From the NCBI GenBank assembly GCA_947632515.1, contig CANRPO010000004.1:1-64000 (forward strand): DNA of 64,000 nucleotides, read 5' to 3'. Under the pieces are notes generated by a model. The model saw only the letters and a list, made by a program, of their open reading frames with translations. It made no database searches and was not told where the DNA came from. The translations under genes were made by a program, and so were the position numbers. Positions 1-64,000 of the stretch are shown one piece after another; the stretch's first letter is position 1, and the number at the start of each line of letters is the position of its first letter. Source of the stretch: an uncultured Lachnospiraceae bacterium. Its GTDB lineage: Bacteria; Bacillota; Clostridia; Lachnospirales; Lachnospiraceae.

Positions 1-74
1 GATTCGAACCCACGCGCCCTTGCGGACAAACGGTTTTCAAGACCGCCTCGTTATGACCACTTCGATACCTCTCC
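1..74 (-). tRNA. tRNA-Ser(UGA), 3' end cut by window edge
   Basis: On the minus strand the sequence begins GGAGAGGTATCGAAGTGG, a class II serine tRNA 5' half. The anticodon loop CTTGAAA gives anticodon TGA. A variable arm (GTCCGCAAGGGC) and the TpsiC arm GGTTCGAATC follow. The acceptor 3' strand lies outside the window, so the gene is truncated only by the window edge. Confidence 0.93.
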
Positions 75-220
75 GGGTATTCCGTACACCTCGCAGAAAT
101 CGTCAGATAATATCTGTCACGAAATAAGTTCTGCGGTCAGCGCAAGAAATATTCTAGCAAAAATGATTTTCAGTGTCAACCTATTTGCCAAAAAAATTAC
201 ACCAAAAATTTACACCAAAA

Positions 221-1465
221 TTACTCCCGGACATAAACGTCGATCTCGCTGTCAGACGGCGGTTCAAACAAGCCCGCAAACTTTTCCGCAAGATTGTCGT
301 CGATCAGGTAAGCCTCCGTCTCCCCCGCCGACACCATGCGGTTCCTTCTCTCTACCCGCTCTCTCCAGACGCTGTCGCTTATATCGATATAATGAAACTC
401 ACACGCGATATTGCGGCTCTGATAGTACGCTCTCGCGGCGGCCCGTTTCTGTTTCGTCCAGAATCCCCAGTCCAGGATCACGGGGTGGCCGTTTCTGACG
501 ATCTCGACAGATTTCGCAAACAAATACTCCTGTATGCGCTCCGTGTATTCGTCATGCCTGTCTCCGGCATACAGTCCGAACATCGCGAGCATGATCTCGT
601 CCACGGACAGCAGGACCGCGTCGTATTCCATGCGCAGACGTTCCGCGTAGGTACTTTTGCCGCTGCAGATCTTACCGCATATCAGAAAAACCTCCGCCGC
701 TTTTTGCCGAGGGTCAGGCGTCTCTCCCAGAAAGGCCTCCGCCACCGCCATATCCTCCGGCGTGGTGACTTTGATGTTCTCATACGAGCCCCGCACCAGT
801 CTGACAGGCGTGTCCGTGAATGCCTCCACCGTCATGGCGTCGTCTGTATACGCCTTTGCAGCTGTGCCCGCCCGCCGCGCCATCATCTTTTCATACGCCT
901 CGATAATCAGGCGCACCTCGAACACCTGCGGCGTCTGGATCTGCCACAGCGTACTTCTGTCGGGCGTCTGTGCGGCGAACCCGCCGCTGTCCGCGATCTT
1001 GATGGTGTCCTTCACGGGCATGGCCGCCACACACGCTTTACACTTACGCACTTCTTCGTAGCAGCGCAGCAGTATTTCTTCCGTCAGCAGGGGTCTTGCG
1101 CCGTCATGGATGAATACATATCCGTCCCGGTTCGGGACCGTCAGCCCGCCGTCCGCCAGAAACCGCAGCGCCTGATACACGGAATCGCACCGCTCGGCCC
1201 CGCCCGCGATCACCGCGTCTACTTTGCCAAAGCCGTACCGTGCCACAATCTTTTCTTTTACATAAGAAATATCCTCCGCCCCGGTGACGAGAATGCAGTC
1301 ATCCATGACAGAGGACTCTTCGATGGCGTGCAGCGCATACCAGATCAGCGGCCTGTCCCGCAGCTCCATAAACTGTTTTGCCACGTCGCTTTTCATGCGG
1401 CTGCCGCTCCCGGCCGCCAACACGATAGCGGTACATCTCTTTTTATCCATGCTTTTTTGATCCAT
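221..1465 (-). CDS. ispD: IspD cytidylyltransferase fused to a P-loop kinase-like domain
   Basis: The N-terminal ~230 residues are 2-C-methyl-D-erythritol 4-phosphate cytidylyltransferase, the third step of the MEP isoprenoid pathway. Visible motifs are LAAGSGSRMKSDVAKQF (CTP binding), DGARPLLT, KDTIK, QTPQVF and TDDAMTVE. After about residue 250 a second domain begins with Walker A GKICSGKST and continues with LLSVDEIM, like small P-loop kinases of the AAA_33/zeta-toxin type. IspD alone is about 230 residues, so this is a fusion. The substrate of the second domain is unknown. The start is uncertain: ATG at 1465 is chosen because the IspD core begins just after it; ATG 1450 and GTG 1534 are alternatives. 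It lies downstream of tsaD on the same strand. Confidence 0.88.
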   Translation of the reverse strand: MDQKSMDKKRCTAIVLAAGSGSRMKSDVAKQFMELRDRPLIWYALHAIEESSVMDDCILVTGAEDISYVKEKIVARYGFGKVDAVIAGGAERCDSVYQALRFLADGGLTVPNRDGYVFIHDGARPLLTEEILLRCYEEVRKCKACVAAMPVKDTIKIADSGGFAAQTPDRSTLWQIQTPQVFEVRLIIEAYEKMMARRAGTAAKAYTDDAMTVEAFTDTPVRLVRGSYENIKVTTPEDMAVAEAFLGETPDPRQKAAEVFLICGKICSGKSTYAERLRMEYDAVLLSVDEIMLAMFGLYAGDRHDEYTERIQEYLFAKSVEIVRNGHPVILDWGFWTKQKRAAARAYYQSRNIACEFHYIDISDSVWRERVERRNRMVSAGETEAYLIDDNLAEKFAGLFEPPSDSEIDVYVRE

Positions 1466-1539
1466 GATTCTTCTGTCTGTCTCGTTTTCTGTTCTGCGCC
1501 GTGAAGACCGCGCGGCCCTCTGAGACGACGCCACAAACC

Positions 1540-1589
1540 GGAGATCGTGGAACGATCTCCTGAAGTTAATCCCGAAGGGATTTACTTCA
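1540..1589 (-). repeat. Two adjacent hairpins between tsaD and ispD
   Basis: 1561-1589 is a near-perfect dyad (13-bp arms, one mismatch, GAA loop) whose minus-strand 5' end is the tsaD TGA stop. 1540-1560 is a second dyad with 8-bp arms (GGAGATCG/CGATCTCC). Neither is followed by a clear T-tract, so a REP-like or attenuator element fits as well as a terminator. Confidence 0.6.
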
Positions 1590-2624
1590 TCTTTCGCCCA
1601 GCTTTAGATTCGGCACCGCGTTCAGATCGTAGCCGTGGCGCACGCCTTTGCGATACTCGTAATAGGCCGCCGCGCCGATCATCGCCGCATTGTCGGTACA
1701 CAGGATGGGCGACGGTCTGTAAAAAGCCACGCCCCGTTTCCCGCACTCTTCGGCAAGTCTCTGTCTGAGCGCCGAGTTGGAGGCCACGCCTCCCGCGATG
1801 GCAAATTTCTTCATGCCGCATTCCTGTACCGCCTGCATGGAATGTTCCGCCAGCACATCTACCACCGCCTTCTGAAAGGAGGCCGCCACATCCGCCTGAC
1901 AGACCTCGATCCCCTTCATCTCACAGGCATTGAGGTAGTTTAAAACCGCCGACTTCAACCCGCTGAAACTGAAATCATAGACTGCATCCGCGACCTTGGC
2001 CCTCGGAAATTGAATTGCCTCCGGATCTCCCTCTTTCGATACCTTATCGATCTTAGGTCCGCCGGGATAACCGAGTCCGATGGCTCTGGCCACCTTGTCG
2101 AAAGCCTCTCCCGCCGCGTCGTCTCTGGTGCGCCCCAGTATCTCGTATTCGCCGTAGTCCATGACTTTTACCAGATGAGAGTGCCCGCCCGACACGACCA
2201 GACAGACAAAGGGCGGCTCCAGCTCTTTGTTTTCGATATAATTGGCGCTGATATGTCCCTCGATATGGTGCACGCCGACCAGCGGAATGCCTGATGCGAA
2301 ACTGATCGCCTTGGCTGCCGACACGCCCACAAGCAACGCCCCCACAAGCCCCGGTCCGTAAGTTACCGCGACAGCGTCCATATCGCGCAGTGTCATGCCT
2401 GCCGCTCCAAGCGCCTCTTCGATTACCTGATTGATCCGCTCGATGTGTTTGCGGGACGCGATCTCAGGCACCACGCCCCCGTAGATCGTGTGCAGATCGA
2501 TCTGCGAGGATATGATATTGGATAGGACCTCCCTACCGTTTCTCACCACCGCAGCCGCAGTCTCGTCGCAGGAGCTCTCTATGGCAAGTATCCTGATGTC
2601 CTTGTTTTCGCACGTCTCTCCCAT
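1587..2624 (-). CDS. tsaD: tRNA N6-adenosine threonylcarbamoyltransferase TsaD
   Basis: This is a 345-residue protein, the normal length for bacterial TsaD/Kae1. It transfers the threonylcarbamoyl group to A37 of ANN-decoding tRNAs together with TsaB and TsaE, which are encoded upstream in the same run of genes. The N-terminus has [16 protein letters not shown] (ASKHA nucleotide fold). The metal-binding HIEGH lies near residue 115, and PGGPKID and the C-terminal [17 protein letters not shown] motifs are present. All expected motifs are intact. The ribosome-binding site is weak. The stop codon opens a hairpin. Confidence 0.97.
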
Positions 2625-2648
2625 GTGCCTGTCGTGCCTTTCTCCCCG

Positions 2649-3221
2649 TTAATTGGCTACCAGCTCCCAGCCGTAGATCTTCCAGTGTTCGTTCTCATCC
2701 TTACGCAGTACGAACTCCTGCATGGAGGCCACCGTGCCCGCCGTACCGCGCTTTACATTGAAAGTGCAGTACAGTCTGCTGCAGACATAGCCGTTCTCCA
2801 CGAACTCTTCCACATCCACGCTGGAGGAGAGCGTATAGCTCGAGATGGTCCAGTTGTCCTCCTTCATACCCGCGATCTCGCTGCGCAGATCGTTCAGATA
2901 ATCCTCCTGGGATTTATTGGCGATCAGCTCGTCGTCGTAGATGCCCTGAATCTTCTCCGCCAACTGTTCCAGCTGCTCGTCCGAATACTCTTCATTGTAG
3001 AAACACTCGGTGATGTCCGCGAAATATTTCACCACTTCCTTGGGCGTGGGGGGATAGTTTCTCTCCAGATCTCTCGACAGGACTTTCTGCACCGCCGTAG
3101 ACTCCACGTTCTCTTCCGTTTCCGCCTTCAGTCCACGGTGCAGAGATATGCCGAACCACACCACCACCGCCGCAAGGATCACTCCGATCACAACAACACC
3201 AATGATATTAGAACGTTTCAT
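2649..3221 (-). CDS. Membrane-anchored protein of unknown function (DUF6715-like)
   Basis: The 190-residue protein has an N-terminal membrane anchor (residues ~5-26, IIGVVVIGVILAAVVVWFGI) after a short positive start (MKRSN), then a soluble extracytoplasmic domain. That domain is acidic, with a helical part around residues 50-115 and a beta-rich C-terminus ending in HWKIYGWELVAN, which resembles NTF2-like folds. The overall layout resembles the DUF6715 family of Lachnospiraceae, but this is from memory. It lies between rnz and tsaD on the same strand, with GAGGAG upstream of the ATG. No catalytic motif is visible. Confidence 0.75.
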   Translation of the reverse strand: MKRSNIIGVVVIGVILAAVVVWFGISLHRGLKAETEENVESTAVQKVLSRDLERNYPPTPKEVVKYFADITECFYNEEYSDEQLEQLAEKIQGIYDDELIANKSQEDYLNDLRSEIAGMKEDNWTISSYTLSSSVDVEEFVENGYVCSRLYCTFNVKRGTAGTVASMQEFVLRKDENEHWKIYGWELVAN

Positions 3222-3281
3222 AAGCTGTCAGCTCCTCTCCCGCCAGATTTGGAAATCCTTCCGCGCCTCTTTCGCAGTCTT

Positions 3282-4190
3282 CTAATCTTCAAACGCAAGA
3301 TCCGTACTTCGACCGTCCTTCGCCGCAACGGCGTTCGGAAAGATCCTGCACACGGCCTGCATGTATTCCTCCGGGCGGATGAGAGAAGGGCTGTAATGCG
3401 TCAGCCACAGTTCCCTGACTCCGGCCTTCTTCGCCAGCTCCGCCGCCTCATAGAAAGTCATGTGTTTGTACTCTTTTGCCTTCTTCTGTTTCTCCGGCTC
3501 GCCGTACATGCCCTCGCAGATAAAAAGATCCGCGCCCGCCGCGTTCCTCACGATGCTCTCCGTCGGTCTGGTATCCGTGCAGTACGTCACTTTAAGCCCC
3601 TTTCGCGGTTCTCCCAACACCATATCAGGCGTAAAAGTCCCCGTTTCCGTCTCTATTATCTCACCTTTTTGCAGCCGATTCCAGTAATTTTTCGGAATTT
3701 TGAGTTTTTCCGCTCTGGCGACATCGAATCTGCCGATGCGCTCCACCACGATATTGTACCCGTAACAGAGCACATTGTGGTTGACCTTGTATGCCTCTAT
3801 GCGAAAACCGTCAAAAGCGACGGACTGTTCAGCCTCCGTCAGCTCCAGACATCTGATCTCAAAGGGCAGCTCCGGCGCGATCACCCGCAGAGCGCTCACC
3901 ACTTTGACAAGTCCCTTAGGCCCTATGAGCAGCAGAGGCTCCGTCCGCTCCGCATTCCCCATGGTGAGGAGCATGCCGGGCAGTCCACTGATATGATCCG
4001 CATGATAATGCGTGAAACAGATAATGTCGATGGGCTTGGGGCTCCATCCCTTCTCCTTCATCGCGATCTGCGTGCCCTCCCCGCAGTCGATCAGTATGCT
4101 CGTCCCATTGTACCGCGCCATCAGCGACGTAAGCCATCTGCGCGGCAGCGGCATCATGCCGCCCGTACCCAGTAAACAAATATCTAACAT
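3282..4190 (-). CDS. rnz: Ribonuclease Z, MBL-fold tRNA 3'-endonuclease
   Basis: This is a metallo-beta-lactamase fold enzyme that removes 3' trailers from tRNA precursors. The start MLDICLLGTGGMMPLP is chosen because ATG 4190 has AGGAG five bases upstream; the frame stays open further upstream, overlapping the preceding gene, without a better site. The zinc motif FTHYHADHISGLPG is near residues 60-73. Further motifs are TDTRPTESIV and the late WLTHYSPS. The length of 302 residues matches RNase Z. Canonical family members have an exosite insert; a shorter one seems present here (roughly residues 150-190). Confidence 0.92.
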   Translation of the reverse strand: MLDICLLGTGGMMPLPRRWLTSLMARYNGTSILIDCGEGTQIAMKEKGWSPKPIDIICFTHYHADHISGLPGMLLTMGNAERTEPLLLIGPKGLVKVVSALRVIAPELPFEIRCLELTEAEQSVAFDGFRIEAYKVNHNVLCYGYNIVVERIGRFDVARAEKLKIPKNYWNRLQKGEIIETETGTFTPDMVLGEPRKGLKVTYCTDTRPTESIVRNAAGADLFICEGMYGEPEKQKKAKEYKHMTFYEAAELAKKAGVRELWLTHYSPSLIRPEEYMQAVCRIFPNAVAAKDGRSTDLAFED

Positions 4191-4222
4191 ATACGCTCCT
4201 AATTTCGGACCGCCGGACCCGC

Positions 4223-4465
4223 TCAGAGCAGTTCTTTTCTCTCCCACTCCTCCACGGGAACCGCGAAACGTCCGATCATTTTTTGGTAACATTCCTCGCA
4301 CAGATCAAACCTGTGGCTGAGTCCGTCTCTCGACCCGAAAAAGCCGAAATCATGCTCCACATGAATGCATTCCTCTCTGAGAAATCCGTTTTCTACCAAT
4401 AAATTTTTCCGACAGCCATTACAAGTTACCTGCATCAGTTCTTTTTGTTCCGAATAAACGCGCAT
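4223..4465 (-). CDS. Small protein with two CxxC pairs
   Basis: An 80-residue protein with CNGC near residue 15 and CEEC near residue 58, which together could bind one zinc ion. A strong ribosome-binding site (GGGAGG) precedes the ATG. It sits between tsaB-rimI and rnz in the same direction. I do not recognise a named family. The pattern resembles small zinc-ribbon proteins found beside RimI in Lachnospiraceae, but the function is unknown. Confidence 0.78.
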   Translation of the reverse strand: MRVYSEQKELMQVTCNGCRKNLLVENGFLREECIHVEHDFGFFGSRDGLSHRFDLCEECYQKMIGRFAVPVEEWERKELL

Positions 4466-4602
4466 GACAAACCTCCCGCATTGTTACTTATGCCGCTATG
4501 TCTCATTTTATCAAACAAAGTGCGTAACAACAGTGGTAATTGTTCCATACACTGCCTGTCTCTTCCAGACGTGCCGGTCATTTCACGCCCTTTTCGGCCG
4601 TT

Positions 4603-5814
4603 TTATCTCTTCCAGAGGATCAGGGCGTCCTCCCTCGGTTTCTCATAGAAACCGGGACGCACCCCCTCCGACACGAATCCCAGTTTCTCATACACATGGA
4701 TGGCGGCGGCATTGCTCACCCTGACTTCCAGTGTGAACGCCGTCAGCCCCTCCTTCCTGCCCTCTTCCAGAAGATAGGTCAGCATAGCCGTACCGATTCC
4801 CTGATTTCTTGCCTCCGACGCGACCACCACGTTGGTGATATTGCCCTCGCCCGCAATCATCAGCACTCCACAGCCGCCAAGGATCTGGCCGTCCCGCTCC
4901 GCCACATAGTATCTGGCGTCCGCCTTGCCGATCATCTCCAGAAAATCATCGGCGGACCATGGCATGGAAAACGCCTCCTCCTCCAGCCTGCTGATCACAG
5001 GGACATCCTTCGGCGTCATTCTGCGGTATAGGGTTCGCTGCGCCTTTTGCGTCGGCCTTGCCTGCGTCCCGCGATTATTTTCCGCCTGACGCGCCTGCTC
5101 CTCATTGCGTTCCCTCTCCGCCTGCGACAGCCGCAGATACTCCGGCACATGCGCCGCGCCGCTCACCGCCCTGCCCTGTCTGTAATAGACACCGCCGAGA
5201 ACTGCGATACACGCCGCCGACTGTCTGTTGCGATGCGCAGGAGCCAGAATATACGGTGTCCGCATGACCTCGGCCATACGCTCCCGAAAGACAGGGATGC
5301 CGTCTCCCACAAAGACGGTCTTTCTTCCTATTCTGTTCAGCTCCTCCGCAATCTCGTCGAAGGAAACGGCGCAAGCCTCCTTTATGACTCGCATGTCATA
5401 ATCATGCGCCACGCCGTTTCCGTGGTCCGTGAACTCATAGAGGCCCGTGTAGACCTGACTTCTTCTGGCATCCATGATGGGGCAGACAAGCGCATCCGTC
5501 CCATACATCTGATAAGCCAGACCGTCCAACGTCGGCACGGGAACGATGGGTTTCTCCAGCGCAAAAGCAAGCCCCTTCGCGGTGGCCGACCCGATCCTGA
5601 GTCCCGTGAAGGAACCTGGTCCCGCCGCCACCGCAATCGCGTCCACCGTGGACAGATCAAGCTCTACCATATTCCTGATCTCCTCCAACATAGGCAGGAG
5701 CGTCTGGGAATGGGTCTTTTTATATTGTACGGTGTACTCCGCGATCAGAGTATCGTTTTCCGCGACCGCCACGCTTGCTGCCAGCCCGGAGCTGTCCAAT
5801 GCCAATATCTTCAT
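4603..5814 (-). CDS. tsaB: TsaB-RimI fusion: t6A synthesis protein and N-acetyltransferase
   Basis: Residues ~1-235 are TsaB (MKILALDSSGLAASVAVAEN, THSQTLLPMLEE, AAGPGSFTGLRIG), the scaffold partner of TsaD. A charged linker rich in Arg, Gln and Asn (~235-258) joins it to a GNAT domain with RimI features: EEEAFSMPW, VVVASEARNQGIGTAML (acetyl-CoA loop) and LEVRVSNAAAIHVYEKLGF. RimI acetylates the N-terminus of ribosomal protein S18. The genes are adjacent in many Firmicutes, so a fusion is reasonable. ATG 5814 is preferred over GTG 5823, whose purine-rich stretch is too close. tsaE lies upstream. Confidence 0.93.
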   Translation of the reverse strand: MKILALDSSGLAASVAVAENDTLIAEYTVQYKKTHSQTLLPMLEEIRNMVELDLSTVDAIAVAAGPGSFTGLRIGSATAKGLAFALEKPIVPVPTLDGLAYQMYGTDALVCPIMDARRSQVYTGLYEFTDHGNGVAHDYDMRVIKEACAVSFDEIAEELNRIGRKTVFVGDGIPVFRERMAEVMRTPYILAPAHRNRQSAACIAVLGGVYYRQGRAVSGAAHVPEYLRLSQAERERNEEQARQAENNRGTQARPTQKAQRTLYRRMTPKDVPVISRLEEEAFSMPWSADDFLEMIGKADARYYVAERDGQILGGCGVLMIAGEGNITNVVVASEARNQGIGTAMLTYLLEEGRKEGLTAFTLEVRVSNAAAIHVYEKLGFVSEGVRPGFYEKPREDALILWKR

Positions 5815-5872
5815 CTTTTCCACGCCTCACCGTATGCCGCGCGCCCCAGCCTCCTGTGCCGCGCATGTCTTT

Positions 5873-6316
5873 TCACGCCTGCACTTTTCCGCACTCCTCG
5901 ACCGTGATCCTGCGGTAGTCGAATCCCTCCCGCAGATCCTTCTCGATGGTGATTCTCTTACGGATCGGCGGCAGAATCTCCCCGATCAGGTTCGCCCACT
6001 CGATCATGCAGACGCCGTCCCCATAAAAATAATCCTCGCAGCCGATCTCATCCATCTCTTCTACGTCCCCGATGCGGTACACGTCGAAATGGTAAAAAGG
6101 AACCCGGCCCTCGTCATAAATCTGTACAATAGTAAAAGTCGGACTGCTGATCGGTTCCTCTATCCCAAGTCCCGCCGCGAAACCCTGCGTCAGAACGGTC
6201 TTGCCCACGCCCAAGTCGCCGACCAGCGTATAGACTTCTCCCGCCCGCGCCCGCTCTCCGAGCTGTCTGCCGAACTCATAAGTCTCGTCGGCGCTGTTCG
6301 TCTCTGTCACTTTCAT
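5873..6316 (-). CDS. tsaE: tRNA t6A synthesis ATPase TsaE
   Basis: A 147-residue P-loop protein with GDLGVGKTVLTQGFA (Walker A), SSPTFTIVQIY, HFDVYRI and IEWANLIGEILP, the TsaE/YjeE signature. It is the ATPase of the TsaBDE complex. ATG 6316 is chosen because GGAGA lies five bases upstream; an in-frame start at 6352 lacks a good site. It is followed by tsaB-rimI, so tsaE, tsaB and tsaD are encoded together with their small neighbours. Confidence 0.94.
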   Translation of the reverse strand: MKVTETNSADETYEFGRQLGERARAGEVYTLVGDLGVGKTVLTQGFAAGLGIEEPISSPTFTIVQIYDEGRVPFYHFDVYRIGDVEEMDEIGCEDYFYGDGVCMIEWANLIGEILPPIRKRITIEKDLREGFDYRRITVEECGKVQA

Positions 6317-6427
6317 ACTGTTCTCCGATTCCTGCGCTTTCCCGCGCAACATCTTCGCGGGTTCTCCACGCGGTCAATCTCCGCGTGTTTTCCGCTCAGA
6401 CGATCTCCCTGTACGCCGTAGCTGCAG

Positions 6428-6907
6428 TCAGCCTCTTATCTTCACTTTCTTCGGCGGCATGTGGGTGGAGATGATCTCGATCACCTTGTATCTGCCGTCA
6501 CCCAGATCTTTCTTCGGAAAGATGCAGGCATTCACAGGCGTCGTATACACCACGATGCTGCCGCGTGTGGAAATGGCCTTCACCATGCCGTCCCAGCCCA
6601 TGCGTTCCGTCACATCGTCCTGGGACACCTCGATCCCCTCGTCTGACAGGCGGTAGTGCAGCGGCTTGCGGAACGCCGCGTTGTTGAGCGCCTGCTGTCT
6701 GGATTTGAGAAAAAGCGTCCACGGCAGATAGAGCAGGATCACCACCCCGATGATCAGACAGACGGGCTGCCTGTTTGATGCGAAGAGTATGAGCATCAGC
6801 ACTCCCACCAGCGATCCCATAATGCCCGGCAGACTGCTATAAGTATGGTGCAGCATATAATCGTACAATATGTTGGCAGTGATTTTGACATCAAACTCTA
6901 TTTCCAT
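6428..6907 (-). CDS. YcxB-like membrane protein
   Basis: A 159-residue protein with two close hydrophobic segments (about residues 28-45 and 48-66) followed by a cytoplasmic domain. The domain contains LSDEGIEVSQDD, WDGMVKAISTRGSIVVYTT and IFPKKDL, the pattern of YcxB-like C-terminal domains. The function of that family is not known. It is the first gene of the run leading into tsaE, with a 110-bp gap. GGAG lies about 11 bases before the ATG. Confidence 0.75.
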   Translation of the reverse strand: MEIEFDVKITANILYDYMLHHTYSSLPGIMGSLVGVLMLILFASNRQPVCLIIGVVILLYLPWTLFLKSRQQALNNAAFRKPLHYRLSDEGIEVSQDDVTERMGWDGMVKAISTRGSIVVYTTPVNACIFPKKDLGDGRYKVIEIISTHMPPKKVKIRG

Positions 6908-7008
6908 AAGGAGACAGCTCCCTTCGCGCCGAATCTGTTTCCCATCATATAGAAAACAAAATTCTCATAGTCAACATGGCATAAAAAATAACCTATAAGA
7001 AGTAATCG

Positions 7009-7171
7009 ACTATCGTCAAGCTTCTCACAGGCTATTTCCCGCTTTCGCTAAGAAGCCCCACTATCGTATGGCCTCTCTCTTGTATTATATTACTTCTTGC
7101 ATATAATATTCTTATAAAAGACATAACTATCGTTAAACTTATATAAGAACAGCACCGCAGACAACTATCGT
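7009..7171. repeat. Four copies of ACTATCGT in an AT-rich gap
   Basis: Exact copies of the 8-mer ACTATCGT lie at 7009-7016, 7060-7067, 7126-7133 and 7164-7171, at spacings of 51, 66 and 38 bp. Each has a purine-rich stretch just before it. The gap 6908-7197 separates the DUF3800 gene from the YcxB-like gene and holds no ORF. Between copies one and two there is an inverted pair GCTTCT/AGAAGC. The role is unknown; clustered protein-binding sites are possible. Confidence 0.5.
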
Positions 7172-7197
7172 TATCTCTTGTGCAATTTAATCATAAT

Positions 7198-7971
7198 CTA
7201 TTTTAAATCGCTCGTCAATATATTTCTGCATTTTCCGTCCCGGCTCAGGATTTCCAATCCAAAAATCTCCGGTTTCTCCATCTTCCCGTCATATAGACAA
7301 CTCACGATCTCCTCTTGGATGGACGTCTGCCTGTTTGGTATCGCATAAGCATATTTCTTTAATGTATTCGGAATGAAATCCGCAATCTGCAAGCCAATAT
7401 TAAGATCGGCTTTCTGATAAAAATACAGCCCTTGTATCTGCCGTCGCAGCGCAAAATGATTTAAATGCCTGGTCCCTCTTTTCATCAACTGTTCAAAATG
7501 ATTTCGCAATCTGTTATCCGCCTTGGGATTTTGAGATTCTATGTATACCGTTCCGACGGCATTTTCTTTCTCCAAAAAAAGTGCAAACTTTTCAAGAACC
7601 ACTTCCAAACACACAAAATAGGCATCGTTTAAGTATGCGCTCTGATACGTTTCTCTGTATTCTTCAGGATTGATAACAGCGGTGAATACAGTAATATCCT
7701 GCCGGTCAAACAATGCTCCCATCTTTCTCCAGAACCAATCTCTCTTTTCTTTTCTGCGCATGATCTTATAACCGCCTTTTCCGGCAAGCCTTAAGTCTGT
7801 CTCGTGTAAAATAATATCTTCATCGTCAAAAATTTCTTTTTTCATTTCTCGCACATATAGACAAATCTTATTTTGATACACTGTTTCCTCGACAGCGAAA
7901 CCTCCCAACGCAAAATGTACACTTGGGGGAGTATTCTTTGATTCATCCAGAAATAAATAGTAATCTTTCAT
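7198..7971 (-). CDS. DUF3800 protein, last gene of an HsdS/HsdM-like operon
   Basis: A DUF3800 family protein with the expected N-terminal YYLFLDES motif and the later GLQIADFI (Q..AD) motif. The family has an RNase H-like fold predicted to act as a nuclease and is common in defence islands and mobile DNA; I know of no firm biochemical function. The start is ATG 7971, 11 bases after GGAGG; a TTG at 7980 is too close to that site. The gene follows the HsdM-like gene after 21 bases, so co-transcription is likely. It is AT-richer than the housekeeping genes on either side. Confidence 0.85.
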   Translation of the reverse strand: MKDYYLFLDESKNTPPSVHFALGGFAVEETVYQNKICLYVREMKKEIFDDEDIILHETDLRLAGKGGYKIMRRKEKRDWFWRKMGALFDRQDITVFTAVINPEEYRETYQSAYLNDAYFVCLEVVLEKFALFLEKENAVGTVYIESQNPKADNRLRNHFEQLMKRGTRHLNHFALRRQIQGLYFYQKADLNIGLQIADFIPNTLKKYAYAIPNRQTSIQEEIVSCLYDGKMEKPEIFGLEILSRDGKCRNILTSDLK

Positions 7972-7992
7972 AACAGGCAAATCCTCCTCTCA

Positions 7993-9477
7993 CTATCTCC
8001 TATCGTCACGCCAATTTCTGCTCATCTGCTGATATCGCGCTATAGAGCTTTGATAATATTCATTCAGTCTTTTATATTCTTCATCCAATGCTTTCTTCTC
8101 CAGAATCAGGTCGTCTATTTTTTCGGCAACAATCTGTTTCTTTTCAAACACATAAGCGCTTGGACTGAAGGAGCACGCATTCTGCACGATTTCCTTACAG
8201 CTAATCAGATCCGCCAAACCATCTATGGGTTTTCTGTCTCTTATCGCTGCACTAATTTCTTCCATATCTTTAAAATCCACAACGTGGGAACGCGTATTGA
8301 CAGCTACATGTTTCTTTCCCTCTTTTCCGGAAAGATTCACCATATACACATCATCGCGCTGTCTGCCTTTTCGCAAAACCAGCAAAGCTATCGATGTGTT
8401 AGTGCGCCCGAACGTTCCTCCGGGAAACTCGATCACCATATCGATCAGATTTTCTTCTATAAACAATTGTCTGATCTCAGCCTCATTTCCGCCTCTCGAC
8501 ATTGTCCCCAGCGGCATAAATATGTATCCTCTGCCGTTTTTACTCAAAGAAGCTGCTATATGCCTCGCATATATCCACTGATTTGCCTGCCGGTACTCAG
8601 GCCACCATGCAATACACTCATTCTTATCATCAAGCCACAGTAACCTCTCTGTCGTCGGAAGCATCTGACGATAAAGTGGTGTAAACGCAAACGCATGGTC
8701 ACATCTTCCCCGTATTACCGAAGAATCACACGGCACACAAGGCTGCTCAAACCGCGGGAATATATTTCTTCTGTCTGCCTGTGACATGACTTGTATCATC
8801 TCTATGGCCGCCACATAATTCTGCCTGTTATAATTGAATATGTTTGTGCATTTTTGTCCCGGCGATATAAACGGCAATAAAACCACGCTATCACAAGTAG
8901 CTCCATAACAAATATCCCCTGCTTTTATATCTGTCATCTTCTTTAACAGCATCAAAACTTCTATAGGTATAAGAGCCACGCCGGACAAGCCTGTCCCCGG
9001 CATTTCTCCCACCGAAAGAATGAACTGCACAGCTGCGGTAACATAAATAGAAGAAACAGCTTTGCCTGTGGATACAGGCATTCCGGCCAACACATCAAAA
9101 ACACTTTGCAATATTGTTCTGTCTTTTTCTATTCCGCATTCCACTAATTCCCGGTATATTCGTTCGCCCCATTCAGGATAATAGCAAATTGATCCAAGTG
9201 CCTCAAGATAGTCTCTAAGTTGTCCTAACGGCATCTCATTTTGTATTAAATGACACAAAACCTTAAATTGCAGAATATCAGGAATCTCAATCGGCGGATT
9301 ATCCATTTCACTGAAACATTTTATCATAAGGCTCAATATTCCAAAGGTCACGATTGTCCGAAGATCTTTATCGGGCGCTTGTATATAAATCAGACTATTA
9401 TACAGCATTTTCCCCATATCAATCCCGACTTCATACGCTTTCCATTCCATATATTCGCTTTTTGTTTCATGCGCCAC
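7993..9477 (-). CDS. HsdM-like protein with degenerate N6-methyltransferase motifs
   Basis: The 494-residue protein has the architecture of a type I DNA methyltransferase subunit: a helical N-terminus, a Rossmann-like middle with PIEVLMLLKK, then RGGNEAEIRQLFIEENLIDMVIEFPGGTFG and SIALLVLRKG, and a C-terminal coiled coil (~450-485). The SAM-binding motif I (normally DPACGSG) reads YGATCDSV at 191-198, and the catalytic NPPF/Y reads FTPLY at 265-269. Both changes should abolish methylation, yet the frame is intact. It starts with GTG nine bases after AGGAGG and overlaps the upstream HsdS-like gene by 11 bp. No HsdR is present in the window. Confidence 0.82.
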   Translation of the reverse strand: MAHETKSEYMEWKAYEVGIDMGKMLYNSLIYIQAPDKDLRTIVTFGILSLMIKCFSEMDNPPIEIPDILQFKVLCHLIQNEMPLGQLRDYLEALGSICYYPEWGERIYRELVECGIEKDRTILQSVFDVLAGMPVSTGKAVSSIYVTAAVQFILSVGEMPGTGLSGVALIPIEVLMLLKKMTDIKAGDICYGATCDSVVLLPFISPGQKCTNIFNYNRQNYVAAIEMIQVMSQADRRNIFPRFEQPCVPCDSSVIRGRCDHAFAFTPLYRQMLPTTERLLWLDDKNECIAWWPEYRQANQWIYARHIAASLSKNGRGYIFMPLGTMSRGGNEAEIRQLFIEENLIDMVIEFPGGTFGRTNTSIALLVLRKGRQRDDVYMVNLSGKEGKKHVAVNTRSHVVDFKDMEEISAAIRDRKPIDGLADLISCKEIVQNACSFSPSAYVFEKKQIVAEKIDDLILEKKALDEEYKRLNEYYQSSIARYQQMSRNWRDDRR

Positions 9478-10075
9478 GTCTTATAACCTCCTGAATAGCC
9501 ATCTGTATGATCGCGTCACTTGTTCTCTGCTGAACGCGCACATACTCTTCATATATCGCTTTTTTCTGACAGGAATACCAATAGGCGTCTCCAATCAATA
9601 TCTGTTCTGCCATCGTTGGCAGCAAAAGTTCCAGCGACTGTAATGCATGTTGGCGGATCATCGATGCCGCCGAGGCATTGACGCCCATAAGCAGCTGCTC
9701 TCTGACATGATCCGAGTTGAGATATCCAGATAAAAATCTGGGATATACCGTATCTGTTTTAATTCCCCTAAGCAACCCGCAATAGCTTGGGATCAGAAGT
9801 CCTTCGTCTTTTTTTTCCAGCAATGCACAGTCATACGGTGATGACAGCTTGATGACAATATCTCCCTCTTTTGTAATTTTATTTTCAAAAGGTTCCTTTT
9901 TTAGCACTGCCATCCCTAAATCAGACTGATGCACTACACCTCCTGATATAGCCCCCGGAGTCAACACCGATATACTTCTTTTATTTTCACATTCTTCGTT
10001 CTTTGCACAGACAACCCTGTTCATAATCTGGCCTGTCGCAATTTCTTTCACAACATCTTTCATCAATAATCTCAT
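9467..10075 (-). CDS. HsdS-like specificity subunit, half length
   Basis: At 202 residues this is about half of a normal type I specificity subunit, with one target-recognition-like region (IVIKLSSPYDCALLEK, GLLIPSYCGLLRG, PRFLSGYLNSDHVREQL) and one helical spacer at the C-terminus. HsdS half-subunits can act as dimers. It is the first gene of a three-gene operon with its own consensus promoter and overlaps the HsdM-like gene. In complete systems HsdS directs HsdM to a bipartite DNA site; here the partner looks catalytically dead, so DNA or another target may simply be bound. Confidence 0.78.
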   Translation of the reverse strand: MRLLMKDVVKEIATGQIMNRVVCAKNEECENKRSISVLTPGAISGGVVHQSDLGMAVLKKEPFENKITKEGDIVIKLSSPYDCALLEKKDEGLLIPSYCGLLRGIKTDTVYPRFLSGYLNSDHVREQLLMGVNASAASMIRQHALQSLELLLPTMAEQILIGDAYWYSCQKKAIYEEYVRVQQRTSDAIIQMAIQEVIRRGA

Positions 10076-10112
10076 CTGCCCTGTCGTCCCTTCTCCTCAC
10101 GTCTTTTACCTA

Positions 10113-10141
10113 ATTATATATTGCGCTTTGCACATTGTCAA
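10113..10141 (-). promoter_or_regulatory. Consensus sigma-A promoter of the HsdS/HsdM/DUF3800 operon
   Basis: Read on the minus strand, TTGACA lies at 10136-10141 and TATAAT at 10113-10118, with exactly 17 bp between them. The -10 box ends about 37 bp upstream of the HsdS-like start. Confidence 0.85.
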
Positions 10142-10194
10142 CCTATCTTTATTTATCCCAGATATATTTTATATGTACATTTTATGAATGGGTA

Positions 10195-10227
10195 TAAAAA
10201 GGACTGTCGCCTGATTGCAACAGTCCT
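10195..10227 (-). terminator. Rho-independent terminator after blaR1
   Basis: AGGACTGT/ACAGTCCT arms of 8 bp (10200-10207 and 10220-10227) with a 12-nt loop are followed on the minus strand by CTTTTTAT. It lies about 75 bp past the blaR1-like stop. Confidence 0.8.
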
Positions 10228-10302
10228 CTTTACTTAATTATAATGTCATTATATCGAAATCGGTAGAAGTGCAAGGAAAAACAGATATTTCCTGTTTCGC
10301 CC

Positions 10303-12147
10303 TCAATACCCCGACCAGAATCCCGGGACGACCCAGACCTCCCGATTAGCGAAATCCCCATTCCGCATCACAGCGTCATCCGCCTCTCCGTCCGCGTCAT
10401 GGTCCGGCTCATCCGTCTCCGGGTTCTCCTGCCTCTCATAAGCCCGGTTCTCCTCCGTCGCAAAAGCCTCCGTCGCGCCGTCAAAATTTGCATCGTAGGC
10501 GGGAATGCGGACCTGACTGCCGTCCGCAAAGGTATAGACCACGACCGTGTCTCCGCCCGAGCTGCGGTACTCCGGCGTACTCTCGCCGCCCGTCAGATTC
10601 AGTATCCACGGCACCGCCGTCTGCGGCTCTCTGTAGACCGCATTGCGGTCCGCGCCGCCCGTTTCCTCATCCTGTGCCGTCTGCTCATTGATCGCCTCCA
10701 CGAACCCGCGCCGCACATAGTCCGCACAGCCGTACCCTTCCCAGTCCGGCCAATAGTACGCCTCTTTAAACTGCTCCGCCGTGGAGATGCTGTCCAGCCA
10801 GGTGAGCTCGCTGTCCGCCGCCCGCCAGCCTTCCTCCGTCTCCTGCAGAGTGAGCCGCTCCTTCCACACCGCGATATGCGGATCGGAAGTCCAGGCATAG
10901 TACCAGATGTCCGCCTGCGCGCTGTCCCGTCCGGCCGCCAGCCTTCCGGCTCCCGTATTGCCGCCCTCCTCTATCACAAAACGGTACTCGTCCGGCCACG
11001 GGCTGGAAAAGCCGAAAGTATACCCGCCCTCCGTTTTCTCCAACTCTCCGATATTGGCATAAGCCGCCGTCTCATCGGTGTACAATCCCACAAGCGCGTC
11101 CCCGTCTCTGGCGCAGAACGCCTCGGCGTACGCCGTGACGAACTGCCTCTGTTCCTCCTCCGCCGCCTCGTCTCTGCGCGCCGGATTCACTGCCAGACCC
11201 AACAGGACTGCGCACAAAAGAAGTGACATCAATGTCACCGCAGCGGCCGTCCTCTTTTTACAGTGTAAAAGGTGTCTGATCCTGCCTTTCACCGCGTTCT
11301 CCCCGAAAGCAATCGGGCAGCCGCCCCTGTTTACGCCCGCGCAGGAGAGGGATAAAAGCGCCTCGGAATACTCTCTGCGCACCCCGTAGCCGAGCCGTGC
11401 CAGCACCGCCTCGTCGCAGGACATCTCCATATCCGCCTCCGCCAGCCTGTATGCCAGCCATACAAAAGGGTTGAACCAGTGCAGACACACAGCGCCCCAG
11501 GCCAGCAGTTTCCACAGATAGTCTCTGCGCGTGATGTGAACGCGCTCGTGCGCCAGCACAAGCTGCCGCTCCCCGTCTTCCATTCCCATCGGCAGATAAA
11601 TGCGCGGCCTGAGAACGCCAAACACAAAAGGTGTGTCGAATCCCGCCGCCTCATAGACACCGTTCCCCGCCAGAACCGCCCGCGACAGCCGTCTGCGAAG
11701 ACGAAATGCCGACCACAGACTGTACAGCGCGGCCACGGCCACACCAGCAAGCCACAGGATGCCTCCTACCGTAAAGATCTTCCGCACCGTCCACTCCCCC
11801 GCCGTATCGTTTTGCGACGGCCGTTCCCTGTCTGCTCCGACCGCGGCCTCCTCTTCCATGATCGTTTCCCCACGCTCCGATTCCGCTCCACTCCACAGCG
11901 CGGCAGCTTTCCCGCCATAATCCTGCGTTTCATAGGAAAAGGGCGCGGGATCCACTCTGAGAAGGCTGAAAGCGCCTGTCACCGTGACCGGACACAGAAG
12001 ACGGAACAGCACGACGCTCCACAGCAGATACGAAAATATCTTAGGCTGTCCGCGCAGCAAAAACCGCAGCAGTACCACCGCCGCAATGCAGTATGTGGCC
12101 GTGAGACTCATATTGCAGATCTTCATAAAAATCATACCGATGTTCAT
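10303..12147 (-). CDS. BlaR1/MecR1-type M56 metallopeptidase sensor
   Basis: The 614-residue membrane protein has N-terminal helices, then the M56 zinc site LAHERVHITRRDYLW (HExxH) and the downstream EADMEMSCDEAVL, followed by another helix near residue 300. The C-terminal half is extracytoplasmic and does not resemble the penicillin-binding sensor of BlaR1; it contains an NTF2-like stretch (FVTAYAEAFCARDGDALVGLY) and an acidic region. Family members sense a ligand outside the cell and trigger cleavage of a BlaI-type repressor. Its ATG overlaps the blaI stop as ATGA, so the two are coupled. The ligand is unknown. Confidence 0.9.
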   Translation of the reverse strand: MNIGMIFMKICNMSLTATYCIAAVVLLRFLLRGQPKIFSYLLWSVVLFRLLCPVTVTGAFSLLRVDPAPFSYETQDYGGKAAALWSGAESERGETIMEEEAAVGADRERPSQNDTAGEWTVRKIFTVGGILWLAGVAVAALYSLWSAFRLRRRLSRAVLAGNGVYEAAGFDTPFVFGVLRPRIYLPMGMEDGERQLVLAHERVHITRRDYLWKLLAWGAVCLHWFNPFVWLAYRLAEADMEMSCDEAVLARLGYGVRREYSEALLSLSCAGVNRGGCPIAFGENAVKGRIRHLLHCKKRTAAAVTLMSLLLCAVLLGLAVNPARRDEAAEEEQRQFVTAYAEAFCARDGDALVGLYTDETAAYANIGELEKTEGGYTFGFSSPWPDEYRFVIEEGGNTGAGRLAAGRDSAQADIWYYAWTSDPHIAVWKERLTLQETEEGWRAADSELTWLDSISTAEQFKEAYYWPDWEGYGCADYVRRGFVEAINEQTAQDEETGGADRNAVYREPQTAVPWILNLTGGESTPEYRSSGGDTVVVYTFADGSQVRIPAYDANFDGATEAFATEENRAYERQENPETDEPDHDADGEADDAVMRNGDFANREVWVVPGFWSGY

Positions 12148-12512
12148 CGCTGTTCCTCCGTGAAATTGTCTATCAACTCTTTGATCTCCGCCGCCTGTTT
12201 CGGCGACAGCTTTTTCCCGCCCATAAAAGCCGTCAGAAAACGCGGGATCGAACCGCCGAAGGAATCCTCCACGAACTCCCTGCTCTTATGGCCGTAAAAT
12301 TCCTCCCTTGTGATCAGCGACGTCACCGTGGCATTCTCATTCTGAAAAATCCCCCTGTCGCACAGTTTCTTGAGCACCGTGTAGGTAGTTGACTTCTTCC
12401 ACGCAAATTCCTTCTCACACAGTTTCACAAGCTCCGGCGAGGCGATCGGTTCTCTCTCCCAGATCAAATCCGCGAAACGCGCCTCCAGCTTGGCCAGTCT
12501 GTACTCTTTCAT
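12144..12512 (-). CDS. BlaI/MecI-family winged-helix repressor
   Basis: A 122-residue repressor with the BlaI/MecI/CopY pattern: LAKLEARFADLIWEREPIASPELVKLC, then WKKSTTYTVLKKLCDRGIF (recognition helix), and a C-terminal dimerisation region (KLSPKQAAEIKELIDNF). The VTSLITREEFY segment is where BlaR1-type proteases cut in relatives. ATG 12512 follows an AAGGAAGG site; the frame runs further upstream through the operators and is not coding there. It is translationally coupled to the M56 sensor gene and is probably autoregulated through the two upstream dyads. Confidence 0.92.
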   Translation of the reverse strand: MKEYRLAKLEARFADLIWEREPIASPELVKLCEKEFAWKKSTTYTVLKKLCDRGIFQNENATVTSLITREEFYGHKSREFVEDSFGGSIPRFLTAFMGGKKLSPKQAAEIKELIDNFTEEQR

Positions 12513-12549
12513 TATACCCTTCCTTTCCAAAACGTCTTTTTGCCCCGTC

Positions 12550-12611
12550 AGTCTATTGCCGATAGACTCGTGCTCCATATGTAGTCTATCACCTATAGAC
12601 CGGTATGTCAA
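12550..12611 (-). promoter_or_regulatory. blaI promoter with two BlaI-type operators
   Basis: Two dyads share GTCTAT-N5-ATAGAC: 12550-12568 and 12584-12600, with centres 33 bp apart. A minus-strand promoter runs TTGACA (12606-12611), 17 bp, TAGACT, so the upstream operator covers the spacer and -10 region. This fits autorepression by BlaI. Confidence 0.82.
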
Positions 12612-12673
12612 TAAAAAATCCGCCGACTTGACCATAAATGAACGTGCAGGCACGTCGGCGACGGTCTCCCATT

Positions 12674-15319
12674 TTATTCAACCGTTTCAATCGACTCAAC
12701 AATATTCATTTTGCCAATCGAGCGCAGGGGGATTGCCGTTGCAATGAGGCAGGCTGCAATAGAGACAAGGGCAGCTTCGCCAATTGTTACTATCGGGATC
12801 TCGACAAGCTGAAGACGGCCCGTATCCGCCGCCCCCACAAATATCACGCAAATATATCCTGCCATCGCACCAATAACAGACGCAAAAATACCCGTAGTAC
12901 GCCCCTTCCCACAGGAAAGTCTTATACAAGCTCTTTGCGCTCATGCCAATGGCTCTCTGCATACCAATCTCAGAAACACGGGTATGAATGCTGCTGTAAA
13001 CCGTATTGATAATATTGAGAATGCCAATCACGCCGACAAAGAGGATCAATGAAAGGCACAGCATCCGAATCTGCTCAAAGCTCTCTTCCATCTGCGCGTC
13101 AAACATACGGTAAGAAAGCCAATGCGTACCCGGATTATCCGCACACCAATCATCCAGCCAACTTTCAAAAGCCTCCGCATCAACGTTTTCTTTCAGTATT
13201 GGATAAATCTCCGAAAAGTTATTGTTGCCGACAATGGAGTTGTAAACACTGTCTACTGCGATAACCTGCACCCCCATTCGTATAGCCGGCATTATTGATC
13301 ATAACGGGGCCGTCTGCTATCCCGGCCACACGCATTGGGACGCCATTAAAGGTAATCGTATCATTAAGATGTATGACGGTTTGCGGCACTTCCTCATTTC
13401 CAACAGAAAACCGGATCGGATTTTTGACAAGACAAGCCGTGCCGGCCGGCAGATCGGCCTTATCCTGCTCTGACAGATCAGAAACACACGAAAGCAGACG
13501 GGTTTCATCCAAACCGGCTATTTGCATCGTCTCGTAGGATCGGACAATAAGATCGGTATCAAAGGGCGCCTTATTCAGAGGATGAACAGGTACGCTGCCG
13601 TCAAAGTTATCTGCATCTATGTCCATATAGACAGATAATTTCATTGTTGACAGACTTTCTACCAAATCGTTTTCCCGCATAGCATTGACAGCTCTTTCGC
13701 TTATTCCTATTGTCTCATTCGTAACGGCATAGTCCCCAATACGGCTATCCCTCATATCGGCGCCGGCGTCAAGCAGTCCCGTAAAACTTTGCAGCGCAAC
13801 AAAAACGGTAATGCTCATGACCAGGGATAAAATCGTTATAATTGTTCTGCTGCGTCCGCGTTTCAAACTGAGCCGTGCATAATAGGCCTCGAAGTTGCGG
13901 ATCTTCCTGTTTTTCTTTACTCTCCTCCTGATTTTTACTGCCGGCCCGGACATAGCAACAGTCGGAGATACCCGTGATGCATACCGCGCCGCAGGGAAAG
14001 CGGCGGCCATGGCAAAGATCAGTGTGATTGCAGCGCTGATAAGCAGGGACGAAATGCCGCCGGTATCTGCAGCGTTGATTGCCGCATTCAATTCTTCGGC
14101 GCTATTTGCCATAAACAGATCCGGGCTTAAGATTCCCGTAGCCGCGATCAACACGCCTTTCGCAGAAAGAGCGCCTGACAATAGTCCAAACGGAATACCG
14201 ATCCCACATAGAATAAGCAGCTGCAGAGAAACAAGGCGGTAGATCTGCCCCCGCTCTCCACCTATTGCACGTAGCGTACCATATTCTTTGATCCGCCTCG
14301 CAATGGATATTTTCAGGATGTTGTAAATAACCAAGCCCGCTGCAAATAGTACCAGCATGCCTACAAGCGCACAGGCGAAGAACATAAACGGGAAACCGCT
14401 TGCCGTGTCAGAACTTCCCTCGCCGTTATATGAAATCCCAAGTGCGTCAAGTAATACCCGGTTATACCGGATATAACACTCGTCCAAGTCCGATTGAGCG
14501 GCGAGATCATCTATGGTTTTTTGAAAATCGGTTTTACTATGAGTCTTAAAATTGGTTGCGTAACGCAAGTATTCGTCCGGCAGGAGCTTTTCTGCCGTCC
14601 CATTGCCAACCATGCCGTCAACAATTCCCGTAGAGTAGCCTAAATAGTTGTCCTCCAAAACACCGGTCAGGATGAAATCAGCGGAATATCCATAGGACGG
14701 TACCGAGCCGTCCCTCACGCGCGCAGTAAGGTCAAGCGAAATCCTATCACCGACAGAGGCGTTCAGACCAAGATAGGTCAGTGCCCCCTCCGGCAGCGCA
14801 ATTTCATTTTCCTTTTCCGGCAAGTTCCCTTCCCGCACCGTTCCCATCTCTGAAAACCATGAGTTCGTCTCACCGTGATATTCCCTCAAATCAAAGACCC
14901 CGCAGCAAGCTGACGGGGTATCAAACTTGCAACGCAGCAAGCTGCGGGGTATTTGACCCTCGCGGCATTCGCCAAATGCTCGTGCAAGCACGGCACTTGG
15001 CTCATTGCTCGCGGAAATAAAGCGTTAAGCTGCTGTTGCCAAGCGGCATATCCCCAACATTCAGAATATCGCAGACATCATAAAGGCGATCATCCCCATG
15101 CAGCTTTTCCGCCTGTTCCAGGGTTAATTGATGAAAGGTTGCGTAACGGTTTCCATTAAGTCCCTCCGCCTGCTCAATTCGAATAGATTGTAAGACACCG
15201 ATGGACTCGCCGATCACTGTTGTCATAGCGGTGGACATGACAACAGCTATCAAAATAAGGATTGCCGTCAACTTTTGCGCTTTTAACTCTTTCCATGCAA
15301 GAGCCGAATAGGATTTCAT
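12674..15319 (-). pseudogene. FtsX-like ABC transporter permease, broken by a repeat insertion and two frameshifts
   Basis: The pieces read in order as one ~840-residue MacB/FtsX-type permease. 15002-15319 is the N-terminus (SALAWKELKAQKLTAILILI). Then come an inserted 133-bp repeat, the large middle part with helices and a second KRGRSRTIITILSLV entry helix, and two C-terminal pieces in other frames. The first frame change is near the GGGGG run around 13275; the second is near 12885, where GIFASVIGA would be restored by removing one base. The ATG overlaps the ATPase gene stop (ATGA). A repeat insertion plus two shifts indicates a non-functional gene, though homopolymer errors could explain the shifts. 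Confidence 0.85.
14889..15021 (+). repeat. Repeat family A, copy 1 (inside the permease pseudogene)
   Basis: A 133-bp structured element almost identical to 24335-24467. It begins AATCAAA-ACCCCGCAGCAAG and ends GCTCGCGGAAATAAA. It carries two hairpin regions, one with arms around ACCCCG/CGGGGT and one with GCCAA/TTGGC inside CGCGG arms. Read on the minus strand it encodes ARAFGECREGQIPRSLLRC. Confidence 0.9.
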
Positions 15320-15990
15320 TTCGCTGTCACCTCCGAAAGAATACCGTCAACGATAGTAAAACGGCAGACTGCCATCTCCGCAATATGCGGATCATGCGTG
15401 ATGATAACAAGGGTTTTGTTCATTTTTGCCCGCAGACCGCAGAGCATTTCCATCACCTCACCGCCGCTTTTACTGTCGAGGTTTCCGGTCGGCTCGTCGG
15501 CAAAAATAATATCCGGCTTTGCGATCAGTGCGCGGGCAATAGCGACACGCTGTTTCTGGCCGCCGGAAAGCTGGTGCGGCAAATGAGTCAATCTTGCGTG
15601 TATTCCCAAATAGCCTGTAAGATCATGCAGATAGGATTCGTCGGGCCGCTGCTTGTCCAAAAGTAACGGCATGATGATATTCTCCTGTGCAGAGAGTACC
15701 GGGAGCAGATTGAATTGCTGGAAGATAAAACCGATTTTCCTGCGGCGGAAGGCAGATAATTCCCTATCGTTCCCATGGTGAATGTCCGTATCTCCATACA
15801 ACACCTGCCCGGAAGTAGGGACGTCTAAACCGCTGATAATATGAAGCAGGGTGCTTTTTCCACTGCCGGACGGCCCCATGATAGAGATAAAATCTCCCTC
15901 GTTGATTGTAATCGTGGCGCGATTCAGTGCGACAACTTTATTTTCACCCGCACCATAGATTTTTGAAATGTCTTTGACTTGAATGTGCAT
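15316..15990 (-). CDS. ABC transporter ATP-binding protein (MacB/BceA type)
   Basis: A 224-residue ATPase, full length for the MacB/LolD/BceA class. It has GPSGSGKSTLLHIISGLD (Walker A), FQQFNLLPVLSAQEN (Q-loop), LSGGQKQRVAIARAL (signature), DIIFADEPTGNLDS (Walker B) and IITHDPHIAEMA (H-loop). Its partner permease immediately downstream is a pseudogene, and a nearby two-component system is deleted to a scar. Together these suggest a former antimicrobial-peptide resistance or export module now in decay. AAGGAGA precedes the ATG. Confidence 0.93.
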   Translation of the reverse strand: MHIQVKDISKIYGAGENKVVALNRATITINEGDFISIMGPSGSGKSTLLHIISGLDVPTSGQVLYGDTDIHHGNDRELSAFRRRKIGFIFQQFNLLPVLSAQENIIMPLLLDKQRPDESYLHDLTGYLGIHARLTHLPHQLSGGQKQRVAIARALIAKPDIIFADEPTGNLDSKSGGEVMEMLCGLRAKMNKTLVIITHDPHIAEMAVCRFTIVDGILSEVTAK

Positions 15991-16060
15991 AAAAAAACGC
16001 TCTCCTTAATCCGTATGATAAGAAGAGTGTAGCGGACAAATCTCAAGAAACGCTCAAGAT

Positions 16061-16274
16061 TTATGAAATTTTCAAAATTGCACTGACCGATGCGCCTGAC
16101 GCACAATTTTTGATTTCCACACAGCCGCCATGCTTTCGACAGAGGAGATCACAGAGATACAGCCCCATGCCAAAATGCTCTGCGTCCTCATTCCCTTTTT
16201 GAAAAGGCTGTATTCCGTTTTTTAGAAGTCCGGCCGGAAAATTCGTCATCTGCGATCAAGATTTTTTCATTCAT
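16061..16274 (-). pseudogene. Deletion scar of a two-component system
   Basis: ATG 16274, with a GGGAGG site, begins MNEKILIADDE, the N-terminus of a response regulator receiver domain, but the frame stops at 16188. From inside this stretch, in another frame, runs the C-terminus of a histidine kinase ATPase domain (QPFQKGNEDAEHFGMGLYLC, G-box GMGLYLCDLLCRKHGG) ending at 16061. A deletion has joined the first ~11 codons of the regulator gene to the last ~60 codons of the kinase gene. Confidence 0.75.
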
Positions 16275-16296
16275 TCAGAACCTCCCTTCGTAAAAA

Positions 16297-16428
16297 ATAT
16301 TATACCATATCAGCAGGAAATCAAGCGCGAGCAAAGCGAGCATTTGATTTCACCTGATATGGTAACGACAGAATCTTTGAGTGCGCAGCACGACGGCTGC
16401 GCAGCAGACGGATTCCGGAGTCTATTAT
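16297..16428 (+). repeat. Repeat family B, copy 1
   Basis: A 132-bp element that matches 32917-33048 in the opposite orientation with about two mismatches. It contains a long imperfect dyad from ACCATATCAG to CTGATATGGT, and a second hairpin with TGCGCAGC/GCTGCGCA arms inside GAATC/GATTC. It has no coding capacity that I recognise. It lies between the two-component scar and a 35-codon ORF. Confidence 0.9.
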
Positions 16429-16429
16429 C

Positions 16430-16537
16430 TCATATAAATCTCAAGAATTTCTCAACTTTTTCAATCGAGCCATAGCTTTTCAGGCTCTCCATTCCTTTGT
16501 AAAACTGACTGTAATTCTGATTGATAATGGATAACAT
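16430..16537 (-). CDS. 35-residue small ORF downstream of abiEii
   Basis: The frame begins MLSIINQNYSQFY and ends EKVEKFLRFI. It has a strong site (GGAGG seven bases before ATG) and starts 22 bases after the abiEii stop. It ends two bases beyond repeat B copy 1, so it may be the 5' remnant of a longer gene cut by the repeat or by the neighbouring deletion. I do not recognise it. Confidence 0.45.
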   Translation of the reverse strand: MLSIINQNYSQFYKGMESLKSYGSIEKVEKFLRFI

Positions 16538-16558
16538 ATCTGTTTCCTCCCTGTCCCT

Positions 16559-17398
16559 TTATGTCCCTAATTGGAATAGGCTCCGAACAGAATGCATAAC
16601 CGTTTCCCAATCAATATCCTCTGCATATGCAAAACTATTTTGATAATTTCTCCAAAGCTGTTTCACAGCCGAATCCTTTTCCACATCATCAAGAATGGCG
16701 AGAGCATCGTTGAGCAGTTCCTGCGTTCCGCGCTTTTTTGAGGTGGCTGCCAAAGCATCACGAAGAACAACCGCGTCAACGTTTCCAGCATGAATCTGCT
16801 GCAGGATATGAATGTCATAAAAATCTCTCATGCGCGTATTGGCAACATTGCGGCTGACAATGGTTTCAAGCTTTTCGGCAAGCACTGTTTCCAGATTGTA
16901 GGCATATAGCTCAATATAGCGGCCTTCCAGCATAAGTTTGAAACTATATCTGATTTCACTTGGAATAATCACATCTCCGGTCGATATGTCAATCTTAAGA
17001 GGTGTTCTCACTCCATCAAATAAGGCTTCCATGCTGACTCGGACGCCCGGATATTCTGCCCCATCCATAATTTCGGAAACACTTTTTATCCGAAATTCCA
17101 CACCGTCCTCCAATGGTACGGATATGATCGAGGTAACAATTTTCTCCACATCCTCTATCGTGACATTGACGCCCTTTACTGTTACATCCAGATCCATTGT
17201 AGAACGTGCGTCAAGCCCTACCATTGCCGCCACTAACATACCGCCCTTTAAAATAAAGCTGTCCTTGTAATCGGATGTCGATATGCGTTCCAAAAAGCGC
17301 TCCATCATATAGTTTCTCATCAATATCTGCGCATCCGCAGAATTCTTCTTAGAAAGGTTGCGGATCAGGTCTTTTAACTGTCTTGCGGTCTTTATCAT
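16559..17398 (-). CDS. AbiEii/AbiGii-type nucleotidyltransferase toxin
   Basis: The 279-residue protein is a type IV toxin of the AbiEii nucleotidyltransferase family. FILKGGMLVAAMVG and RSTMDLDVTVKG hold the GG/S..D.D catalytic pattern near residues 50-75. Further features are EIMDGAEYPGVRV, LKIDISTGDVI (third acidic residue) and YNLETVLAEKLETIVSR. Such toxins transfer nucleotides, in known cases to tRNA, and give abortive infection against phages. The ATG overlaps the abiEi stop as TAATG, so translation is coupled. Confidence 0.92.
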   Translation of the reverse strand: MIKTARQLKDLIRNLSKKNSADAQILMRNYMMERFLERISTSDYKDSFILKGGMLVAAMVGLDARSTMDLDVTVKGVNVTIEDVEKIVTSIISVPLEDGVEFRIKSVSEIMDGAEYPGVRVSMEALFDGVRTPLKIDISTGDVIIPSEIRYSFKLMLEGRYIELYAYNLETVLAEKLETIVSRNVANTRMRDFYDIHILQQIHAGNVDAVVLRDALAATSKKRGTQELLNDALAILDDVEKDSAVKQLWRNYQNSFAYAEDIDWETVMHSVRSLFQLGT

Positions 17399-17991
17399 TA
17401 TAAAAGTACCCCCAGATACTGTCTCAGCAGCTTTTCTACATGGAAAAGAGCCGCATACTGCATAAGTTTTCGCAGATCCTTATCTTTCCGTAGGGCATAT
17501 TGCTTTATTGCGCTTTGAAATGTCTGCATTTCAATGTTACTCCGACTCCGCAAAATATCACAGACTGTCCGTTCCATATCATAAACCGGCACCGTATGGC
17601 CAAAGGAAGTTTCTGCGTCAATGATCCCCGTTCCATGCAGCCCCTTTTGGATGGTATAAACCTTAAAACCATCCTCTCGAAGCCGGGTTGGATTATAACC
17701 TGTCTTCACAGTAATCGAATATACCATAGGCTCCCGGTCGGTTAAGTCGTGAAGAAATAATGCCGTTTCATGGGAAAAGACAGCCTGACTGCAGCGAAGA
17801 TGAAGCAGATACATGGCATCCGGCCATGAATCAGAGGAAATATACACGCCATGAGCCGCCCGCTCAAGCTTATGCGTCTGTACATAAGTGTAAAAAGAAG
17901 GCTTGCTTATATTAGCTTCTATCACTTGGGAAGTTCGGATAATGCCGCTATTTTGTTGAAGCAACTCGTCGATTTGTTTAAACTTATCCAT
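17398..17991 (-). CDS. AbiEi-type antitoxin and transcriptional repressor
   Basis: A 197-residue antitoxin of the type IV AbiE system. The N-terminal winged helix (IIRTSQVIEANISKPSFYTYV) is followed by RAAHGVYISSD and the AbiEi domain with HETALFLHDLTDREP and YDMERTVCDIL. AbiEi proteins repress their own operon by binding inverted repeats; such a repeat is present at 18001-18040 over the -10 box. AAGGA lies upstream of the ATG. The cassette sits directly against the 3' end of the amidohydrolase gene. Confidence 0.92.
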   Translation of the reverse strand: MDKFKQIDELLQQNSGIIRTSQVIEANISKPSFYTYVQTHKLERAAHGVYISSDSWPDAMYLLHLRCSQAVFSHETALFLHDLTDREPMVYSITVKTGYNPTRLREDGFKVYTIQKGLHGTGIIDAETSFGHTVPVYDMERTVCDILRSRSNIEMQTFQSAIKQYALRKDKDLRKLMQYAALFHVEKLLRQYLGVLL

Positions 17992-18000
17992 ATAGATTTT

Positions 18001-18040
18001 CCTTTCATGCTAATATTATAAATCAAATTAGCACGAAAGG
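18001..18040 (-). promoter_or_regulatory. abiE operator and promoter dyad
   Basis: A 40-bp inverted repeat has 14-bp arms (CCTTTCATGCTAAT and ATTAGCACGAAAGG) with one mismatch. On the minus strand its centre holds TATAAT (18015-18020), a likely -10 box for abiEi, so AbiEi binding would block initiation. The right arm overlaps the last codons of the amidohydrolase gene. Confidence 0.78.
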
Positions 18041-19338
18041 AAATAAAATTTATCCAGCCCCATCCGCACGATGATCTTCTGAATCTTGCGATAAACCAAC
18101 TGCTCGTCCACAGTCAGGATCTTTCTGTGCTCCATAGTCACTTTTCCGTCGATGATAACCGTGTCCACCTCGGAACCGTTGGCGGAGTAGGAGAGCGCCG
18201 CGATCAAGTTGTTCTTAGGCGTGAGGGACGGCGTGTTCAGATCGAGGATCGCCAGATCGGCCTTCTTGCCGACCTCGATGCTGCCGATCTCCCGCTCCAT
18301 TCCGAGAGCCCGCGCGCCATTGATCGTAGCGATACGAAATCCCTCCTTGGCACTGACGCACTGAGGGGTCTTTCCCGTTCCCTTGTGGATCAGCGTAAGC
18401 AGGCTCAGCTCGTGGAACATATTCAGGCAGTTGTTGCTGGCCGCGCCGTCCGTGCCGAGACAGACGTTGATCCCCTTTTCCAGCATCCGGCCGACAGGCG
18501 CAAAACCGTTGCCGAGTTTCATGTTGCTGGCGGGATTGGTCGCCACGCTGACATTTTTCCTCTTCAAAATATCCATATCCGCCTCGTCGATCTGTACGCA
18601 GTGCGCCGCTATTGCGGGCACGTCGAACAGGCCGCATCTCTCCGCCAGCGCGATAGGGCTGCAGCCATACTTCTCACGGATCTGTTCGATCTCGCTCTCG
18701 CTCTCCGACAGATGGATGTGAATCCCCATACCGTTCTTCTTCGCCTCATTCGCGACGATTTTCAGGTAAGCCTCGTCACAAGTGTAGGGCGCGTGGGGAC
18801 CGAGGACGAAGGAAAGTCTGTCGCAGTCTTTGGCGGCGTCCCGCTCCTCATATGCCTGGCGCAGTCTCATCTGTCCCGCCTCGTCGTTGCCGTTTCCCAC
18901 CAGTCCTCTGCTGATCACGGCGCGCATACCGCTCTCCCTGACCGCCCGGGTGGTCTGGTGAATGTTCATCTGCATATCGTTAAAACAGGTGGTGCCGCTC
19001 TTCATCATCTCGATGATCGCGAGATTCGCGCCCCAGTATGTATCCTCGTCTGTCATCTGCTGCTCAATCGGGTCGATGGTGCCGAACAGCCAGTCCATGA
19101 AGGAGAGATCGTCCGCCACATTGCGCATAAAGGACATGTAGGAGTGCGTGTGGCAGTTGATCAGCCCCGGTATGACCAGTTTGTCCGTGCCGTCGATCTC
19201 CTTATCCGCAAGAAATCCATCGGGTCTCTGTCCGATGCCCGCGATCCTGTCCTTCTCGATATAAATATCAGTCTCCCGTATCACGTCCTCCGCGTCCTGC
19301 GGCAGGATCGCCAGAGCGCTCTTAATGATCATTCCCAT
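18028..19338 (-). CDS. Amidohydrolase, MtaD/SsnA-like (SAH/MTA deaminase type)
   Basis: A 436-residue metal-dependent amidohydrolase. PGLINCHTHSYMSFMR gives the HxH metal site near residue 65, IHIHLSESESE the third histidine, AIAAHCVQID the fourth and LGTDGAASNN the metal Asp. This arrangement matches S-adenosylhomocysteine/5'-methylthioadenosine deaminases. ATG 19338 follows GGAGG by seven bases; an upstream ATG at 19356 lies before that site. The C-terminus (DKFYFLSC) runs into the abiE operator, and the original 3' end may have been altered when abiE arrived. Confidence 0.9.
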   Translation of the reverse strand: MGMIIKSALAILPQDAEDVIRETDIYIEKDRIAGIGQRPDGFLADKEIDGTDKLVIPGLINCHTHSYMSFMRNVADDLSFMDWLFGTIDPIEQQMTDEDTYWGANLAIIEMMKSGTTCFNDMQMNIHQTTRAVRESGMRAVISRGLVGNGNDEAGQMRLRQAYEERDAAKDCDRLSFVLGPHAPYTCDEAYLKIVANEAKKNGMGIHIHLSESESEIEQIREKYGCSPIALAERCGLFDVPAIAAHCVQIDEADMDILKRKNVSVATNPASNMKLGNGFAPVGRMLEKGINVCLGTDGAASNNCLNMFHELSLLTLIHKGTGKTPQCVSAKEGFRIATINGARALGMEREIGSIEVGKKADLAILDLNTPSLTPKNNLIAALSYSANGSEVDTVIIDGKVTMEHRKILTVDEQLVYRKIQKIIVRMGLDKFYFLSC

Positions 19339-19491
19339 CTTTTTTCCTCCAACCATAACGGATAAACCGTATCCGCTGTCATATATTTGTCGGCTGCAAT
19401 ATGAACCGTCTCATACATTTTACCATCCTGCCGCTATAAGAGGAAGAAAAAATTTGATAAAACCACAGACGGAATTTCTCACATGATCTTC

Positions 19492-20988
19492 CTACTCCTC
19501 CGACAGCCTGACGGTATCCCCGTTTCCCAGCTCCTTCGTGGAGGAGGAGATCACGCGGCTCTCTCCGTCCAGAGCGCCTTCCACGGCCACCCAACTGTCG
19601 TTCTGATCCTGAATCTTGACGTTGATCTGCTCCGCATAGTATTCTTTGCCCAGAATCCCGTCCCGCTCTCTGACGACATAGACATAACTCCTCGCGTTCA
19701 CCGTGTACACCGCCTGGGAAGTAACGCAGCAGCTATATTTTTCGCCGCTCTCCGCATGGTTCATCGTACCCGACAGGCCCGGCGCGCCGACTCCTTCGGG
19801 AAGGGCAATATAGATGTCATAGTTTCCGGGCATGGAATCGCTCTCCGCGAGATAGTCGATCGTCGCGTCCTTCTCCCTGCTGCCGTCCAGCTTGAGGGAT
19901 ACGGCGTCATTCAGGCTCACATATTTTTTCTGCTCCTGAGAGATGACCGCCCTGAAACGGCACGGCACCGTGTCGTCGGAGAGCAGCATGACCGCCGCGT
20001 CGGAAGTCCTACCCCCGATAGTTACGGCAATATCCGTAACCAGACCGCCATAGGGCGCACATATCTGTCCTTGTGCGTCCAAGATCTCCTGAAACCGCGC
20101 AAGATCTTCCTGCAGAGCGGCCAGTTCCAGTCGGTCGACCGTCAGCGCCGCGTCCTCGCTCTCGGGAGCGGCGGCGTCCTCCACCTTTCTTTCGGCCTCT
20201 TTCACGGCGTTATCCCGCTGCCACTCGGCGTCCGCCTCCGCATAGGCCGCCTGCTGCAGCTCCTCAAGCAATGCCTCGTCCACCGGGCTGTCCTCAATAT
20301 TTTCATCTCCCTCATAGTAATCCTGATCGTCAGTGTACCCGTCCTCGCCGTACTCATCTTCATCGTACTCCTCGCCGCTCTCCGGGTTATTCTCGCGCTC
20401 CTTCCTTCTCTTTTCCTCGGCCTCCTTGCGTCTTCTCTCTCTTTCCGCATTGCGCTGTTCGTCTATCTCATACTCGATCCGGCTGTACGCCTCGGCCGCC
20501 CTCCCCACAAGCGTGTCTTCACGCTTAGCGACCTCTTCGTAATCCTCTCTGGCGCGCTGTTCCTCCAGCTCCTTCCTCTGCCTTGCCAGCTCCTGATTCT
20601 GCACGATCGTGTCGATCTGGGCCTGCAGCTTAGAGATCGCCGTCCGTTTCTCCTCCATAATATCCTGCAGATCTTCCAGATCCACGGTGAAGAGAACTTC
20701 TCCCTCCTCCACTCTGTCTCCCTCCTGCACCGCCAGATCCTCGATCCGCAGCCCGCTGAGCGCCGTGACCGGATTCTTGTCCCCCGCCTCCACGATACCG
20801 TCCGCCTCCACGATGTGTTCCACATATTTCTGCTCAGGCGACTCAATGCTCACAATGGGGAGTTTCGAGGTGTACACGCTCTTAGAAATTACCGTACACA
20901 GCCACATGAACCCAAGGAATACAAAAAACGCCGTCGCTATTTTCTTCTTTCTGTTCGATCCCAATATTTTTTCCTCCACCTGATCCAC
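19492..20988 (-). CDS. HlyD-like efflux adaptor protein
   Basis: The 498-residue protein has one N-terminal membrane helix (residues ~17-36), a split biotinyl-lipoyl-like domain (GLRIEDLAVQEGDRVEEGEVLFTV and, much later, GQICAPYGGLVTDIAV) and between them a long, strongly charged helical region (~110-300) rich in Glu, Arg and Lys with an Asp/Glu/Tyr-rich break around 200-235. C-terminal beta domains follow. Such adaptors pair with exporters. Here it is the third gene after two sugar-importer-type permeases, with a 19-bp gap. GTG 20988 is used; a TTG at 20964 has the better GGAGG site. Confidence 0.85.
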   Translation of the reverse strand: MDQVEEKILGSNRKKKIATAFFVFLGFMWLCTVISKSVYTSKLPIVSIESPEQKYVEHIVEADGIVEAGDKNPVTALSGLRIEDLAVQEGDRVEEGEVLFTVDLEDLQDIMEEKRTAISKLQAQIDTIVQNQELARQRKELEEQRAREDYEEVAKREDTLVGRAAEAYSRIEYEIDEQRNAERERRRKEAEEKRRKERENNPESGEEYDEDEYGEDGYTDDQDYYEGDENIEDSPVDEALLEELQQAAYAEADAEWQRDNAVKEAERKVEDAAAPESEDAALTVDRLELAALQEDLARFQEILDAQGQICAPYGGLVTDIAVTIGGRTSDAAVMLLSDDTVPCRFRAVISQEQKKYVSLNDAVSLKLDGSREKDATIDYLAESDSMPGNYDIYIALPEGVGAPGLSGTMNHAESGEKYSCCVTSQAVYTVNARSYVYVVRERDGILGKEYYAEQINVKIQDQNDSWVAVEGALDGESRVISSSTKELGNGDTVRLSEE

Positions 20989-21007
20989 GCCCGGAAGACG
21001 CCTCGCG

Positions 21008-21901
21008 CTACTCTTTCAACCCCGAAAAGATGATCCCCTGCTCCAGATAATCCTGTCCCCACACGAAGACAAACACCGCCGGGATCAGCGTGATAATCGA
21101 TGCCGTGAACGCGTTCCCCGCCTGCTGCCATGTGATCTCAGGCAAATACAGGGACAGGGGCCACAACGATTTGTCCTCCAGAAAGGCCATCGGCTGCTCC
21201 ATCATATTCCAGTATTCCAGAAACCCTAACACCATCGCCGACAGCAGCCCGCTCTTGCCAAGGGGCAGCCCGATGGAGCAGAAGATGCGCCACTCCGCAG
21301 CCCCGTCGATCCGCGCTGCCTCGAACAGCTGCATCGGGATCGCGCGGAATCCCCCATAGACGAGAAATACGGGCAGCGTCGAGAACACGGCGGGCAGAAT
21401 CACCGCCGCGTGAGTATCCAGCATGCGCAGGCGGTTCAGGACAAGATAACTTGAGAGCATCATGACCTGAAAAGGCAGGAGCATCAGCACGATATAGAGC
21501 GCGAACAGCGCGCGGCTGCCTTTCACCCGATACACCGCGAAAGCCCATGCCGCAGGAACACCCACCGCCAGCTGCCCCGCCAGTATGATCCCCACCAGTT
21601 TGATGGAATTCCAGAACAGCACGAAGAACTGAGGCGTCATAAAAAGGAGTTTTCCGTAATTGCCGAAGGTCGGGTAATCAGGCACGATCTTCCAGTTGAT
21701 ATACTCCGCCCCGTCCGTGAACACCGCCGCCAGATGCTGTCGCAGCTCCCCGTCGCTCATCACGGAGCCTGTCACCAGAAGAAGGATCGGCAGACACACA
21801 AGAAGCGTCGGCAGCAAGATCATCGCCAACGCCGCGCCGTGTCGGATCTTCCTCATTCCCACTCTCATATCCCGCATATCCATTCGTCCTGTGATCTGCA
21901 C
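21008..21901 (-). CDS. Carbohydrate ABC transporter permease (MalG type)
   Basis: A 297-residue inner-membrane permease with six predicted helices and the EAA loop AARIDGAAEWRIFCSIGLPLGKSG near residues 200-225, the contact for an ATPase. GTG 21901 is preceded by GGGAGG at seven bases. It follows the MalF-type permease. No solute-binding protein or ATPase gene is in the neighbourhood, so both would come from elsewhere, such as a shared MsmK-type ATPase. Confidence 0.9.
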   Translation of the reverse strand: MQITGRMDMRDMRVGMRKIRHGAALAMILLPTLLVCLPILLLVTGSVMSDGELRQHLAAVFTDGAEYINWKIVPDYPTFGNYGKLLFMTPQFFVLFWNSIKLVGIILAGQLAVGVPAAWAFAVYRVKGSRALFALYIVLMLLPFQVMMLSSYLVLNRLRMLDTHAAVILPAVFSTLPVFLVYGGFRAIPMQLFEAARIDGAAEWRIFCSIGLPLGKSGLLSAMVLGFLEYWNMMEQPMAFLEDKSLWPLSLYLPEITWQQAGNAFTASIITLIPAVFVFVWGQDYLEQGIIFSGLKE

Positions 21902-22019
21902 GTCCGTTCCTCCCGTAAATCCACTTACTTCCGCCTCCGCGCATACGGCGCGCCACGTATGCTCCGCCGTCTTCCCTGAAATCCGCTGCCCGCCCGCATA
22001 AATCCGGTCTGCCGTCCCG

Positions 22020-22907
22020 TCACATATCCTGCCTGTCCCAGAGCCTCTGCAGCAGCATGATCACTGCGAAGAGAAATCCCCCGACACAGACGGTGGCCGC
22101 CGCCATCTTATCAAAATCCAGATTGACAAACCAGTTGTTGAACAGATGCTGCAGCAGATATATGTCCTGCTCCGGGTAGGAACCCGCCACCAGATACGCC
22201 TCCCTGTATATCTTAAAGGAATTCAAAAAAGACAGTATCACGATGGTATAGAGACTGCCCTTCAGATTCGGCAGCACCACCTTGAAAAAACACTGCGTCT
22301 CGGAGGCGCCATCCACTCTCGCAGCCTCCTGCAGCTCATTCGGCACCCCCAGGATTCCCGCAAGCCAGAGAACGATCGTATAGCCCGCATTTTTCCATAT
22401 ATAGCTGAACACCAGCACCCAAAAAGACGCTCCGGTGCCAAGATAATCCGTGCGCACCTCTCCCCACAGACCGCTCCACTCTCCCAGCCTTGTCAGAAGG
22501 AGATTGAAAAATCCCTGTCTGTAAAAGACCATCTTCCATACAATGACGATCGTCGCCGTCGGCATCGCCAGCGGGAAAAGATACAGGGATTTAATGACTC
22601 CCGCGCTCTTCATCCTGCTCACCGGCAAGGCGATCATCAGTCCGATCACAACAAGCAGCGGTATGCAGACGAGCGTAAAGCGAAATGTGTTTTTGACCGC
22701 CAATCGGAACGCCTGATTCGCAAAGATCGTCCTGTAGTTGTCGAATCCCACAAAACGGCTTGTGACCACCGTCTGAAAGGAACGTCCGAAGACATTCAGA
22801 AACGGGAGCAGAACAAACACAAGCACCCCCAGCATACTGGGCGCTAAGAACACGAAAAAGGCCCGCGTATCTTTGCGCCGTCTTGCGCCGAACCTTCGTT
22901 TTTTCAA
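22020..22907 (-). CDS. Sugar ABC transporter permease (MalF type)
   Basis: A 295-residue permease with the N-terminal KDTRAFFVFLAPSMLGVLVF helix, a large loop (~130-165), and the EAA loop AARVDGASETQCFFKVVLPNL near residues 205-225. It starts at TTG 22907 behind a purine-rich GGAGGAGAAGA site. It is the first of three same-strand genes (two permeases, then the adaptor) with a likely regulated promoter at 22973-23007. The substrate cannot be read from the sequence. Confidence 0.9.
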   Translation of the reverse strand: MKKRRFGARRRKDTRAFFVFLAPSMLGVLVFVLLPFLNVFGRSFQTVVTSRFVGFDNYRTIFANQAFRLAVKNTFRFTLVCIPLLVVIGLMIALPVSRMKSAGVIKSLYLFPLAMPTATIVIVWKMVFYRQGFFNLLLTRLGEWSGLWGEVRTDYLGTGASFWVLVFSYIWKNAGYTIVLWLAGILGVPNELQEAARVDGASETQCFFKVVLPNLKGSLYTIVILSFLNSFKIYREAYLVAGSYPEQDIYLLQHLFNNWFVNLDFDKMAAATVCVGGFLFAVIMLLQRLWDRQDM

Positions 22908-22972
22908 TCTTCTCCTCCTCCGGTTTACGGGCCCCGCGCCCGTACTGTCTGCCTGTATTTAGGTATGGTTCT

Positions 22973-23007
22973 ATCATAGCAATCTTTTCTCTAAAGAATC
23001 TCTAAAA
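22973..23007 (-). promoter_or_regulatory. Promoter with 11-bp-period direct repeats (PhoB/OmpR-type layout)
   Basis: On the minus strand two direct repeats TTTTAGAG (23000-23007) and CTTTAGAG (22989-22996) have an 11-bp period. They are followed ten bases later by the -10-like TATGAT (22973-22978). There is no good -35 box, so an OmpR/PhoB-family activator is plausible. Confidence 0.5.
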
Positions 23008-23048
23008 CGTGTCTCACGGCTCGTCATAAGGAGCGCTCTCTGCGCGCA

Positions 23049-23086
23049 AAAGGCCCTCGCCGCGGTGATCTGCGGTGAGAGCCTTT
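23049..23086 (-). terminator. Hairpin terminator after the RibU-like gene
   Basis: A 15-bp stem with two mismatches (AAAGGC...GCCTTT outer arms), followed on the minus strand by CCTTTTGCG. The T-tract is short. It lies about 50 bp past the stop of the ECF S-component gene. Confidence 0.65.
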
Positions 23087-23134
23087 CGTCTCATATAGAT
23101 ACTGCTATGCGCGCGAACTCACGATCTGTCCCGT

Positions 23135-23917
23135 CTACTGTGCGACGTTCGTGCCCGCGCCGTCCGATGCCTGTCGCCTCGCGGGCATCTGCGCGCTCTT
23201 GATGATCGGACTCAAGGGCTTGTAGATCAGCAGCGTGACAACCGACGCCGCCACACTCTTGATGATGTTGATAGGCGCCACCGCAAAGCACACGAAAGTC
23301 GTAACGTCATGGATATTGCCGTTGATCTCTGAACCCATGGCGAGGATCGCGTCCAGCGGCATACCAAACAGCGCCGAGAAAGCAGGCAGCAGATAGACGC
23401 CGTTGAAGGCCGTGCCAAACACTGTCATAAGCACTGAACCTGCCACGCAGGAAAGCACCGCTCTCTTTTTCGTCTTCTTAAACATATAAATGATCGACGC
23501 TGGAAGAACCAGGCTGCACCCGATCACAAAATTCGCCAGATCACCCACGAACGCCGTGCTGGTGCCCTTGATGACCAGTTTCAAAAAGATCTTGCACAGC
23601 TCGATCATCACGCCCGCCACCGGACCAAACGCAAATGCGCCGACCAGCGCGGGGATCTCGCTGAAATCCAGCTTATAGAAACCAGGCGCCAGAAAGACAA
23701 TAGGAAAATCAAAGATATGCAGCACCACTGCGATGGCTGAAAACAGACCGATCATCGCGATCTTTCTGGTGCTTAAAATGCGCTCCCTAACGCCGTCCCG
23801 CTTATACACATACTTCTCCGCCGCATAGGCGATCAGGAACAGCCCCACCGCCACGACCAGACACACCAGCACAAAAATCAGGTTGTCCTTGACACTTTGC
23901 CATAATCCGTTACTCAT
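23135..23917 (-). CDS. ribU: ECF transporter S component, riboflavin (RibU-like)
   Basis: The protein has one extra N-terminal helix (residues ~8-30) and then the S-component core with about five or six helices: TRKIAMIGLFSAIAVVLHIF, FYKLDFSEIPALVGAFAFGP and VGDLANFVIGCSL. LDFSEIP and GPVAG are typical of RibU. The gene is preceded by an FMN riboswitch and its terminator, which fits riboflavin uptake under FMN control. ATG 23917 is chosen for the GGAGG 11 bases upstream; ATG 23935 has no good site. The C-terminal tail (ARRQASDGAGTNVAQ) is unusual and probably not part of the fold. Confidence 0.9.
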   Translation of the reverse strand: MSNGLWQSVKDNLIFVLVCLVVAVGLFLIAYAAEKYVYKRDGVRERILSTRKIAMIGLFSAIAVVLHIFDFPIVFLAPGFYKLDFSEIPALVGAFAFGPVAGVMIELCKIFLKLVIKGTSTAFVGDLANFVIGCSLVLPASIIYMFKKTKKRAVLSCVAGSVLMTVFGTAFNGVYLLPAFSALFGMPLDAILAMGSEINGNIHDVTTFVCFAVAPINIIKSVAASVVTLLIYKPLSPIIKSAQMPARRQASDGAGTNVAQ

Positions 23918-24022
23918 GTTACTCTTTTCCTCCATTCCGAGGCGTCTTGTATGTGACGCCTCTTACATAAATTGTCGGAAAAAGTTCTCGATCTTTTGTC
24001 GTACCGCATATTCCTATACGAC

Positions 24023-24049
24023 AAAAAAGCCCCGAAAATCTCTCGGGGC
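24023..24049 (-). terminator. Riboswitch-controlled terminator before ribU
   Basis: GCCCCGAGAGATTTTCGGGGC followed by T6 on the minus strand (24029-24049 plus 24023-24028). It sits between the FMN aptamer and ribU, the position of an expression platform. Confidence 0.88.
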
Positions 24050-24103
24050 ATTCCTGCAAAAGAAACAGATCCCGTGTACCCTGCACACGAAATACTGTCG
24101 TTT

Positions 24104-24247
24104 CTTCTCTCATCCAGACTGTACTGTCGGTTTTGGAATCTCACCAAATCAGCCGCGCAGCTGCCGATGTGTTTAAACCTATGCGGTCATGCTGCTGCGG
24201 GTCGCGGACTATACCGCCGGTAGGGAATTGCACCCGACCCCGAAGAA
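24104..24247 (-). ncRNA. FMN riboswitch (RFN element)
   Basis: Conserved RFN segments appear in order on the minus strand: TCTTCGGGGTCGGGTGCAA, TTCCCTACCGGCGGTATAGT, CCGCGACCCG, TGATTTGGTGAGATTCCAA, ACCGACAGTACAGTCTGGAT and GAGAGAAG. FMN binding would favour the downstream terminator and lower ribU expression. Confidence 0.96.
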
Positions 24248-24317
24248 CTTTTTCTTATATAAGGGAGTATACATCCTGACGGCGAATTATGCAAGAGGTG
24301 TTTTGTGCTCTCTCCCC

Positions 24318-24773
24318 TCATCCTTTTTGCTGTGAATCAAATACCCCGCAGCAAGCTGACGGGGTATCAAACTTGCAACGCAGCAAGCTGCGGGGTATTT
24401 GACCCTCGCGGCATTCGCCAAATGCTCGTGCAAGCACGGCACTTGGCTCATTGCTCGCGGGAATAAATTCCGAGAAGGACAGGATCATGTCTTTTTCATC
24501 TGCGGATGAGGCATCCCACAAGTTGTTCAGGCGCTCCGCCTTGGCCTGCGCCGTTGAGCCTTCAGGATTTTCCCTCAACAACGAATCGATCGGCACATGA
24601 AAGCACTGAGCCAAAAGCTCCAGTTTCTCCAGTGTGACGGCCCGCTCACCGCGCTCGATAAATCCGACGTAGGTGGTGGATACGTCGATATACGCCGCGA
24701 CCTGTTCCTGAGTCATTCTATGTCGTATACGTTCCTCTCTGATCCGTCTTCCAAGTACCTTCCTATCTATCAA
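24318..24773 (-). CDS. XRE-family regulator whose C-terminus is encoded by repeat A
   Basis: Residues 1-~70 form a helix-turn-helix domain (RRIREERIRHRMTQEQVAAYIDVSTTYVGFIERGER). A short linker with SSADEKDMILSFSEFI follows, typical of small Lachnospiraceae regulators. From about residue 105 the frame runs through repeat A copy 2, giving ARAFGECREGQIPRSLLRC, and stops a few codons after it. The last native residues were probably displaced by the insertion. TTG 24773 is the only reasonable start, with GGA about ten bases upstream. Confidence 0.82.
   Translation of the reverse strand: MIDRKVLGRRIREERIRHRMTQEQVAAYIDVSTTYVGFIERGERAVTLEKLELLAQCFHVPIDSLLRENPEGSTAQAKAERLNNLWDASSADEKDMILSFSEFIPASNEPSAVLARAFGECREGQIPRSLLRCKFDTPSACCGVFDSQQKG
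24335..24467 (+). repeat. Repeat family A, copy 2 (3' end of the XRE gene)
   Basis: This 133-bp copy is nearly identical to copy 1 at 14889-15021. It begins AATCAAATACCCCGCAGCAAG and ends GCTCGCGGGAATAAA. It supplies about 45 codons to the XRE gene on the minus strand. Confidence 0.92.
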
Positions 24774-24821
24774 TACCGATCATTCCTTTCGCCATCGTAT
24801 CTCTGTTTTTTACATTATTTT

Positions 24822-25388
24822 TCAAATGCCTGCTTTTCCCCTGATCCTTATCGCTAACAGAATCGCAAATATAAAAGCCAGCCCGCTGACCAGTATCGTA
24901 TAAACCCAAGAGGCGCCGGCAATTCCCCACCGCCGTACAAATAAGGGCGACAGCAGAAAAGCCGGGACCGCTATCAGGGAATATCCTCCTATCAAGTCCT
25001 GCTGGCATCGCAGTATCGTCAGCAAAATATTGATAAAGCCGGCCAGAGCCAACATACCGCTCCCGACAAGCAGTATCAGCAGCTCTGTCTTAAAGGATCG
25101 CAGATCCGTGTGATACAGCAGCGACAAAAACGGTATGCCAAGCAGATACGCACCGATCAAAACGGCCCCTGTGATCGCAAATATAAGAAATATCTGTCTG
25201 AGCGCACGGCGAATAAACAATTCATGACGCCCTTCGTTCCAATCCGCTGCGAGAGACGGCAGAATCGGCTGATACAGGAAACTGTTGAGCATCCCGGCCA
25301 GTGTATTCCATTTATAGCTGTTCTTTCGAATATCTGTTTCAGAGGTGAGCAGAAATCTTTTCAAGCCGTCAGCCAAACTCCATTTCAT
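24822..25388 (-). pseudogene. Oligosaccharide flippase with a large internal deletion
   Basis: The frame begins with a flippase-like N-terminus (RKNSYKWNTLAGMLNSF, normally the first helix). It then jumps directly to a C-terminal part (LYQPILPSLAADWNEGRHELFIRRALRQ and four further helices, including ILLTILRCQQDLIGGYSL). Wzx/MATE-like flippases of this type are about 450-500 residues; here 188 remain, so some 250 were lost in frame at about residue 35. It is probably inactive. ATG 25388 has a GGA upstream. Confidence 0.72.
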
Positions 25389-25494
25389 GTGTTTTTCCAA
25401 TCCCTATCCGATCATCCTGCTCATCGATATACGACGCAGATCATGCATTTCTACTATCTCCTTCGCCAATATAATCTGAAAATCGCTTATACAC

Positions 25495-25539
25495 AAAATT
25501 CCCAACGTAAGACTATTTCATATCTTACATTGGGAATTT
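25495..25539 (-). terminator. Terminator of the tandem-repeat gene
   Basis: A 17-bp stem with one mismatch (arms 25496-25512 and 25523-25539, TAAATTCCC-type ends) and a 10-nt loop, followed on the minus strand by TTTT. It lies about 55 bp past the stop of the repeat gene. Confidence 0.8.
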
Positions 25540-25593
25540 ATCGAATTACTGTTTTATTTTCCGTTTCACATTCTCTGCACTGCTATATTCTCT

Positions 25594-26424
25594 CTAGCCT
25601 TGCATTTGCTGCAGCGTCTCGCTGTGGTTGGAAACAACACTTTTCAAAACAACAATATCCGCCGCCATCTCATCTATCTGCTCCGTTCGCTTTATATATC
25701 TTTCAGAAGTATCCAGATAACACGCCTCAATCGTATTCAGTTTCGGTATCACGCCATTCTCAAGCTGTACGACTCTGACATAACGCATATCCCCTTCCAG
25801 ATTATCCAGTCGCGGCAGTACGTTATTCTCAAGCTGCTCTACCCTGACGCAACGCATATCCCCTTCCAGGTTATCCAGACGCGGCAGTACGCTATTCTCA
25901 AGCTGCTCCACCCTGACATAACGCATATCCCCTTCCAGATTATCCAGACGTGGCAGTACGCTATTCTCAAGCTGCTCCACTCTGACGTAACGCATATCCT
26001 CTTCCAGATTGTCCAGCCGCGGCAGTACGTTATTCTCAAGCTGCTCCACTCTGACGTAATGCATATCCCCTTCCAGATTATCCAGCCGCGGCAGTACGCT
26101 ATTCTCAAGCTGCTCCACTCTGACGTAATGCATATCCCCTTCCAGATTATCCAGCCGCGGCAGTACGCTATTCTCAAGCTGCTCCACCCTGACGTAATGC
26201 ATATCCTCTTCCAGATTATCCAGACGCGGCAGTACGTTATTCTCAAGCTGCTCTACCCTGACGTAATGCATATCCTCTTCCAGATTATCCAGCCTGTCAT
26301 AAATCGGCTGCAGTTTCTCATCAAACTTCTGCTCCAGTTTTTCTTCCAGTTTCTCTTCCAATTTCTCTTCCAGTTTCTCATCCAGCAAATCCGATATTGC
26401 CGAAAGCATTTCTTGGTCTACCAT
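25594..26424 (-). CDS. Coiled-coil protein with eight 23-residue tandem repeats
   Basis: The 276-residue protein begins with MVDQEMLSAISDLLDEK and an EEKLEEKLEEKLEQK stretch. Residues 45-228 are then eight copies of a 23-residue unit (LDNLEEDMHYVRVEQLENN plus VLPR), followed by a unique tail with SERYIKRTEQIDEM. There is no signal peptide or membrane helix. The unit length of 23 does not fit a simple heptad, so kinked or stacked helices are likely. Proteins of this layout occur in Lachnospiraceae; I know no function. GGAGG lies upstream of the ATG. Confidence 0.8.
   Translation of the reverse strand: MVDQEMLSAISDLLDEKLEEKLEEKLEEKLEQKFDEKLQPIYDRLDNLEEDMHYVRVEQLENNVLPRLDNLEEDMHYVRVEQLENSVLPRLDNLEGDMHYVRVEQLENSVLPRLDNLEGDMHYVRVEQLENNVLPRLDNLEEDMRYVRVEQLENSVLPRLDNLEGDMRYVRVEQLENSVLPRLDNLEGDMRCVRVEQLENNVLPRLDNLEGDMRYVRVVQLENGVIPKLNTIEACYLDTSERYIKRTEQIDEMAADIVVLKSVVSNHSETLQQMQG
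25741..26292 (-). repeat. Eight in-frame 69-bp tandem repeats
   Basis: The unit is exactly 69 bp (for example unit starts 25791 and 25860) and encodes 23 residues. Copies differ at only a few bases, so slippage or recombination could change copy number without breaking the frame. Confidence 0.92.
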
Positions 26425-26770
26425 CTTTTCCCTCCTTTGATGTGACGCCGACGGAAAGGACCGCTCTCCGCCGTATATACAATAGTATCATGAAATTTTG
26501 GCGAAAAGCCGGACACCGATATGATCGGTGCATCGCACTCGAATTTAAGAATTTACTGTGCGAGAATCAATTTCATGCTCCTACTCTATCACGTCAGGAA
26601 GAAAAATGCAAGTTAAATTTAAATTTAGTCAAAACGTTTTTTCGTTTATCTCGAAATTCCGCCGTAAGATATGAAATTGTCAAGGTGCAATGCAGCTACT
26701 ATTGTTCTGCCTCCGGTTTTACATACAGCATATCCACTGGTAATCTGCGTCAGCCATGATACTATGTTGA
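26425..26770. other. AT-rich intergenic stretch
   Basis: No gene is supported here. It contains a small dyad CACCGAT-ATG-ATCGGTG (26514-26530), presumably the promoter of the repeat gene on its left side, and low-complexity AAATTTAAATTTA near 26620. The rest shows no recognisable element. Confidence 0.6.
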
Positions 26771-27064
26771 TCACCGAATCGCATTCAGAACATCCGTCGG
26801 ACGTGCCAGACATACCAGTTCGAAACCGGCATCTTCCGAGTACAGATAAACCCTGGGCAAATCTCTGCTAAGGAACAGATACATGGATTCTGTCTCGGAA
26901 TATGCGCCAATATCATGGAAAGCCAGCACATCTCCAAGCCGCACATCTGTAAGAGGGAACTGCTTTAACAAAAGATCTCCCGTCGTACAAAGCGCGCCGC
27001 AAACCATGTATTTATCCGTTTCACCACTTCTCTCCGGCAGATGTTCAACTCGAGGAGTGCGCAT
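26771..27064 (-). pseudogene. C-terminal remnant of a PLP-dependent (DAP/ornithine-type) decarboxylase
   Basis: The 97 residues match the C-terminal beta-sheet domain of alanine racemase-fold decarboxylases: VCGALCTTGDLLLKQFPLT, RLGDVLAFHDIGAYS (substrate-binding Asp and Tyr) and MYLFLSRDLPRV. The PLP barrel (~300 residues) is missing. With the deleted flippase nearby, it suggests the remains of a biosynthetic locus for a surface or amino-acid-derived product. Confidence 0.65.
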
Positions 27065-27436
27065 AATTTTATCCTAAAAAAATTGCTACCCTATTTTAAA
27101 AAGAGAATTGTATATGATGGAAAAAAAATTTATGATTACGATATAGGTAAGCGAATTGCTTATTTCAGAACACAGAAAGATTATTCCGTTAACAGACTGG
27201 CAAATCTTTCAGGTATTTCGCAGAGTTTTCTCAGAGATGTGGAACTCGGCAAGAAAAACATTACCGTCGAGTATCTTTCCTATATTTGTTACGCTTTAGA
27301 TATTCCTCTTGCAGATTTTTTCAGCGACAGTCTGAAAGATCAGTTATCCGTCGACCCCATCATGTCTAAAATCTTTCAGCTCACAGATAAACAGCGCAGC
27401 ACTTTACTTGCCTTTCCGGATTCCATGACCGAGTAA
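27041..27436 (+). CDS. XRE-family regulator with uncertain start
   Basis: The core DYDIGKRIAYFRTQKDYSVNRLANLSGISQSFLRDVELGKKN is an XRE helix-turn-helix, followed by YICYALDIPLADFFSD and a C-terminal KIFQLTDKQRSTLLAF. The first ~30 residues overlap the decarboxylase remnant on the other strand and are probably not coding. A better-looking ATGATGG at about 27114 is out of frame because of an A8 run; one more A would give MMEKKIYDYDIG. The start is therefore unresolved. It is one of few plus-strand genes here. Confidence 0.7.
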   Translation: MFNSRSAHNFILKKLLPYFKKRIVYDGKKIYDYDIGKRIAYFRTQKDYSVNRLANLSGISQSFLRDVELGKKNITVEYLSYICYALDIPLADFFSDSLKDQLSVDPIMSKIFQLTDKQRSTLLAFPDSMTE

Positions 27437-27446
27437 AGTGCTGCGC
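27394..27446 (+). repeat. Perfect 15-bp inverted repeat over the XRE stop codon
   Basis: Arms GCGCAGCACTTTACT (27394-27408) and AGTAAAGTGCTGCGC (27432-27446) with a 23-nt loop. The stop TAA lies within the right arm. No T-tract follows, so it is not a standard terminator. Confidence 0.85.
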
Positions 27447-27587
27447 GTCCCTATGACCGTAGTTTAAAAACATCTTGTCGCGAAAAAGAACTTCTCCCCT
27501 TTTCCAAAATACGCGGAATTTTATACGACAACGGGATCGTCCCGGATCATCTCTAGGCAGATCTCATTCTCATTCTTATTCTTACTC

Positions 27588-29606
27588 TTATCTCATCGTA
27601 TCGGCGTGAAATGTCAGCGTGTACTCGATCTCATGAGGCGTGCTCATCGCCACCGTGTCGCCGATCACGGTCAACTCCGTATCCAACGCCGCCACGGGGA
27701 TCTCAAACACGGAATCGCCGCCCTTGTTGACGGGCAGATACTTCTCTCCATCCACGAGCATATAGTCATAGTTGGGGCTGTTCCACTCCACTCTGGCCGT
27801 CATCTTACCATCCTTCACGGTGACAGTGGCGGGCGACAGGATCTGCGCCTTGCCGCTGCCGCCCTCGAAGGTAAGTTCCACACTGTAAGTACCGTCCCCG
27901 AGATCGTCCCCGGCGCCCGCGCTTTGCCCCGGCATCGGCTTTTCTGCGCTGTCTGACTCGGAAACTGCCGAGACGCTGACCTTGTGATCGTACCATTTGC
28001 CCTTCTTGCCGAGGATCGCCAGATCGAACTCCGCATCGAGCGCGGGCACGGGCACATCGAACCCGTACACTTCCTCCGTCGTGCCGTCCGCGTAGGTGAC
28101 CTTGTCCGTCGTGGGATCTAAGACCGCCGCGCCCTCCTTCTCCGCATCCGCCGCCAGACCGGGATAGAGGTTTACGATATTTTTGGAACTGAGCGAGATA
28201 TGGAGCGTCATCTCCCCATTCTTCACCGTCAGCGTGCCCTTGCCGTCACAGGCCTCGTTCACCTTAAACATACTGCTGTCCGTCGTGAAAGTCGCCGTGT
28301 AGACGCCATCCTCCACCGCAGTGCCCGGCAGTTTTGACTGCTGCCCCTGCAGTTCGGATGCCGCCGCCGTGTGCGCCACATAGATGTCCTGTATCGCAGG
28401 GATGGCTCCCAGACCAGAGATCTGCGTCTCCACGCTGTCAAAATGCCCGCTCGCCTCAAACATGCTCGCCCAGGAGTCCGCCTCCTCCCCCGCCATATCG
28501 TTGTTGGCGTGGTCGCCTGCCACCACCATCAGAGGACGGAGTATCACCTTGGTGCAGCCCGCCTGCGCCACCTCGTCGATCACCGCCTCGCAGGAAGTCT
28601 CCTCCGGCTCCCCCTCCACCGTGCCGATAAACACGTTGGTATAGCCCAGATCGATCATCTGTGCCTGCATCTGACTGTATGAGATCTTGGCAGCATGGGA
28701 CGTGCCATGTCCCATAAACACGAATGCCGCGCCGCTCTCCTGCGCCTCCGCAAGACTTCCATAGCCCGCGGCCTCCACTGCGGCCTCCGTGATCGCCTGC
28801 GCCACCGCCTCCTTGTCCGCGTTGACCTCGGCCGCGTCCGCGCCCACTTCACCCAGCAGCGGTTCCGCGATCTTCACCGACTCGAACCGATCCGAATAGG
28901 CCGTCAGCGCGTCCATCAGCTCGTCGTACTCCGCGCCGTGCATCAGATGCGTGGGCTGCACCACCAGATTCTTCACGCCGTTTGCCGCCGCGCGCTCCAA
29001 CGCCTGCTCCATATTGTCAATGCGCTCGCCGTCTCTGGCCTGTATGTGGTTGATGATGATCTGCGCCGTAAAAGCCCGTCTGACGGACCAGTCGGGATTT
29101 GCCGCCGCCACCGCATCCTCGATGCCCTTAATATCTCTGACACGGCTGTCATTAAAAGAGGTGCCGAAACTTACGACCAGAATCTCATTCTCGCCGATAC
29201 CATCCTGATTGCGGGGATCGTCCAGAGAGGCGTCGCCCGTGTCCCTGCCGAAATAATCCAGATCTGCGAACTCGCCCGACACCAGCTCCTTCTGAGCGTC
29301 CGTCAGCGCGTCCCACGCCTCCTTCGCGCGGGCGCACTGTTCGTCCGTCTCCTCCGTTCTCCTCTGCACATAGATCGCGTCGATCAGCGCCGCCACTTCG
29401 TCAGCCGCCTCCTGATCGCTCTGCTCTTCTGTCTCGTCAGCGGCGGAGCCGTTCTCCTCCTGCGCGGCGCTCTCTTCCTGCGTCGGACCGCTCTCTTTTG
29501 TCTGCACTGCATCCGCAGCAGTCTCCTCGCTGCCGCCGCACCCTGTAAACAGCACGGAGCATGTCATGACGCCGCCAAGCAGCGCAGCCATCCATCTTTT
29601 TCTCAT
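27588..29606 (-). CDS. cbiK: Secreted CbiK-like sirohydrochlorin cobaltochelatase with C-terminal beta domains
   Basis: A 672-residue lipoprotein-like protein: signal peptide with lipobox FTGC at residues 20-23, then an acidic linker. A CbiK-type chelatase domain (~130-400) has VVSFGTSFNDSR, VQPTHLMHGAEY, FMGHGTSHAAK and VVAGDHANNDMAG, whose histidines match the family metal site. Two beta-rich domains follow: ~420-530, DGVYTATFTTDSSMFKVN, and ~560-670, DGTYSVELTFEGGSGKAQ. The second type also occurs in iron- or haem-uptake proteins of Firmicutes. CbiK inserts cobalt into sirohydrochlorin. Its upstream cobalamin riboswitch supports a role in cobalt/B12, but the external location is odd for a biosynthetic enzyme. 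Confidence 0.88.
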   Translation of the reverse strand: MRKRWMAALLGGVMTCSVLFTGCGGSEETAADAVQTKESGPTQEESAAQEENGSAADETEEQSDQEAADEVAALIDAIYVQRRTEETDEQCARAKEAWDALTDAQKELVSGEFADLDYFGRDTGDASLDDPRNQDGIGENEILVVSFGTSFNDSRVRDIKGIEDAVAAANPDWSVRRAFTAQIIINHIQARDGERIDNMEQALERAAANGVKNLVVQPTHLMHGAEYDELMDALTAYSDRFESVKIAEPLLGEVGADAAEVNADKEAVAQAITEAAVEAAGYGSLAEAQESGAAFVFMGHGTSHAAKISYSQMQAQMIDLGYTNVFIGTVEGEPEETSCEAVIDEVAQAGCTKVILRPLMVVAGDHANNDMAGEEADSWASMFEASGHFDSVETQISGLGAIPAIQDIYVAHTAAASELQGQQSKLPGTAVEDGVYTATFTTDSSMFKVNEACDGKGTLTVKNGEMTLHISLSSKNIVNLYPGLAADAEKEGAAVLDPTTDKVTYADGTTEEVYGFDVPVPALDAEFDLAILGKKGKWYDHKVSVSAVSESDSAEKPMPGQSAGAGDDLGDGTYSVELTFEGGSGKAQILSPATVTVKDGKMTARVEWNSPNYDYMLVDGEKYLPVNKGGDSVFEIPVAALDTELTVIGDTVAMSTPHEIEYTLTFHADTMR

Positions 29607-29635
29607 TTTCTCTTCTCCTTTTCCGTCTCTTCGTC

Positions 29636-29682
29636 AAAAAAATCCTTCGCCGCAGTTCTCACACCACTCCGGCAAAGGATTT
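29636..29682 (-). terminator. Terminator between the cobalamin riboswitch and cbiK
   Basis: On the minus strand AAATCCTTTGCCG pairs with CGGCGAAGGATT, followed by a run of six or seven T. It lies 30 bp before the cbiK ATG, so B12 binding probably controls premature termination. Confidence 0.87.
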
Positions 29683-29791
29683 ACATACACAAAATACACA
29701 GAAGTTTTCCGCAAGGATCGCGGAACTTCTGCGGTTTCAAACGTACAACCAATGACTCGTGGCCTGAGACTGCCGTCTCTGTACCGGTTCC

Positions 29792-30000
29792 CGGCAGGTT
29801 TCCTGACTTACAGATCGTTGCATGCCGTCGCCTTCCCACGAAGTAAATTTGCTGCGCAGATTTCCTTCGCAGTGGCTGTGTTTTCCACACAGACGACACG
29901 CTCCCTGCTTACAGTGACGAGTTCGTACAGGACTTCCACCTGTTTCCCTTTTACCCGCTATCCCCGAAAAGAAAACTTCGGTATAGCGGCACCGATTACC
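29792..30000 (-). ncRNA. Cobalamin (adenosylcobalamin-type) riboswitch
   Basis: Minus-strand segments follow the family order: GGTGCCGC near the 5' end, AAAAGGGAAACAGGTG, AAGTCCTGTACG, CACTGTAAGCAGGGAG, GCCACTGCGAAGG, GGGAAGGC and the B12 box AAGTCAGGAAACCTGCC. The B12 box and the central core are unmistakable. Confidence 0.95.
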
Positions 30001-30042
30001 GTATTCAGTTGTCAGTTATCTTAGCACAGGCAAAAAGTCTTG

Positions 30043-30309
30043 TCAATCCGTCCTGCGCGCCATCTCGGTAACGCCCCGGATATGCGCCATCACATACTCA
30101 TAGCCGCCCTCGCCGTGGGGGATCGCACACTCCGTGCAGTCCTTGACGCCCTTGTCCGTGTAGCGGAAATTGCCGCCGCACCGGCTGCCCAGCGCGTAGA
30201 GCGGACAGTAACAGAACAGACAGTTAAAATCATCGGTATTCTCCGCCTTATGGCAGGGAAAATATTGACACGCTCTGTTGCTGAAATATTTTGCGCTGCT
30301 TTCTTTCAT
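30043..30309 (-). CDS. Cysteine-rich small-domain protein
   Basis: An 88-residue protein with about eight cysteines: RACQYFPCHK, NCLFCYCPLYALGSRCGG and KDCTECAIPHG. This is the pattern of the cysteine-rich small domain, which is often encoded with cobalamin genes and probably binds metal. It lies directly before the cobalamin riboswitch on the same strand. GGAGA precedes the ATG by eight bases. Confidence 0.88.
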   Translation of the reverse strand: MKESSAKYFSNRACQYFPCHKAENTDDFNCLFCYCPLYALGSRCGGNFRYTDKGVKDCTECAIPHGEGGYEYVMAHIRGVTEMARRTD

Positions 30310-30361
30310 GATACCATCTCCGCCCGCACAGACGCCGTCCGTGCCTGCCTGCGTTCTGTCC

Positions 30362-32740
30362 CTACGGCGTCACTTCCTGTTTGATCTTCATGGTCAGACC
30401 GATGCGCTTTTTCGCCATATCCACAGTGAGCACCTGCACGTCCACCACATCGCCGACGCTGACCGCCTCCAACGGATGCCTGATATATCTGTCCGTGATC
30501 TGGGAAATATGCACCAAACCGTCCTGATGCACGCCGATGTCCACGAACACACCGAAATCTATGACGTTGCGCACCGTGCCCTTCAGGATCATGCCGGGTT
30601 TTAAGTCCTTCATGTCAAGCACATCGCTCCGAAGGATCGGCGCCGGCATATCGTCGCGGGGATCGCGGGCGGGTTTCTCCAGCTCTTTCAGAATGTCGGT
30701 CAGCGTGATCTCGCCGATGCCCAGCTCTTCCGCCAGTTTTTTCCTGTCCTTGATCTTCTTCTCCAGGCTGCTGACCGTCATGTCCGGCCTGTCCGCCGCA
30801 TTCTTCGCAGAACCGCCCGCCTTGTCAGGCGCATTCTCCAATGTCACGTTATCCATAGCCGCCGCCAGCGCCTTTCCCATGGCGGTGTTCGTATTGCGGA
30901 TGACGATCTTCTGCTGCGGTTTCTTCTTCTCTCTTGCGGCCTTCTCCTTCACGCCCGCCGCCTTCTGCGCCGCCGCTTTCTTCTGCGCCTCCTTCACATC
31001 CTCCATGGTGAGTCCCAGCCTGTCCAGAAGTTTCTTTGCGGCCTCGTAGGATTCGGGATGCACGCTGGTCGCGTCCAACGGGTTATCGCCGTCCGTGATA
31101 CGCAGAAAGCCCGCGCATTGTTCATATGCTTTCGGCCCCAACTTCGCCACCTTGAGGAGCTGTGCACGGTTGGTGAATCTGCCGTTTTTCTCCCGGTAGT
31201 CCACGATATTTCTGGCGATCACCTTCGTCACACCGGAAACGTATTCCAGAAGGGACGCGGAGGCGGTGTTCAGATCCACGCCCACCCTGTTCACAGTGTC
31301 CTCCACCACGCCGCCGAGCGCCTCGCTCAGTTTCTTCTGGTTCATATCGTGCTGATACTGCCCGACGCCGATGGATCTCGGATCGATCTTCACCAACTCC
31401 GCCAGCGGATCCTGCAGCCGTCTCGCAATGGACGCCGCGCTCCTCTGTCCCACGTCAAAATTCGGGAACTCCTCTGTCGCCAGTTTGCTCGCAGAGTACA
31501 CTGACGCCCCCGCCTCGTTGACGATGACATACTGTACGGGGGTGTCCAGTTCCTTTATCAGCTCCACAATGACCTGCTCGGACTCTCTGGAGGCCGTGCC
31601 GTTCCCCACGGAGATGAGAGACACATGGTACTTTTTGATCAGTCTTTTCAGCTCCGCCTTGGCCTCCGCCACCTTATTCTGCGGCGCGGTGGGATAGATC
31701 ACCTTCGTGTCGAGTACCTTGCCCGTCTCGTCTACCACCGCCAGCTTACAGCCCGTGCGGAAAGCAGGATCCCATCCGAGTACGACCCTGCCCGCGATAG
31801 GCGGCTGCATGAGCAGCTGCTCCAGATTTCTGCCGAACACGGCGATCGCGCCGTCCTCCGCCTTCTCCGTCATATCGTTCCTGATCTCCCGCTCGATGGC
31901 GGGCGCGATCAGCCTGTCGTAGCTGTCGGCAATCGTTTCCTCCAGAATCGGCGTTGTGACAGGATTGTCGTTTTTTATAACCTTCTTGCGCAGATACTGC
32001 AAAATGCGCTCTGTGGGCGCCTCGATCTTTACCGTCAGGAACTTCTCGTTCTCGCCGCGGTTGATCGCCAGGATCCTGTGACCCGCCGCCTTTTTGATCG
32101 GCTCCTCATACTGGTAGTACATCTCGTAAACGCTCTGCGCCTTCTCATCCCTAGCCGCGCTTACAAGCCTTCCCTCCTCCGCGGTAATGCTGCGGATATA
32201 GATGCGGTGATCCGCCTCGTCGGAGATCTGCTCCGCGATGATGTCCTTCGCGCCCTGCAGCGCCTCCGCCGCTGTCCGCACAGCCTTCGACTCGTCCTCA
32301 TCCTCGCGGACATACCTGGCCGCCTCATTCTCGATGGGCTCTGTCGTCTCCTGCGCCAGAATAAACTGCGCCAGACCGTCCAACCCCTTCTCCTTCGCCA
32401 CGCTGGCCCTCGTCTTCCGCTTAGGACGGTAAGGACGGTACAGATCCTCCACCACGACCATCGTCTCTGCCGCCACAATGCGCTCCCGCAGTTCATCGGT
32501 CAGTTTTCCCTGCTCCTCAATGCTCTTTAAGACCTGTTCCTTCTTTTCTTCCAGATTGCGCAGATAGGTCAGCCGCTCGTCCAGGTCGCGCAGCGTCTCA
32601 TCGTTGAGAGAGCCCGTCGCCTCTTTTCGGTATCTGGCAATAAAAGGGATCGTGTTTCCCTCGTCGATCAGTTTCACGGCGGCCTCCACCTGCCACTTCT
32701 CCACATGCAGTTCTTCTTTTAATCTCTGTGCAATGTCCAT
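30362..32740 (-). CDS. tex: Tex family RNA-binding protein
   Basis: The 792-residue protein has all Tex parts: the N-terminal helical domain (IARYRKEATGSLNDE), a YqgF RNase H-like domain (VLGWDPAFRTGCKLAVVDE, near 325), helix-hairpin-helix motifs (NIVDYREKNGRFTNRAQL), and a C-terminal S1 domain (GTVRNVIDFGVFVDIGVHQDG). Between the HhH and S1 parts is an extra Lys/Ala-rich insert (~620-690), which makes it longer than usual (~720). Tex/YdcI proteins bind RNA or nucleic acid and affect transcription; in eukaryotes the relative is Spt6. A sigma-A promoter lies upstream. Confidence 0.94.
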   Translation of the reverse strand: MDIAQRLKEELHVEKWQVEAAVKLIDEGNTIPFIARYRKEATGSLNDETLRDLDERLTYLRNLEEKKEQVLKSIEEQGKLTDELRERIVAAETMVVVEDLYRPYRPKRKTRASVAKEKGLDGLAQFILAQETTEPIENEAARYVREDEDESKAVRTAAEALQGAKDIIAEQISDEADHRIYIRSITAEEGRLVSAARDEKAQSVYEMYYQYEEPIKKAAGHRILAINRGENEKFLTVKIEAPTERILQYLRKKVIKNDNPVTTPILEETIADSYDRLIAPAIEREIRNDMTEKAEDGAIAVFGRNLEQLLMQPPIAGRVVLGWDPAFRTGCKLAVVDETGKVLDTKVIYPTAPQNKVAEAKAELKRLIKKYHVSLISVGNGTASRESEQVIVELIKELDTPVQYVIVNEAGASVYSASKLATEEFPNFDVGQRSAASIARRLQDPLAELVKIDPRSIGVGQYQHDMNQKKLSEALGGVVEDTVNRVGVDLNTASASLLEYVSGVTKVIARNIVDYREKNGRFTNRAQLLKVAKLGPKAYEQCAGFLRITDGDNPLDATSVHPESYEAAKKLLDRLGLTMEDVKEAQKKAAAQKAAGVKEKAAREKKKPQQKIVIRNTNTAMGKALAAAMDNVTLENAPDKAGGSAKNAADRPDMTVSSLEKKIKDRKKLAEELGIGEITLTDILKELEKPARDPRDDMPAPILRSDVLDMKDLKPGMILKGTVRNVIDFGVFVDIGVHQDGLVHISQITDRYIRHPLEAVSVGDVVDVQVLTVDMAKKRIGLTMKIKQEVTP

Positions 32741-32802
32741 ACAGCCCTCTTTTCCGGTCGTCCCATACGTTTCGCTCCAACCCGTATTTCTATACTGTCT
32801 TC

Positions 32803-32830
32803 ATTATAACAGAATATGAAGATCAGGCAA
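32803..32830 (-). promoter_or_regulatory. Promoter of tex
   Basis: On the minus strand TTGCCT (32825-32830) and TATAAT (32803-32808) are 16 bp apart, about 60 bp before the tex ATG. Confidence 0.65.
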
Positions 32831-32916
32831 TAGACCTCTTTTGCGATAAATACTGCACCTTGGAAAAACCCGTGACGCCACACGATTTTGACTGGTATTT
32901 TCAAAGGGCTGATGGT

Positions 32917-33048
32917 ATAATAGACTCCAGAATCCGTCTGCTGCGCAGCCGCCGTGCTGCGCACTCAAAGATTCTGTCGTTACCATATCAGGTGAAATCA
33001 AATGCTCGCTTTGCTCGCGCTTGATTTCCTGCTGATATGGTATAATAT
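32917..33048 (-). repeat. Repeat family B, copy 2
   Basis: A 132-bp element in inverse orientation to copy 1 (16297-16428), with about two mismatches. Its right edge ends GATATGGTATAATAT, which places a -10-like TATAAT upstream of the plus-strand metalloprotease-like gene. Confidence 0.92.
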
Positions 33049-33124
33049 CCGCAAGAGCAATAAGCCTTGTGAAGACAGCGTTCCGCGCTTATGAATGGAT
33101 ACGGCATACGGGGGAAAGATCGGT

Positions 33125-33667
33125 ATGATGAACGGACTCGGCAGTTTCTATGACAATTACACATCCGGCAGAATGCCGGAAAGCTATGCGGCTGAAACCG
33201 GATACGGGATTGCGGGCGCGCATCCGGACGAATCTTCTGCGGAAAGGCCCGAAATCATCCGCAATCCGGGCGAATCCACGAAAAAGCAGGCCGGGCGCAA
33301 GTCCTCCCCCGCAGAGTGCGAGACTTGTAAAAACCGCAAATATCAGGACGGTTCCGACGAGAACGTGTCCTTCAAGGCAGCCGCCCATATCGACCCGGAC
33401 GCCGCCGCCTCCCGCGTGCGGGGACACGAGCAGGAGCATGTGCGCAACGCTTACAAGGACGCCGCGCAGAACAACGGCAAGGTGATCTCCTGCAATGTGG
33501 CGATCCGCACGGCTGTCTGCCCCGAGTGCGGGCGCACCTATGTGTCGGGCGGCACGACCTCCACGCAGATCCGGTATTTCAACGAGGATAACCCTTACCA
33601 GAAGGACATGAAGGCCTCAGACGCGGTCAGTAAATACCGCGGCAGGAATCTGGACACAGCGTTTTGA
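33125..33667 (+). CDS. Putative zinc metalloprotease, SprA-related
   Basis: A 180-residue protein with a disordered N-terminus, then CETCKNRKYQDGSDENVSFK, SRVRGHEQEHVRNAY (HExxH) and AVCPECGRTYVSGGT. The Cys-rich plus HEQEH pattern matches SprA-related putative metalloproteases, whose substrates are not known. ATG 33125 is used because GGGGGAAA lies about eight bases upstream; earlier ATGs lack a site. It ends at a bidirectional terminator shared with prfB. Repeat B copy 2 lies just upstream and might supply its -10 box. Confidence 0.8.
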   Translation: MMNGLGSFYDNYTSGRMPESYAAETGYGIAGAHPDESSAERPEIIRNPGESTKKQAGRKSSPAECETCKNRKYQDGSDENVSFKAAAHIDPDAAASRVRGHEQEHVRNAYKDAAQNNGKVISCNVAIRTAVCPECGRTYVSGGTTSTQIRYFNEDNPYQKDMKASDAVSKYRGRNLDTAF

Positions 33668-33690
33668 CGGCATATCCGTACAGGGTACAA

Positions 33691-33720
33691 AAAAGTCAGG
33701 CTTTTGGGCCTGACTTTTCT
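33691..33720. terminator. Bidirectional terminator between the SprA-like gene and prfB
   Basis: AAGTCAGGC/GCCTGACTT stem with A-rich left and T-rich right flanks, so it can act on both strands. It serves the converging ends at 33667 and 33765. Confidence 0.88.
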
Positions 33721-33764
33721 TATTTGTACACTTGTACACAATATACGGTCTGAACCGTCTCCGT

Positions 33765-34869
33765 TCATGTGTTGATCCAACGCAGATAGGCGTTGATAAA
33801 GGGATCGATCTCCCCGTCCAGCACGGCGTTCACATTGCCGCTCTCCTCCTCCGTCCTGTGATCCTTCACCATGGTGTAGGGCTGCAGCACATAGGAGCGG
33901 ATCTGGTTCCCCCAGCCGATCTCTTTCACGTCCCCTCTGATGCCGGACAGTTTCTCGGCATTCTCCTCCTGTCTGAGCATGTACAGTTTCGCCTTTAACA
34001 TCTGCATGGCCTTGTCCTTGTTCTGGAACTGGCTCCGCTCGTTCTGGCACGTCACCACAATGCCCGTGGGAAAATGGGTGATGCGGATCGCCGAGGAGGT
34101 CTTGTTGATATGCTGGCCGCCCGCGCCGCTGCTGCGGTAGGTGTCGATGCGGATGTCCTCGTCCCTGATCTCCACATCCAAGTCTTCCTCAATATCCGGC
34201 ATAACGTCCAAGGACACGAAGGAGGTCTGCCGTTTCCCCTGCGCGTTGAAAGGAGAGATGCGCACCAGTCTGTGCACGCCCTTCTCGGACTTCAGATAAC
34301 CGTAGGCGTTCTCGCCGTTGACCTGAAACGTCACTGATTTAATGCCGGCCTCGTCGCCGTCCAGATAATCGATCACATCCACCGTAAACCCTTTGCGTTC
34401 CGCCCATCTGGTATACATGCGGTACAGCATGCCGCACCAGTCGCAGCTTTCCGTGCCGCCCGCTCCGGCGTTCAGTTTCAGAATGGCATTATTCTTGTCG
34501 TACTCTCCCGACAGCAGCGTGCTGATGCGGATATTCTCGAAAGTCTCCTTAAATTCCCGCAGTTCTTCCTCGATGTCCGGTATGATGGCAGGATCGTTGT
34601 CCTCGTACCCCATCTCGATCAGCGTCAGAATGTCGTCATACTGCTGTGTGAGGGCATTCATCGTATCTACCGTATCTTTCAGGTTCTTGGACTCCCGCAT
34701 TTTCTGGTTGGACTTCTCAGGATCGTCCCAGAAACCGGGCGCCTGCATCTCCATCTCCAACTCTTCGATCCGCTTTGCCTTATCAGCTAAGTCAAAGTGA
34801 ATCCCTCACTTCCGCTAATGGTGTTTCGTATGCCTGTAATTCAGACTTCATGTTGTCCAGTTCTACCAC
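33765..34869 (-). CDS. prfB: Peptide chain release factor 2, with programmed +1 frameshift
   Basis: RF2 releases peptides at UGA and UAA. The first part starts at GTG 34869 behind GAAGGTGA and gives VVELDNMKSELQAYETPLAE and VRDSL, ending at an in-frame TGA (34792-34794). A +1 shift at CTT-TGA-C continues with DLADKAKRIEELEMEMQAPG and the rest of the protein. SPF (VRISPFN) is the codon-reading motif and GAGGQHINKT the catalytic GGQ loop. The full protein is about 367 residues, normal for RF2. It is directly downstream of secA, a classic gene order. Confidence 0.95.
34792..34797 (-). other. RF2 autoregulatory frameshift site CTT-TGA
   Basis: The minus strand reads CTTTGAC, with GAGGG a few bases upstream as the stimulatory Shine-Dalgarno-like element. 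The TGA followed by C is the weak stop context used in prfB genes. Confidence 0.9.
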
Positions 34870-34944
34870 TTAACGTCACCTTCTTTCCTGATTTTTTAAT
34901 ATATCTGCCGCCCGCGGCAGCATTGTGAAATTCATATAGATCAT

Positions 34945-37509
34945 CTATTTCCGGCCGCAGCAGTTCTTATACTTCTTGCCGCTGCCGCAGGGGCAGGGAT
35001 CGTTGGGGTAGATCTTCGCCTCCATGCGCTTGACAGGACCCTTCTGCACGGTGTCGTCCTTGTTCGTCCCCGTGACCTTCGCCACCTGCTCGCGCTCCAC
35101 CTTCTGCTCGATGCGGACGTGGAAGAGCAGCCGCACCGTCTCCTCCTTGATGTTCTGCGTCATCTCGTCGAACATCTCATAGCCGCTCAGCTTGTACTCC
35201 ACAAGCGGATCTTTCTGCCCGTATGCCTGCAGGCCCGCGCCCTGTCTGAGCTGATCCATGTCGTCGATGTGATCCATCCACTTCCTGTCGATGACTTTCA
35301 GAAGGATCACGCGCTCGATCTCGCGGATCGCCTCCGGCTCCGGGAACTCCGCCTCCTTGCTCTCGTAGAGTTTGACTGCCTCCTCCTTGAGCTGCTGTTT
35401 TAAGCTGTTCTTCTTCGGTTTCAGCACGCGGTCCGCCTTGACAGGCTGCAGCGGAACCGTAGGCAAAAGCAGCGTGTTCAGCTCATTGTAATCCCAATCC
35501 TCGAAGTCGGTGTCGTCGCCGATGCAGATGTCCACGCAGTTCTCCGTGATGTCCGTGATCATCTTGTAGATCGCGTCGCGCATACTCTCGCCGTTTAAGA
35601 CGCGCCTTCTCTCCTCGTAGATGATCTCCCTCTGCTCGTTCATGACCTGATCGTACTCCAGCAGATTCTTACGGATGCCGAAGTTGTTGTTCTCGATCTT
35701 CTTCTGGGCCGACTCGATGGCCTTCGTCAAAGCGCTGTGCTCGATCTCCTGCCCCTCCGGAATGCCGAGGGCGTTGAACATGGCGATCATCCTGTCAGAG
35801 CCGAACAGCCGCATCAGATCGTCCTCCAGCGAGATATAGAATTTGGATTCGCCCGGATCTCCCTGACGACCGGAACGGCCGCGCAGCTGATTGTCGATAC
35901 GTCTGGACTCGTGGCGCTCCGTGCCGATGATCATAAGCCCTCCGGCGGCTCTCGCCTCCTCGTCCAGCTTGATGTCCGTACCACGGCCCGCCATGTTGGT
36001 GGCGATGGTCACAGCCCCGTGGATTCCGGCGTCCGCCACGATCTCCGCCTCCATCTCATGAAACTTCGCGTTCAGCACCTTGTGTTCGATGCCGTTCTTT
36101 TTCAGCAGGCCGCTGAGCTCCTCGGAGGCGTCGATGTTGATCGTGCCGACCAGAACGGGCTGCCCCTTGGCGTGCGCCGCCTTGACTGCCTCCACGATGG
36201 CGTGCAGTTTTTCCCGTTTCGTCTTGTACACTGCGTCCTGCCTGTCGATACGCGCGACCGGCAGATTGGTCGGGATCTCCACCACGTCCATCCCGTAGAT
36301 GTCGCGGAATTCCTTCTCCTCCGTCAGCGCCGTACCTGTCATACCCGCCTTTTTCTCGAATTTATTAAAAAAGTTCTGGAAGGTGATGGTGGCGAGCGTC
36401 TTGCTCTCTCTCTTCACCTTCACATGCTCTTTCGCCTCGATCGCCTGGTGCAGGCCGTCGGAGTAACGGCGTCCCGGCATGATACGTCCCGTAAATTCAT
36501 CGACGATCAAAACCTGATCGTCCTTCACCACGTAATCCTGGTCGCGGAACATCAGATTGTGCGCGCGCAGCGCGAGGATGATGTTGTGCTGGATCTCCAG
36601 ATTCTCGGGATCGGCCAGATTCTCGATCTGGAAGAACCGCTCCACCTTGGAGACGCCCTGTGCGGTCAGGTTTACCACCTTATCCTTCTCATTTACGATG
36701 AAATCGCCCGTCTCCTCGCGCTCGATCCCCATGATGGCGTCCATCTTGGACAGCTCCTCCATGTCCTCGCCCCGGGTCAGCTGTCTTGCCAGAATATCGC
36801 AGGCCTCGTACAGTTTGGTGGACTTGCCGCTCTGTCCCGATATGATAAGCGGCGTTCTGGCCTCGTCGATCAGCACGGAGTCCACCTCGTCGATGATGGC
36901 GTAGTGGAGATCCCTGAGCACCAGCTGCTCCTTGTAGATCACCATGTTGTCCCGCAGATAGTCAAAACCCAGTTCGTTGTTCGTGACATACGTGATATCG
37001 CAGTTGTACGCCTCTCTTCTCTCCTCCGACTTCATATCGTTGAGGACAACGCCCACGGTGAGTCCTAAGAATTCGTGTACCTGCCCCATCCACTCCGCGT
37101 CACGTTTCGCCAGATAGTCGTTGACGGTGACAACGTGCACGCCTTTACCTTCCAGTGCGTTCAGATACGCCGGCAGGAGACAGGTCTGCGTCTTACCTTC
37201 GCCGGTCTTCATCTCGGCGATACGCCCCTGATGCAGGATGATGCCGCCCATCAGCTGTACCCGGTAGTGCTCCGTGTTGAGGACTCTCCTCGCCGCCTCC
37301 CGCACCGTGGCGTATGCCTCCGGCAAAAGATCGTCCAGCGTCTCTCCCTCCGTCAGCCTTTTCTTATACTCCTTCGTCTTGTCCCGGAGCTGTCCGTCCG
37401 ACAGCTCCATCATCGCAGGCCGCAGCTCCTCTATTTTTTTCACCAGTCCGTCGATACGCTTCAGCTCTCTCTCGCTGTGCGTACCAAAAACCTTCTGTAC
37501 TAAACCCAT
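34945..37509 (-). CDS. secA: Preprotein translocase ATPase SecA
   Basis: SecA drives protein export through SecYEG. From [17 protein letters not shown] (ATG 37509) the protein is 854 residues. It has [14 protein letters not shown] (Walker A), [20 protein letters not shown] (DEAD-like Walker B), [23 protein letters not shown] and the C-terminal zinc motif [15 protein letters not shown]. An upstream in-frame extension to 37671 is unlike SecA and is excluded. It is followed by prfB after 75 bp. Confidence 0.97.
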
Positions 37510-37775
37510 GCTATTCTCTATTCTCCATTCCGGAGCGTTCGCGCGGCGGGGCGACGCAAGTACCCCCGATCCGCGTCTGCCGTCAGAGGAATCTGTGACG
37601 CTCCGGCACAGATCCCCGTGCACCAGTAAGTACACGCATTCTATTGTAGCAGACTTATCCCGTAAATTCAACTGCCATGAATCATTTGCTTTTTGAACCC
37701 GGAAGTGTTACCATTTGGAATAGAAATATAAAAATACGAAGTGTTGTGATAATGCACTTTGGAATGGAGGACAAA

Positions 37776-38696
37776 ATGAGCAAGAGTTTTGATGACCTGT
37801 TATCGAAAGTGTCCGAGTGCAGCGTGAAGAAAGTGGCCGTTGCGGTGGCGCAGGACAGCGCCGTACTGGAGGCTGTAGCGGCGGCAAAGAAACGCGGTAT
37901 CGCCGAGGCGATCCTGGTGGGCGATGCGGACAAGATCAAGGAAGTGGCGGCAGCCGACCATGTTGACATAAGCGGCTTTGAGATCATCGACGAGAAGGAC
38001 AACTACACGGCGGCCTTAAAAGCCGTGGAACTGGTGCACACCGGCAAGGCGGACATGTACATGAAGGGCCTGATCGACACCAAATCCTTCCTAAAGAGCG
38101 TGCTGGACAAAGAAGTGGGCCTCAGAACCGGCAAGACCCTGTCCCATGTGTGCGTGTTTGAGATCGAGGGCATCGACCATCTGCTGTTTTTGTCCGACGT
38201 GGCGTTCATGACCTACCCCACGCTGGAAGACAAAGTACATATCATCGAAAATACAGTGGAGATCTGCCACGCTTGCGGCATTCCGAATCCCAAGGTCGCG
38301 CCGCTTGCGGCTGTGGAGGTAGTCAATCCCAAGATGCCCGTCACCCTGGAGGCGGAAGAATTGACCAAAATGTGCGCCGAAGGCAAGATCACCGGCTGCG
38401 TTGTGGACGGTCCCCTTTCCCTGGATCTGGCCATCGATCCGGAGGCCGCGAAACACAAGGGCGCGGAGGGCAGAAAGATCGTGGGCGACGCCGACGTGCT
38501 CCTCTTCCCCGACATCCACGCGGGCAATCTGGTGTACAAATGCCTGGTACACACGGCCAAAGTCAAGAACGGCAACATTCTGACCGGCACGAAGGCTCCG
38601 GTCATCCTGACGTCCCGCTCCGACGATTTCGAGACGAAAGTAAATTCCATTGCACTGGGCGCAGTCGTCGCAGAGGCAATGTCCAAGATGAATTGA
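37776..38696 (+). CDS. ptb: Phosphate butyryltransferase
   Basis: A 306-residue phosphotransacetylase-fold enzyme that converts butyryl-CoA to butyryl phosphate. Motifs: AILVGDADKIKE, KADMYMKGLIDTKSFL, FLSDVAFMTYPTLEDK, VVDGPLSLDLA and ALGAVVAEAM. ATG 37776 follows GGAGG by six bases. Butyrate kinase begins 18 bp after its stop, so this is the ptb-buk butyrate pathway rather than the CoA-transferase route. Confidence 0.93.
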   Translation: MSKSFDDLLSKVSECSVKKVAVAVAQDSAVLEAVAAAKKRGIAEAILVGDADKIKEVAAADHVDISGFEIIDEKDNYTAALKAVELVHTGKADMYMKGLIDTKSFLKSVLDKEVGLRTGKTLSHVCVFEIEGIDHLLFLSDVAFMTYPTLEDKVHIIENTVEICHACGIPNPKVAPLAAVEVVNPKMPVTLEAEELTKMCAEGKITGCVVDGPLSLDLAIDPEAAKHKGAEGRKIVGDADVLLFPDIHAGNLVYKCLVHTAKVKNGNILTGTKAPVILTSRSDDFETKVNSIALGAVVAEAMSKMN

Positions 38697-38714
38697 GATA
38701 GGAGGCATCACATT

Positions 38715-39782
38715 ATGGCAGTCAAAAGTTTGATCATCAATCCCGGTTCCACATCCACGAAGATCGGCGTATTCGAGGACGAGACTCTCTTGTTTGAGGA
38801 GACTTTAAGGCACTCCACGGAGGAGATCGGAAAGTACGCATCTATCGTAGACCAGAAGGATTTCCGCAAGGATATTATCGTAAATCTTTTAAAAGAGAAG
38901 AATTTCGACATCCATTCCCTGAATATGGTGGTCGGCCGCGGCGGTATGTTAAAACCCATTCCTGGAGGCACTTATGAAGTGAGCGACGATCTGCTTGAAG
39001 ATCTGAAGATCGGCAGACAGGGACAGCACGCCTCCAACTTAGGCGGCATTCTCGCCAGAGAGATCGCGGATTCCATCGGCGTTCCCTCCTACATCGTAGA
39101 CCCCGTGGTCGTGGACGAGTTAGAGCCGATCTCCCGCTATTCCGGCGTGCCCGAGCTGCCGAGGACCAGCGTGTTCCACGCGCTGAACCAGAAGGCGGTG
39201 GCCAAACGCTACGCCAAGGAAAACGGCAAAGATTACAATGCCCTGAACCTGATCGTGGTGCATATGGGCGGCGGCGTTTCCGTGGGCGCGCACAGAAAAG
39301 GCAAAGTTGTGGACGTGTTCAACGCTCTCGACGGCGACGGCGCGTTCTCCCCTGAACGGGCGGGCGCGGTTCCCAGCGGCGCGCTGATCAAGCTGTGTTT
39401 CTCCGGCAAGTATACCGAGAAGGAAGTCTACAAGAAGGTGGTCGGCGGCGGCGGATTCAACGCTTACTGCGGCACCAACGATATGCGGGACGTAGACAAG
39501 ATGGTGGAAAACGGCGACGAGAAAGCGAAAGAAGTGCGCGACGCCTTCATCAGACAGGTAGCCAAGGACATCGGCTCCATGGCCTGCGTTCTGGAAGGCC
39601 GGGTAGATCAGATCGTTGTGACCGGCGGTATAGCCTACGACAAATTTGTGGTTGACGGGCTAAAGGCCCAGGCAGGCTGGATCGCCCCCATGACCGTCTA
39701 TCCCGGCGAGGATGAACTGTTAGCCTTGGTACAGGGCGGTCTGCGCGTGTTAAACGGCGAAGAGAAGGCGATGACCTACTGA
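38715..39782 (+). CDS. buk: Butyrate kinase
   Basis: A 355-residue acetokinase-family enzyme that forms butyrate and ATP from butyryl phosphate. Motifs: [15 protein letters not shown] (phosphate 1), [50 protein letters not shown] and [18 protein letters not shown] lies ten bases before the ATG. It is co-directional with ptb and ends before a good terminator. Confidence 0.95.
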
Positions 39783-39813
39783 GATAACGTGAAAAGTGAA
39801 AATTTACAGTATA

Positions 39814-39848
39814 CCCCCGGCACATTGACAGTTGTGCCAGGGGTTTTA
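39814..39848 (+). terminator. Terminator of ptb-buk
   Basis: Stem CCCCCGGCACA/TGTGCCAGGGG with an ~8-nt loop, followed by TTTTAT, about 30 bp after the buk stop. Confidence 0.88.
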
Positions 39849-39901
39849 TCTACCGTTGACTGTCTGTCCGACAGGCGTACCCGCGCCCGCGCCGGACAGA
39901 A

Positions 39902-41083
39902 CTAGTGATGGAACAGCCTGATGCCCGTAAAGCACATCGTCATGCCGTACTTGTTGCAGATCTCGATGACGTTGTCGTCGCGCACCGAACCGCCCGGCTG
40001 CGCCACATACCGGACGCCGCTCTTATGCGCGCGCTCGATATTGTCCCCGAAGGGGAAGAAAGCGTCGGAGCCCAGCGACACGCCGCTCATCTGATCCAGC
40101 CATGCCCGTTTCTCCTGCGCGGCAAACACCTCCGGCTTTACTTTGAAGATCTTCTGCCATGCGCCCTCGGCGAGCACGTCCCTATAATCTTCCCCGATAT
40201 ACAGATCGATGGCATTATCCCTGTCGGCGCGTCCGATGCCGTCCACAAACTGCAGGCCGAGTACCTTGGGCGACTGCCGCAGGAACCAGTTGTCCGCTTT
40301 AGAGCCCGCCAGTCTGGTACAGTGGATGCGGGACTGCTGCCCTGCGCCGATACCGATGGCCTGTCCGCCCTTCACATAGCACACGGAATTGGACTGCGTG
40401 TATTTTAAGGTGATCATGGCAATGGCCAGATCGATCTTCGCCTGTTCAGGCAGCTCCTTGCACTCGGTCACGATATTGTCGAAAAAGGCGTCGTCGATCT
40501 TCAACTCGTTTCTGCCCTGCTCGAAACTGACGCCGTACACCTGCTTGACCTCAATGGGCGCAGGCACATAGCTCTCGTCGATCTCGATGACGTTGTAGGC
40601 GCCCTTTTTCTTGGCCTTCAGGATCTCCAGCGCCTCCGGCTCGTAGCCGGGCGCGATCACGCCGTCGGACACCTCCCTCTTGATGATCCTGGCAGTCGCC
40701 GCATCGCAGACGTCAGACAGGGAGATAAAATCGCCGAAGGAGCTCATTCTATCCGCTCCTCTCGCCCTCGCATAGGCGTTGGCGAGAGGAGTGAACTCCA
40801 TCTCCAGATCATCCACCCAATAGATCTTCTTCTCCACATCAGACAACGGCAGTCCCACCGCAGCCCCTGCGGGCGAGACGTGCTTGAAGGATGCGGCTGC
40901 GGGAAGTCCCGTGGCTTTCTTCAATTCTTTGACAAGCTGCCAGCCGTTGAAGGCATCCAGAAAATTGATATACCCCGGCTTGCCGTTCAGCACTTTGATC
41001 GGCAGTTCACCCCCGTCCGCCATGTAGATGCGGGACGGTTTCTGATTCGGATTGCACCCATATTTCAATTCCAATTCGTTCAT
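39902..41083 (-). CDS. purH: Stand-alone AICAR transformylase (PurH C-terminal type)
   Basis: The 393-residue protein matches only the AICAR formyltransferase part of PurH: ELKYGCNPNQKPSRIY, AASFKHVSPAGAAVG (catalytic Lys-His), RMSSFGDFISLSD, QSNSVCYVKGGQAIGIGAGQ and SDAFFPFGDNIERAHKSGV. The N-terminal IMP cyclohydrolase domain of bifunctional PurH is absent, and the next gene upstream encodes a different cyclohydrolase. Together they do the last two steps to IMP. GGAGG precedes the ATG. Confidence 0.93.
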   Translation of the reverse strand: MNELELKYGCNPNQKPSRIYMADGGELPIKVLNGKPGYINFLDAFNGWQLVKELKKATGLPAAASFKHVSPAGAAVGLPLSDVEKKIYWVDDLEMEFTPLANAYARARGADRMSSFGDFISLSDVCDAATARIIKREVSDGVIAPGYEPEALEILKAKKKGAYNVIEIDESYVPAPIEVKQVYGVSFEQGRNELKIDDAFFDNIVTECKELPEQAKIDLAIAMITLKYTQSNSVCYVKGGQAIGIGAGQQSRIHCTRLAGSKADNWFLRQSPKVLGLQFVDGIGRADRDNAIDLYIGEDYRDVLAEGAWQKIFKVKPEVFAAQEKRAWLDQMSGVSLGSDAFFPFGDNIERAHKSGVRYVAQPGGSVRDDNVIEICNKYGMTMCFTGIRLFHH

Positions 41084-41150
41084 GATATTCCTCCGTGTGT
41101 CTATTCTTTTTCGTGCACATCAATGCCATATAACAAACCGCAGATCGGTC

Positions 41151-41864
41151 CTACTGATTTTTATTCACGATCCTCGTCTCATAGGTCCCGCCCACAATAT
41201 CGATATAGCGCACGAACAGCGACACCTTGTTCTCCCCGTCGAGACTCTCCCACACCGTCTTCGTGAAGGCGTCGATGTCATCCTCCATCTCTACTAAGAC
41301 GGGTTCTCCCTCAAAGCCGGGCAGCGGATTGCCGTCGCCGATATAGGTATGGATAAAGTGTCCCTCGCCCGCCGCAGGATTCTCGTAGGCGAAGGTAAAC
41401 CGCTGGCAGGACGCCGGATCGCCGCCGTTACTCTTTAAGATAGACAGCGCATAGTTGTAGCCGCCGTTTTCCACATGCATGATCCCTGAAATGCGGGGGG
41501 TGTAGTTGGGCGCATCCGGTTCAAATTTTCTCGTCCTGAGCGCCTGTTCAAAAGTCTGCTGCTTATCCATCAGCTCGTAGATCGTATCTGTCTGGTCGCC
41601 GTTTGTCACGATGGTCTTATTGCCAAGGACCCTGACAGGCGCGTAGATCACCAGACTTGGGTCTTCCAGTTTCGCGGGATCAAAGGCCTGCGTGCGGATT
41701 CCCGCGCCGTCCTCCACGAAGATACGGTTGCGGCTGTTCGTACTTCTTCCCATGATAAAATATGCCGCCACAGCGTATTGCCCATTGGGAGATTTGCCGA
41801 GCACGATCCCTCTGCCCGGATAGCTGTTGCCTGCAAGTTCTTTCGCCAATGATCGTTTTTCCAC
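41151..41864 (-). CDS. IMP cyclohydrolase, PurO type
   Basis: The 237-residue protein has the PurO-type cyclohydrolase pattern rather than the PurH fold: GNSYPGRGIVLGKSPNGQY, FIMGRSTNSRNRIF, LVIYAPVRVLGNKTIVTNGDQTD (written here only in part), NYTPRISG and FIHTYIGDGNPLPGFEGEP. PurO closes the ring of FAICAR to IMP. It starts at GTG 41864 behind GGAGGAGA. Its position directly upstream of the stand-alone transformylase gene completes the pathway. Confidence 0.85.
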   Translation of the reverse strand: MEKRSLAKELAGNSYPGRGIVLGKSPNGQYAVAAYFIMGRSTNSRNRIFVEDGAGIRTQAFDPAKLEDPSLVIYAPVRVLGNKTIVTNGDQTDTIYELMDKQQTFEQALRTRKFEPDAPNYTPRISGIMHVENGGYNYALSILKSNGGDPASCQRFTFAYENPAAGEGHFIHTYIGDGNPLPGFEGEPVLVEMEDDIDAFTKTVWESLDGENKVSLFVRYIDIVGGTYETRIVNKNQ

Positions 41865-41887
41865 GATTCTCTCCTCCGTTCTAAAGT

Positions 41888-44524
41888 TTAGCTGACGTAT
41901 TTCTTTTCAAATTCTTCTACGGGCATGGGCCTGTCAAAATAGAATCCCTGGATCATCCTGACCTTCATGCCCTCCAACACCTTGTACTGCTCCTTCGTCT
42001 CAATGCCCTCCACACAGATGGACACATCGATGGCCGCCGCCAGATCCGCCACCATCCTGATAAAAGATTTCGAATAGTCATCCTCCGCCAGATCCTTGAC
42101 AAAGCTCTGATCCACCTTGATCACGTCAAAGGGAAGTTCCCTGATATGGCTGAGAGAGGAATACCCCGTACCAAAATCATCCAGCGCGATCCGAATCCCC
42201 TGCTCTTTGATCTGTCCCAGGATCTTCTTCATGCGCTCCATATCGTTGATCGCCAGCCCCTCCGTGACTTCCAGCGTCAGATTGTGCGGATCGATGCCGC
42301 TGTCCTTTACGATCTGCTCGATCTGTTCCACAATATCATGCTGCAAAAGCTGGATCACAGACAGATTGACGTTGACCTTGTAATTCGGGTATCCCCTGTC
42401 GTTCCAGCGCTTACACGTCTCGCAGGCCTGCCGCAGCACATGGCTGCCGATGGGATTGATCAGCCCCAGATACTCCGCCAGCGGTATAAAATCTACCGGA
42501 GAGACAAATCCCATCTCCTCGCTGTTCCAGCGGATCAGCGCCTCGGCTCCGACACATTTATTGCTCTCCTGTATGTCAATGATCGGCTGATAGTACACCT
42601 CAAACTCTCTGTACCCGTTGAGCGCGGCCTCACGCATGTTTTTCTCCATATCCAGCCGCTTGCCGGAATCGTCCTTGACGTCATGGTTGTAATAGGCCAC
42701 ACGGTTTTTGCCGGATTTCTTTGCGTCGTACATGGCAATATCCGCTTTCCGTATCAGCTCCTTCACCCCTTCGCCCTCTTCCGGGAACTTGACGATTCCC
42801 ATACTCATCGTGCTGTAGTAGTCCGCATCTTTCAGAAACCAAGGTCTGTTGAAAACCGCTTTGATGCCTTCCACGATCTTCTCCAACTGCCCGTACTGAT
42901 CCGGCGGCACGATAATGACGAACTCATCGCCGCCCATGCGATAGCAGGAGTTCGCTATGCCCTGCACGCTGCGCATCCCCTGCGCGATGGATTTCAGCAG
43001 CACATCGCCGTACTGATGCCCCAAGGTATCGTTGATATGCTTGAAATCGTCCATGTCCAGATAGAGCACGGCGCCCTCCGCCCCGGTCTTCTTCGCCGTG
43101 TCCACATACTTTCCCAGATCGCGCTCGCAGCACAGCCTGTTGTAAAGTCCTGTCAGGAAGTCCGTGTACGCCTGCCGCTCCAGCCGTCTCTGGTACATCT
43201 TCTTCTCGGTGATGTCATGAGCACAGCACAGGCGCACCTCTCTGCCGTCCACCCATGTGATATTTTTGTAGAGAAAGTCGTACCAGCTCCCCTTTTCCTC
43301 CAGATACAGCTCCATACTGCCCTCGCTGCTGCCCTGCGGGACGCTGCTCTCAAACAGCTGCACCAGCCTGCCGTGCTCCATCTCATACCGCATATCGTTG
43401 CGCAGCCATCTGTTGGCGAACAGGATCCTGCCGCTCTGCTTATCCCGCACATAGATCGAGCTGCCCACGTTGTTGAGCACCTCCTCCAATGCGGCGTACG
43501 ATCCGGCGAGCGAATTTTTCTGAATCCTCTTCGTCAGAATACTCTGGAGCACCTTCACTGAATCGCTCAGGAATTTGATCTCTTCCACCTTCCAGCTGCG
43601 CTCCCTGCCTTTTACCGCAAAGCATGCGTATATGCCAACATGGTCGCGCAGCGAGACGGGAAACACGGCCAGCGCCTGTATCCCTATACGGTCCAGATCC
43701 GCCGCGAACTTATCCTTGCCTGAATCCGAAGAGAGAACCAATGGTTTCTCCCCGCACAGGAAGGAGAAACGCTCCTGATCCCTCGTCCGGTCGAAATAGG
43801 AGGGAACCCCGTCCGCGCACCAATTCGCGATCACGTCCATCCTGCCCTCGGCAACGCCGTCCACGGAGCACAGATTCGCACAGTCAAGCCGCAGAAGTCG
43901 GCCGATGGTGGTGAGGATCCCGATCATGATCTCCTCTATGGGAGCGTCGCTGTCCAGCATCTGCACGATCTCGGTGGTGGCCTCCATTCTTTTCAGAACA
44001 GTTTCCGTCTCTTCCTTAGAATCACGATCTTTCAGGCTTTCCGCCTTCGCGCTCTGCGCAGAGAGCTTGCTGGCAATCAAATGCAGGCTCGTCTCATGAA
44101 AAATATCCAGAATCAGATTGAACCGCGCCTCTGTCGTCCGAAAGCGGAAATCCCCGGCAAAATCCCGGCCCGCCTGAGACTCCGCATCGGTCAGCACGCC
44201 GTATACCAGCCATGTCAACAGCGTGCGCCCGCCTTCTTTGACGCACACCGCGGCATACTTGAGCGCATCGACTTCCGTATCCTCCACCGCCTGATCTTCC
44301 AGACTGCTCTCCGCCACCCTTCTGTACAGCGCAAGCATCTGCTCCCTCGGCACCAGTTTTTCCAGTACCGCCTTATCCCGCTCATTCCCGGACAACTCTG
44401 TGAGCGGCGCGCCGTTTTCATCCACACAGAACGCGTAGACTCCCGCCGCCGCACAGAACTTATCCTGTACCGTTTTCAGTTTGTCGCGGTCCAAGACGGC
44501 GTGTTCTATTTCTATCCCCTCCAT
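41888..44524 (-). CDS. Sensor protein with GGDEF and EAL domains
   Basis: The 878-residue protein has an N-terminal PocR-like sensory domain (~10-140, FCAAAGVYAFCVDENGAPLT), a helical link, a GAF domain (~190-340), a PAS-like domain (~350-440, SIYVRDKQSGRILFAN), then GGDEF (~455-610, YRMGGDEFVIIVP) and EAL (~630-870, AEALIRW, ALDDFGTGYSSLS, VDQSFVKDL). Both catalytic signatures look intact, so it could make or break down c-di-GMP. There is no membrane helix. It begins three bases after the guaB stop, so the two are co-transcribed. Confidence 0.92.
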   Translation of the reverse strand: MEGIEIEHAVLDRDKLKTVQDKFCAAAGVYAFCVDENGAPLTELSGNERDKAVLEKLVPREQMLALYRRVAESSLEDQAVEDTEVDALKYAAVCVKEGGRTLLTWLVYGVLTDAESQAGRDFAGDFRFRTTEARFNLILDIFHETSLHLIASKLSAQSAKAESLKDRDSKEETETVLKRMEATTEIVQMLDSDAPIEEIMIGILTTIGRLLRLDCANLCSVDGVAEGRMDVIANWCADGVPSYFDRTRDQERFSFLCGEKPLVLSSDSGKDKFAADLDRIGIQALAVFPVSLRDHVGIYACFAVKGRERSWKVEEIKFLSDSVKVLQSILTKRIQKNSLAGSYAALEEVLNNVGSSIYVRDKQSGRILFANRWLRNDMRYEMEHGRLVQLFESSVPQGSSEGSMELYLEEKGSWYDFLYKNITWVDGREVRLCCAHDITEKKMYQRRLERQAYTDFLTGLYNRLCCERDLGKYVDTAKKTGAEGAVLYLDMDDFKHINDTLGHQYGDVLLKSIAQGMRSVQGIANSCYRMGGDEFVIIVPPDQYGQLEKIVEGIKAVFNRPWFLKDADYYSTMSMGIVKFPEEGEGVKELIRKADIAMYDAKKSGKNRVAYYNHDVKDDSGKRLDMEKNMREAALNGYREFEVYYQPIIDIQESNKCVGAEALIRWNSEEMGFVSPVDFIPLAEYLGLINPIGSHVLRQACETCKRWNDRGYPNYKVNVNLSVIQLLQHDIVEQIEQIVKDSGIDPHNLTLEVTEGLAINDMERMKKILGQIKEQGIRIALDDFGTGYSSLSHIRELPFDVIKVDQSFVKDLAEDDYSKSFIRMVADLAAAIDVSICVEGIETKEQYKVLEGMKVRMIQGFYFDRPMPVEEFEKKYVS

Positions 44525-44527
44525 GTC

Positions 44528-46024
<1,497 letters not shown>

Positions 46025-46030
46025 TTATGC

Positions 46031-46069
46031 AAAGAATACTGCCAGTCTTACAACTGACAGTATTTCTTT
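46031..46069 (-). terminator. Hairpin after the DUF6106-like gene
   Basis: AAAGAATACTG..CAGT pairs with ACTG..CAGTATTTCTTT, about 14 bp of stem, just past the stop at 46081. The flanking T-tract is short. Confidence 0.6.
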
Positions 46070-46080
46070 CCATCTTTCAA

Positions 46081-46575
46081 TCAATCCGTATAAACCTTGC
46101 GCGGCGCGACGCTCTGAATCGCCCTGAGCATCTCCTCGTTGGGCTCTAAGATCACCTTCACACCCCCGCTGTAAACCATCATATATCTTCTGTCCGGCTG
46201 CGCGGCAGTCCCTGAGCTGTAATCCAGCGTCTTCGTATTCATGTTCCTGTAGGAATCCAATCTGTGGGAGCCGATCGGCGCAAGAATCTCCATCTGCTCC
46301 ACGGCGAAGGTGCCCGCCTTCTTCCGTCTGCTCTTCGCCATGACCTTATCCACAGTGATCTCCCGTTCTAAATATAAATACTCATATTCTATATTTGCGT
46401 TCATAGTGGCGAAGTAAGCGCCTACTCCCGTGACGACCGCTATGAGCAGCCCCCATATATTGAACAAACCGAACAGCACGAACACCACTGTCAGCATCGT
46501 CAGCAGTATTTTTAAAAAAGTCAGAATCACGGAAGGCTTTCTGGCCACCAGACATTCCACATATGTGTCACTCAT
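46081..46575 (-). CDS. DUF6106-like membrane protein
   Basis: A 164-residue protein starting MSDTYVECLVARKPS (ATG 46575, GGAGG at about nine bases). Two adjacent membrane helices lie at ~20-57 (ILTFLKILLTMLTVVFVLFG, then LLIAVVTGVGAYFA). A cytoplasmic domain with IEYEYLYLEREITVDKVMAKS and RRYMMVYSGGVKVILEP follows. This resembles DUF6106 as I remember it. Function unknown. It stands between guaB and the RADAR island. Confidence 0.75.
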   Translation of the reverse strand: MSDTYVECLVARKPSVILTFLKILLTMLTVVFVLFGLFNIWGLLIAVVTGVGAYFATMNANIEYEYLYLEREITVDKVMAKSRRKKAGTFAVEQMEILAPIGSHRLDSYRNMNTKTLDYSSGTAAQPDRRYMMVYSGGVKVILEPNEEMLRAIQSVAPRKVYTD

Positions 46576-46702
46576 CGCAGACACCTCCACAGTCTATGAT
46601 CTCTGCTCCGCACACTATGCCCTCGGAGCTTTCCGTACAAAAATATAGGTTTATCATATAACAAATCGGGGAAAGTTTCAAGAGTTACATGTTGGTGAAT
46701 CA

Positions 46703-47356
46703 TCATTCTTCATATCTGTCATACTTCTGCAAAAACCAAAGTACGGTATACTCATGTTTTTTCTTGCTAAATCTCTCACATCGTACGCAAAAGCCTATTG
46801 TACACACTCCCCATATCACGCTTTTGCACACATTGTATTCAAATATACCCAGAATTGTACAGACGAACGACACAAACGCCATGTTCTTATATAAATGTAC
46901 CGCCGAGGCATAATTATGAATACGGGAATACCGGGGATCGCACTGAATATCCGCATACATGGCCTGCATACGTTCCCGGGCATACACCGAATCTTTCACC
47001 TTTTTCTTCTCAATATCCACTGCAGTTTCGGCGGTTTTATCAAGCATATGCGCATTTATCATTGCTGTCCTGATTTTCTTTACAGTGATATCGTTATCCG
47101 CACAAAATTTTTCCCATGACTTCTCTTTCTGACACTTTTCTCTGTACTTCTGAATAAACGCTTTCACCCAACTGGCAAGTTCTGAAATGATAATGCCGGC
47201 AACATAAGCCACCGCAATGAAGATAATCAATCCGCTCAAAGTTCCTTCCTCTATAAAGCGGTTCATCTCACCGGAATCTACCACGATCAACAAGATCGCT
47301 CCCGGCAACGTATACCCCAACAAATCATATAATGTCAATCTCTGTAAGAGCTCCAT
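46703..47356 (-). CDS. RADAR-associated membrane protein (RdrC/Csx27-like candidate)
   Basis: The 217-residue protein begins MELLQRLTLYDLLGYTLPGA and has hydrophobic segments at about 13-28, 42-64 and 160-190, with a helical cytoplasmic part of ~90 residues between. It starts eight bases after the rdrB stop and is AT-rich like the other genes of the island. RADAR loci often carry a membrane accessory (Csx27-like or SLATT-type); the LYDLLGY..PG start suggests the first, but I cannot confirm it. Confidence 0.7.
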   Translation of the reverse strand: MELLQRLTLYDLLGYTLPGAILLIVVDSGEMNRFIEEGTLSGLIIFIAVAYVAGIIISELASWVKAFIQKYREKCQKEKSWEKFCADNDITVKKIRTAMINAHMLDKTAETAVDIEKKKVKDSVYARERMQAMYADIQCDPRYSRIHNYASAVHLYKNMAFVSFVCTILGIFEYNVCKSVIWGVCTIGFCVRCERFSKKKHEYTVLWFLQKYDRYEE

Positions 47357-47363
47357 AACAGCG

Positions 47364-49865
47364 TTACCCCCTCTTTTTATGCATGGAATTTTTTTTGATA
47401 TAATCTAAAATCCCCTGAATATCATCTAAAATTTGCACTGTACTCTTCTCATATTTCACAAAACTAGCATCCATTCCCTGTTGCCGGATTTGGTCGATCC
47501 ATTGCAGAATCTCCGTTTTACTATGCCCCAGTTCCTCCGCCGCATAGTAAAGGTACGCCAACTCATTTTCTACATTTGTGCAAAATACTGCCGGATCATC
47601 TGAATTGATCGTTACCAAAACATGATTTTTGCCAGTTTCATGGAGATGAGTCAAATAGAAAACAGGATGTTGATCAATTTGCGCAAAATCCCCCATCGAT
47701 AAGTTTGATGTCGGATTTACTTCCAGATAAATACCTTGTCTTTCAACTTTATAGATCAGATATTCCTGCAATTTCTTGTATATCTCAATTTCGTCTTTCG
47801 TAACCGGAACCAACTCCACATGCTCGTATTTCTGTACAAATAATGGACAATATTGTGTCATCAACAACTTTTCGCTGTTCCAATGACTGCAAAACATCTC
47901 CTGGCACTCCCGACAGCTCTCATCCTTATTCACATTGGGTATTTTCTCACTCCGGGTCTTTTCCCGGCGTTCTGTATACAGACTAGCGTTTTCGTTCAAT
48001 TTCGCTGCACTTACAGCATGATCGGTATCAAACTTTCTTTTATATGCCTGATACAACATTTTAACAGTAATGTCATGAAAATTTGGGTATATTCTTTGTG
48101 CAATGTCAATAATTTTATTTTCCAGCGTTTCCAGGCGAACCGATAATTGAAGGCCTTCACAAGTGTTTATCCCCCACATCCAGAGCAGATTCTCCAAGTG
48201 TTCTATAATTGGCATGGGGATCACCTCGTTATCAGCTATCCACCGCTCTATATCAATTCCTAATGCCAAAGCATGTCCCAATCGATCCCCCGCTTTATAT
48301 CCAAATTCCTCCAAAACTTCATCAATATGGCGAAGCCCCGATGCAATATGCCTAAAATCCTCCCCGACGTGATAAGTAAAACCGATATTTTGAATCCTGT
48401 GAAATGTTTCACTCCCGTTTTTACTCTTTAAGATAGGAATCGTATACCCATGAGACCGCATAATCCGATAAGCCTGCGCAAACACCCATGGCTCCATCGC
48501 GTTCTCATCAGACGCGGCGTCGATACCTACTAAATACTGATCTAGTTTCGGGATCGTACTGCGCACTTTTTCCAACGCTATTGCAACATTTGTAATAAGA
48601 CGGCGTACGCTCATACGCGCAGGCATAACTTCTCTCCCGGATTCCCTCACATATCGCCAACATCGGACATCCAAAGCATCTTCCAATATCTTCCGCTTAA
48701 TAAAATGAAAAACAATTCCCAGAGAAGGAATTGATAACTCCGATAAACCAACTTGCTCTCGCAATATTCTGTCTATATCTGACGTAATCTTTTCTTCGTT
48801 TTTTTCCTCTTTTTTTAACAGGATCCCTGTACGCCATACTCCGATCATACTTTCCAAAATATACCGCCTGTACGCACATAATATTTGGTATATTTGTCCA
48901 CACAGTCTGTCCTGCAAGATCTGCTGTATCCGTTTGTCAGTCAGGCCTTGCATATCCTGTAATTTCACATCGGGGGCCATTCTGATCTCTAGTTTTTTCA
49001 ACCCATAGATCTTGGATTGAAAGCGCAACACTTCAACCATAATATCTTGTCTTTTTGCTATATCCTGTACGAAATTCCTCGTGTCTGCATATTTTTTCTG
49101 AAAAAAAAGAAAGCCTTGCATCTGGTGCTGCTCTTGCCGCTCATAAAATATTTCATTTTTGTATCGTACATATTGTAAAAAAACTCTTGCAAAAAAAGTG
49201 TCTGCTGCGTGTTCTGTAATATATCTGCAGCACTGATATAGAAGAATGAATTCGGAAGATACCTTATACTCCAAATATTTCGCATACACTCTTTCCATAA
49301 GATAGTCCACTTTTTCCACTGCGTCTTCCGACACCAGATTTTGATAAAACCGAACAATACACTTTATTTTGGCATCCGATATTTCCCGCGTCTCCTCTGC
49401 ATTTAACAGTGCATATACCATGTCGGTCATATCTCCGTTGGTATCTTCGTGACGCAACCACTGATCAAATCCTTCCTCATAATTTCCGTCCTCAAGATAG
49501 CAGGCAGCCAATACCCGAAACAGGGCAAGTTTCAATCTACACCATCCGCCTTCTTCTTTCTTCCATGCCCCCAAACTCATCTCTTCCATAAACGATAGGT
49601 TTACATAATTTAGCCAAATCATTTCATAGTCCATGCCAACATTGAAATGCATGTGGTTTTCGGCTAAACCTTTTTGCAAGACTTTACCCAACATTTTATC
49701 CGCCAATGCAATATAGGATTTCTGACCGTACAACGTCTCCAATCCAAGCTTGTTGTCCACCGCAGCCATCACAATATATAAATCCGGCGTTGTCATTCGA
49801 CACAGAAGATTCCATATTTGCACCTTGTTGTAAACCGAGCTGCTCTGAAAAATGTCCCTTCCCAT
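47364..49865 (-). CDS. rdrB: RdrB-like adenosine deaminase, main part (RADAR)
   Basis: The 833-codon part carries all adenosine deaminase motifs: LAENHMHFN (HxH at 71 and 73), a zinc His-Gly-Glu site in TYHVGEDFRH, AGDRLGHALALG (GH) and TINSDDPAVF (catalytic Asp pair). RdrB with ATPase RdrA forms the RADAR system, which deaminates adenosine nucleotides or RNA during phage infection. It is in the same frame as the 150-codon ORF upstream, separated by a single TGA (49884-49886) and five sense codons before this ATG. It may therefore be the C-terminal part of a longer RdrB. Confidence 0.85.
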   Translation of the reverse strand: MGRDIFQSSSVYNKVQIWNLLCRMTTPDLYIVMAAVDNKLGLETLYGQKSYIALADKMLGKVLQKGLAENHMHFNVGMDYEMIWLNYVNLSFMEEMSLGAWKKEEGGWCRLKLALFRVLAACYLEDGNYEEGFDQWLRHEDTNGDMTDMVYALLNAEETREISDAKIKCIVRFYQNLVSEDAVEKVDYLMERVYAKYLEYKVSSEFILLYQCCRYITEHAADTFFARVFLQYVRYKNEIFYERQEQHQMQGFLFFQKKYADTRNFVQDIAKRQDIMVEVLRFQSKIYGLKKLEIRMAPDVKLQDMQGLTDKRIQQILQDRLCGQIYQILCAYRRYILESMIGVWRTGILLKKEEKNEEKITSDIDRILREQVGLSELSIPSLGIVFHFIKRKILEDALDVRCWRYVRESGREVMPARMSVRRLITNVAIALEKVRSTIPKLDQYLVGIDAASDENAMEPWVFAQAYRIMRSHGYTIPILKSKNGSETFHRIQNIGFTYHVGEDFRHIASGLRHIDEVLEEFGYKAGDRLGHALALGIDIERWIADNEVIPMPIIEHLENLLWMWGINTCEGLQLSVRLETLENKIIDIAQRIYPNFHDITVKMLYQAYKRKFDTDHAVSAAKLNENASLYTERREKTRSEKIPNVNKDESCRECQEMFCSHWNSEKLLMTQYCPLFVQKYEHVELVPVTKDEIEIYKKLQEYLIYKVERQGIYLEVNPTSNLSMGDFAQIDQHPVFYLTHLHETGKNHVLVTINSDDPAVFCTNVENELAYLYYAAEELGHSKTEILQWIDQIRQQGMDASFVKYEKSTVQILDDIQGILDYIKKNSMHKKRG

Positions 49866-49883
49866 CCCGGCGTCATCTTGGCC

Positions 49884-50336
49884 TCATTGTCTGATAGCAG
49901 CAACTCCATCCCGATATGTAATAAGTGACGTCGCAATTCCCGACAGTTTTTTTAAATAATACACACTGATATTTCCCTCGTCGGTGCTGCAATATCCTTG
50001 TAAGGAACATATTTTCTCAACAATGCCCATTTCCCTGTCTATCTCTTCCATCGGATAATACAGATGCAAAAGCATGCTAATATCATCTTCAGACTTTATT
50101 TTTCCCCGGCATCGCTCCTGTAAATAGGAAATAATATCTTTGCATTTTGTTTCATACTCATGCTGCGCATGGCTCTTACGCACATTTCCCATCACATGAA
50201 AATCGTCCATCTGCAGAAAATTGCGGTAAGCCTGATAGCACTGCAACAGAATATCTTTATTTTCCATGCCAAACCGAGGGTTTAGCACAGGTAACAACAA
50301 AACCTCCAAAATTTGATTCATTCGGTATCTATTCAT
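49884..50336 (-). CDS. N-terminal part of rdrB, ending at an in-frame TGA
   Basis: The 150-residue frame begins MNRYRMNQILEVLLLPVLNP, is helical, and ends SLITYRDGVAAIRQ before TGA. The next codons, still in frame, run GQDDAGMGRDIFQSSSVYNK into the RdrB deaminase region. A change of a TGG tryptophan codon to TGA would explain this. The ATG overlaps the end of rdrA by 8 bp, as expected for the true start of rdrB. A separate small gene is the alternative. Confidence 0.72.
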   Translation of the reverse strand: MNRYRMNQILEVLLLPVLNPRFGMENKDILLQCYQAYRNFLQMDDFHVMGNVRKSHAQHEYETKCKDIISYLQERCRGKIKSEDDISMLLHLYYPMEEIDREMGIVEKICSLQGYCSTDEGNISVYYLKKLSGIATSLITYRDGVAAIRQ

Positions 50337-53300
50337 TTTCTATCCCCGCCATAAGCTGCTCAAAATATTTATTCCTTTCATACGCGAACGCCAATCGAAC
50401 CTTCTCTTCCAGATCTTCATCTGTTTGATTACATTCATAATGCTCTAACACGTTTGCCACTCTGTTGAAAAAATTGCAGTAATATGTGTTTTGCCCATCT
50501 ACCTGCTCCAACTCTACGGAAGAGAAACTGTTTCTGTTCACATAACGGTCATGTATCGTTTGATATATGTATATCTGTTCCAAGACCGCTATCACAGTAA
50601 CTTCTATACCCAGTCGTACAGCCTCTCTCATTTCCACGTCATCGTAAATATCCACGCACCAGTCCATTGCCTTAAAAATTTCTTCAGCATCATTCAACAG
50701 CGCACTCACTTCGCCTTCATTGTATCGTTCATTGCCCGATATTTCCAACACACGATTAAGTTCGCTGATTATCTGCCTATACAATGATCTGGGAAGTAAT
50801 GTCATTTTTCCCAAGTCTTCTTCAAATTTGTACTCATCCCAAGCTGCGGCATATTGACTGATTTCATTGCCAATCTCTTTAAGAGTTTTGTATTTCGATC
50901 CTCCGACTTTATACAAACGGTCAAAAACGTCAACCACATGTTCCAGATCGAATATCGCCGTAAAACCATATCTGTTGTATTCCTTTTTTTCAATAGACAT
51001 AATTCTATGCGCTAATATTTGTTTTACCGATTTATTGTCAGATCGTATGCGTTGAAGATCTTTAAGCAGCTCCTGCGCAATATCATCCGGAAATTTACTG
51101 ATCAATTTTGAAAGAAAGCCTTGATCCAATATTGTATTTTCCAAGTCCAGATTCTCAAACACCTGGTCTATAACTGTCTGCAGATTAACAAACCGGCTTT
51201 CATTCTGTTCCAAATCAACATTCACTAATTCCTCCCTTTCCGTTTGTTGATCCTCTCCACTGCTATCCGATTCTTCTTCTCCAAAAATCTCTTCATCCTC
51301 TTCACCTATATAGTAACTATTTATATCTTTTACCATTTCAACTTCCCGCTTTACTTTATAAAGCAAATCATAAAATCCCTTCCTTTCTTTATCCGGCTTT
51401 TCAAGCGCTATGTCTGAAAGCAATCGTTCTTCAACCATTTCCCACATATCCTGAAGCCTTATATAATCAAAGCATTCCTGCATGTGATTTTGCAATTCCT
51501 TTCGTATTCTCTGCTGATACAGCACTAAGTATTTTTTGTCCAGAAAAGCAATGCAATTTCTTACGTCTTCCCGTGTGAATAAATATGCATTTCCATATAC
51601 CATCGTCAACATTCCCACCAACTCTTTGAACCATGCGGGATTTTGACGGGCAACTTTTTTCAATTCCTCCTCATCGACCTGGTGCGAAGCCCGTTTTGAT
51701 CCCTCATTTAAACTAATTTTATAATTTCTAAAATCATAAAAATATGCAATACGGAACTTCATCTCGGATCTTTCTTCATCCGCAACGATACTTTCCAATC
51801 TATTCAACAGATTATCATAGTGCTCAAAAAAAGTGTCCGCCGGAAGATCATCCCTAAAAATATGTCTATGATCAAACGCCATATCCTGTATATATTGAGG
51901 TAATAAAGGAATTGCATGTATTTCCTTTCTCCCCGCCAAACCATCAGGAAATGCCCCTTCCATCAGCACCAGAATATTTTCAACAAACGCGCAGACCGAA
52001 TAAAGCTGCAGTGTATACACGACTCTGGCCTTCTTATCATCCACTGTATCTTCCAGAAACTCATTGATGTAAGAATAATTGACATATAAATTCCACTGAT
52101 TGTACTCAAACAACAAAATTTCATCGACAAACTGCTCTATTCCATTGATAATCTTAGCCAACTCGTGGTTGGATATCAGTGCGACACACAGAAAATATCT
52201 GCATGCCTGATACAGCATGTTCATGCATCTTTCCGCTCTACTCTGATCTTCACCCATCGTATCCACAATTTTCTCCAGACTGGTAATGAATTCATTCAAA
52301 GCAATATACACATTGTTGATCTGACGAGAAGTATCGCCCAAAAAACTCCAATAAAAACTGAGCGGCACGGCATTCGGCATAATAAAATTGACACATGAAC
52401 TCCCACTATACTGAATCAGCTCCTCTATTTTATCGCACACCGCTCTCCACAGAGTCTTATTCCCCTCTACATAAAAATTGCCTTTTTGCTTTGCCGTGTG
52501 AAACAATCTCAAATAGTAACGGGTGGACGGCGGCAAAACCTTGCCCAAATACATCGCCGCCGTTTGATTGACAACGTCTTCATTGCTGCCGATCTGATCT
52601 CTCATTTCATTTTCCCAAGGATCAAACAAATTGTTTATCGGACGATTTAAATACTCCCGCCACTCTCTCGGCAATCTCCCGATCTTTCTGTCCAACTGGT
52701 TTTCAATCACCTGCAGAAAAAGATTTTCTTCTGCCGTTACAATCACGATTATATTGGGATGAGATAAATACTTAATAATGACTGAGAGAAGTTCGCTGAT
52801 TTTATCCGGCGCCAAGTCGACATCGTCAAAAACGAAATAAATCATAGGACAAATGTTTTCTTTTTTGTTGCTGTTCTTCATATTATAATAATCTTGTATT
52901 CTCGTTATCCATTTATCCCATAACTCAGCAATTCTTATGGCAAAATTATGGTAATCCGCCGCCTGCTGAATGGAATTATCTATTACACGATAATATGATT
53001 TTTCGTTAGATGGGTTATAGCTGCCTGCAAAAAACATCTGGCTGATCTCATCCAGTGTTTCTATCAGAGATTCTTTTGTCTGTCGATCTCCATAATACCC
53101 ATATCTGCTCAATCCTCTGCCACTTTCCTTGTCTCCTCGCAGTTTTTCAATATCCTGCTCCAGCTGGCTGATTTCTTCTCTTACGATGGCCAGAAGCCAG
53201 CCAAGGATCGTGCAATTTTCCGGAATAACCTCGGGTATCACCAAAGGTAACACAACATCTTGATTTTCACTTCCTCCTTCGCTCATAATCTTCTCCCGCA

Positions 53301-53565
53301 GGGTAAAAGCCACCGAAGTTTTTCCCGTCCCCCGTTTTCCAAGAATAGAAAAGACATTATCATACATAAAATTGTACTGATAATGTCTTTTTCTTTTGCC
53401 GGTCATAGCCATTTCGTTTCTGGCAACCTCACGACAATCCTCTATTTTGGCAAACAGATTCTGGTAGGTGGGAAGAACATTCGTAAGCTGCGTATCGGAA
53501 AGTATCTTAATGCCAACCTTATGCCTGTAATTCCCTCGTTCCTGTTTTTCTTCCGTATTTTTCAT
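50329..53565 (-). CDS. rdrA: RdrA-like AAA+ ATPase (RADAR)
   Basis: The 1078-residue protein has Walker A GKRGTGKTS at 76-84, Walker B MIYFVFDDVDLAP at 241-253, and a very long helical C-terminal part with an acidic stretch around residues 765-790. This is the layout of RdrA, the ATPase that forms rings and works with RdrB. The site GGGAGGGG precedes the ATG. It follows a 68-codon ORF by 13 bp and overlaps rdrB. It is distinctly AT-rich compared with the flanking guaB and gatB regions, which suggests acquisition by transfer. Confidence 0.88.
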   Translation of the reverse strand: MKNTEEKQERGNYRHKVGIKILSDTQLTNVLPTYQNLFAKIEDCREVARNEMAMTGKRKRHYQYNFMYDNVFSILGKRGTGKTSVAFTLREKIMSEGGSENQDVVLPLVIPEVIPENCTILGWLLAIVREEISQLEQDIEKLRGDKESGRGLSRYGYYGDRQTKESLIETLDEISQMFFAGSYNPSNEKSYYRVIDNSIQQAADYHNFAIRIAELWDKWITRIQDYYNMKNSNKKENICPMIYFVFDDVDLAPDKISELLSVIIKYLSHPNIIVIVTAEENLFLQVIENQLDRKIGRLPREWREYLNRPINNLFDPWENEMRDQIGSNEDVVNQTAAMYLGKVLPPSTRYYLRLFHTAKQKGNFYVEGNKTLWRAVCDKIEELIQYSGSSCVNFIMPNAVPLSFYWSFLGDTSRQINNVYIALNEFITSLEKIVDTMGEDQSRAERCMNMLYQACRYFLCVALISNHELAKIINGIEQFVDEILLFEYNQWNLYVNYSYINEFLEDTVDDKKARVVYTLQLYSVCAFVENILVLMEGAFPDGLAGRKEIHAIPLLPQYIQDMAFDHRHIFRDDLPADTFFEHYDNLLNRLESIVADEERSEMKFRIAYFYDFRNYKISLNEGSKRASHQVDEEELKKVARQNPAWFKELVGMLTMVYGNAYLFTREDVRNCIAFLDKKYLVLYQQRIRKELQNHMQECFDYIRLQDMWEMVEERLLSDIALEKPDKERKGFYDLLYKVKREVEMVKDINSYYIGEEDEEIFGEEESDSSGEDQQTEREELVNVDLEQNESRFVNLQTVIDQVFENLDLENTILDQGFLSKLISKFPDDIAQELLKDLQRIRSDNKSVKQILAHRIMSIEKKEYNRYGFTAIFDLEHVVDVFDRLYKVGGSKYKTLKEIGNEISQYAAAWDEYKFEEDLGKMTLLPRSLYRQIISELNRVLEISGNERYNEGEVSALLNDAEEIFKAMDWCVDIYDDVEMREAVRLGIEVTVIAVLEQIYIYQTIHDRYVNRNSFSSVELEQVDGQNTYYCNFFNRVANVLEHYECNQTDEDLEEKVRLAFAYERNKYFEQLMAGIENE

Positions 53566-53578
53566 TGTATACCCCTCC

Positions 53579-53785
53579 CTAATTTAGCCACGCTCTCTTT
53601 ATCTCATCGGCTATAAATGTTTTGTTGCGCTGCTCATATTCTTTCTTTTGCTTTCGTAGTTCATTCATCTGCTCCTGCTGCTCCCGCTTGGTCATGTAGC
53701 CGCTCGGTCCTGTGGAGACAAAGCGTTTGAGATACTCTGCGTCCTTTTCATCCAAGCCCACATCATATAACGTTACTCGCCTCAT
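53579..53785 (-). CDS. 68-residue charged protein, first gene of the RADAR operon
   Basis: ATG 53785, with AGGGG about six bases upstream, begins MRRVTLYDVGLDEKDAEYLK. The C-terminal half (TKREQQEQMNELRKQKKEYE) is a highly charged helix. It ends 13 bp before rdrA. The frame is open further upstream but has no site there and overlaps the promoter. I do not recognise the protein. Its place suggests a regulator or partner of RADAR. Confidence 0.72.
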   Translation of the reverse strand: MRRVTLYDVGLDEKDAEYLKRFVSTGPSGYMTKREQQEQMNELRKQKKEYEQRNKTFIADEIKRAWLN

Positions 53786-53902
53786 AAATATCCCCTTGCC
53801 TTCTCTTATATTATAGTTTATGCTGACTTGCTGCCAACTACACATACAGATAACTATAGTTTTCCAAAAAACGTTAATAGTATACCCCACTACTTGTTTT
53901 CT

Positions 53903-53931
53903 ATTGTAGTACAATTTGCGAATGCCGTCAA
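53903..53931 (-). promoter_or_regulatory. Promoter of the RADAR operon
   Basis: On the minus strand TTGACG (53926-53931), 17 bp, TACAAT (53903-53908). The ~110-nt leader contains the palindrome AACTATAGTT at 53852-53861, a possible operator. Confidence 0.78.
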
Positions 53932-54043
53932 TGCTTGCACAACAGCAAATTCTCCTAGAAAACATTGACATCGCACTATAAACTTTATATGATAAAAGAG
54001 TTCATTAGTTGCTTATTCTTATTCTGTAACAATATCCATTGCA

Positions 54044-54152
54044 GTCAAATACCCTACGGCAAGCTACGGGTATGACTTACTTAGCGTTCCTCGCGGCAGT
54101 CGCCAAATGACGTGCAAGCACGTCCGCTTGGCTCGTTGCCCGCGGGAATAAA
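54044..54152 (+). repeat. Repeat family A, copy 3 (shorter, diverged)
   Basis: This 109-bp copy keeps the ends (TCAAATACCC and CGCGGGAATAAA), the CGCGGCA-TCGCCAAATG block and the GCAAGC core, but the first hairpin is shortened. It lies between the RADAR promoter region and the plus-strand gene at 54177. Confidence 0.8.
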
Positions 54153-54176
54153 GCACAAATATATGAGGGATCAGAT

Positions 54177-54992
54177 ATGTCCGTAGTAGATGAGATCAGA
54201 GAAGAACAGAAAAAAGCGCTGAGTACCATGACTTTCCGGGAAAAGCTCTCCTATTTCTGGTACTATTACAAGATCCACACCGCCGTCATACTGGCAGTGC
54301 TCGCTTTCGCGATCCTCTTTATCTACCAGTATGTGACCAACAAGGACTACGGTTTCTATGCCGCCTTCGTCAACGCGGGGCTGACCTATGAGAATTCTGA
54401 ACTGTCCACGGCGTGGGCGGAGGAATTTCAGGAGTACGCGCAGATCGATCCCGACGAATATCAGGTGTACTTCGACACTTCCATCGCGCTCTCTCAGGAC
54501 ATGGGTTCCCAGTATGCCATCTCCAATCAGGAAAAAATGCTGGCCATGATGCAGGCGGGCATGGTCCACGCGATCGTGGCCGAGACGGAAACCTTCGAGA
54601 AATACGCGCAAAACGAGTATTTCTATGACTTGGAAACGCTCTTCTCCGAGGAGGAACTGGCGAAATACGGCGCGTACTTCTACTACACGGATGCCGCCAC
54701 CTTCGTGGACGGAACTGACGACACCTTCTACGCGGAGGACGAGCAGACCAACCCGGCCGATCTTGTGATCGATCACCGCGATCCCGCCTCCATGGAAGAT
54801 CCTGTGGCTGTCGGCATCATCCTCACGGAGGGCAACCGCCTGGCGGACGCAGGCTACTACGACTATCTGACAGATTCTGAGTACGACTATCAGGGCTATC
54901 CCGCCGACATCGTCCTTGGCATCCCCGTCACAAACAAAGATCCGGAGCTTGCGGTCCGGTTTCTGGAATTTATCGGGCTTGGAGATTCCTAA
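54177..54992 (+). CDS. Single-pass membrane protein of unknown function
   Basis: The 271-residue protein has a cytoplasmic N-terminus (MSVVDEIREEQKKALSTMTF), one membrane helix at ~38-53 (AVILAVLAFAILFIYQYV) and an acidic, Tyr-rich outer domain of ~210 residues. The outer domain contains QAGMVHAIVAETETFEKYAQ and ends DPELAVRFLEFIG, loosely like a solute-binding fold. No Cys lipobox. I do not recognise the family. It is on the plus strand between the RADAR island and the acylation genes. Confidence 0.75.
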   Translation: MSVVDEIREEQKKALSTMTFREKLSYFWYYYKIHTAVILAVLAFAILFIYQYVTNKDYGFYAAFVNAGLTYENSELSTAWAEEFQEYAQIDPDEYQVYFDTSIALSQDMGSQYAISNQEKMLAMMQAGMVHAIVAETETFEKYAQNEYFYDLETLFSEEELAKYGAYFYYTDAATFVDGTDDTFYAEDEQTNPADLVIDHRDPASMEDPVAVGIILTEGNRLADAGYYDYLTDSEYDYQGYPADIVLGIPVTNKDPELAVRFLEFIGLGDS

Positions 54993-55006
54993 AATATACC
55001 GGACGC

Positions 55007-56140
55007 TTACTCCACCGTTCTGCTGTCCGGTTCTTCAAAGACCAACCCGCTATACGCATGATCCAGCAATGCGTTTAATTTATCAATGTGAATGTACTCG
55101 ATAATCTTTGAATCCTTTTCAATCATATCCCGAACCATATATGCGTAAGTGACTTCGCTCCCATGAAAACCATCTATAAAATATTCGTCTGTCAGTCCTA
55201 ATTCTGCACCGTCAGCATAATCATAATACTCAAACCCATATTTCTTAAACAGTTTCTCACACACCGGAGTGATCTCTCCCATATAACCGTAATTTCCGCT
55301 TTTTTGCATCTGCGCAAAAATACCGGGCGGGAAAGGCGCAAGATAGCCAATAACATAGATGTTGTTTTCTTCACAATATCTCAACAGGTCATTCAGCTTT
55401 TTTACCGTGTCCTGATCGATATGTTCTCCATATTGAAATCTGCTATCGCCTGCAGCGATCCTCTCTCTCGTATCTGTAAAATCAAAATCTTCCCTGCTTT
55501 TCATAGTCCTGTATGTATCCCCATAATAATATGAGCCATCATACATAAAGCCATCATCTTTGATTTTCCCACGAAACCCAATATTATTGGCATAGCTGTC
55601 GCGTAAATCCGTCCACGTCCACAGGCCATCCATAAAATCTGTGATCATCGCTTTAACCATGGCCAACGTTTTCCTGTCCGCCTTTTGTATTGGCACAAAC
55701 GTATCATACGCAACACACCACTTATTCCATTCGTCATTAAACACCCATGAATCCAAATCCAAAAGCATCGCCTTCGGTTTATAGGAAAGATTTTGTAAAA
55801 AATTCAAATATTCATCATAATTTCCCGATACTGCTCCGCCGCAATTATAGAATCCGCCTTTAAAATAAACGCTTTTAAACTGCATGGCGCGGCTCGTTCC
55901 CAATGCGATCATATCAGCCTGATAATAATCTGCGTTTTTCAACTTGTAATATTGATTCTGTTCATTATACGCATATCCAAGCAGAATAGAGTGATCCCTG
56001 CGCTGCGCCTCTATGGCTGCATCCATATCCCGTCCCCATTCTCCGCTATATACTCCGACTCCATAAAAGGCGCCTAGCGCTCCCGCAAAAATCAGAATCG
56101 GCAGCGCGTACACAAATATATGTATCAAGAACTTCTTCAT
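55007..56140 (-). CDS. SGNH/DltD-like extracytoplasmic partner of an MBOAT acyltransferase
   Basis: The 377-residue protein has one N-terminal membrane helix (~5-30) and an outer SGNH-type domain. ALGTSRAMQF holds the candidate catalytic Ser83, and DGFHGSEV holds Asp323 and His326. This layout matches DltD/AlgX-like proteins that pass acyl groups to surface polymers together with an MBOAT membrane protein. It starts 18 bp after the MBOAT stop behind GGGAAGGG, so they form one operon. Confidence 0.82.
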   Translation of the reverse strand: MKKFLIHIFVYALPILIFAGALGAFYGVGVYSGEWGRDMDAAIEAQRRDHSILLGYAYNEQNQYYKLKNADYYQADMIALGTSRAMQFKSVYFKGGFYNCGGAVSGNYDEYLNFLQNLSYKPKAMLLDLDSWVFNDEWNKWCVAYDTFVPIQKADRKTLAMVKAMITDFMDGLWTWTDLRDSYANNIGFRGKIKDDGFMYDGSYYYGDTYRTMKSREDFDFTDTRERIAAGDSRFQYGEHIDQDTVKKLNDLLRYCEENNIYVIGYLAPFPPGIFAQMQKSGNYGYMGEITPVCEKLFKKYGFEYYDYADGAELGLTDEYFIDGFHGSEVTYAYMVRDMIEKDSKIIEYIHIDKLNALLDHAYSGLVFEEPDSRTVE

Positions 56141-56158
56141 AAGTTTTCCCTTCCCTCA

Positions 56159-57595
56159 TCAAAATTGAAAATAGACGAACCCATTTGTTCCGGCGCTATA
56201 AAACAATCCCCACACTATAAAAATCACCAGCATATATCCCGCCAATATTCTGAATACCTTATGGTATTTTTCTATTTTTACCAAAACGTCGCCCGCAAGC
56301 GAACAATAATCATACAGCGCGACAACCGCGATCAAACACAAAATGATCAGCAAGTCTTTTTCACTCAATCCAACTGAATTTTGAAAATAGAGACCCGGTT
56401 CAAAAATATGATCAAATATATGTCGTATTACATAAAATGCGTCTGCAACAGATTCGGCTCTGAAAAAAATCCATGCAAAGTTGCAAAACGCAAAGACACA
56501 TAATGTCAGCATGATTTTTCCCGCCCTGCTGCCTCTCATTTTCTGTAATATCCCCTTACACGACTCTTCCACTATTTGCGCTGCTCCATGAATACCTCCC
56601 CACACTACAAACGTCCAATTTGCTCCATGCCACAGCCCGCTTACTAAAAATGTTACAATTAAATTAAAATAGTGCCTTATTCTGGAACATCGGTTTCCTC
56701 CTAAGGGTATATAGACGTAATCTTTAAACCATGTAGACAGTGAAATATGCCATCTGCTCCAATACTCTCTGATAGACGCGGAAAAATACGGGCTCTTAAA
56801 ATTTTCCATGAGTTTAATTCCCATCATCTCAGCCGCCCCCAGAGCAATATCCGAATAGCCGGAAAAATCACAATATATTTGTATCGTAAACAAAAAAACG
56901 GCAATCGCCAAATCAAAGCCTGTATGCGAAGTCAATGACTCATACACTGCATCCACATAAATAGCGCAGACATCAGCTACCGCGATTTTTTTAAAATATC
57001 CCCATAGCATGCGCCTGATTCCATGCATGGCGGTATCATAATCAAAGCGTTTCTCGCTTTTAATCTGCGGTAAAAGATTTTCTGTTCTCTCTATCGGGCC
57101 CGCTACCAGCTGCGGAAAAAAGGAAATAAATGCGGCATATATTCCCAAATTTCGTTCTGCTTTTACCTTTCCTCTATAAACATCGATCATATAGCTCATT
57201 GTCTGAAACGTATAAAAAGAAATACCTACCGGCAATAATACATTTACCATAAGAGGATCTATTTTGATGGAACAGGCTGAAAGAACAGACGCGACCGCAT
57301 TGCCCAAAAAATTGAAATATTTAAAAAACGTGAGCACGCAAATGCAAGTGACAACCCCTAACATCAAAACAATACGCCGACACATTCTATCCCGGCATTT
57401 TTCTATAAGCAATGCAGCTGCATACGATACGATCGTCGTAAAAACGATAAGCACAATATATTTCGCATTCCAACTCATATAGAAAAAATAGCTTGCCAAC
57501 AACAGAAATATCCACCGATATTTATGCGGTAAAATCCAGTATAATATAAATACAACTGTGAAAAATGCGGCAAATGCTAAAGAATTGAACAGCAT
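56159..57595 (-). CDS. MBOAT family O-acyltransferase (AlgI/DltB-like)
   Basis: The 478-residue membrane protein has about ten helices and the MBOAT motifs: FFPQLVAGPIER (~159-170), YCDFSGYSDIALG (241-253), REYWSRWHISLSTWF (276-290) and SGLWHGANWTF with catalytic His323. Such proteins move acyl groups across the membrane for O-acetylation of polysaccharides or D-alanylation. Its Shine-Dalgarno GGAGG lies inside a hairpin-forming inverted repeat at 57598-57632, and no promoter now points into it. See the invertible element. Confidence 0.9.
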   Translation of the reverse strand: MLFNSLAFAAFFTVVFILYWILPHKYRWIFLLLASYFFYMSWNAKYIVLIVFTTIVSYAAALLIEKCRDRMCRRIVLMLGVVTCICVLTFFKYFNFLGNAVASVLSACSIKIDPLMVNVLLPVGISFYTFQTMSYMIDVYRGKVKAERNLGIYAAFISFFPQLVAGPIERTENLLPQIKSEKRFDYDTAMHGIRRMLWGYFKKIAVADVCAIYVDAVYESLTSHTGFDLAIAVFLFTIQIYCDFSGYSDIALGAAEMMGIKLMENFKSPYFSASIREYWSRWHISLSTWFKDYVYIPLGGNRCSRIRHYFNLIVTFLVSGLWHGANWTFVVWGGIHGAAQIVEESCKGILQKMRGSRAGKIMLTLCVFAFCNFAWIFFRAESVADAFYVIRHIFDHIFEPGLYFQNSVGLSEKDLLIILCLIAVVALYDYCSLAGDVLVKIEKYHKVFRILAGYMLVIFIVWGLFYSAGTNGFVYFQF

Positions 57596-57597
57596 TT

Positions 57598-57632
57598 TTG
57601 ACCTCCAAAAAGTGTACTTTTTTGGAGGTCAA
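57598..57632. repeat. Left recombination-like site (IRL) of an invertible segment
   Basis: A 35-bp palindromic site with arms TTGACCTCCAAAAAG and CTTTTTTGGAGGTCAA. Its core AAAAAGTGTACTTTTTT matches, in inverted orientation, the core at 57765-57784. The asymmetric GTGTAC centre here faces GTACAC there, which sets opposite polarity. It abuts the MBOAT start codon. Confidence 0.8.
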
Positions 57633-57710
57633 TAAGCTGCCTTCCAAGATATATTTATGAGCCGGATTATAATTCTTCTATAACTGAAATGTATAATATT
57701 ATAGCCAATG

Positions 57711-57738
57711 TTGACAAATCTCTCCCGTATGCTATATT
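57711..57738 (+). promoter_or_regulatory. Extended -10 promoter inside the invertible segment (OFF orientation)
   Basis: TTGACA (57711-57716), 16 bp, then TGC-TATATT (-10 at 57733-57738 with an extended TGn). It points to the plus strand, into the 3' end of the recombinase gene and away from MBOAT. Confidence 0.75.
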
Positions 57739-57762
57739 TAATAGGAATTACTACATATATAA

Positions 57763-57786
57763 AACAAAAAAGTACACTTTTTTGTT
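57763..57786. repeat. Right recombination-like site (IRR) of the invertible segment
   Basis: ACAAAAAAGTACACTTTTTTGT, palindromic except for the central asymmetry, eight bases beyond the recombinase stop. Its reverse complement differs from IRL in the core by one A. Confidence 0.8.
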
Positions 57787-57793
57787 GATCCGG

Positions 57794-58405
57794 TCACCCG
57801 GATAACTGTTCAAAACCGTTTGCTTTATAGCGGAACGTCGAAACCGGCATCCCGCATACTTCAGCGGCATGGGCAGTTGAAATGTTTTTATCTTTCCATT
57901 GTCGATAAATATCCCAAAAATTGTCCGGCAACGGTTGCGAAGGTCGTCCAAACTTCACTCCTCTCGCTTTTGCCGCCGCTATACCTTCCGCCTGCCGTTG
58001 ATGAATTGTCTGAAATTCCGTTTCAGCCACATAAGAAAGAAGGGAAAGTACCAGATCGCTGATGAATGTCCCCAACAAATTTTTTTCCTTTCTGGTATCA
58101 AGAATCGGCATATCGATAACGACAACATCCGCGCCTTTTTCCTTGGTGATGATTCTCCACTGATTACTCAATTCCATATAATTCCTTCCCAGACGGTCAA
58201 TAGACTTGATATACAATACCGTATTTTCATCCACTTTTCGGAGCATTTTTCTATATTGCGGTCTTTCAAAATTTTTCCCGGAAAACTTATCTACAAATAT
58301 GTTTTCTCTGGGTACACCCGCCTCAAGCAGTGAAAGTACCTGCCGATCTTCATTTTGTGTCAATGAACTGACACGCGCATATCCTATCCGCTTTGATTTT
58401 TCCAT
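57794..58405 (-). CDS. Serine recombinase (invertase/resolvase family)
   Basis: A 203-residue serine recombinase. RIGYARVSSLTQNEDRQ has the catalytic Ser near residue 13; KFSGKNFERPQYRKML, YIKSIDRLGRNY (catalytic Arg motif) and LLSYVAETEFQTIHQRQAEG complete the catalytic domain. A C-terminal helix-turn-helix (GRPSQPLP, STAHAAEVCGMPVSTFRYK) binds DNA. Size and layout match small invertases such as Hin, Gin and Mpi. AAGGAG lies 11 bases before the ATG. The two inverted sites next to its stop codon are the obvious targets. Confidence 0.92.
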   Translation of the reverse strand: MEKSKRIGYARVSSLTQNEDRQVLSLLEAGVPRENIFVDKFSGKNFERPQYRKMLRKVDENTVLYIKSIDRLGRNYMELSNQWRIITKEKGADVVVIDMPILDTRKEKNLLGTFISDLVLSLLSYVAETEFQTIHQRQAEGIAAAKARGVKFGRPSQPLPDNFWDIYRQWKDKNISTAHAAEVCGMPVSTFRYKANGFEQLSG

Positions 58406-58534
58406 TTAACATTTCGCTCCTTTTCGCCTTTATTATATTAAAAATATCGCCGCCAAATACAGTGTCCATCTTCTCTCCCCTGTATCAAGCGACGATATTC
58501 TACTATACACAGATACATCCCGCCAACGATCCTG

Positions 58535-60064
58535 TCAGAACTTCACGACCAGAATGCCCTTGACGATCTGAATGGAGCCGTCGTCCGGGTAAGACGGCAT
58601 GTTCACCACCTCCGGCAGATCGGCGACTTCCTCCTCTCCTACCAGATTGGGACGATAACCGCACCATATCTCCACAAAGCGCAGCCAGTTATTGTCATTG
58701 AGATACTCGCCCACGCCATCATAGGGCGCACTGACAATATCGCTCAGCTCTCCTATCTCATACAGCGCTTTATCCTGTATCTCCCGCGCATCGATAAACG
58801 CAACGGGCATTTCGTCCGTATAGCCGTCCGCACTTTTGATCTGCGTGATCAGCGTCGTGAAATAACTGATTGCCTGTTGCTGCGAAAAAGTTGCTTTTAA
58901 ATAACAGATATTGTCATATCTGCAAAACATGAGATTCAGGAAAAGCAGCAGCGCACAGCAGACCGCAGTCAGAATCTTTTCCGCATCGGCGCGCCGCAGC
59001 CGCACCCTGTCGATCAGCCATGCCGCCAGGACAAAGGGCATCAGTTCCGCATACACCATCAGCGAATGCACTTTGTCGGGATCTGCCATGACATAGATAA
59101 AATTGACCGCCAGCGGAACGGTCAGAAAAAGGAGCGTCAAAACCGCAGCCGCGCATTTACCGGTCCGAAATCTGCGGATAACCAGAACCGACGCCAGCGC
59201 AAAACCGACCGCGACCATGACAGCGTATACAAATTTTATATTGGCAAAGTACGCGTCCTGTAACTGCGGCCTGAAAAACTCCCTGTAAGCGATCCCTGCC
59301 CGGGCAACATACTGTATGAAGGGCGTTTTTGTCATGCTCCCCACATCCATGTACTCTGACAGTTCTACATCCTGCGCCTCCAGACAGATCTGATTCACAA
59401 CAAAATAAAACAGTATAAAAGCCGCTGCCGCTATCGCGACCCGCCCCGTTTTTTTCCACCAGCTCCGCAGATCGTCTTCCCTGTCCAGGCGTTCGATGCA
59501 GGAAAACAGCATGACGCATAATATCAGCGGGATAAACGCCTGATAGATCCCAACAGAACATCCCATCAGGACGACCCCAGCTGCCGCCGTCCGCCAGCCG
59601 GAATATTTACAGATCAGATATGCGCCCGACACGCCCATCAACAGCGCAGCCATATAGAAATGCACCGTGAACATATAGCCGAACATGCTGGTGACCACAG
59701 GAAAACAAGTCATGATCCCGCCCACAAAGATGCACAAGATCTCATTTTCCATACGCAGCAGATCCACGATCAGACAGGCGGCGCAGGCGATACAGACAAT
59801 GGAGAAAAGGCCGTTGACGACGGGCAGGCTGTAATGTCCCATGCCATATATTTTTGATTCTATCGTCTCCAATACGCCCAGCATCCATCTTCCCAGATCA
59901 TAGGTATGCCCCACCTCAAACAGCCTTTTCATATCGTCATGGTACGAGAACTTATTGAACATCCCCATGCCCTGAGAAACGATCCCGAAAATGACCGCGC
60001 TTAAGAAAGTGAGCCGATATTGTATTTTTATCTTTTTCCAGCGCTCCTCCGGCTTTATCTCCAT
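58535..60064 (-). CDS. Glucosyltransferase-domain (GtrII-like) membrane protein
   Basis: The 509-residue protein has about ten or eleven membrane helices. After the first helix comes FNKFSYHDDMKRLFEVGHTY, a loop with the Asp-Asp pair of GtrII-type glucosyltransferases, then DLGRWMLGVLE. The C-terminal ~130 residues are outside the membrane. Such enzymes add sugars to surface polymers from a lipid-linked donor. It stands alone on the strand between the recombinase and gatB. It is part of the surface-modification block. Confidence 0.82.
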   Translation of the reverse strand: MEIKPEERWKKIKIQYRLTFLSAVIFGIVSQGMGMFNKFSYHDDMKRLFEVGHTYDLGRWMLGVLETIESKIYGMGHYSLPVVNGLFSIVCIACAACLIVDLLRMENEILCIFVGGIMTCFPVVTSMFGYMFTVHFYMAALLMGVSGAYLICKYSGWRTAAAGVVLMGCSVGIYQAFIPLILCVMLFSCIERLDREDDLRSWWKKTGRVAIAAAAFILFYFVVNQICLEAQDVELSEYMDVGSMTKTPFIQYVARAGIAYREFFRPQLQDAYFANIKFVYAVMVAVGFALASVLVIRRFRTGKCAAAVLTLLFLTVPLAVNFIYVMADPDKVHSLMVYAELMPFVLAAWLIDRVRLRRADAEKILTAVCCALLLFLNLMFCRYDNICYLKATFSQQQAISYFTTLITQIKSADGYTDEMPVAFIDAREIQDKALYEIGELSDIVSAPYDGVGEYLNDNNWLRFVEIWCGYRPNLVGEEEVADLPEVVNMPSYPDDGSIQIVKGILVVKF

Positions 60065-60122
60065 ATACCTATTGAAAGCTCTCCTTTCAAACGGTGCTCC
60101 GACCCACGTCTTATTGAGGCCG

Positions 60123-61556
60123 TCACAGCAACTCCTTCAACATTTGATTCACCATGGCGGGATCGGCCTTGCCCTTCATGGCCTTCATGGTCTGTCCCAC
60201 CAGAAATCCGATGGCCTTCTCCTTGCCGTTGTGATAATCTTCCACGGACCGGGGATTTTCGGCGATAACCTTCTCAATGACGCCCCGCAGCGCCCCCTCG
60301 TCGTTTACCGTCTTTAACCCTTTCTCCTCCACATACTTCTCCGGGTCCACGTTCTCCTCGAACATCGCCTCGAAGACTTCCTTGGCCACGGAGCTGTTGA
60401 TCGCCTTGGAATCCGTCAGCGCGACCAGTTTCGCCAGATTCTCCGGCGAGAAACGCAGATCCTCCGCCTCGATCTCTCTCTCTTTCATCAGGCGCAGCGT
60501 CTCCCCCATCAGCCAGTTGGAGACTTTCTTGGGCTGCCCGCAGAGCGCCGTGGCCGCCTCGAAAAGATCCGCCATATGCTTGGAACCCGTGATGATCTCA
60601 ATATCATAATCGGGAATGTCGAACTCCTCCTTGTAGCGCTTCATCTTCTCGGTCCTGAACTCCGGCTGTTTCGCCCTGATCTCGTCCAGCATCTCGTCGC
60701 TCACCGCCACGGGTACCAGATCAGGATCGGGGAAATAGCGGTAATCCTGCGCGTCCTCCTTACTGCGCATGGCGTAGGACTCGCCCTTTACGTCGTCCCA
60801 TCTTCTCGTCTCCTGCACGACTTTTTCCCCGGACTCGATGAGATCGATCTGCCGCTGCGTCTCCCCCTCGATGGCTCTGGCGATGGCCTTGAAGGAATTG
60901 AGATTCTTCATCTCGGTCCTTGTGCCGAACTCTTTGGCGCCAACCTCGCGCACGGACAGATTGACGTCGGCGCGCATGGAACCCTCCTGCAGCTTACAGT
61001 CGGAGGCGCCCAGATACTGGATGAGCAGGCGCAGTTTCTCAAGGTAAGCTATGACCTCCTCCGCAGAGCGCATATCCGGCTCCGACACGATCTCGATGAG
61101 CGGCACGCCGGAACGGTTATAGTCCACCAGAGAGCAGTCCTCCCAGTCGTCGTGGATCAGCTTGCCCGCGTCCTCCTCCATATGGATCTCGTGAATGCCG
61201 ACGATCTTCACGCCGCCCTCCTCCGTCTCGATCTCCACGCCGCCGTTTCTGCAGATCGGCAGATAGAGCTGGGAGATCTGATAGTTCTGCGGGTTATCGG
61301 GGTAAAAGTAGTTCTTCCTGTCGAACTTCGCATAGCGGGTGATCTCACAGTTGGTGGCAAGTCCCACCGCGATGGCGTACTCCAGAACCTGTCTGTTCAG
61401 CACAGGCAGAGAGCCGGGCATTCCCGTACACACCGGACATGTCTGTGTGTTCGGCTCCGCGCCGAAAGCGGTGGAACAGCCGCAGAAGATCTTCGTCTTG
61501 GTGGCCAGTTCCACATGCACCTCCAGACCGATGACTGTCTCGTATTCTGTCGCCAT
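60123..61556 (-). CDS. gatB: Asp-tRNA(Asn)/Glu-tRNA(Gln) amidotransferase subunit B
   Basis: The 477-residue GatB binds the mischarged tRNA and phosphorylates the acyl group. Motifs: VIGLEVHVELATKTKIFCGC, CPVCTGMPGSLPVLN, DRKNYFYPDNPQNYQISQ, EDAGKLIHDD, NRSGVPLIEIVSEPDMRS and the C-terminal tail domain with FLVGQTMKAMKGKADP. The ATG abuts the gatA stop (TAAATG), with AAAGGAGG upstream. Confidence 0.97.
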   Translation of the reverse strand: MATEYETVIGLEVHVELATKTKIFCGCSTAFGAEPNTQTCPVCTGMPGSLPVLNRQVLEYAIAVGLATNCEITRYAKFDRKNYFYPDNPQNYQISQLYLPICRNGGVEIETEEGGVKIVGIHEIHMEEDAGKLIHDDWEDCSLVDYNRSGVPLIEIVSEPDMRSAEEVIAYLEKLRLLIQYLGASDCKLQEGSMRADVNLSVREVGAKEFGTRTEMKNLNSFKAIARAIEGETQRQIDLIESGEKVVQETRRWDDVKGESYAMRSKEDAQDYRYFPDPDLVPVAVSDEMLDEIRAKQPEFRTEKMKRYKEEFDIPDYDIEIITGSKHMADLFEAATALCGQPKKVSNWLMGETLRLMKEREIEAEDLRFSPENLAKLVALTDSKAINSSVAKEVFEAMFEENVDPEKYVEEKGLKTVNDEGALRGVIEKVIAENPRSVEDYHNGKEKAIGFLVGQTMKAMKGKADPAMVNQMLKELL

Positions 61557-63023
61557 TTAGCCCACCTCCTTTTCCGCAGTCGGGAACGCGCCCCGCGCTC
61601 TCTCATAAGTATATGCCGCCCGGATCAGTTTCTTCTCCTGAAAACAATCCCCGATCAGCTGCAGGCCGATAGGAAGACCGTTTCTGTCAGTCCCGCAGGG
61701 CAGGCTGATACCCGGCAGCCCCGCCAGATTCACGGCGATGGTGTAGATGTCGCCGAGATACATCTTAATGGGGTCTGCAAGGCTGGAGCCCAGCCTGGGG
61801 GCTGTGGTGGGCGCCACCGGGCCTAAGATCACGTCGTATTTCGCAAACGCCTCGTCGAACGCCTTCTTGATCAGCGCCTTGACCCGCAGCGCCTTCAGAT
61901 AATAGGCGTCGTAGTAGCCGGAACTCAGCACGAAAGAACCCAGCATAATGCGGCGTTTCACTTCCTCACCGAATCCCTCCGAGCGGGATTTCTTGTACAT
62001 GTTGTGCAGTCCCGCATACTCTTTCGTGCGGTAGCCGTACTTGATGCCGTCAAACCGCTCCAGATTGGAGCTGGCCTCCGCCGCGGCGATTGTGTAGTAG
62101 GTGGGGATCGCGTACTCCACCAGACTCAAATCAAAGCGCTCCACCACGGCGCCTTTATCCTCCAGCGTCTTCGCCGCCGCCAGCACCGCCTCCTTCACCT
62201 CGCCGTCCAGTCCGTCCCCAAAGTAATCGTTAGGAATGCCGATGCGCATTCCCTTCACGTCGTCGATCAGCGCCGCCGTAAAGTCCGTGTCCTGCCTCTC
62301 TATGGAAGTGGAATCTTTCTCGTCGTGGGAGGCGATAACCTCCAGCACTGCGGCGCAGTCGGTCACATCCCTGGTGAGCGGCCCGATCTGATCCAGCGAA
62401 GAGCCGTAGGCGATCAGCCCGTAGCGGGACACCGTGCCGTAGGTCGGTTTCATCCCCACCGTGCCGCAGTAGGACGCGGGCTGTCTGATGGAACCGCCCG
62501 TGTCGGAGCCAAGCGCATAAAAGCACTCCTTCGCCGCCACTGCGGCCGCCGAACCTCCCGAGGAACCGCCCGGCACATGCTCCGTATTCCAAGGATTTTT
62601 CGTCACCCCGTAGGCGGAAGTCTCCGTAGTGGAACCCATGGCGAACTCATCCATGTTCGTCTTCCCCAAAAGCACCGCCCCCGCCTTCTGCAGATTCCGC
62701 ACCGCCTCCGCCGTGTAGGTCGGCACGAAATTGTACAGTATTTTGGAAGAACAGGTGGTGAGCAGCCCCGCCGTGCACATATTGTCCTTAATCGCTACGG
62801 GCACGCCCGCCAGTCTGCCCGTAAGCTCACCCGCCTCGATCTTCGCCTGCACCGCTCTCGCCTGCGCCAGCGCGCCCTCCGCGTCTACCGTCACATAACA
62901 GTTGTAGAGCTTATCCTGCTCCTCTATGCGTTCCAGCATGGCCTCTGCAGCGTCCACAGCGGTGGTCTTTCCCTCCCTGATCGCAGCCGCCAGCTCCGCC
63001 GCCGTCATATCTATGATACTCAT
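61557..63023 (-). CDS. gatA: Asp-tRNA(Asn)/Glu-tRNA(Gln) amidotransferase subunit A
   Basis: The 488-residue amidase-signature enzyme releases ammonia from glutamine or asparagine. The Ser-cisSer-Lys triad is visible: VAIKDNMCTAG (Lys near 80), PGGSSGGSAAAVA (cis-Ser) and LGSDTGGSIRQPAS (nucleophile Ser). The C-terminal part has LGPVAPTTAPRLG and LPCGTDRNGLPIGLQLIG. GAGGAG precedes the ATG. gatC lies 18 bp upstream. Confidence 0.97.
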   Translation of the reverse strand: MSIIDMTAAELAAAIREGKTTAVDAAEAMLERIEEQDKLYNCYVTVDAEGALAQARAVQAKIEAGELTGRLAGVPVAIKDNMCTAGLLTTCSSKILYNFVPTYTAEAVRNLQKAGAVLLGKTNMDEFAMGSTTETSAYGVTKNPWNTEHVPGGSSGGSAAAVAAKECFYALGSDTGGSIRQPASYCGTVGMKPTYGTVSRYGLIAYGSSLDQIGPLTRDVTDCAAVLEVIASHDEKDSTSIERQDTDFTAALIDDVKGMRIGIPNDYFGDGLDGEVKEAVLAAAKTLEDKGAVVERFDLSLVEYAIPTYYTIAAAEASSNLERFDGIKYGYRTKEYAGLHNMYKKSRSEGFGEEVKRRIMLGSFVLSSGYYDAYYLKALRVKALIKKAFDEAFAKYDVILGPVAPTTAPRLGSSLADPIKMYLGDIYTIAVNLAGLPGISLPCGTDRNGLPIGLQLIGDCFQEKKLIRAAYTYERARGAFPTAEKEVG

Positions 63024-63040
63024 ACAGTTCTCCTCTTTCT

Positions 63041-63334
63041 CTACTCAAAAGTCTTCGGCACCATAAACATGCCGTCCTTCTGCTCCGGCGCGTTGGTCAG
63101 CAGCGCCTCCCGCGTATCTCCATTCGTCACGACGTCCTCACGGAATACATTCTGCACCGGAAACACATGGGACATGGGCTCTACGCCCTCCGTGTCCAGC
63201 TCGCCCAGCTTGTCGATATAGTCGAGCATCCTTCCCATGTCTGACTTGGCCCGCTCCTTCTCCTCGTCGGACAGTTCCAGTTTCGCCAGAATGCCGACAT
63301 ACTCTATTGTCTCGTCGCTTATAATATTTGCCAT
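63041..63334 (-). CDS. gatC: Asp-tRNA(Asn)/Glu-tRNA(Gln) amidotransferase subunit C
   Basis: A 97-residue GatC, which wraps around and stabilises GatA and GatB. It has [40 protein letters not shown] and the C-terminal [25 protein letters not shown] lies five bases before the ATG. Order aspS-gatC-gatA-gatB. Confidence 0.95.
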
Positions 63335-63352
63335 GACGCCCTCCTGTCTCTC

Positions 63353-64000
63353 TTAACTTCTGATCTTGATATGCACTTCGCGCAGCTGCTGTTCCGTCAC
63401 GTCGTTCGGCGCGCCGCACATGAGATCCTGCGCCGTTCCGCTCATGGGGAAAGCGATGACCTCCCTGATATTTTCCTCATTTCTGAGCAGCATGATCATG
63501 CGGTCCACTCCGGGCGCCATACCCGCGTGCGGCGGCGCGCCGAACTGGAAAGCGTTATAGAGCGCGCCGAATTTATTTTTCAGCGTCTCCTCATCATAAC
63601 CCGCGATCTCAAAGGCCCTGACCATGATCTCCATGTCGTGGTTGCGGACCGCGCCCGAGGACAACTCTACGCCGTTGCACACTATATCGTACTGATAGGC
63701 GAGCACCTCCAGCGGATCTTTCGTGTTAAGCGCCTCCAGACCGCCCTGCGGCATGGAAAAGGGATTGTGCGTAAACCCGATCTGTTTCGTGTCGGGATCC
63801 AGCTCAAACATCGGGAAATCATTGACATAGCAGAAACGGTAAGCGTTCTTCTCGATCAGATCCAGTTTCCGTCCCAGCTCATTGCGGATCTGCCCCGCAT
63901 AGTACGCCGCTTTCTCTTCCTTGTCCGCGATAAAAAAGATCGTATCTCCCGCGGCAAGCTGTGCCAGCTGCGCCAGTTCTCCCTTTTTCTCCTCCGGGAT
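63353..64000 (-). CDS. aspS: Aspartyl-tRNA synthetase, C-terminal part (cut by window edge)
   Basis: 216 codons are in the window; the gene continues beyond 64000. The visible part has the end of the bacterial GAD insert (IFFIADKEEKAAYYAGQIR) and then the class II core: CYVNDFPMFE, HNPFSMPQ, VELSSGAVRNHD (motif region) and GAPPHAGMAPGVDRMIMLL (motif 3). It is of the bacterial long type. Its direct link to gatCAB suggests that it may be non-discriminating and feed Asp-tRNA(Asn), but this cannot be decided from the C-terminus. Confidence 0.95.
   Translation of the reverse strand: MPEEKKGELAQLAQLAAGDTIFFIADKEEKAAYYAGQIRNELGRKLDLIEKNAYRFCYVNDFPMFELDPDTKQIGFTHNPFSMPQGGLEALNTKDPLEVLAYQYDIVCNGVELSSGAVRNHDMEIMVRAFEIAGYDEETLKNKFGALYNAFQFGAPPHAGMAPGVDRMIMLLRNEENIREVIAFPMSGTAQDLMCGAPNDVTEQQLREVHIKIRS

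What the first reader, a model, noticed from the sequence alone, without database searches (positions are those of the whole stretch)
57598..57786. Invertible promoter next to a serine recombinase, controlling a surface acylation operon
Two ~20-35 bp sites with near-identical cores (AAAAA(A)GTGTACTTTTTT) lie in opposite orientation at 57598-57632 and 57763-57786, directly between the MBOAT start codon and the stop of a Hin/Mpi-type serine recombinase. The ~130 bp between them hold TTGACA-16 bp-TGCTATATT, a strong extended -10 promoter that now points away from MBOAT. Inversion would aim it at MBOAT with a leader of about 55 nt. I infer ON/OFF phase variation of polysaccharide O-acylation; this copy is OFF. 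Invertible promoters run by serine recombinases are known in Bacteroides (Mpi); I know of none described for this gene pair.
Basis: partly seen in the sequence, partly recalled or inferred. Interest (0 to 1): 0.93.

Follow-up and report, generated by a model that had tools for sequence, protein, structure and literature searches.

The report
Self-flipping promoter for surface acylation genes
In a bacterium that is likely of the Lachnospiraceae, a short DNA segment with a strong predicted promoter lies between two mirror-image sites, with a recombinase gene on one side and a two-gene operon that probably acylates a surface polymer on the other; the segment is predicted to flip and switch that operon on, and two sister switches with relatives of the same recombinase are seen in opposite orientations in different species.

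The parts
57794..58405 (-). Small serine recombinase, 203 aa (predicted invertase); YARVSS catalytic block with Ser13, DRLGR at 70-74, HTH-like C-terminus
   Evidence: PF00239 2.8e-27; Sin 2r0q 87 bits, Ser13 aligned with chain position 9; motif positions; the catalytic role of the residues and the HTH reading are recalled knowledge
57763..57786 (.). Recombinase-proximal site (arm 57765-57782, central AC 57774-57775), 11-bp palindromic halves
57600..57630 (.). MBOAT-proximal site (arm 57607-57624, central GT 57614-57615) embedded in a longer palindrome GACCTCC...GGAGGTC
57625..57764 (.). Stretch of 140 bp between the arms, predicted to invert
   Evidence: inversion seen only in sister loci
57711..57738 (+). 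Extended -10 promoter TTGACA-16-TATATT (the 16-nt spacer ends in TGC), pointing away from MBOAT and antisense into the recombinase gene
57666..57695 (-). Weaker promoter-like pair TATACA-18-TATAAT pointing towards MBOAT in the present orientation
   Evidence: 6 such sites found in the region, 3.7 expected
57618..57639 (-). Anti-start arm: antisense copy of the MBOAT Shine-Dalgarno/start region at the inner end of the segment (CAGCTTATTGACCTCCAAAAA on the MBOAT strand)
57602..57606 (-). MBOAT Shine-Dalgarno GGAGG, hidden in the hairpin in the present orientation
56159..57595 (-). MBOAT O-acyltransferase, 478 aa
   Evidence: PF03062 1.1e-28; TIGR04091 (DltB) 159 bits, below its cut-off of 375
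55007..56140 (-). SGNH-fold partner, 377 aa, N-terminal helix, invariant S83/R84 and D323/H326
58535..60064 (-). GtrII-like glucosyltransferase upstream, 129 nt before the recombinase; neighbour, not shown to be controlled
   Evidence: PF14264 2.8e-59

Best explanation
A 140-bp segment with one strong predicted promoter lies between two inverted 18-bp sites next to a serine recombinase gene; the recombinase is predicted to flip it, which would turn transcription of an MBOAT-SGNH operon on or off, and that operon likely O-acylates a surface polymer. Shown: the sites, their tight linkage to this recombinase family, the promoter sequence and its direction away from MBOAT, and inversion of the homologous segment between species at two sister switches. 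Inferred: that this recombinase exchanges strands at the GT centre of these two sites; that the promoter is active; that inversion would start an mRNA about 49 nt before the MBOAT start codon; and that the present copy is OFF. Also inferred: the OFF state is locked twice. Besides aiming the promoter away, the present orientation places an antisense copy of the MBOAT start region just upstream, so that any read-through mRNA from the recombinase gene would fold over the Shine-Dalgarno; inversion would swap that arm for an unrelated one and free it.
For: 18/18 arms with inverted GT/AC centres; the longest arm in 100 shuffles was 11 nt. Exact site pairs in 77 congeneric genomes: 17, of which 16 (the window's own included) lie within 42 nt of this recombinase or a relative; reversed-pattern control 0. 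Arm pairs of at least 17 of 22 within 260 nt of the stop codon at 36 of the 59 recombinase copies assessed (60 loci fetched, 2 too short, 1 with two copies). Inverted orthologues: L077 against 8 of 8 others of the GT2 group, and L082 against L086; L077/L081 spacer 154 of 156 reversed, flanks 79.4% and 86.4% collinear. Promoter: 0 of 200 shuffles. Hairpin: -26.6 kcal/mol, z -5.86; Shine-Dalgarno accessibility 0.00 OFF (0 of 200 shuffled interiors as low) and 0.66 ON. Target: MBOAT, SGNH partner. A related MBOAT-SGNH pair, L109, shows no such site; of the 30 best MBOAT loci only this one has the pair.
Against: Only one orientation of this locus is available. Its nearest recombinase relatives (79-84% identical) are proteins without retrievable DNA. 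The inverted pairs belong to recombinases 57-59% identical to this one. A weaker promoter-like sequence points at MBOAT now, so the present state may not be fully OFF. With a fixed 90-nt leader instead of the predicted start site, accessibility in the inverted state is only 0.10, so the double lock depends on the predicted transcription start. The anti-start arm is not a general family trait. At 23 of 59 recombinase copies no such arm pair passed. The acyl group and the polymer are unknown.
Confidence: 0.82

Rival explanations
1. The present orientation is ON or both orientations are active: the weaker promoter-like pair at 57695-57666 drives MBOAT now, and inversion only changes the level.
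For: TATACA-18-TATAAT, 10 of 12 consensus positions, - strand; another pair in the same direction, TTGTCA-18-TACATT, scores 8.3.
Against: That score is 5 units below the outward promoter, which beats all 200 shuffles; 6 promoter-like sites were found in the region against 3.7 expected; the mRNA would carry the closed hairpin over its Shine-Dalgarno.
Confidence: 0.12
2. The sites are operators or a dead relic: the recombinase binds them to regulate itself or MBOAT, or the switch no longer flips.
For: Both sites are palindromes that a dimer could bind; no second orientation of this locus was seen.
Against: Orthologous spacers are inverted between species between the sites; the recombinase reading frame is intact and keeps the YARVSS and DRLGR motifs; the arms remain 18/18 identical.
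Confidence: 0.06
3. Inversion is real, but the main output is the recombinase: the outward promoter makes antisense RNA over the recombinase gene and so stabilises one state, while MBOAT has its own control.
For: The promoter points into the 3' end of the recombinase gene. Among 13 loci with a clear promoter, 11 point away from the target and 2 towards it.
Against: The right-hand site directly adjoins the target's Shine-Dalgarno in the window, and the proposed target start lies within about 110 nt of the site in most loci where one could be called; antisense effects are untested.
Confidence: 0.1

Closest known systems
Mpi-controlled invertible polysaccharide promoters of Bacteroides fragilis
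   Same: Serine recombinase inverts short promoter segments that control surface polysaccharide loci (PMC5903667, passages).
   Different: Mpi acts on at least thirteen scattered regions (PMC5903667); here the exact site pair sits beside its recombinase in 16 of 17 cases. The recombinase fails the Mpi family model (36.3 of 272 bits). The organism is likely a Lachnospiraceae.
Hin/Gin DNA invertases
   Same: Small serine recombinase and inverted sites; for Hin a promoter on the inverted DNA (recalled).
   Different: The gene lies outside the segment (Hin lies within it, PMC5903667 passage); two solved chains named DNA-invertase (Gin, recalled) score 49-50 bits against 87 for Sin; no enhancer or Fis site was looked for.
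Clostridioides difficile flg switch (RecV)
   Same: An inversion upstream of a clostridial surface operon, with an RNA-level lock in the OFF orientation (PMC7446863, passages: Rho terminates OFF mRNA).
   Different: RecV is a tyrosine recombinase (PMC5903667, passages); the flg switch lies in the 5' leader, so the promoter does not flip; the lock there is Rho termination, here a predicted Shine-Dalgarno hairpin.
Phase-variable O-acetylation of the E. coli K1 capsule
   Same: An O-acetyltransferase that modifies a surface polysaccharide is switched at random.
   Different: There by slipped-strand mispairing at repeats (PMC3090145, one passage), not by DNA inversion.
MBOAT-SGNH polymer O-acyltransferases (DltB/DltD, PatA/PatB type)
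   Different: No invertible promoter for such a pair showed in the listings; the MBOAT lies below the DltB cut-off.

Membership tests
Invertible promoter (inverton) | Inverted repeats that bound a promoter-bearing segment upstream of a gene | tested here: met
   promoter predicted from sequence only
Invertible promoter (inverton) | Both orientations of the same locus in a population or between strains | not testable with these tools
   One genome per species, no reads; seen only at sister loci
Small serine recombinase | Resolvase catalytic domain with the YARVSS-type motif and a short C-terminal DNA-binding region | tested here: met
   PF00239; Sin alignment; 203 aa; the C-terminal HTH is read by eye only
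Mpi family (NCBIfam NF009949) | Score above the curated cut-off | tested here: not met
   36.3 bits against 272
Hin/Gin invertases | Fis-bound recombinational enhancer | not tested
   No search for an enhancer was made
MBOAT acyltransferase | Pfam MBOAT above the gathering score | tested here: met
   100.9 bits, cut-off 27
DltB (TIGR04091) | Score above the curated cut-off | tested here: not met
   159 bits against 375
SGNH hydrolase/acyltransferase fold | SGNH fold with conserved Ser and Asp-x-x-His | tested here: met

The most novel reading that the evidence does not exclude
The invertible segment is a two-level switch: besides its promoter it carries an antisense copy of the target's ribosome-binding and start region, so one flip changes both transcription and translation of an acyltransferase operon, and the OFF state silences even read-through mRNA from the recombinase gene. 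It belongs to a widespread family, unnamed in what I searched, of self-contained serine-invertase cassettes of the order, which have settled upstream of unrelated targets (glycosyltransferases, MBOATs, a dynamin-like GTPase, an EcoRI-type methylase, TnpB-like proteins).
Probability: 0.4. Interest if true: 0.78.

Novelty: new variant of a known kind. Interest (0 to 1): 0.62.

Why it matters
If true, a common group of gut-type Clostridia switches surface acylation (recalled in other bacteria to affect recognition by phages, antibodies and antimicrobial peptides) on and off by DNA inversion, with an enzyme of a family found in 113 of 392 sampled genomes of the order. The conserved GTGTAC/GTATAC sites give a ready signature to search reads and metagenomes, and the start-region hairpin would be a way to make an OFF state leak-proof. 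A 2025 survey of a defined gut community found a median of 3 invertons per Clostridia-like genome and linked the one inverton group that is mostly Clostridia in the passages I saw to tyrosine-type enzymes (PMC11892184, passages).

Tried and rejected
Named-genome scan with the recombinase: one 36% hit of no use. Viral contigs by protein: none; by the exact right-hand site: none. Rfam on 54000-62000: none. Terminator scan of 57400-58700: none. A general Shine-Dalgarno lock in the family: rejected. Of the 19 loci given to (of 36; those with a start I could place), accessibility was lower OFF than ON in 15 and not in L068, L072, L084 and L095; only L047, L048 and L054 fall in the lowest 5% of shuffled interiors; 8 of the 19 are one orthologous group and 2 another. 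Direct antisense complementarity: of 33 loci (L091, L098 and L100 dropped before the count), L047 and L095 reached 0 of 500 shuffles, and L051, L058, L086 and L099 had p below 0.03; L095 is complementary in both orientations. Promoter count: 33 of 36 loci used, same three dropped; 14 had p at most 0.05, 13 of these with a clear direction, 11 away and 2 towards, L061 and L063 being near-copies. L091 and L100 lack the core; L098's site lies in or beside the start of its reading frame. L094 (21 of 22, but 320 nt on and another sequence) was left out of the 36. Nulls: shuffled single bases; one search used a home-made shuffle that keeps neighbouring pairs. One search used 10 shuffles per locus and its best shuffles reached 17, so the weakest of the 36 may be chance. 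In the order-wide set the 27 loci fetched were the best matches only; 5 were cut by contig ends and 11 of the other 22 passed. A TnpB-like identity of two targets was followed only to weak model scores.

Full report
Anatomy. All genes run on the - strand: GtrII-like glucosyltransferase (58535-60064), small serine recombinase (57794-58405), the site pair, MBOAT (56159-57595), SGNH-fold protein (55007-56140). The sites are 18/18 reverse-complementary, each a near-palindrome around a central GT (57614-57615) or AC (57774-57775); that inverted orientation predicts inversion, not deletion (established knowledge of serine recombinases). The first arm begins 11 nt after the recombinase stop codon. 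The longest comparable arm in 100 shuffles was 11 nt. One promoter, TTGACA-16-TATATT with an extended TG (57711-57738, + strand), points away from MBOAT and beats 200 of 200 shuffles. A weaker promoter-like pair points the other way.

The family. In 77 congeneric genomes 31, the window's included, hold a recombinase at E 1e-60 or better; in 392 genomes drawn from the order, 113 do, in 59 of 173 genera. Among the best 120 relatives, those with an organism name are from Butyrivibrio, Pseudobutyrivibrio, Oribacterium and [Clostridium] aminophilum; the nearest named relatives of the window's GatB are from Lachnospiraceae bacteria. I fetched 60 loci. Of 59 recombinase copies with enough downstream DNA, 36 show a pair of inverted 22-nt arms with at least 17 matches, starting a median of 13 nt after the stop codon; the core is GTGTAC or GTATAC in 38 of 47 loci, counted together with 11 of the order-wide set (two of the 47 lack any recognised core). 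The threshold of 17 is met by some shuffles, so a few of the weakest may be chance. The tighter test is the exact pattern: GTGTACTTTT, 110-170 nt, AAAAGTACAC occurs 17 times in 77 genomes; 16 of these, the window's included, lie within 42 nt of a recombinase of this family (one of them cut by a contig end). The remaining one (L145) has none in the 1.5 kb on either side, but one lies about 1.6 kb away by its coordinates. The reversed pattern occurs 0 times. The site pair therefore goes with this enzyme.

Inversion. Nine loci share an orthologous glycosyltransferase target. In eight the spacer runs one way, in L077 the other. Between L077 and L081 the spacer is 154 of 156 identical when reversed, while the recombinase side is 79.4% and the target side 86.4% identical in collinear order. 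L082 and L086 form a second inverted pair (local score 98 reversed, 15 forward; 86 of 104 reversed). In L077 the best promoter, TTGAAC-17-TGATAGACT, points at the target; in seven of the other eight the best one points away, and L072 has one each way. This is direct evidence, across species, that relatives of this recombinase invert such segments. These relatives are 57-59% identical to the window's enzyme. For the window's locus itself only one orientation is known.

The RNA-level lock. On the MBOAT strand, the inner end of the segment reads CAGCTTATTGACCTCCAAAAAAGT and the MBOAT start region ACTTTTTGGAGGTCAAAAATGCTG; the two pair almost end to end (alignment). The 58-nt stretch folds at -26.6 kcal/mol, z -5.86, 0 of 200 shuffles as stable; the recombinase-proximal palindrome is much weaker (-11.3, z -2.58). 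In the present orientation the Shine-Dalgarno is buried (accessibility 0.00; 0 of 200 shuffled interiors as low); in the inverted one, with the predicted start 49 nt before ATG, it is 0.66 accessible. With 90 nt of the inverted segment instead it is 0.10, so the claim leans on the predicted start. L048 is similar (0.00 OFF, 0.5% of shuffles; 0.83 ON). It is not a general rule: only 3 of 19 loci are in the lowest 5% of their shuffles. In the OFF state, read-through from the recombinase gene, or RNA from the weaker promoter-like pair, would carry this hairpin (inference). The known parallel is the Rho-mediated OFF lock of the C. difficile flagellar switch (PMC7446863, passages).

Targets elsewhere. 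Ten targets were scanned (each cut at 400 residues): glycosyltransferases 2 (L048, L067) and 11 (L055, whose start is 288 nt from the site), a dynamin-like GTPase (L061), an EcoRI-type adenine methylase (L051), an M48 peptidase (L084) and a DUF6020 protein (L087); L050, L068 and L086 had no Pfam match. L086 resembles TnpB weakly (28.9 bits, cut-off 100). The cassette thus looks like a module with its own enzyme that is placed before varied genes; whether it moves is not shown.

Literature. Nine searches of the held library listed no paper that by title or abstract start deals with a serine-invertase promoter switch in Lachnospiraceae or with an MBOAT pair; one search showed 25 of 34 papers and four of five. 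I read passages of PMC11892184, PMC5903667, PMC11868660, PMC7446863 and PMC3090145 only. The 2019 survey of Jiang and others is not held and its tables may list members, so novelty is claimed only against what was searched. Random switching of capsule O-acetylation by slippage is known in E. coli K1 (PMC3090145, passage).

Verdict.

Noticed in passing
L068, L086 and the start of L082 (targets of sister switches): Targets look TnpB-like (only L086 reaches a model, NF040570 28.9 bits, below its cut-off of 100) but read GIALGM where I recall GIDLG for the RuvC-I aspartate; possibly nuclease-dead, guide-RNA-type proteins behind an invertible promoter, with the L082 and L086 spacers in opposite orientations. 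The L082 target runs off its contig and was judged by its start only.
   Followed up: partly
33 related invertons: Among 13 with a clear promoter, 11 point away from the target and 2 towards it; assemblies may favour OFF, or the antisense promoter over the recombinase gene may stabilise OFF.
   Followed up: partly
L077 and L081 spacers: The inverted spacer is 98.7% identical while the flanks are 79-86% identical; the spacer may have been exchanged recently or be under strong constraint.
   Followed up: no
L061/L063 and L051: The same kind of switch precedes a dynamin-like GTPase and an EcoRI-type adenine methylase, possibly phase-variable defence or methylation.
   Followed up: no
window 58443-60064: GtrII-like glucosyltransferase directly upstream of the recombinase, with an 80% complementary 20-nt inverted pair at 58443-58499 between them.
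   Followed up: no
   Followed up: partly
L145 (G028:C54:46507-46671): The one exact site pair without a recombinase within 1.5 kb; a relative lies about 1.6 kb away on the same contig.
   Followed up: partly
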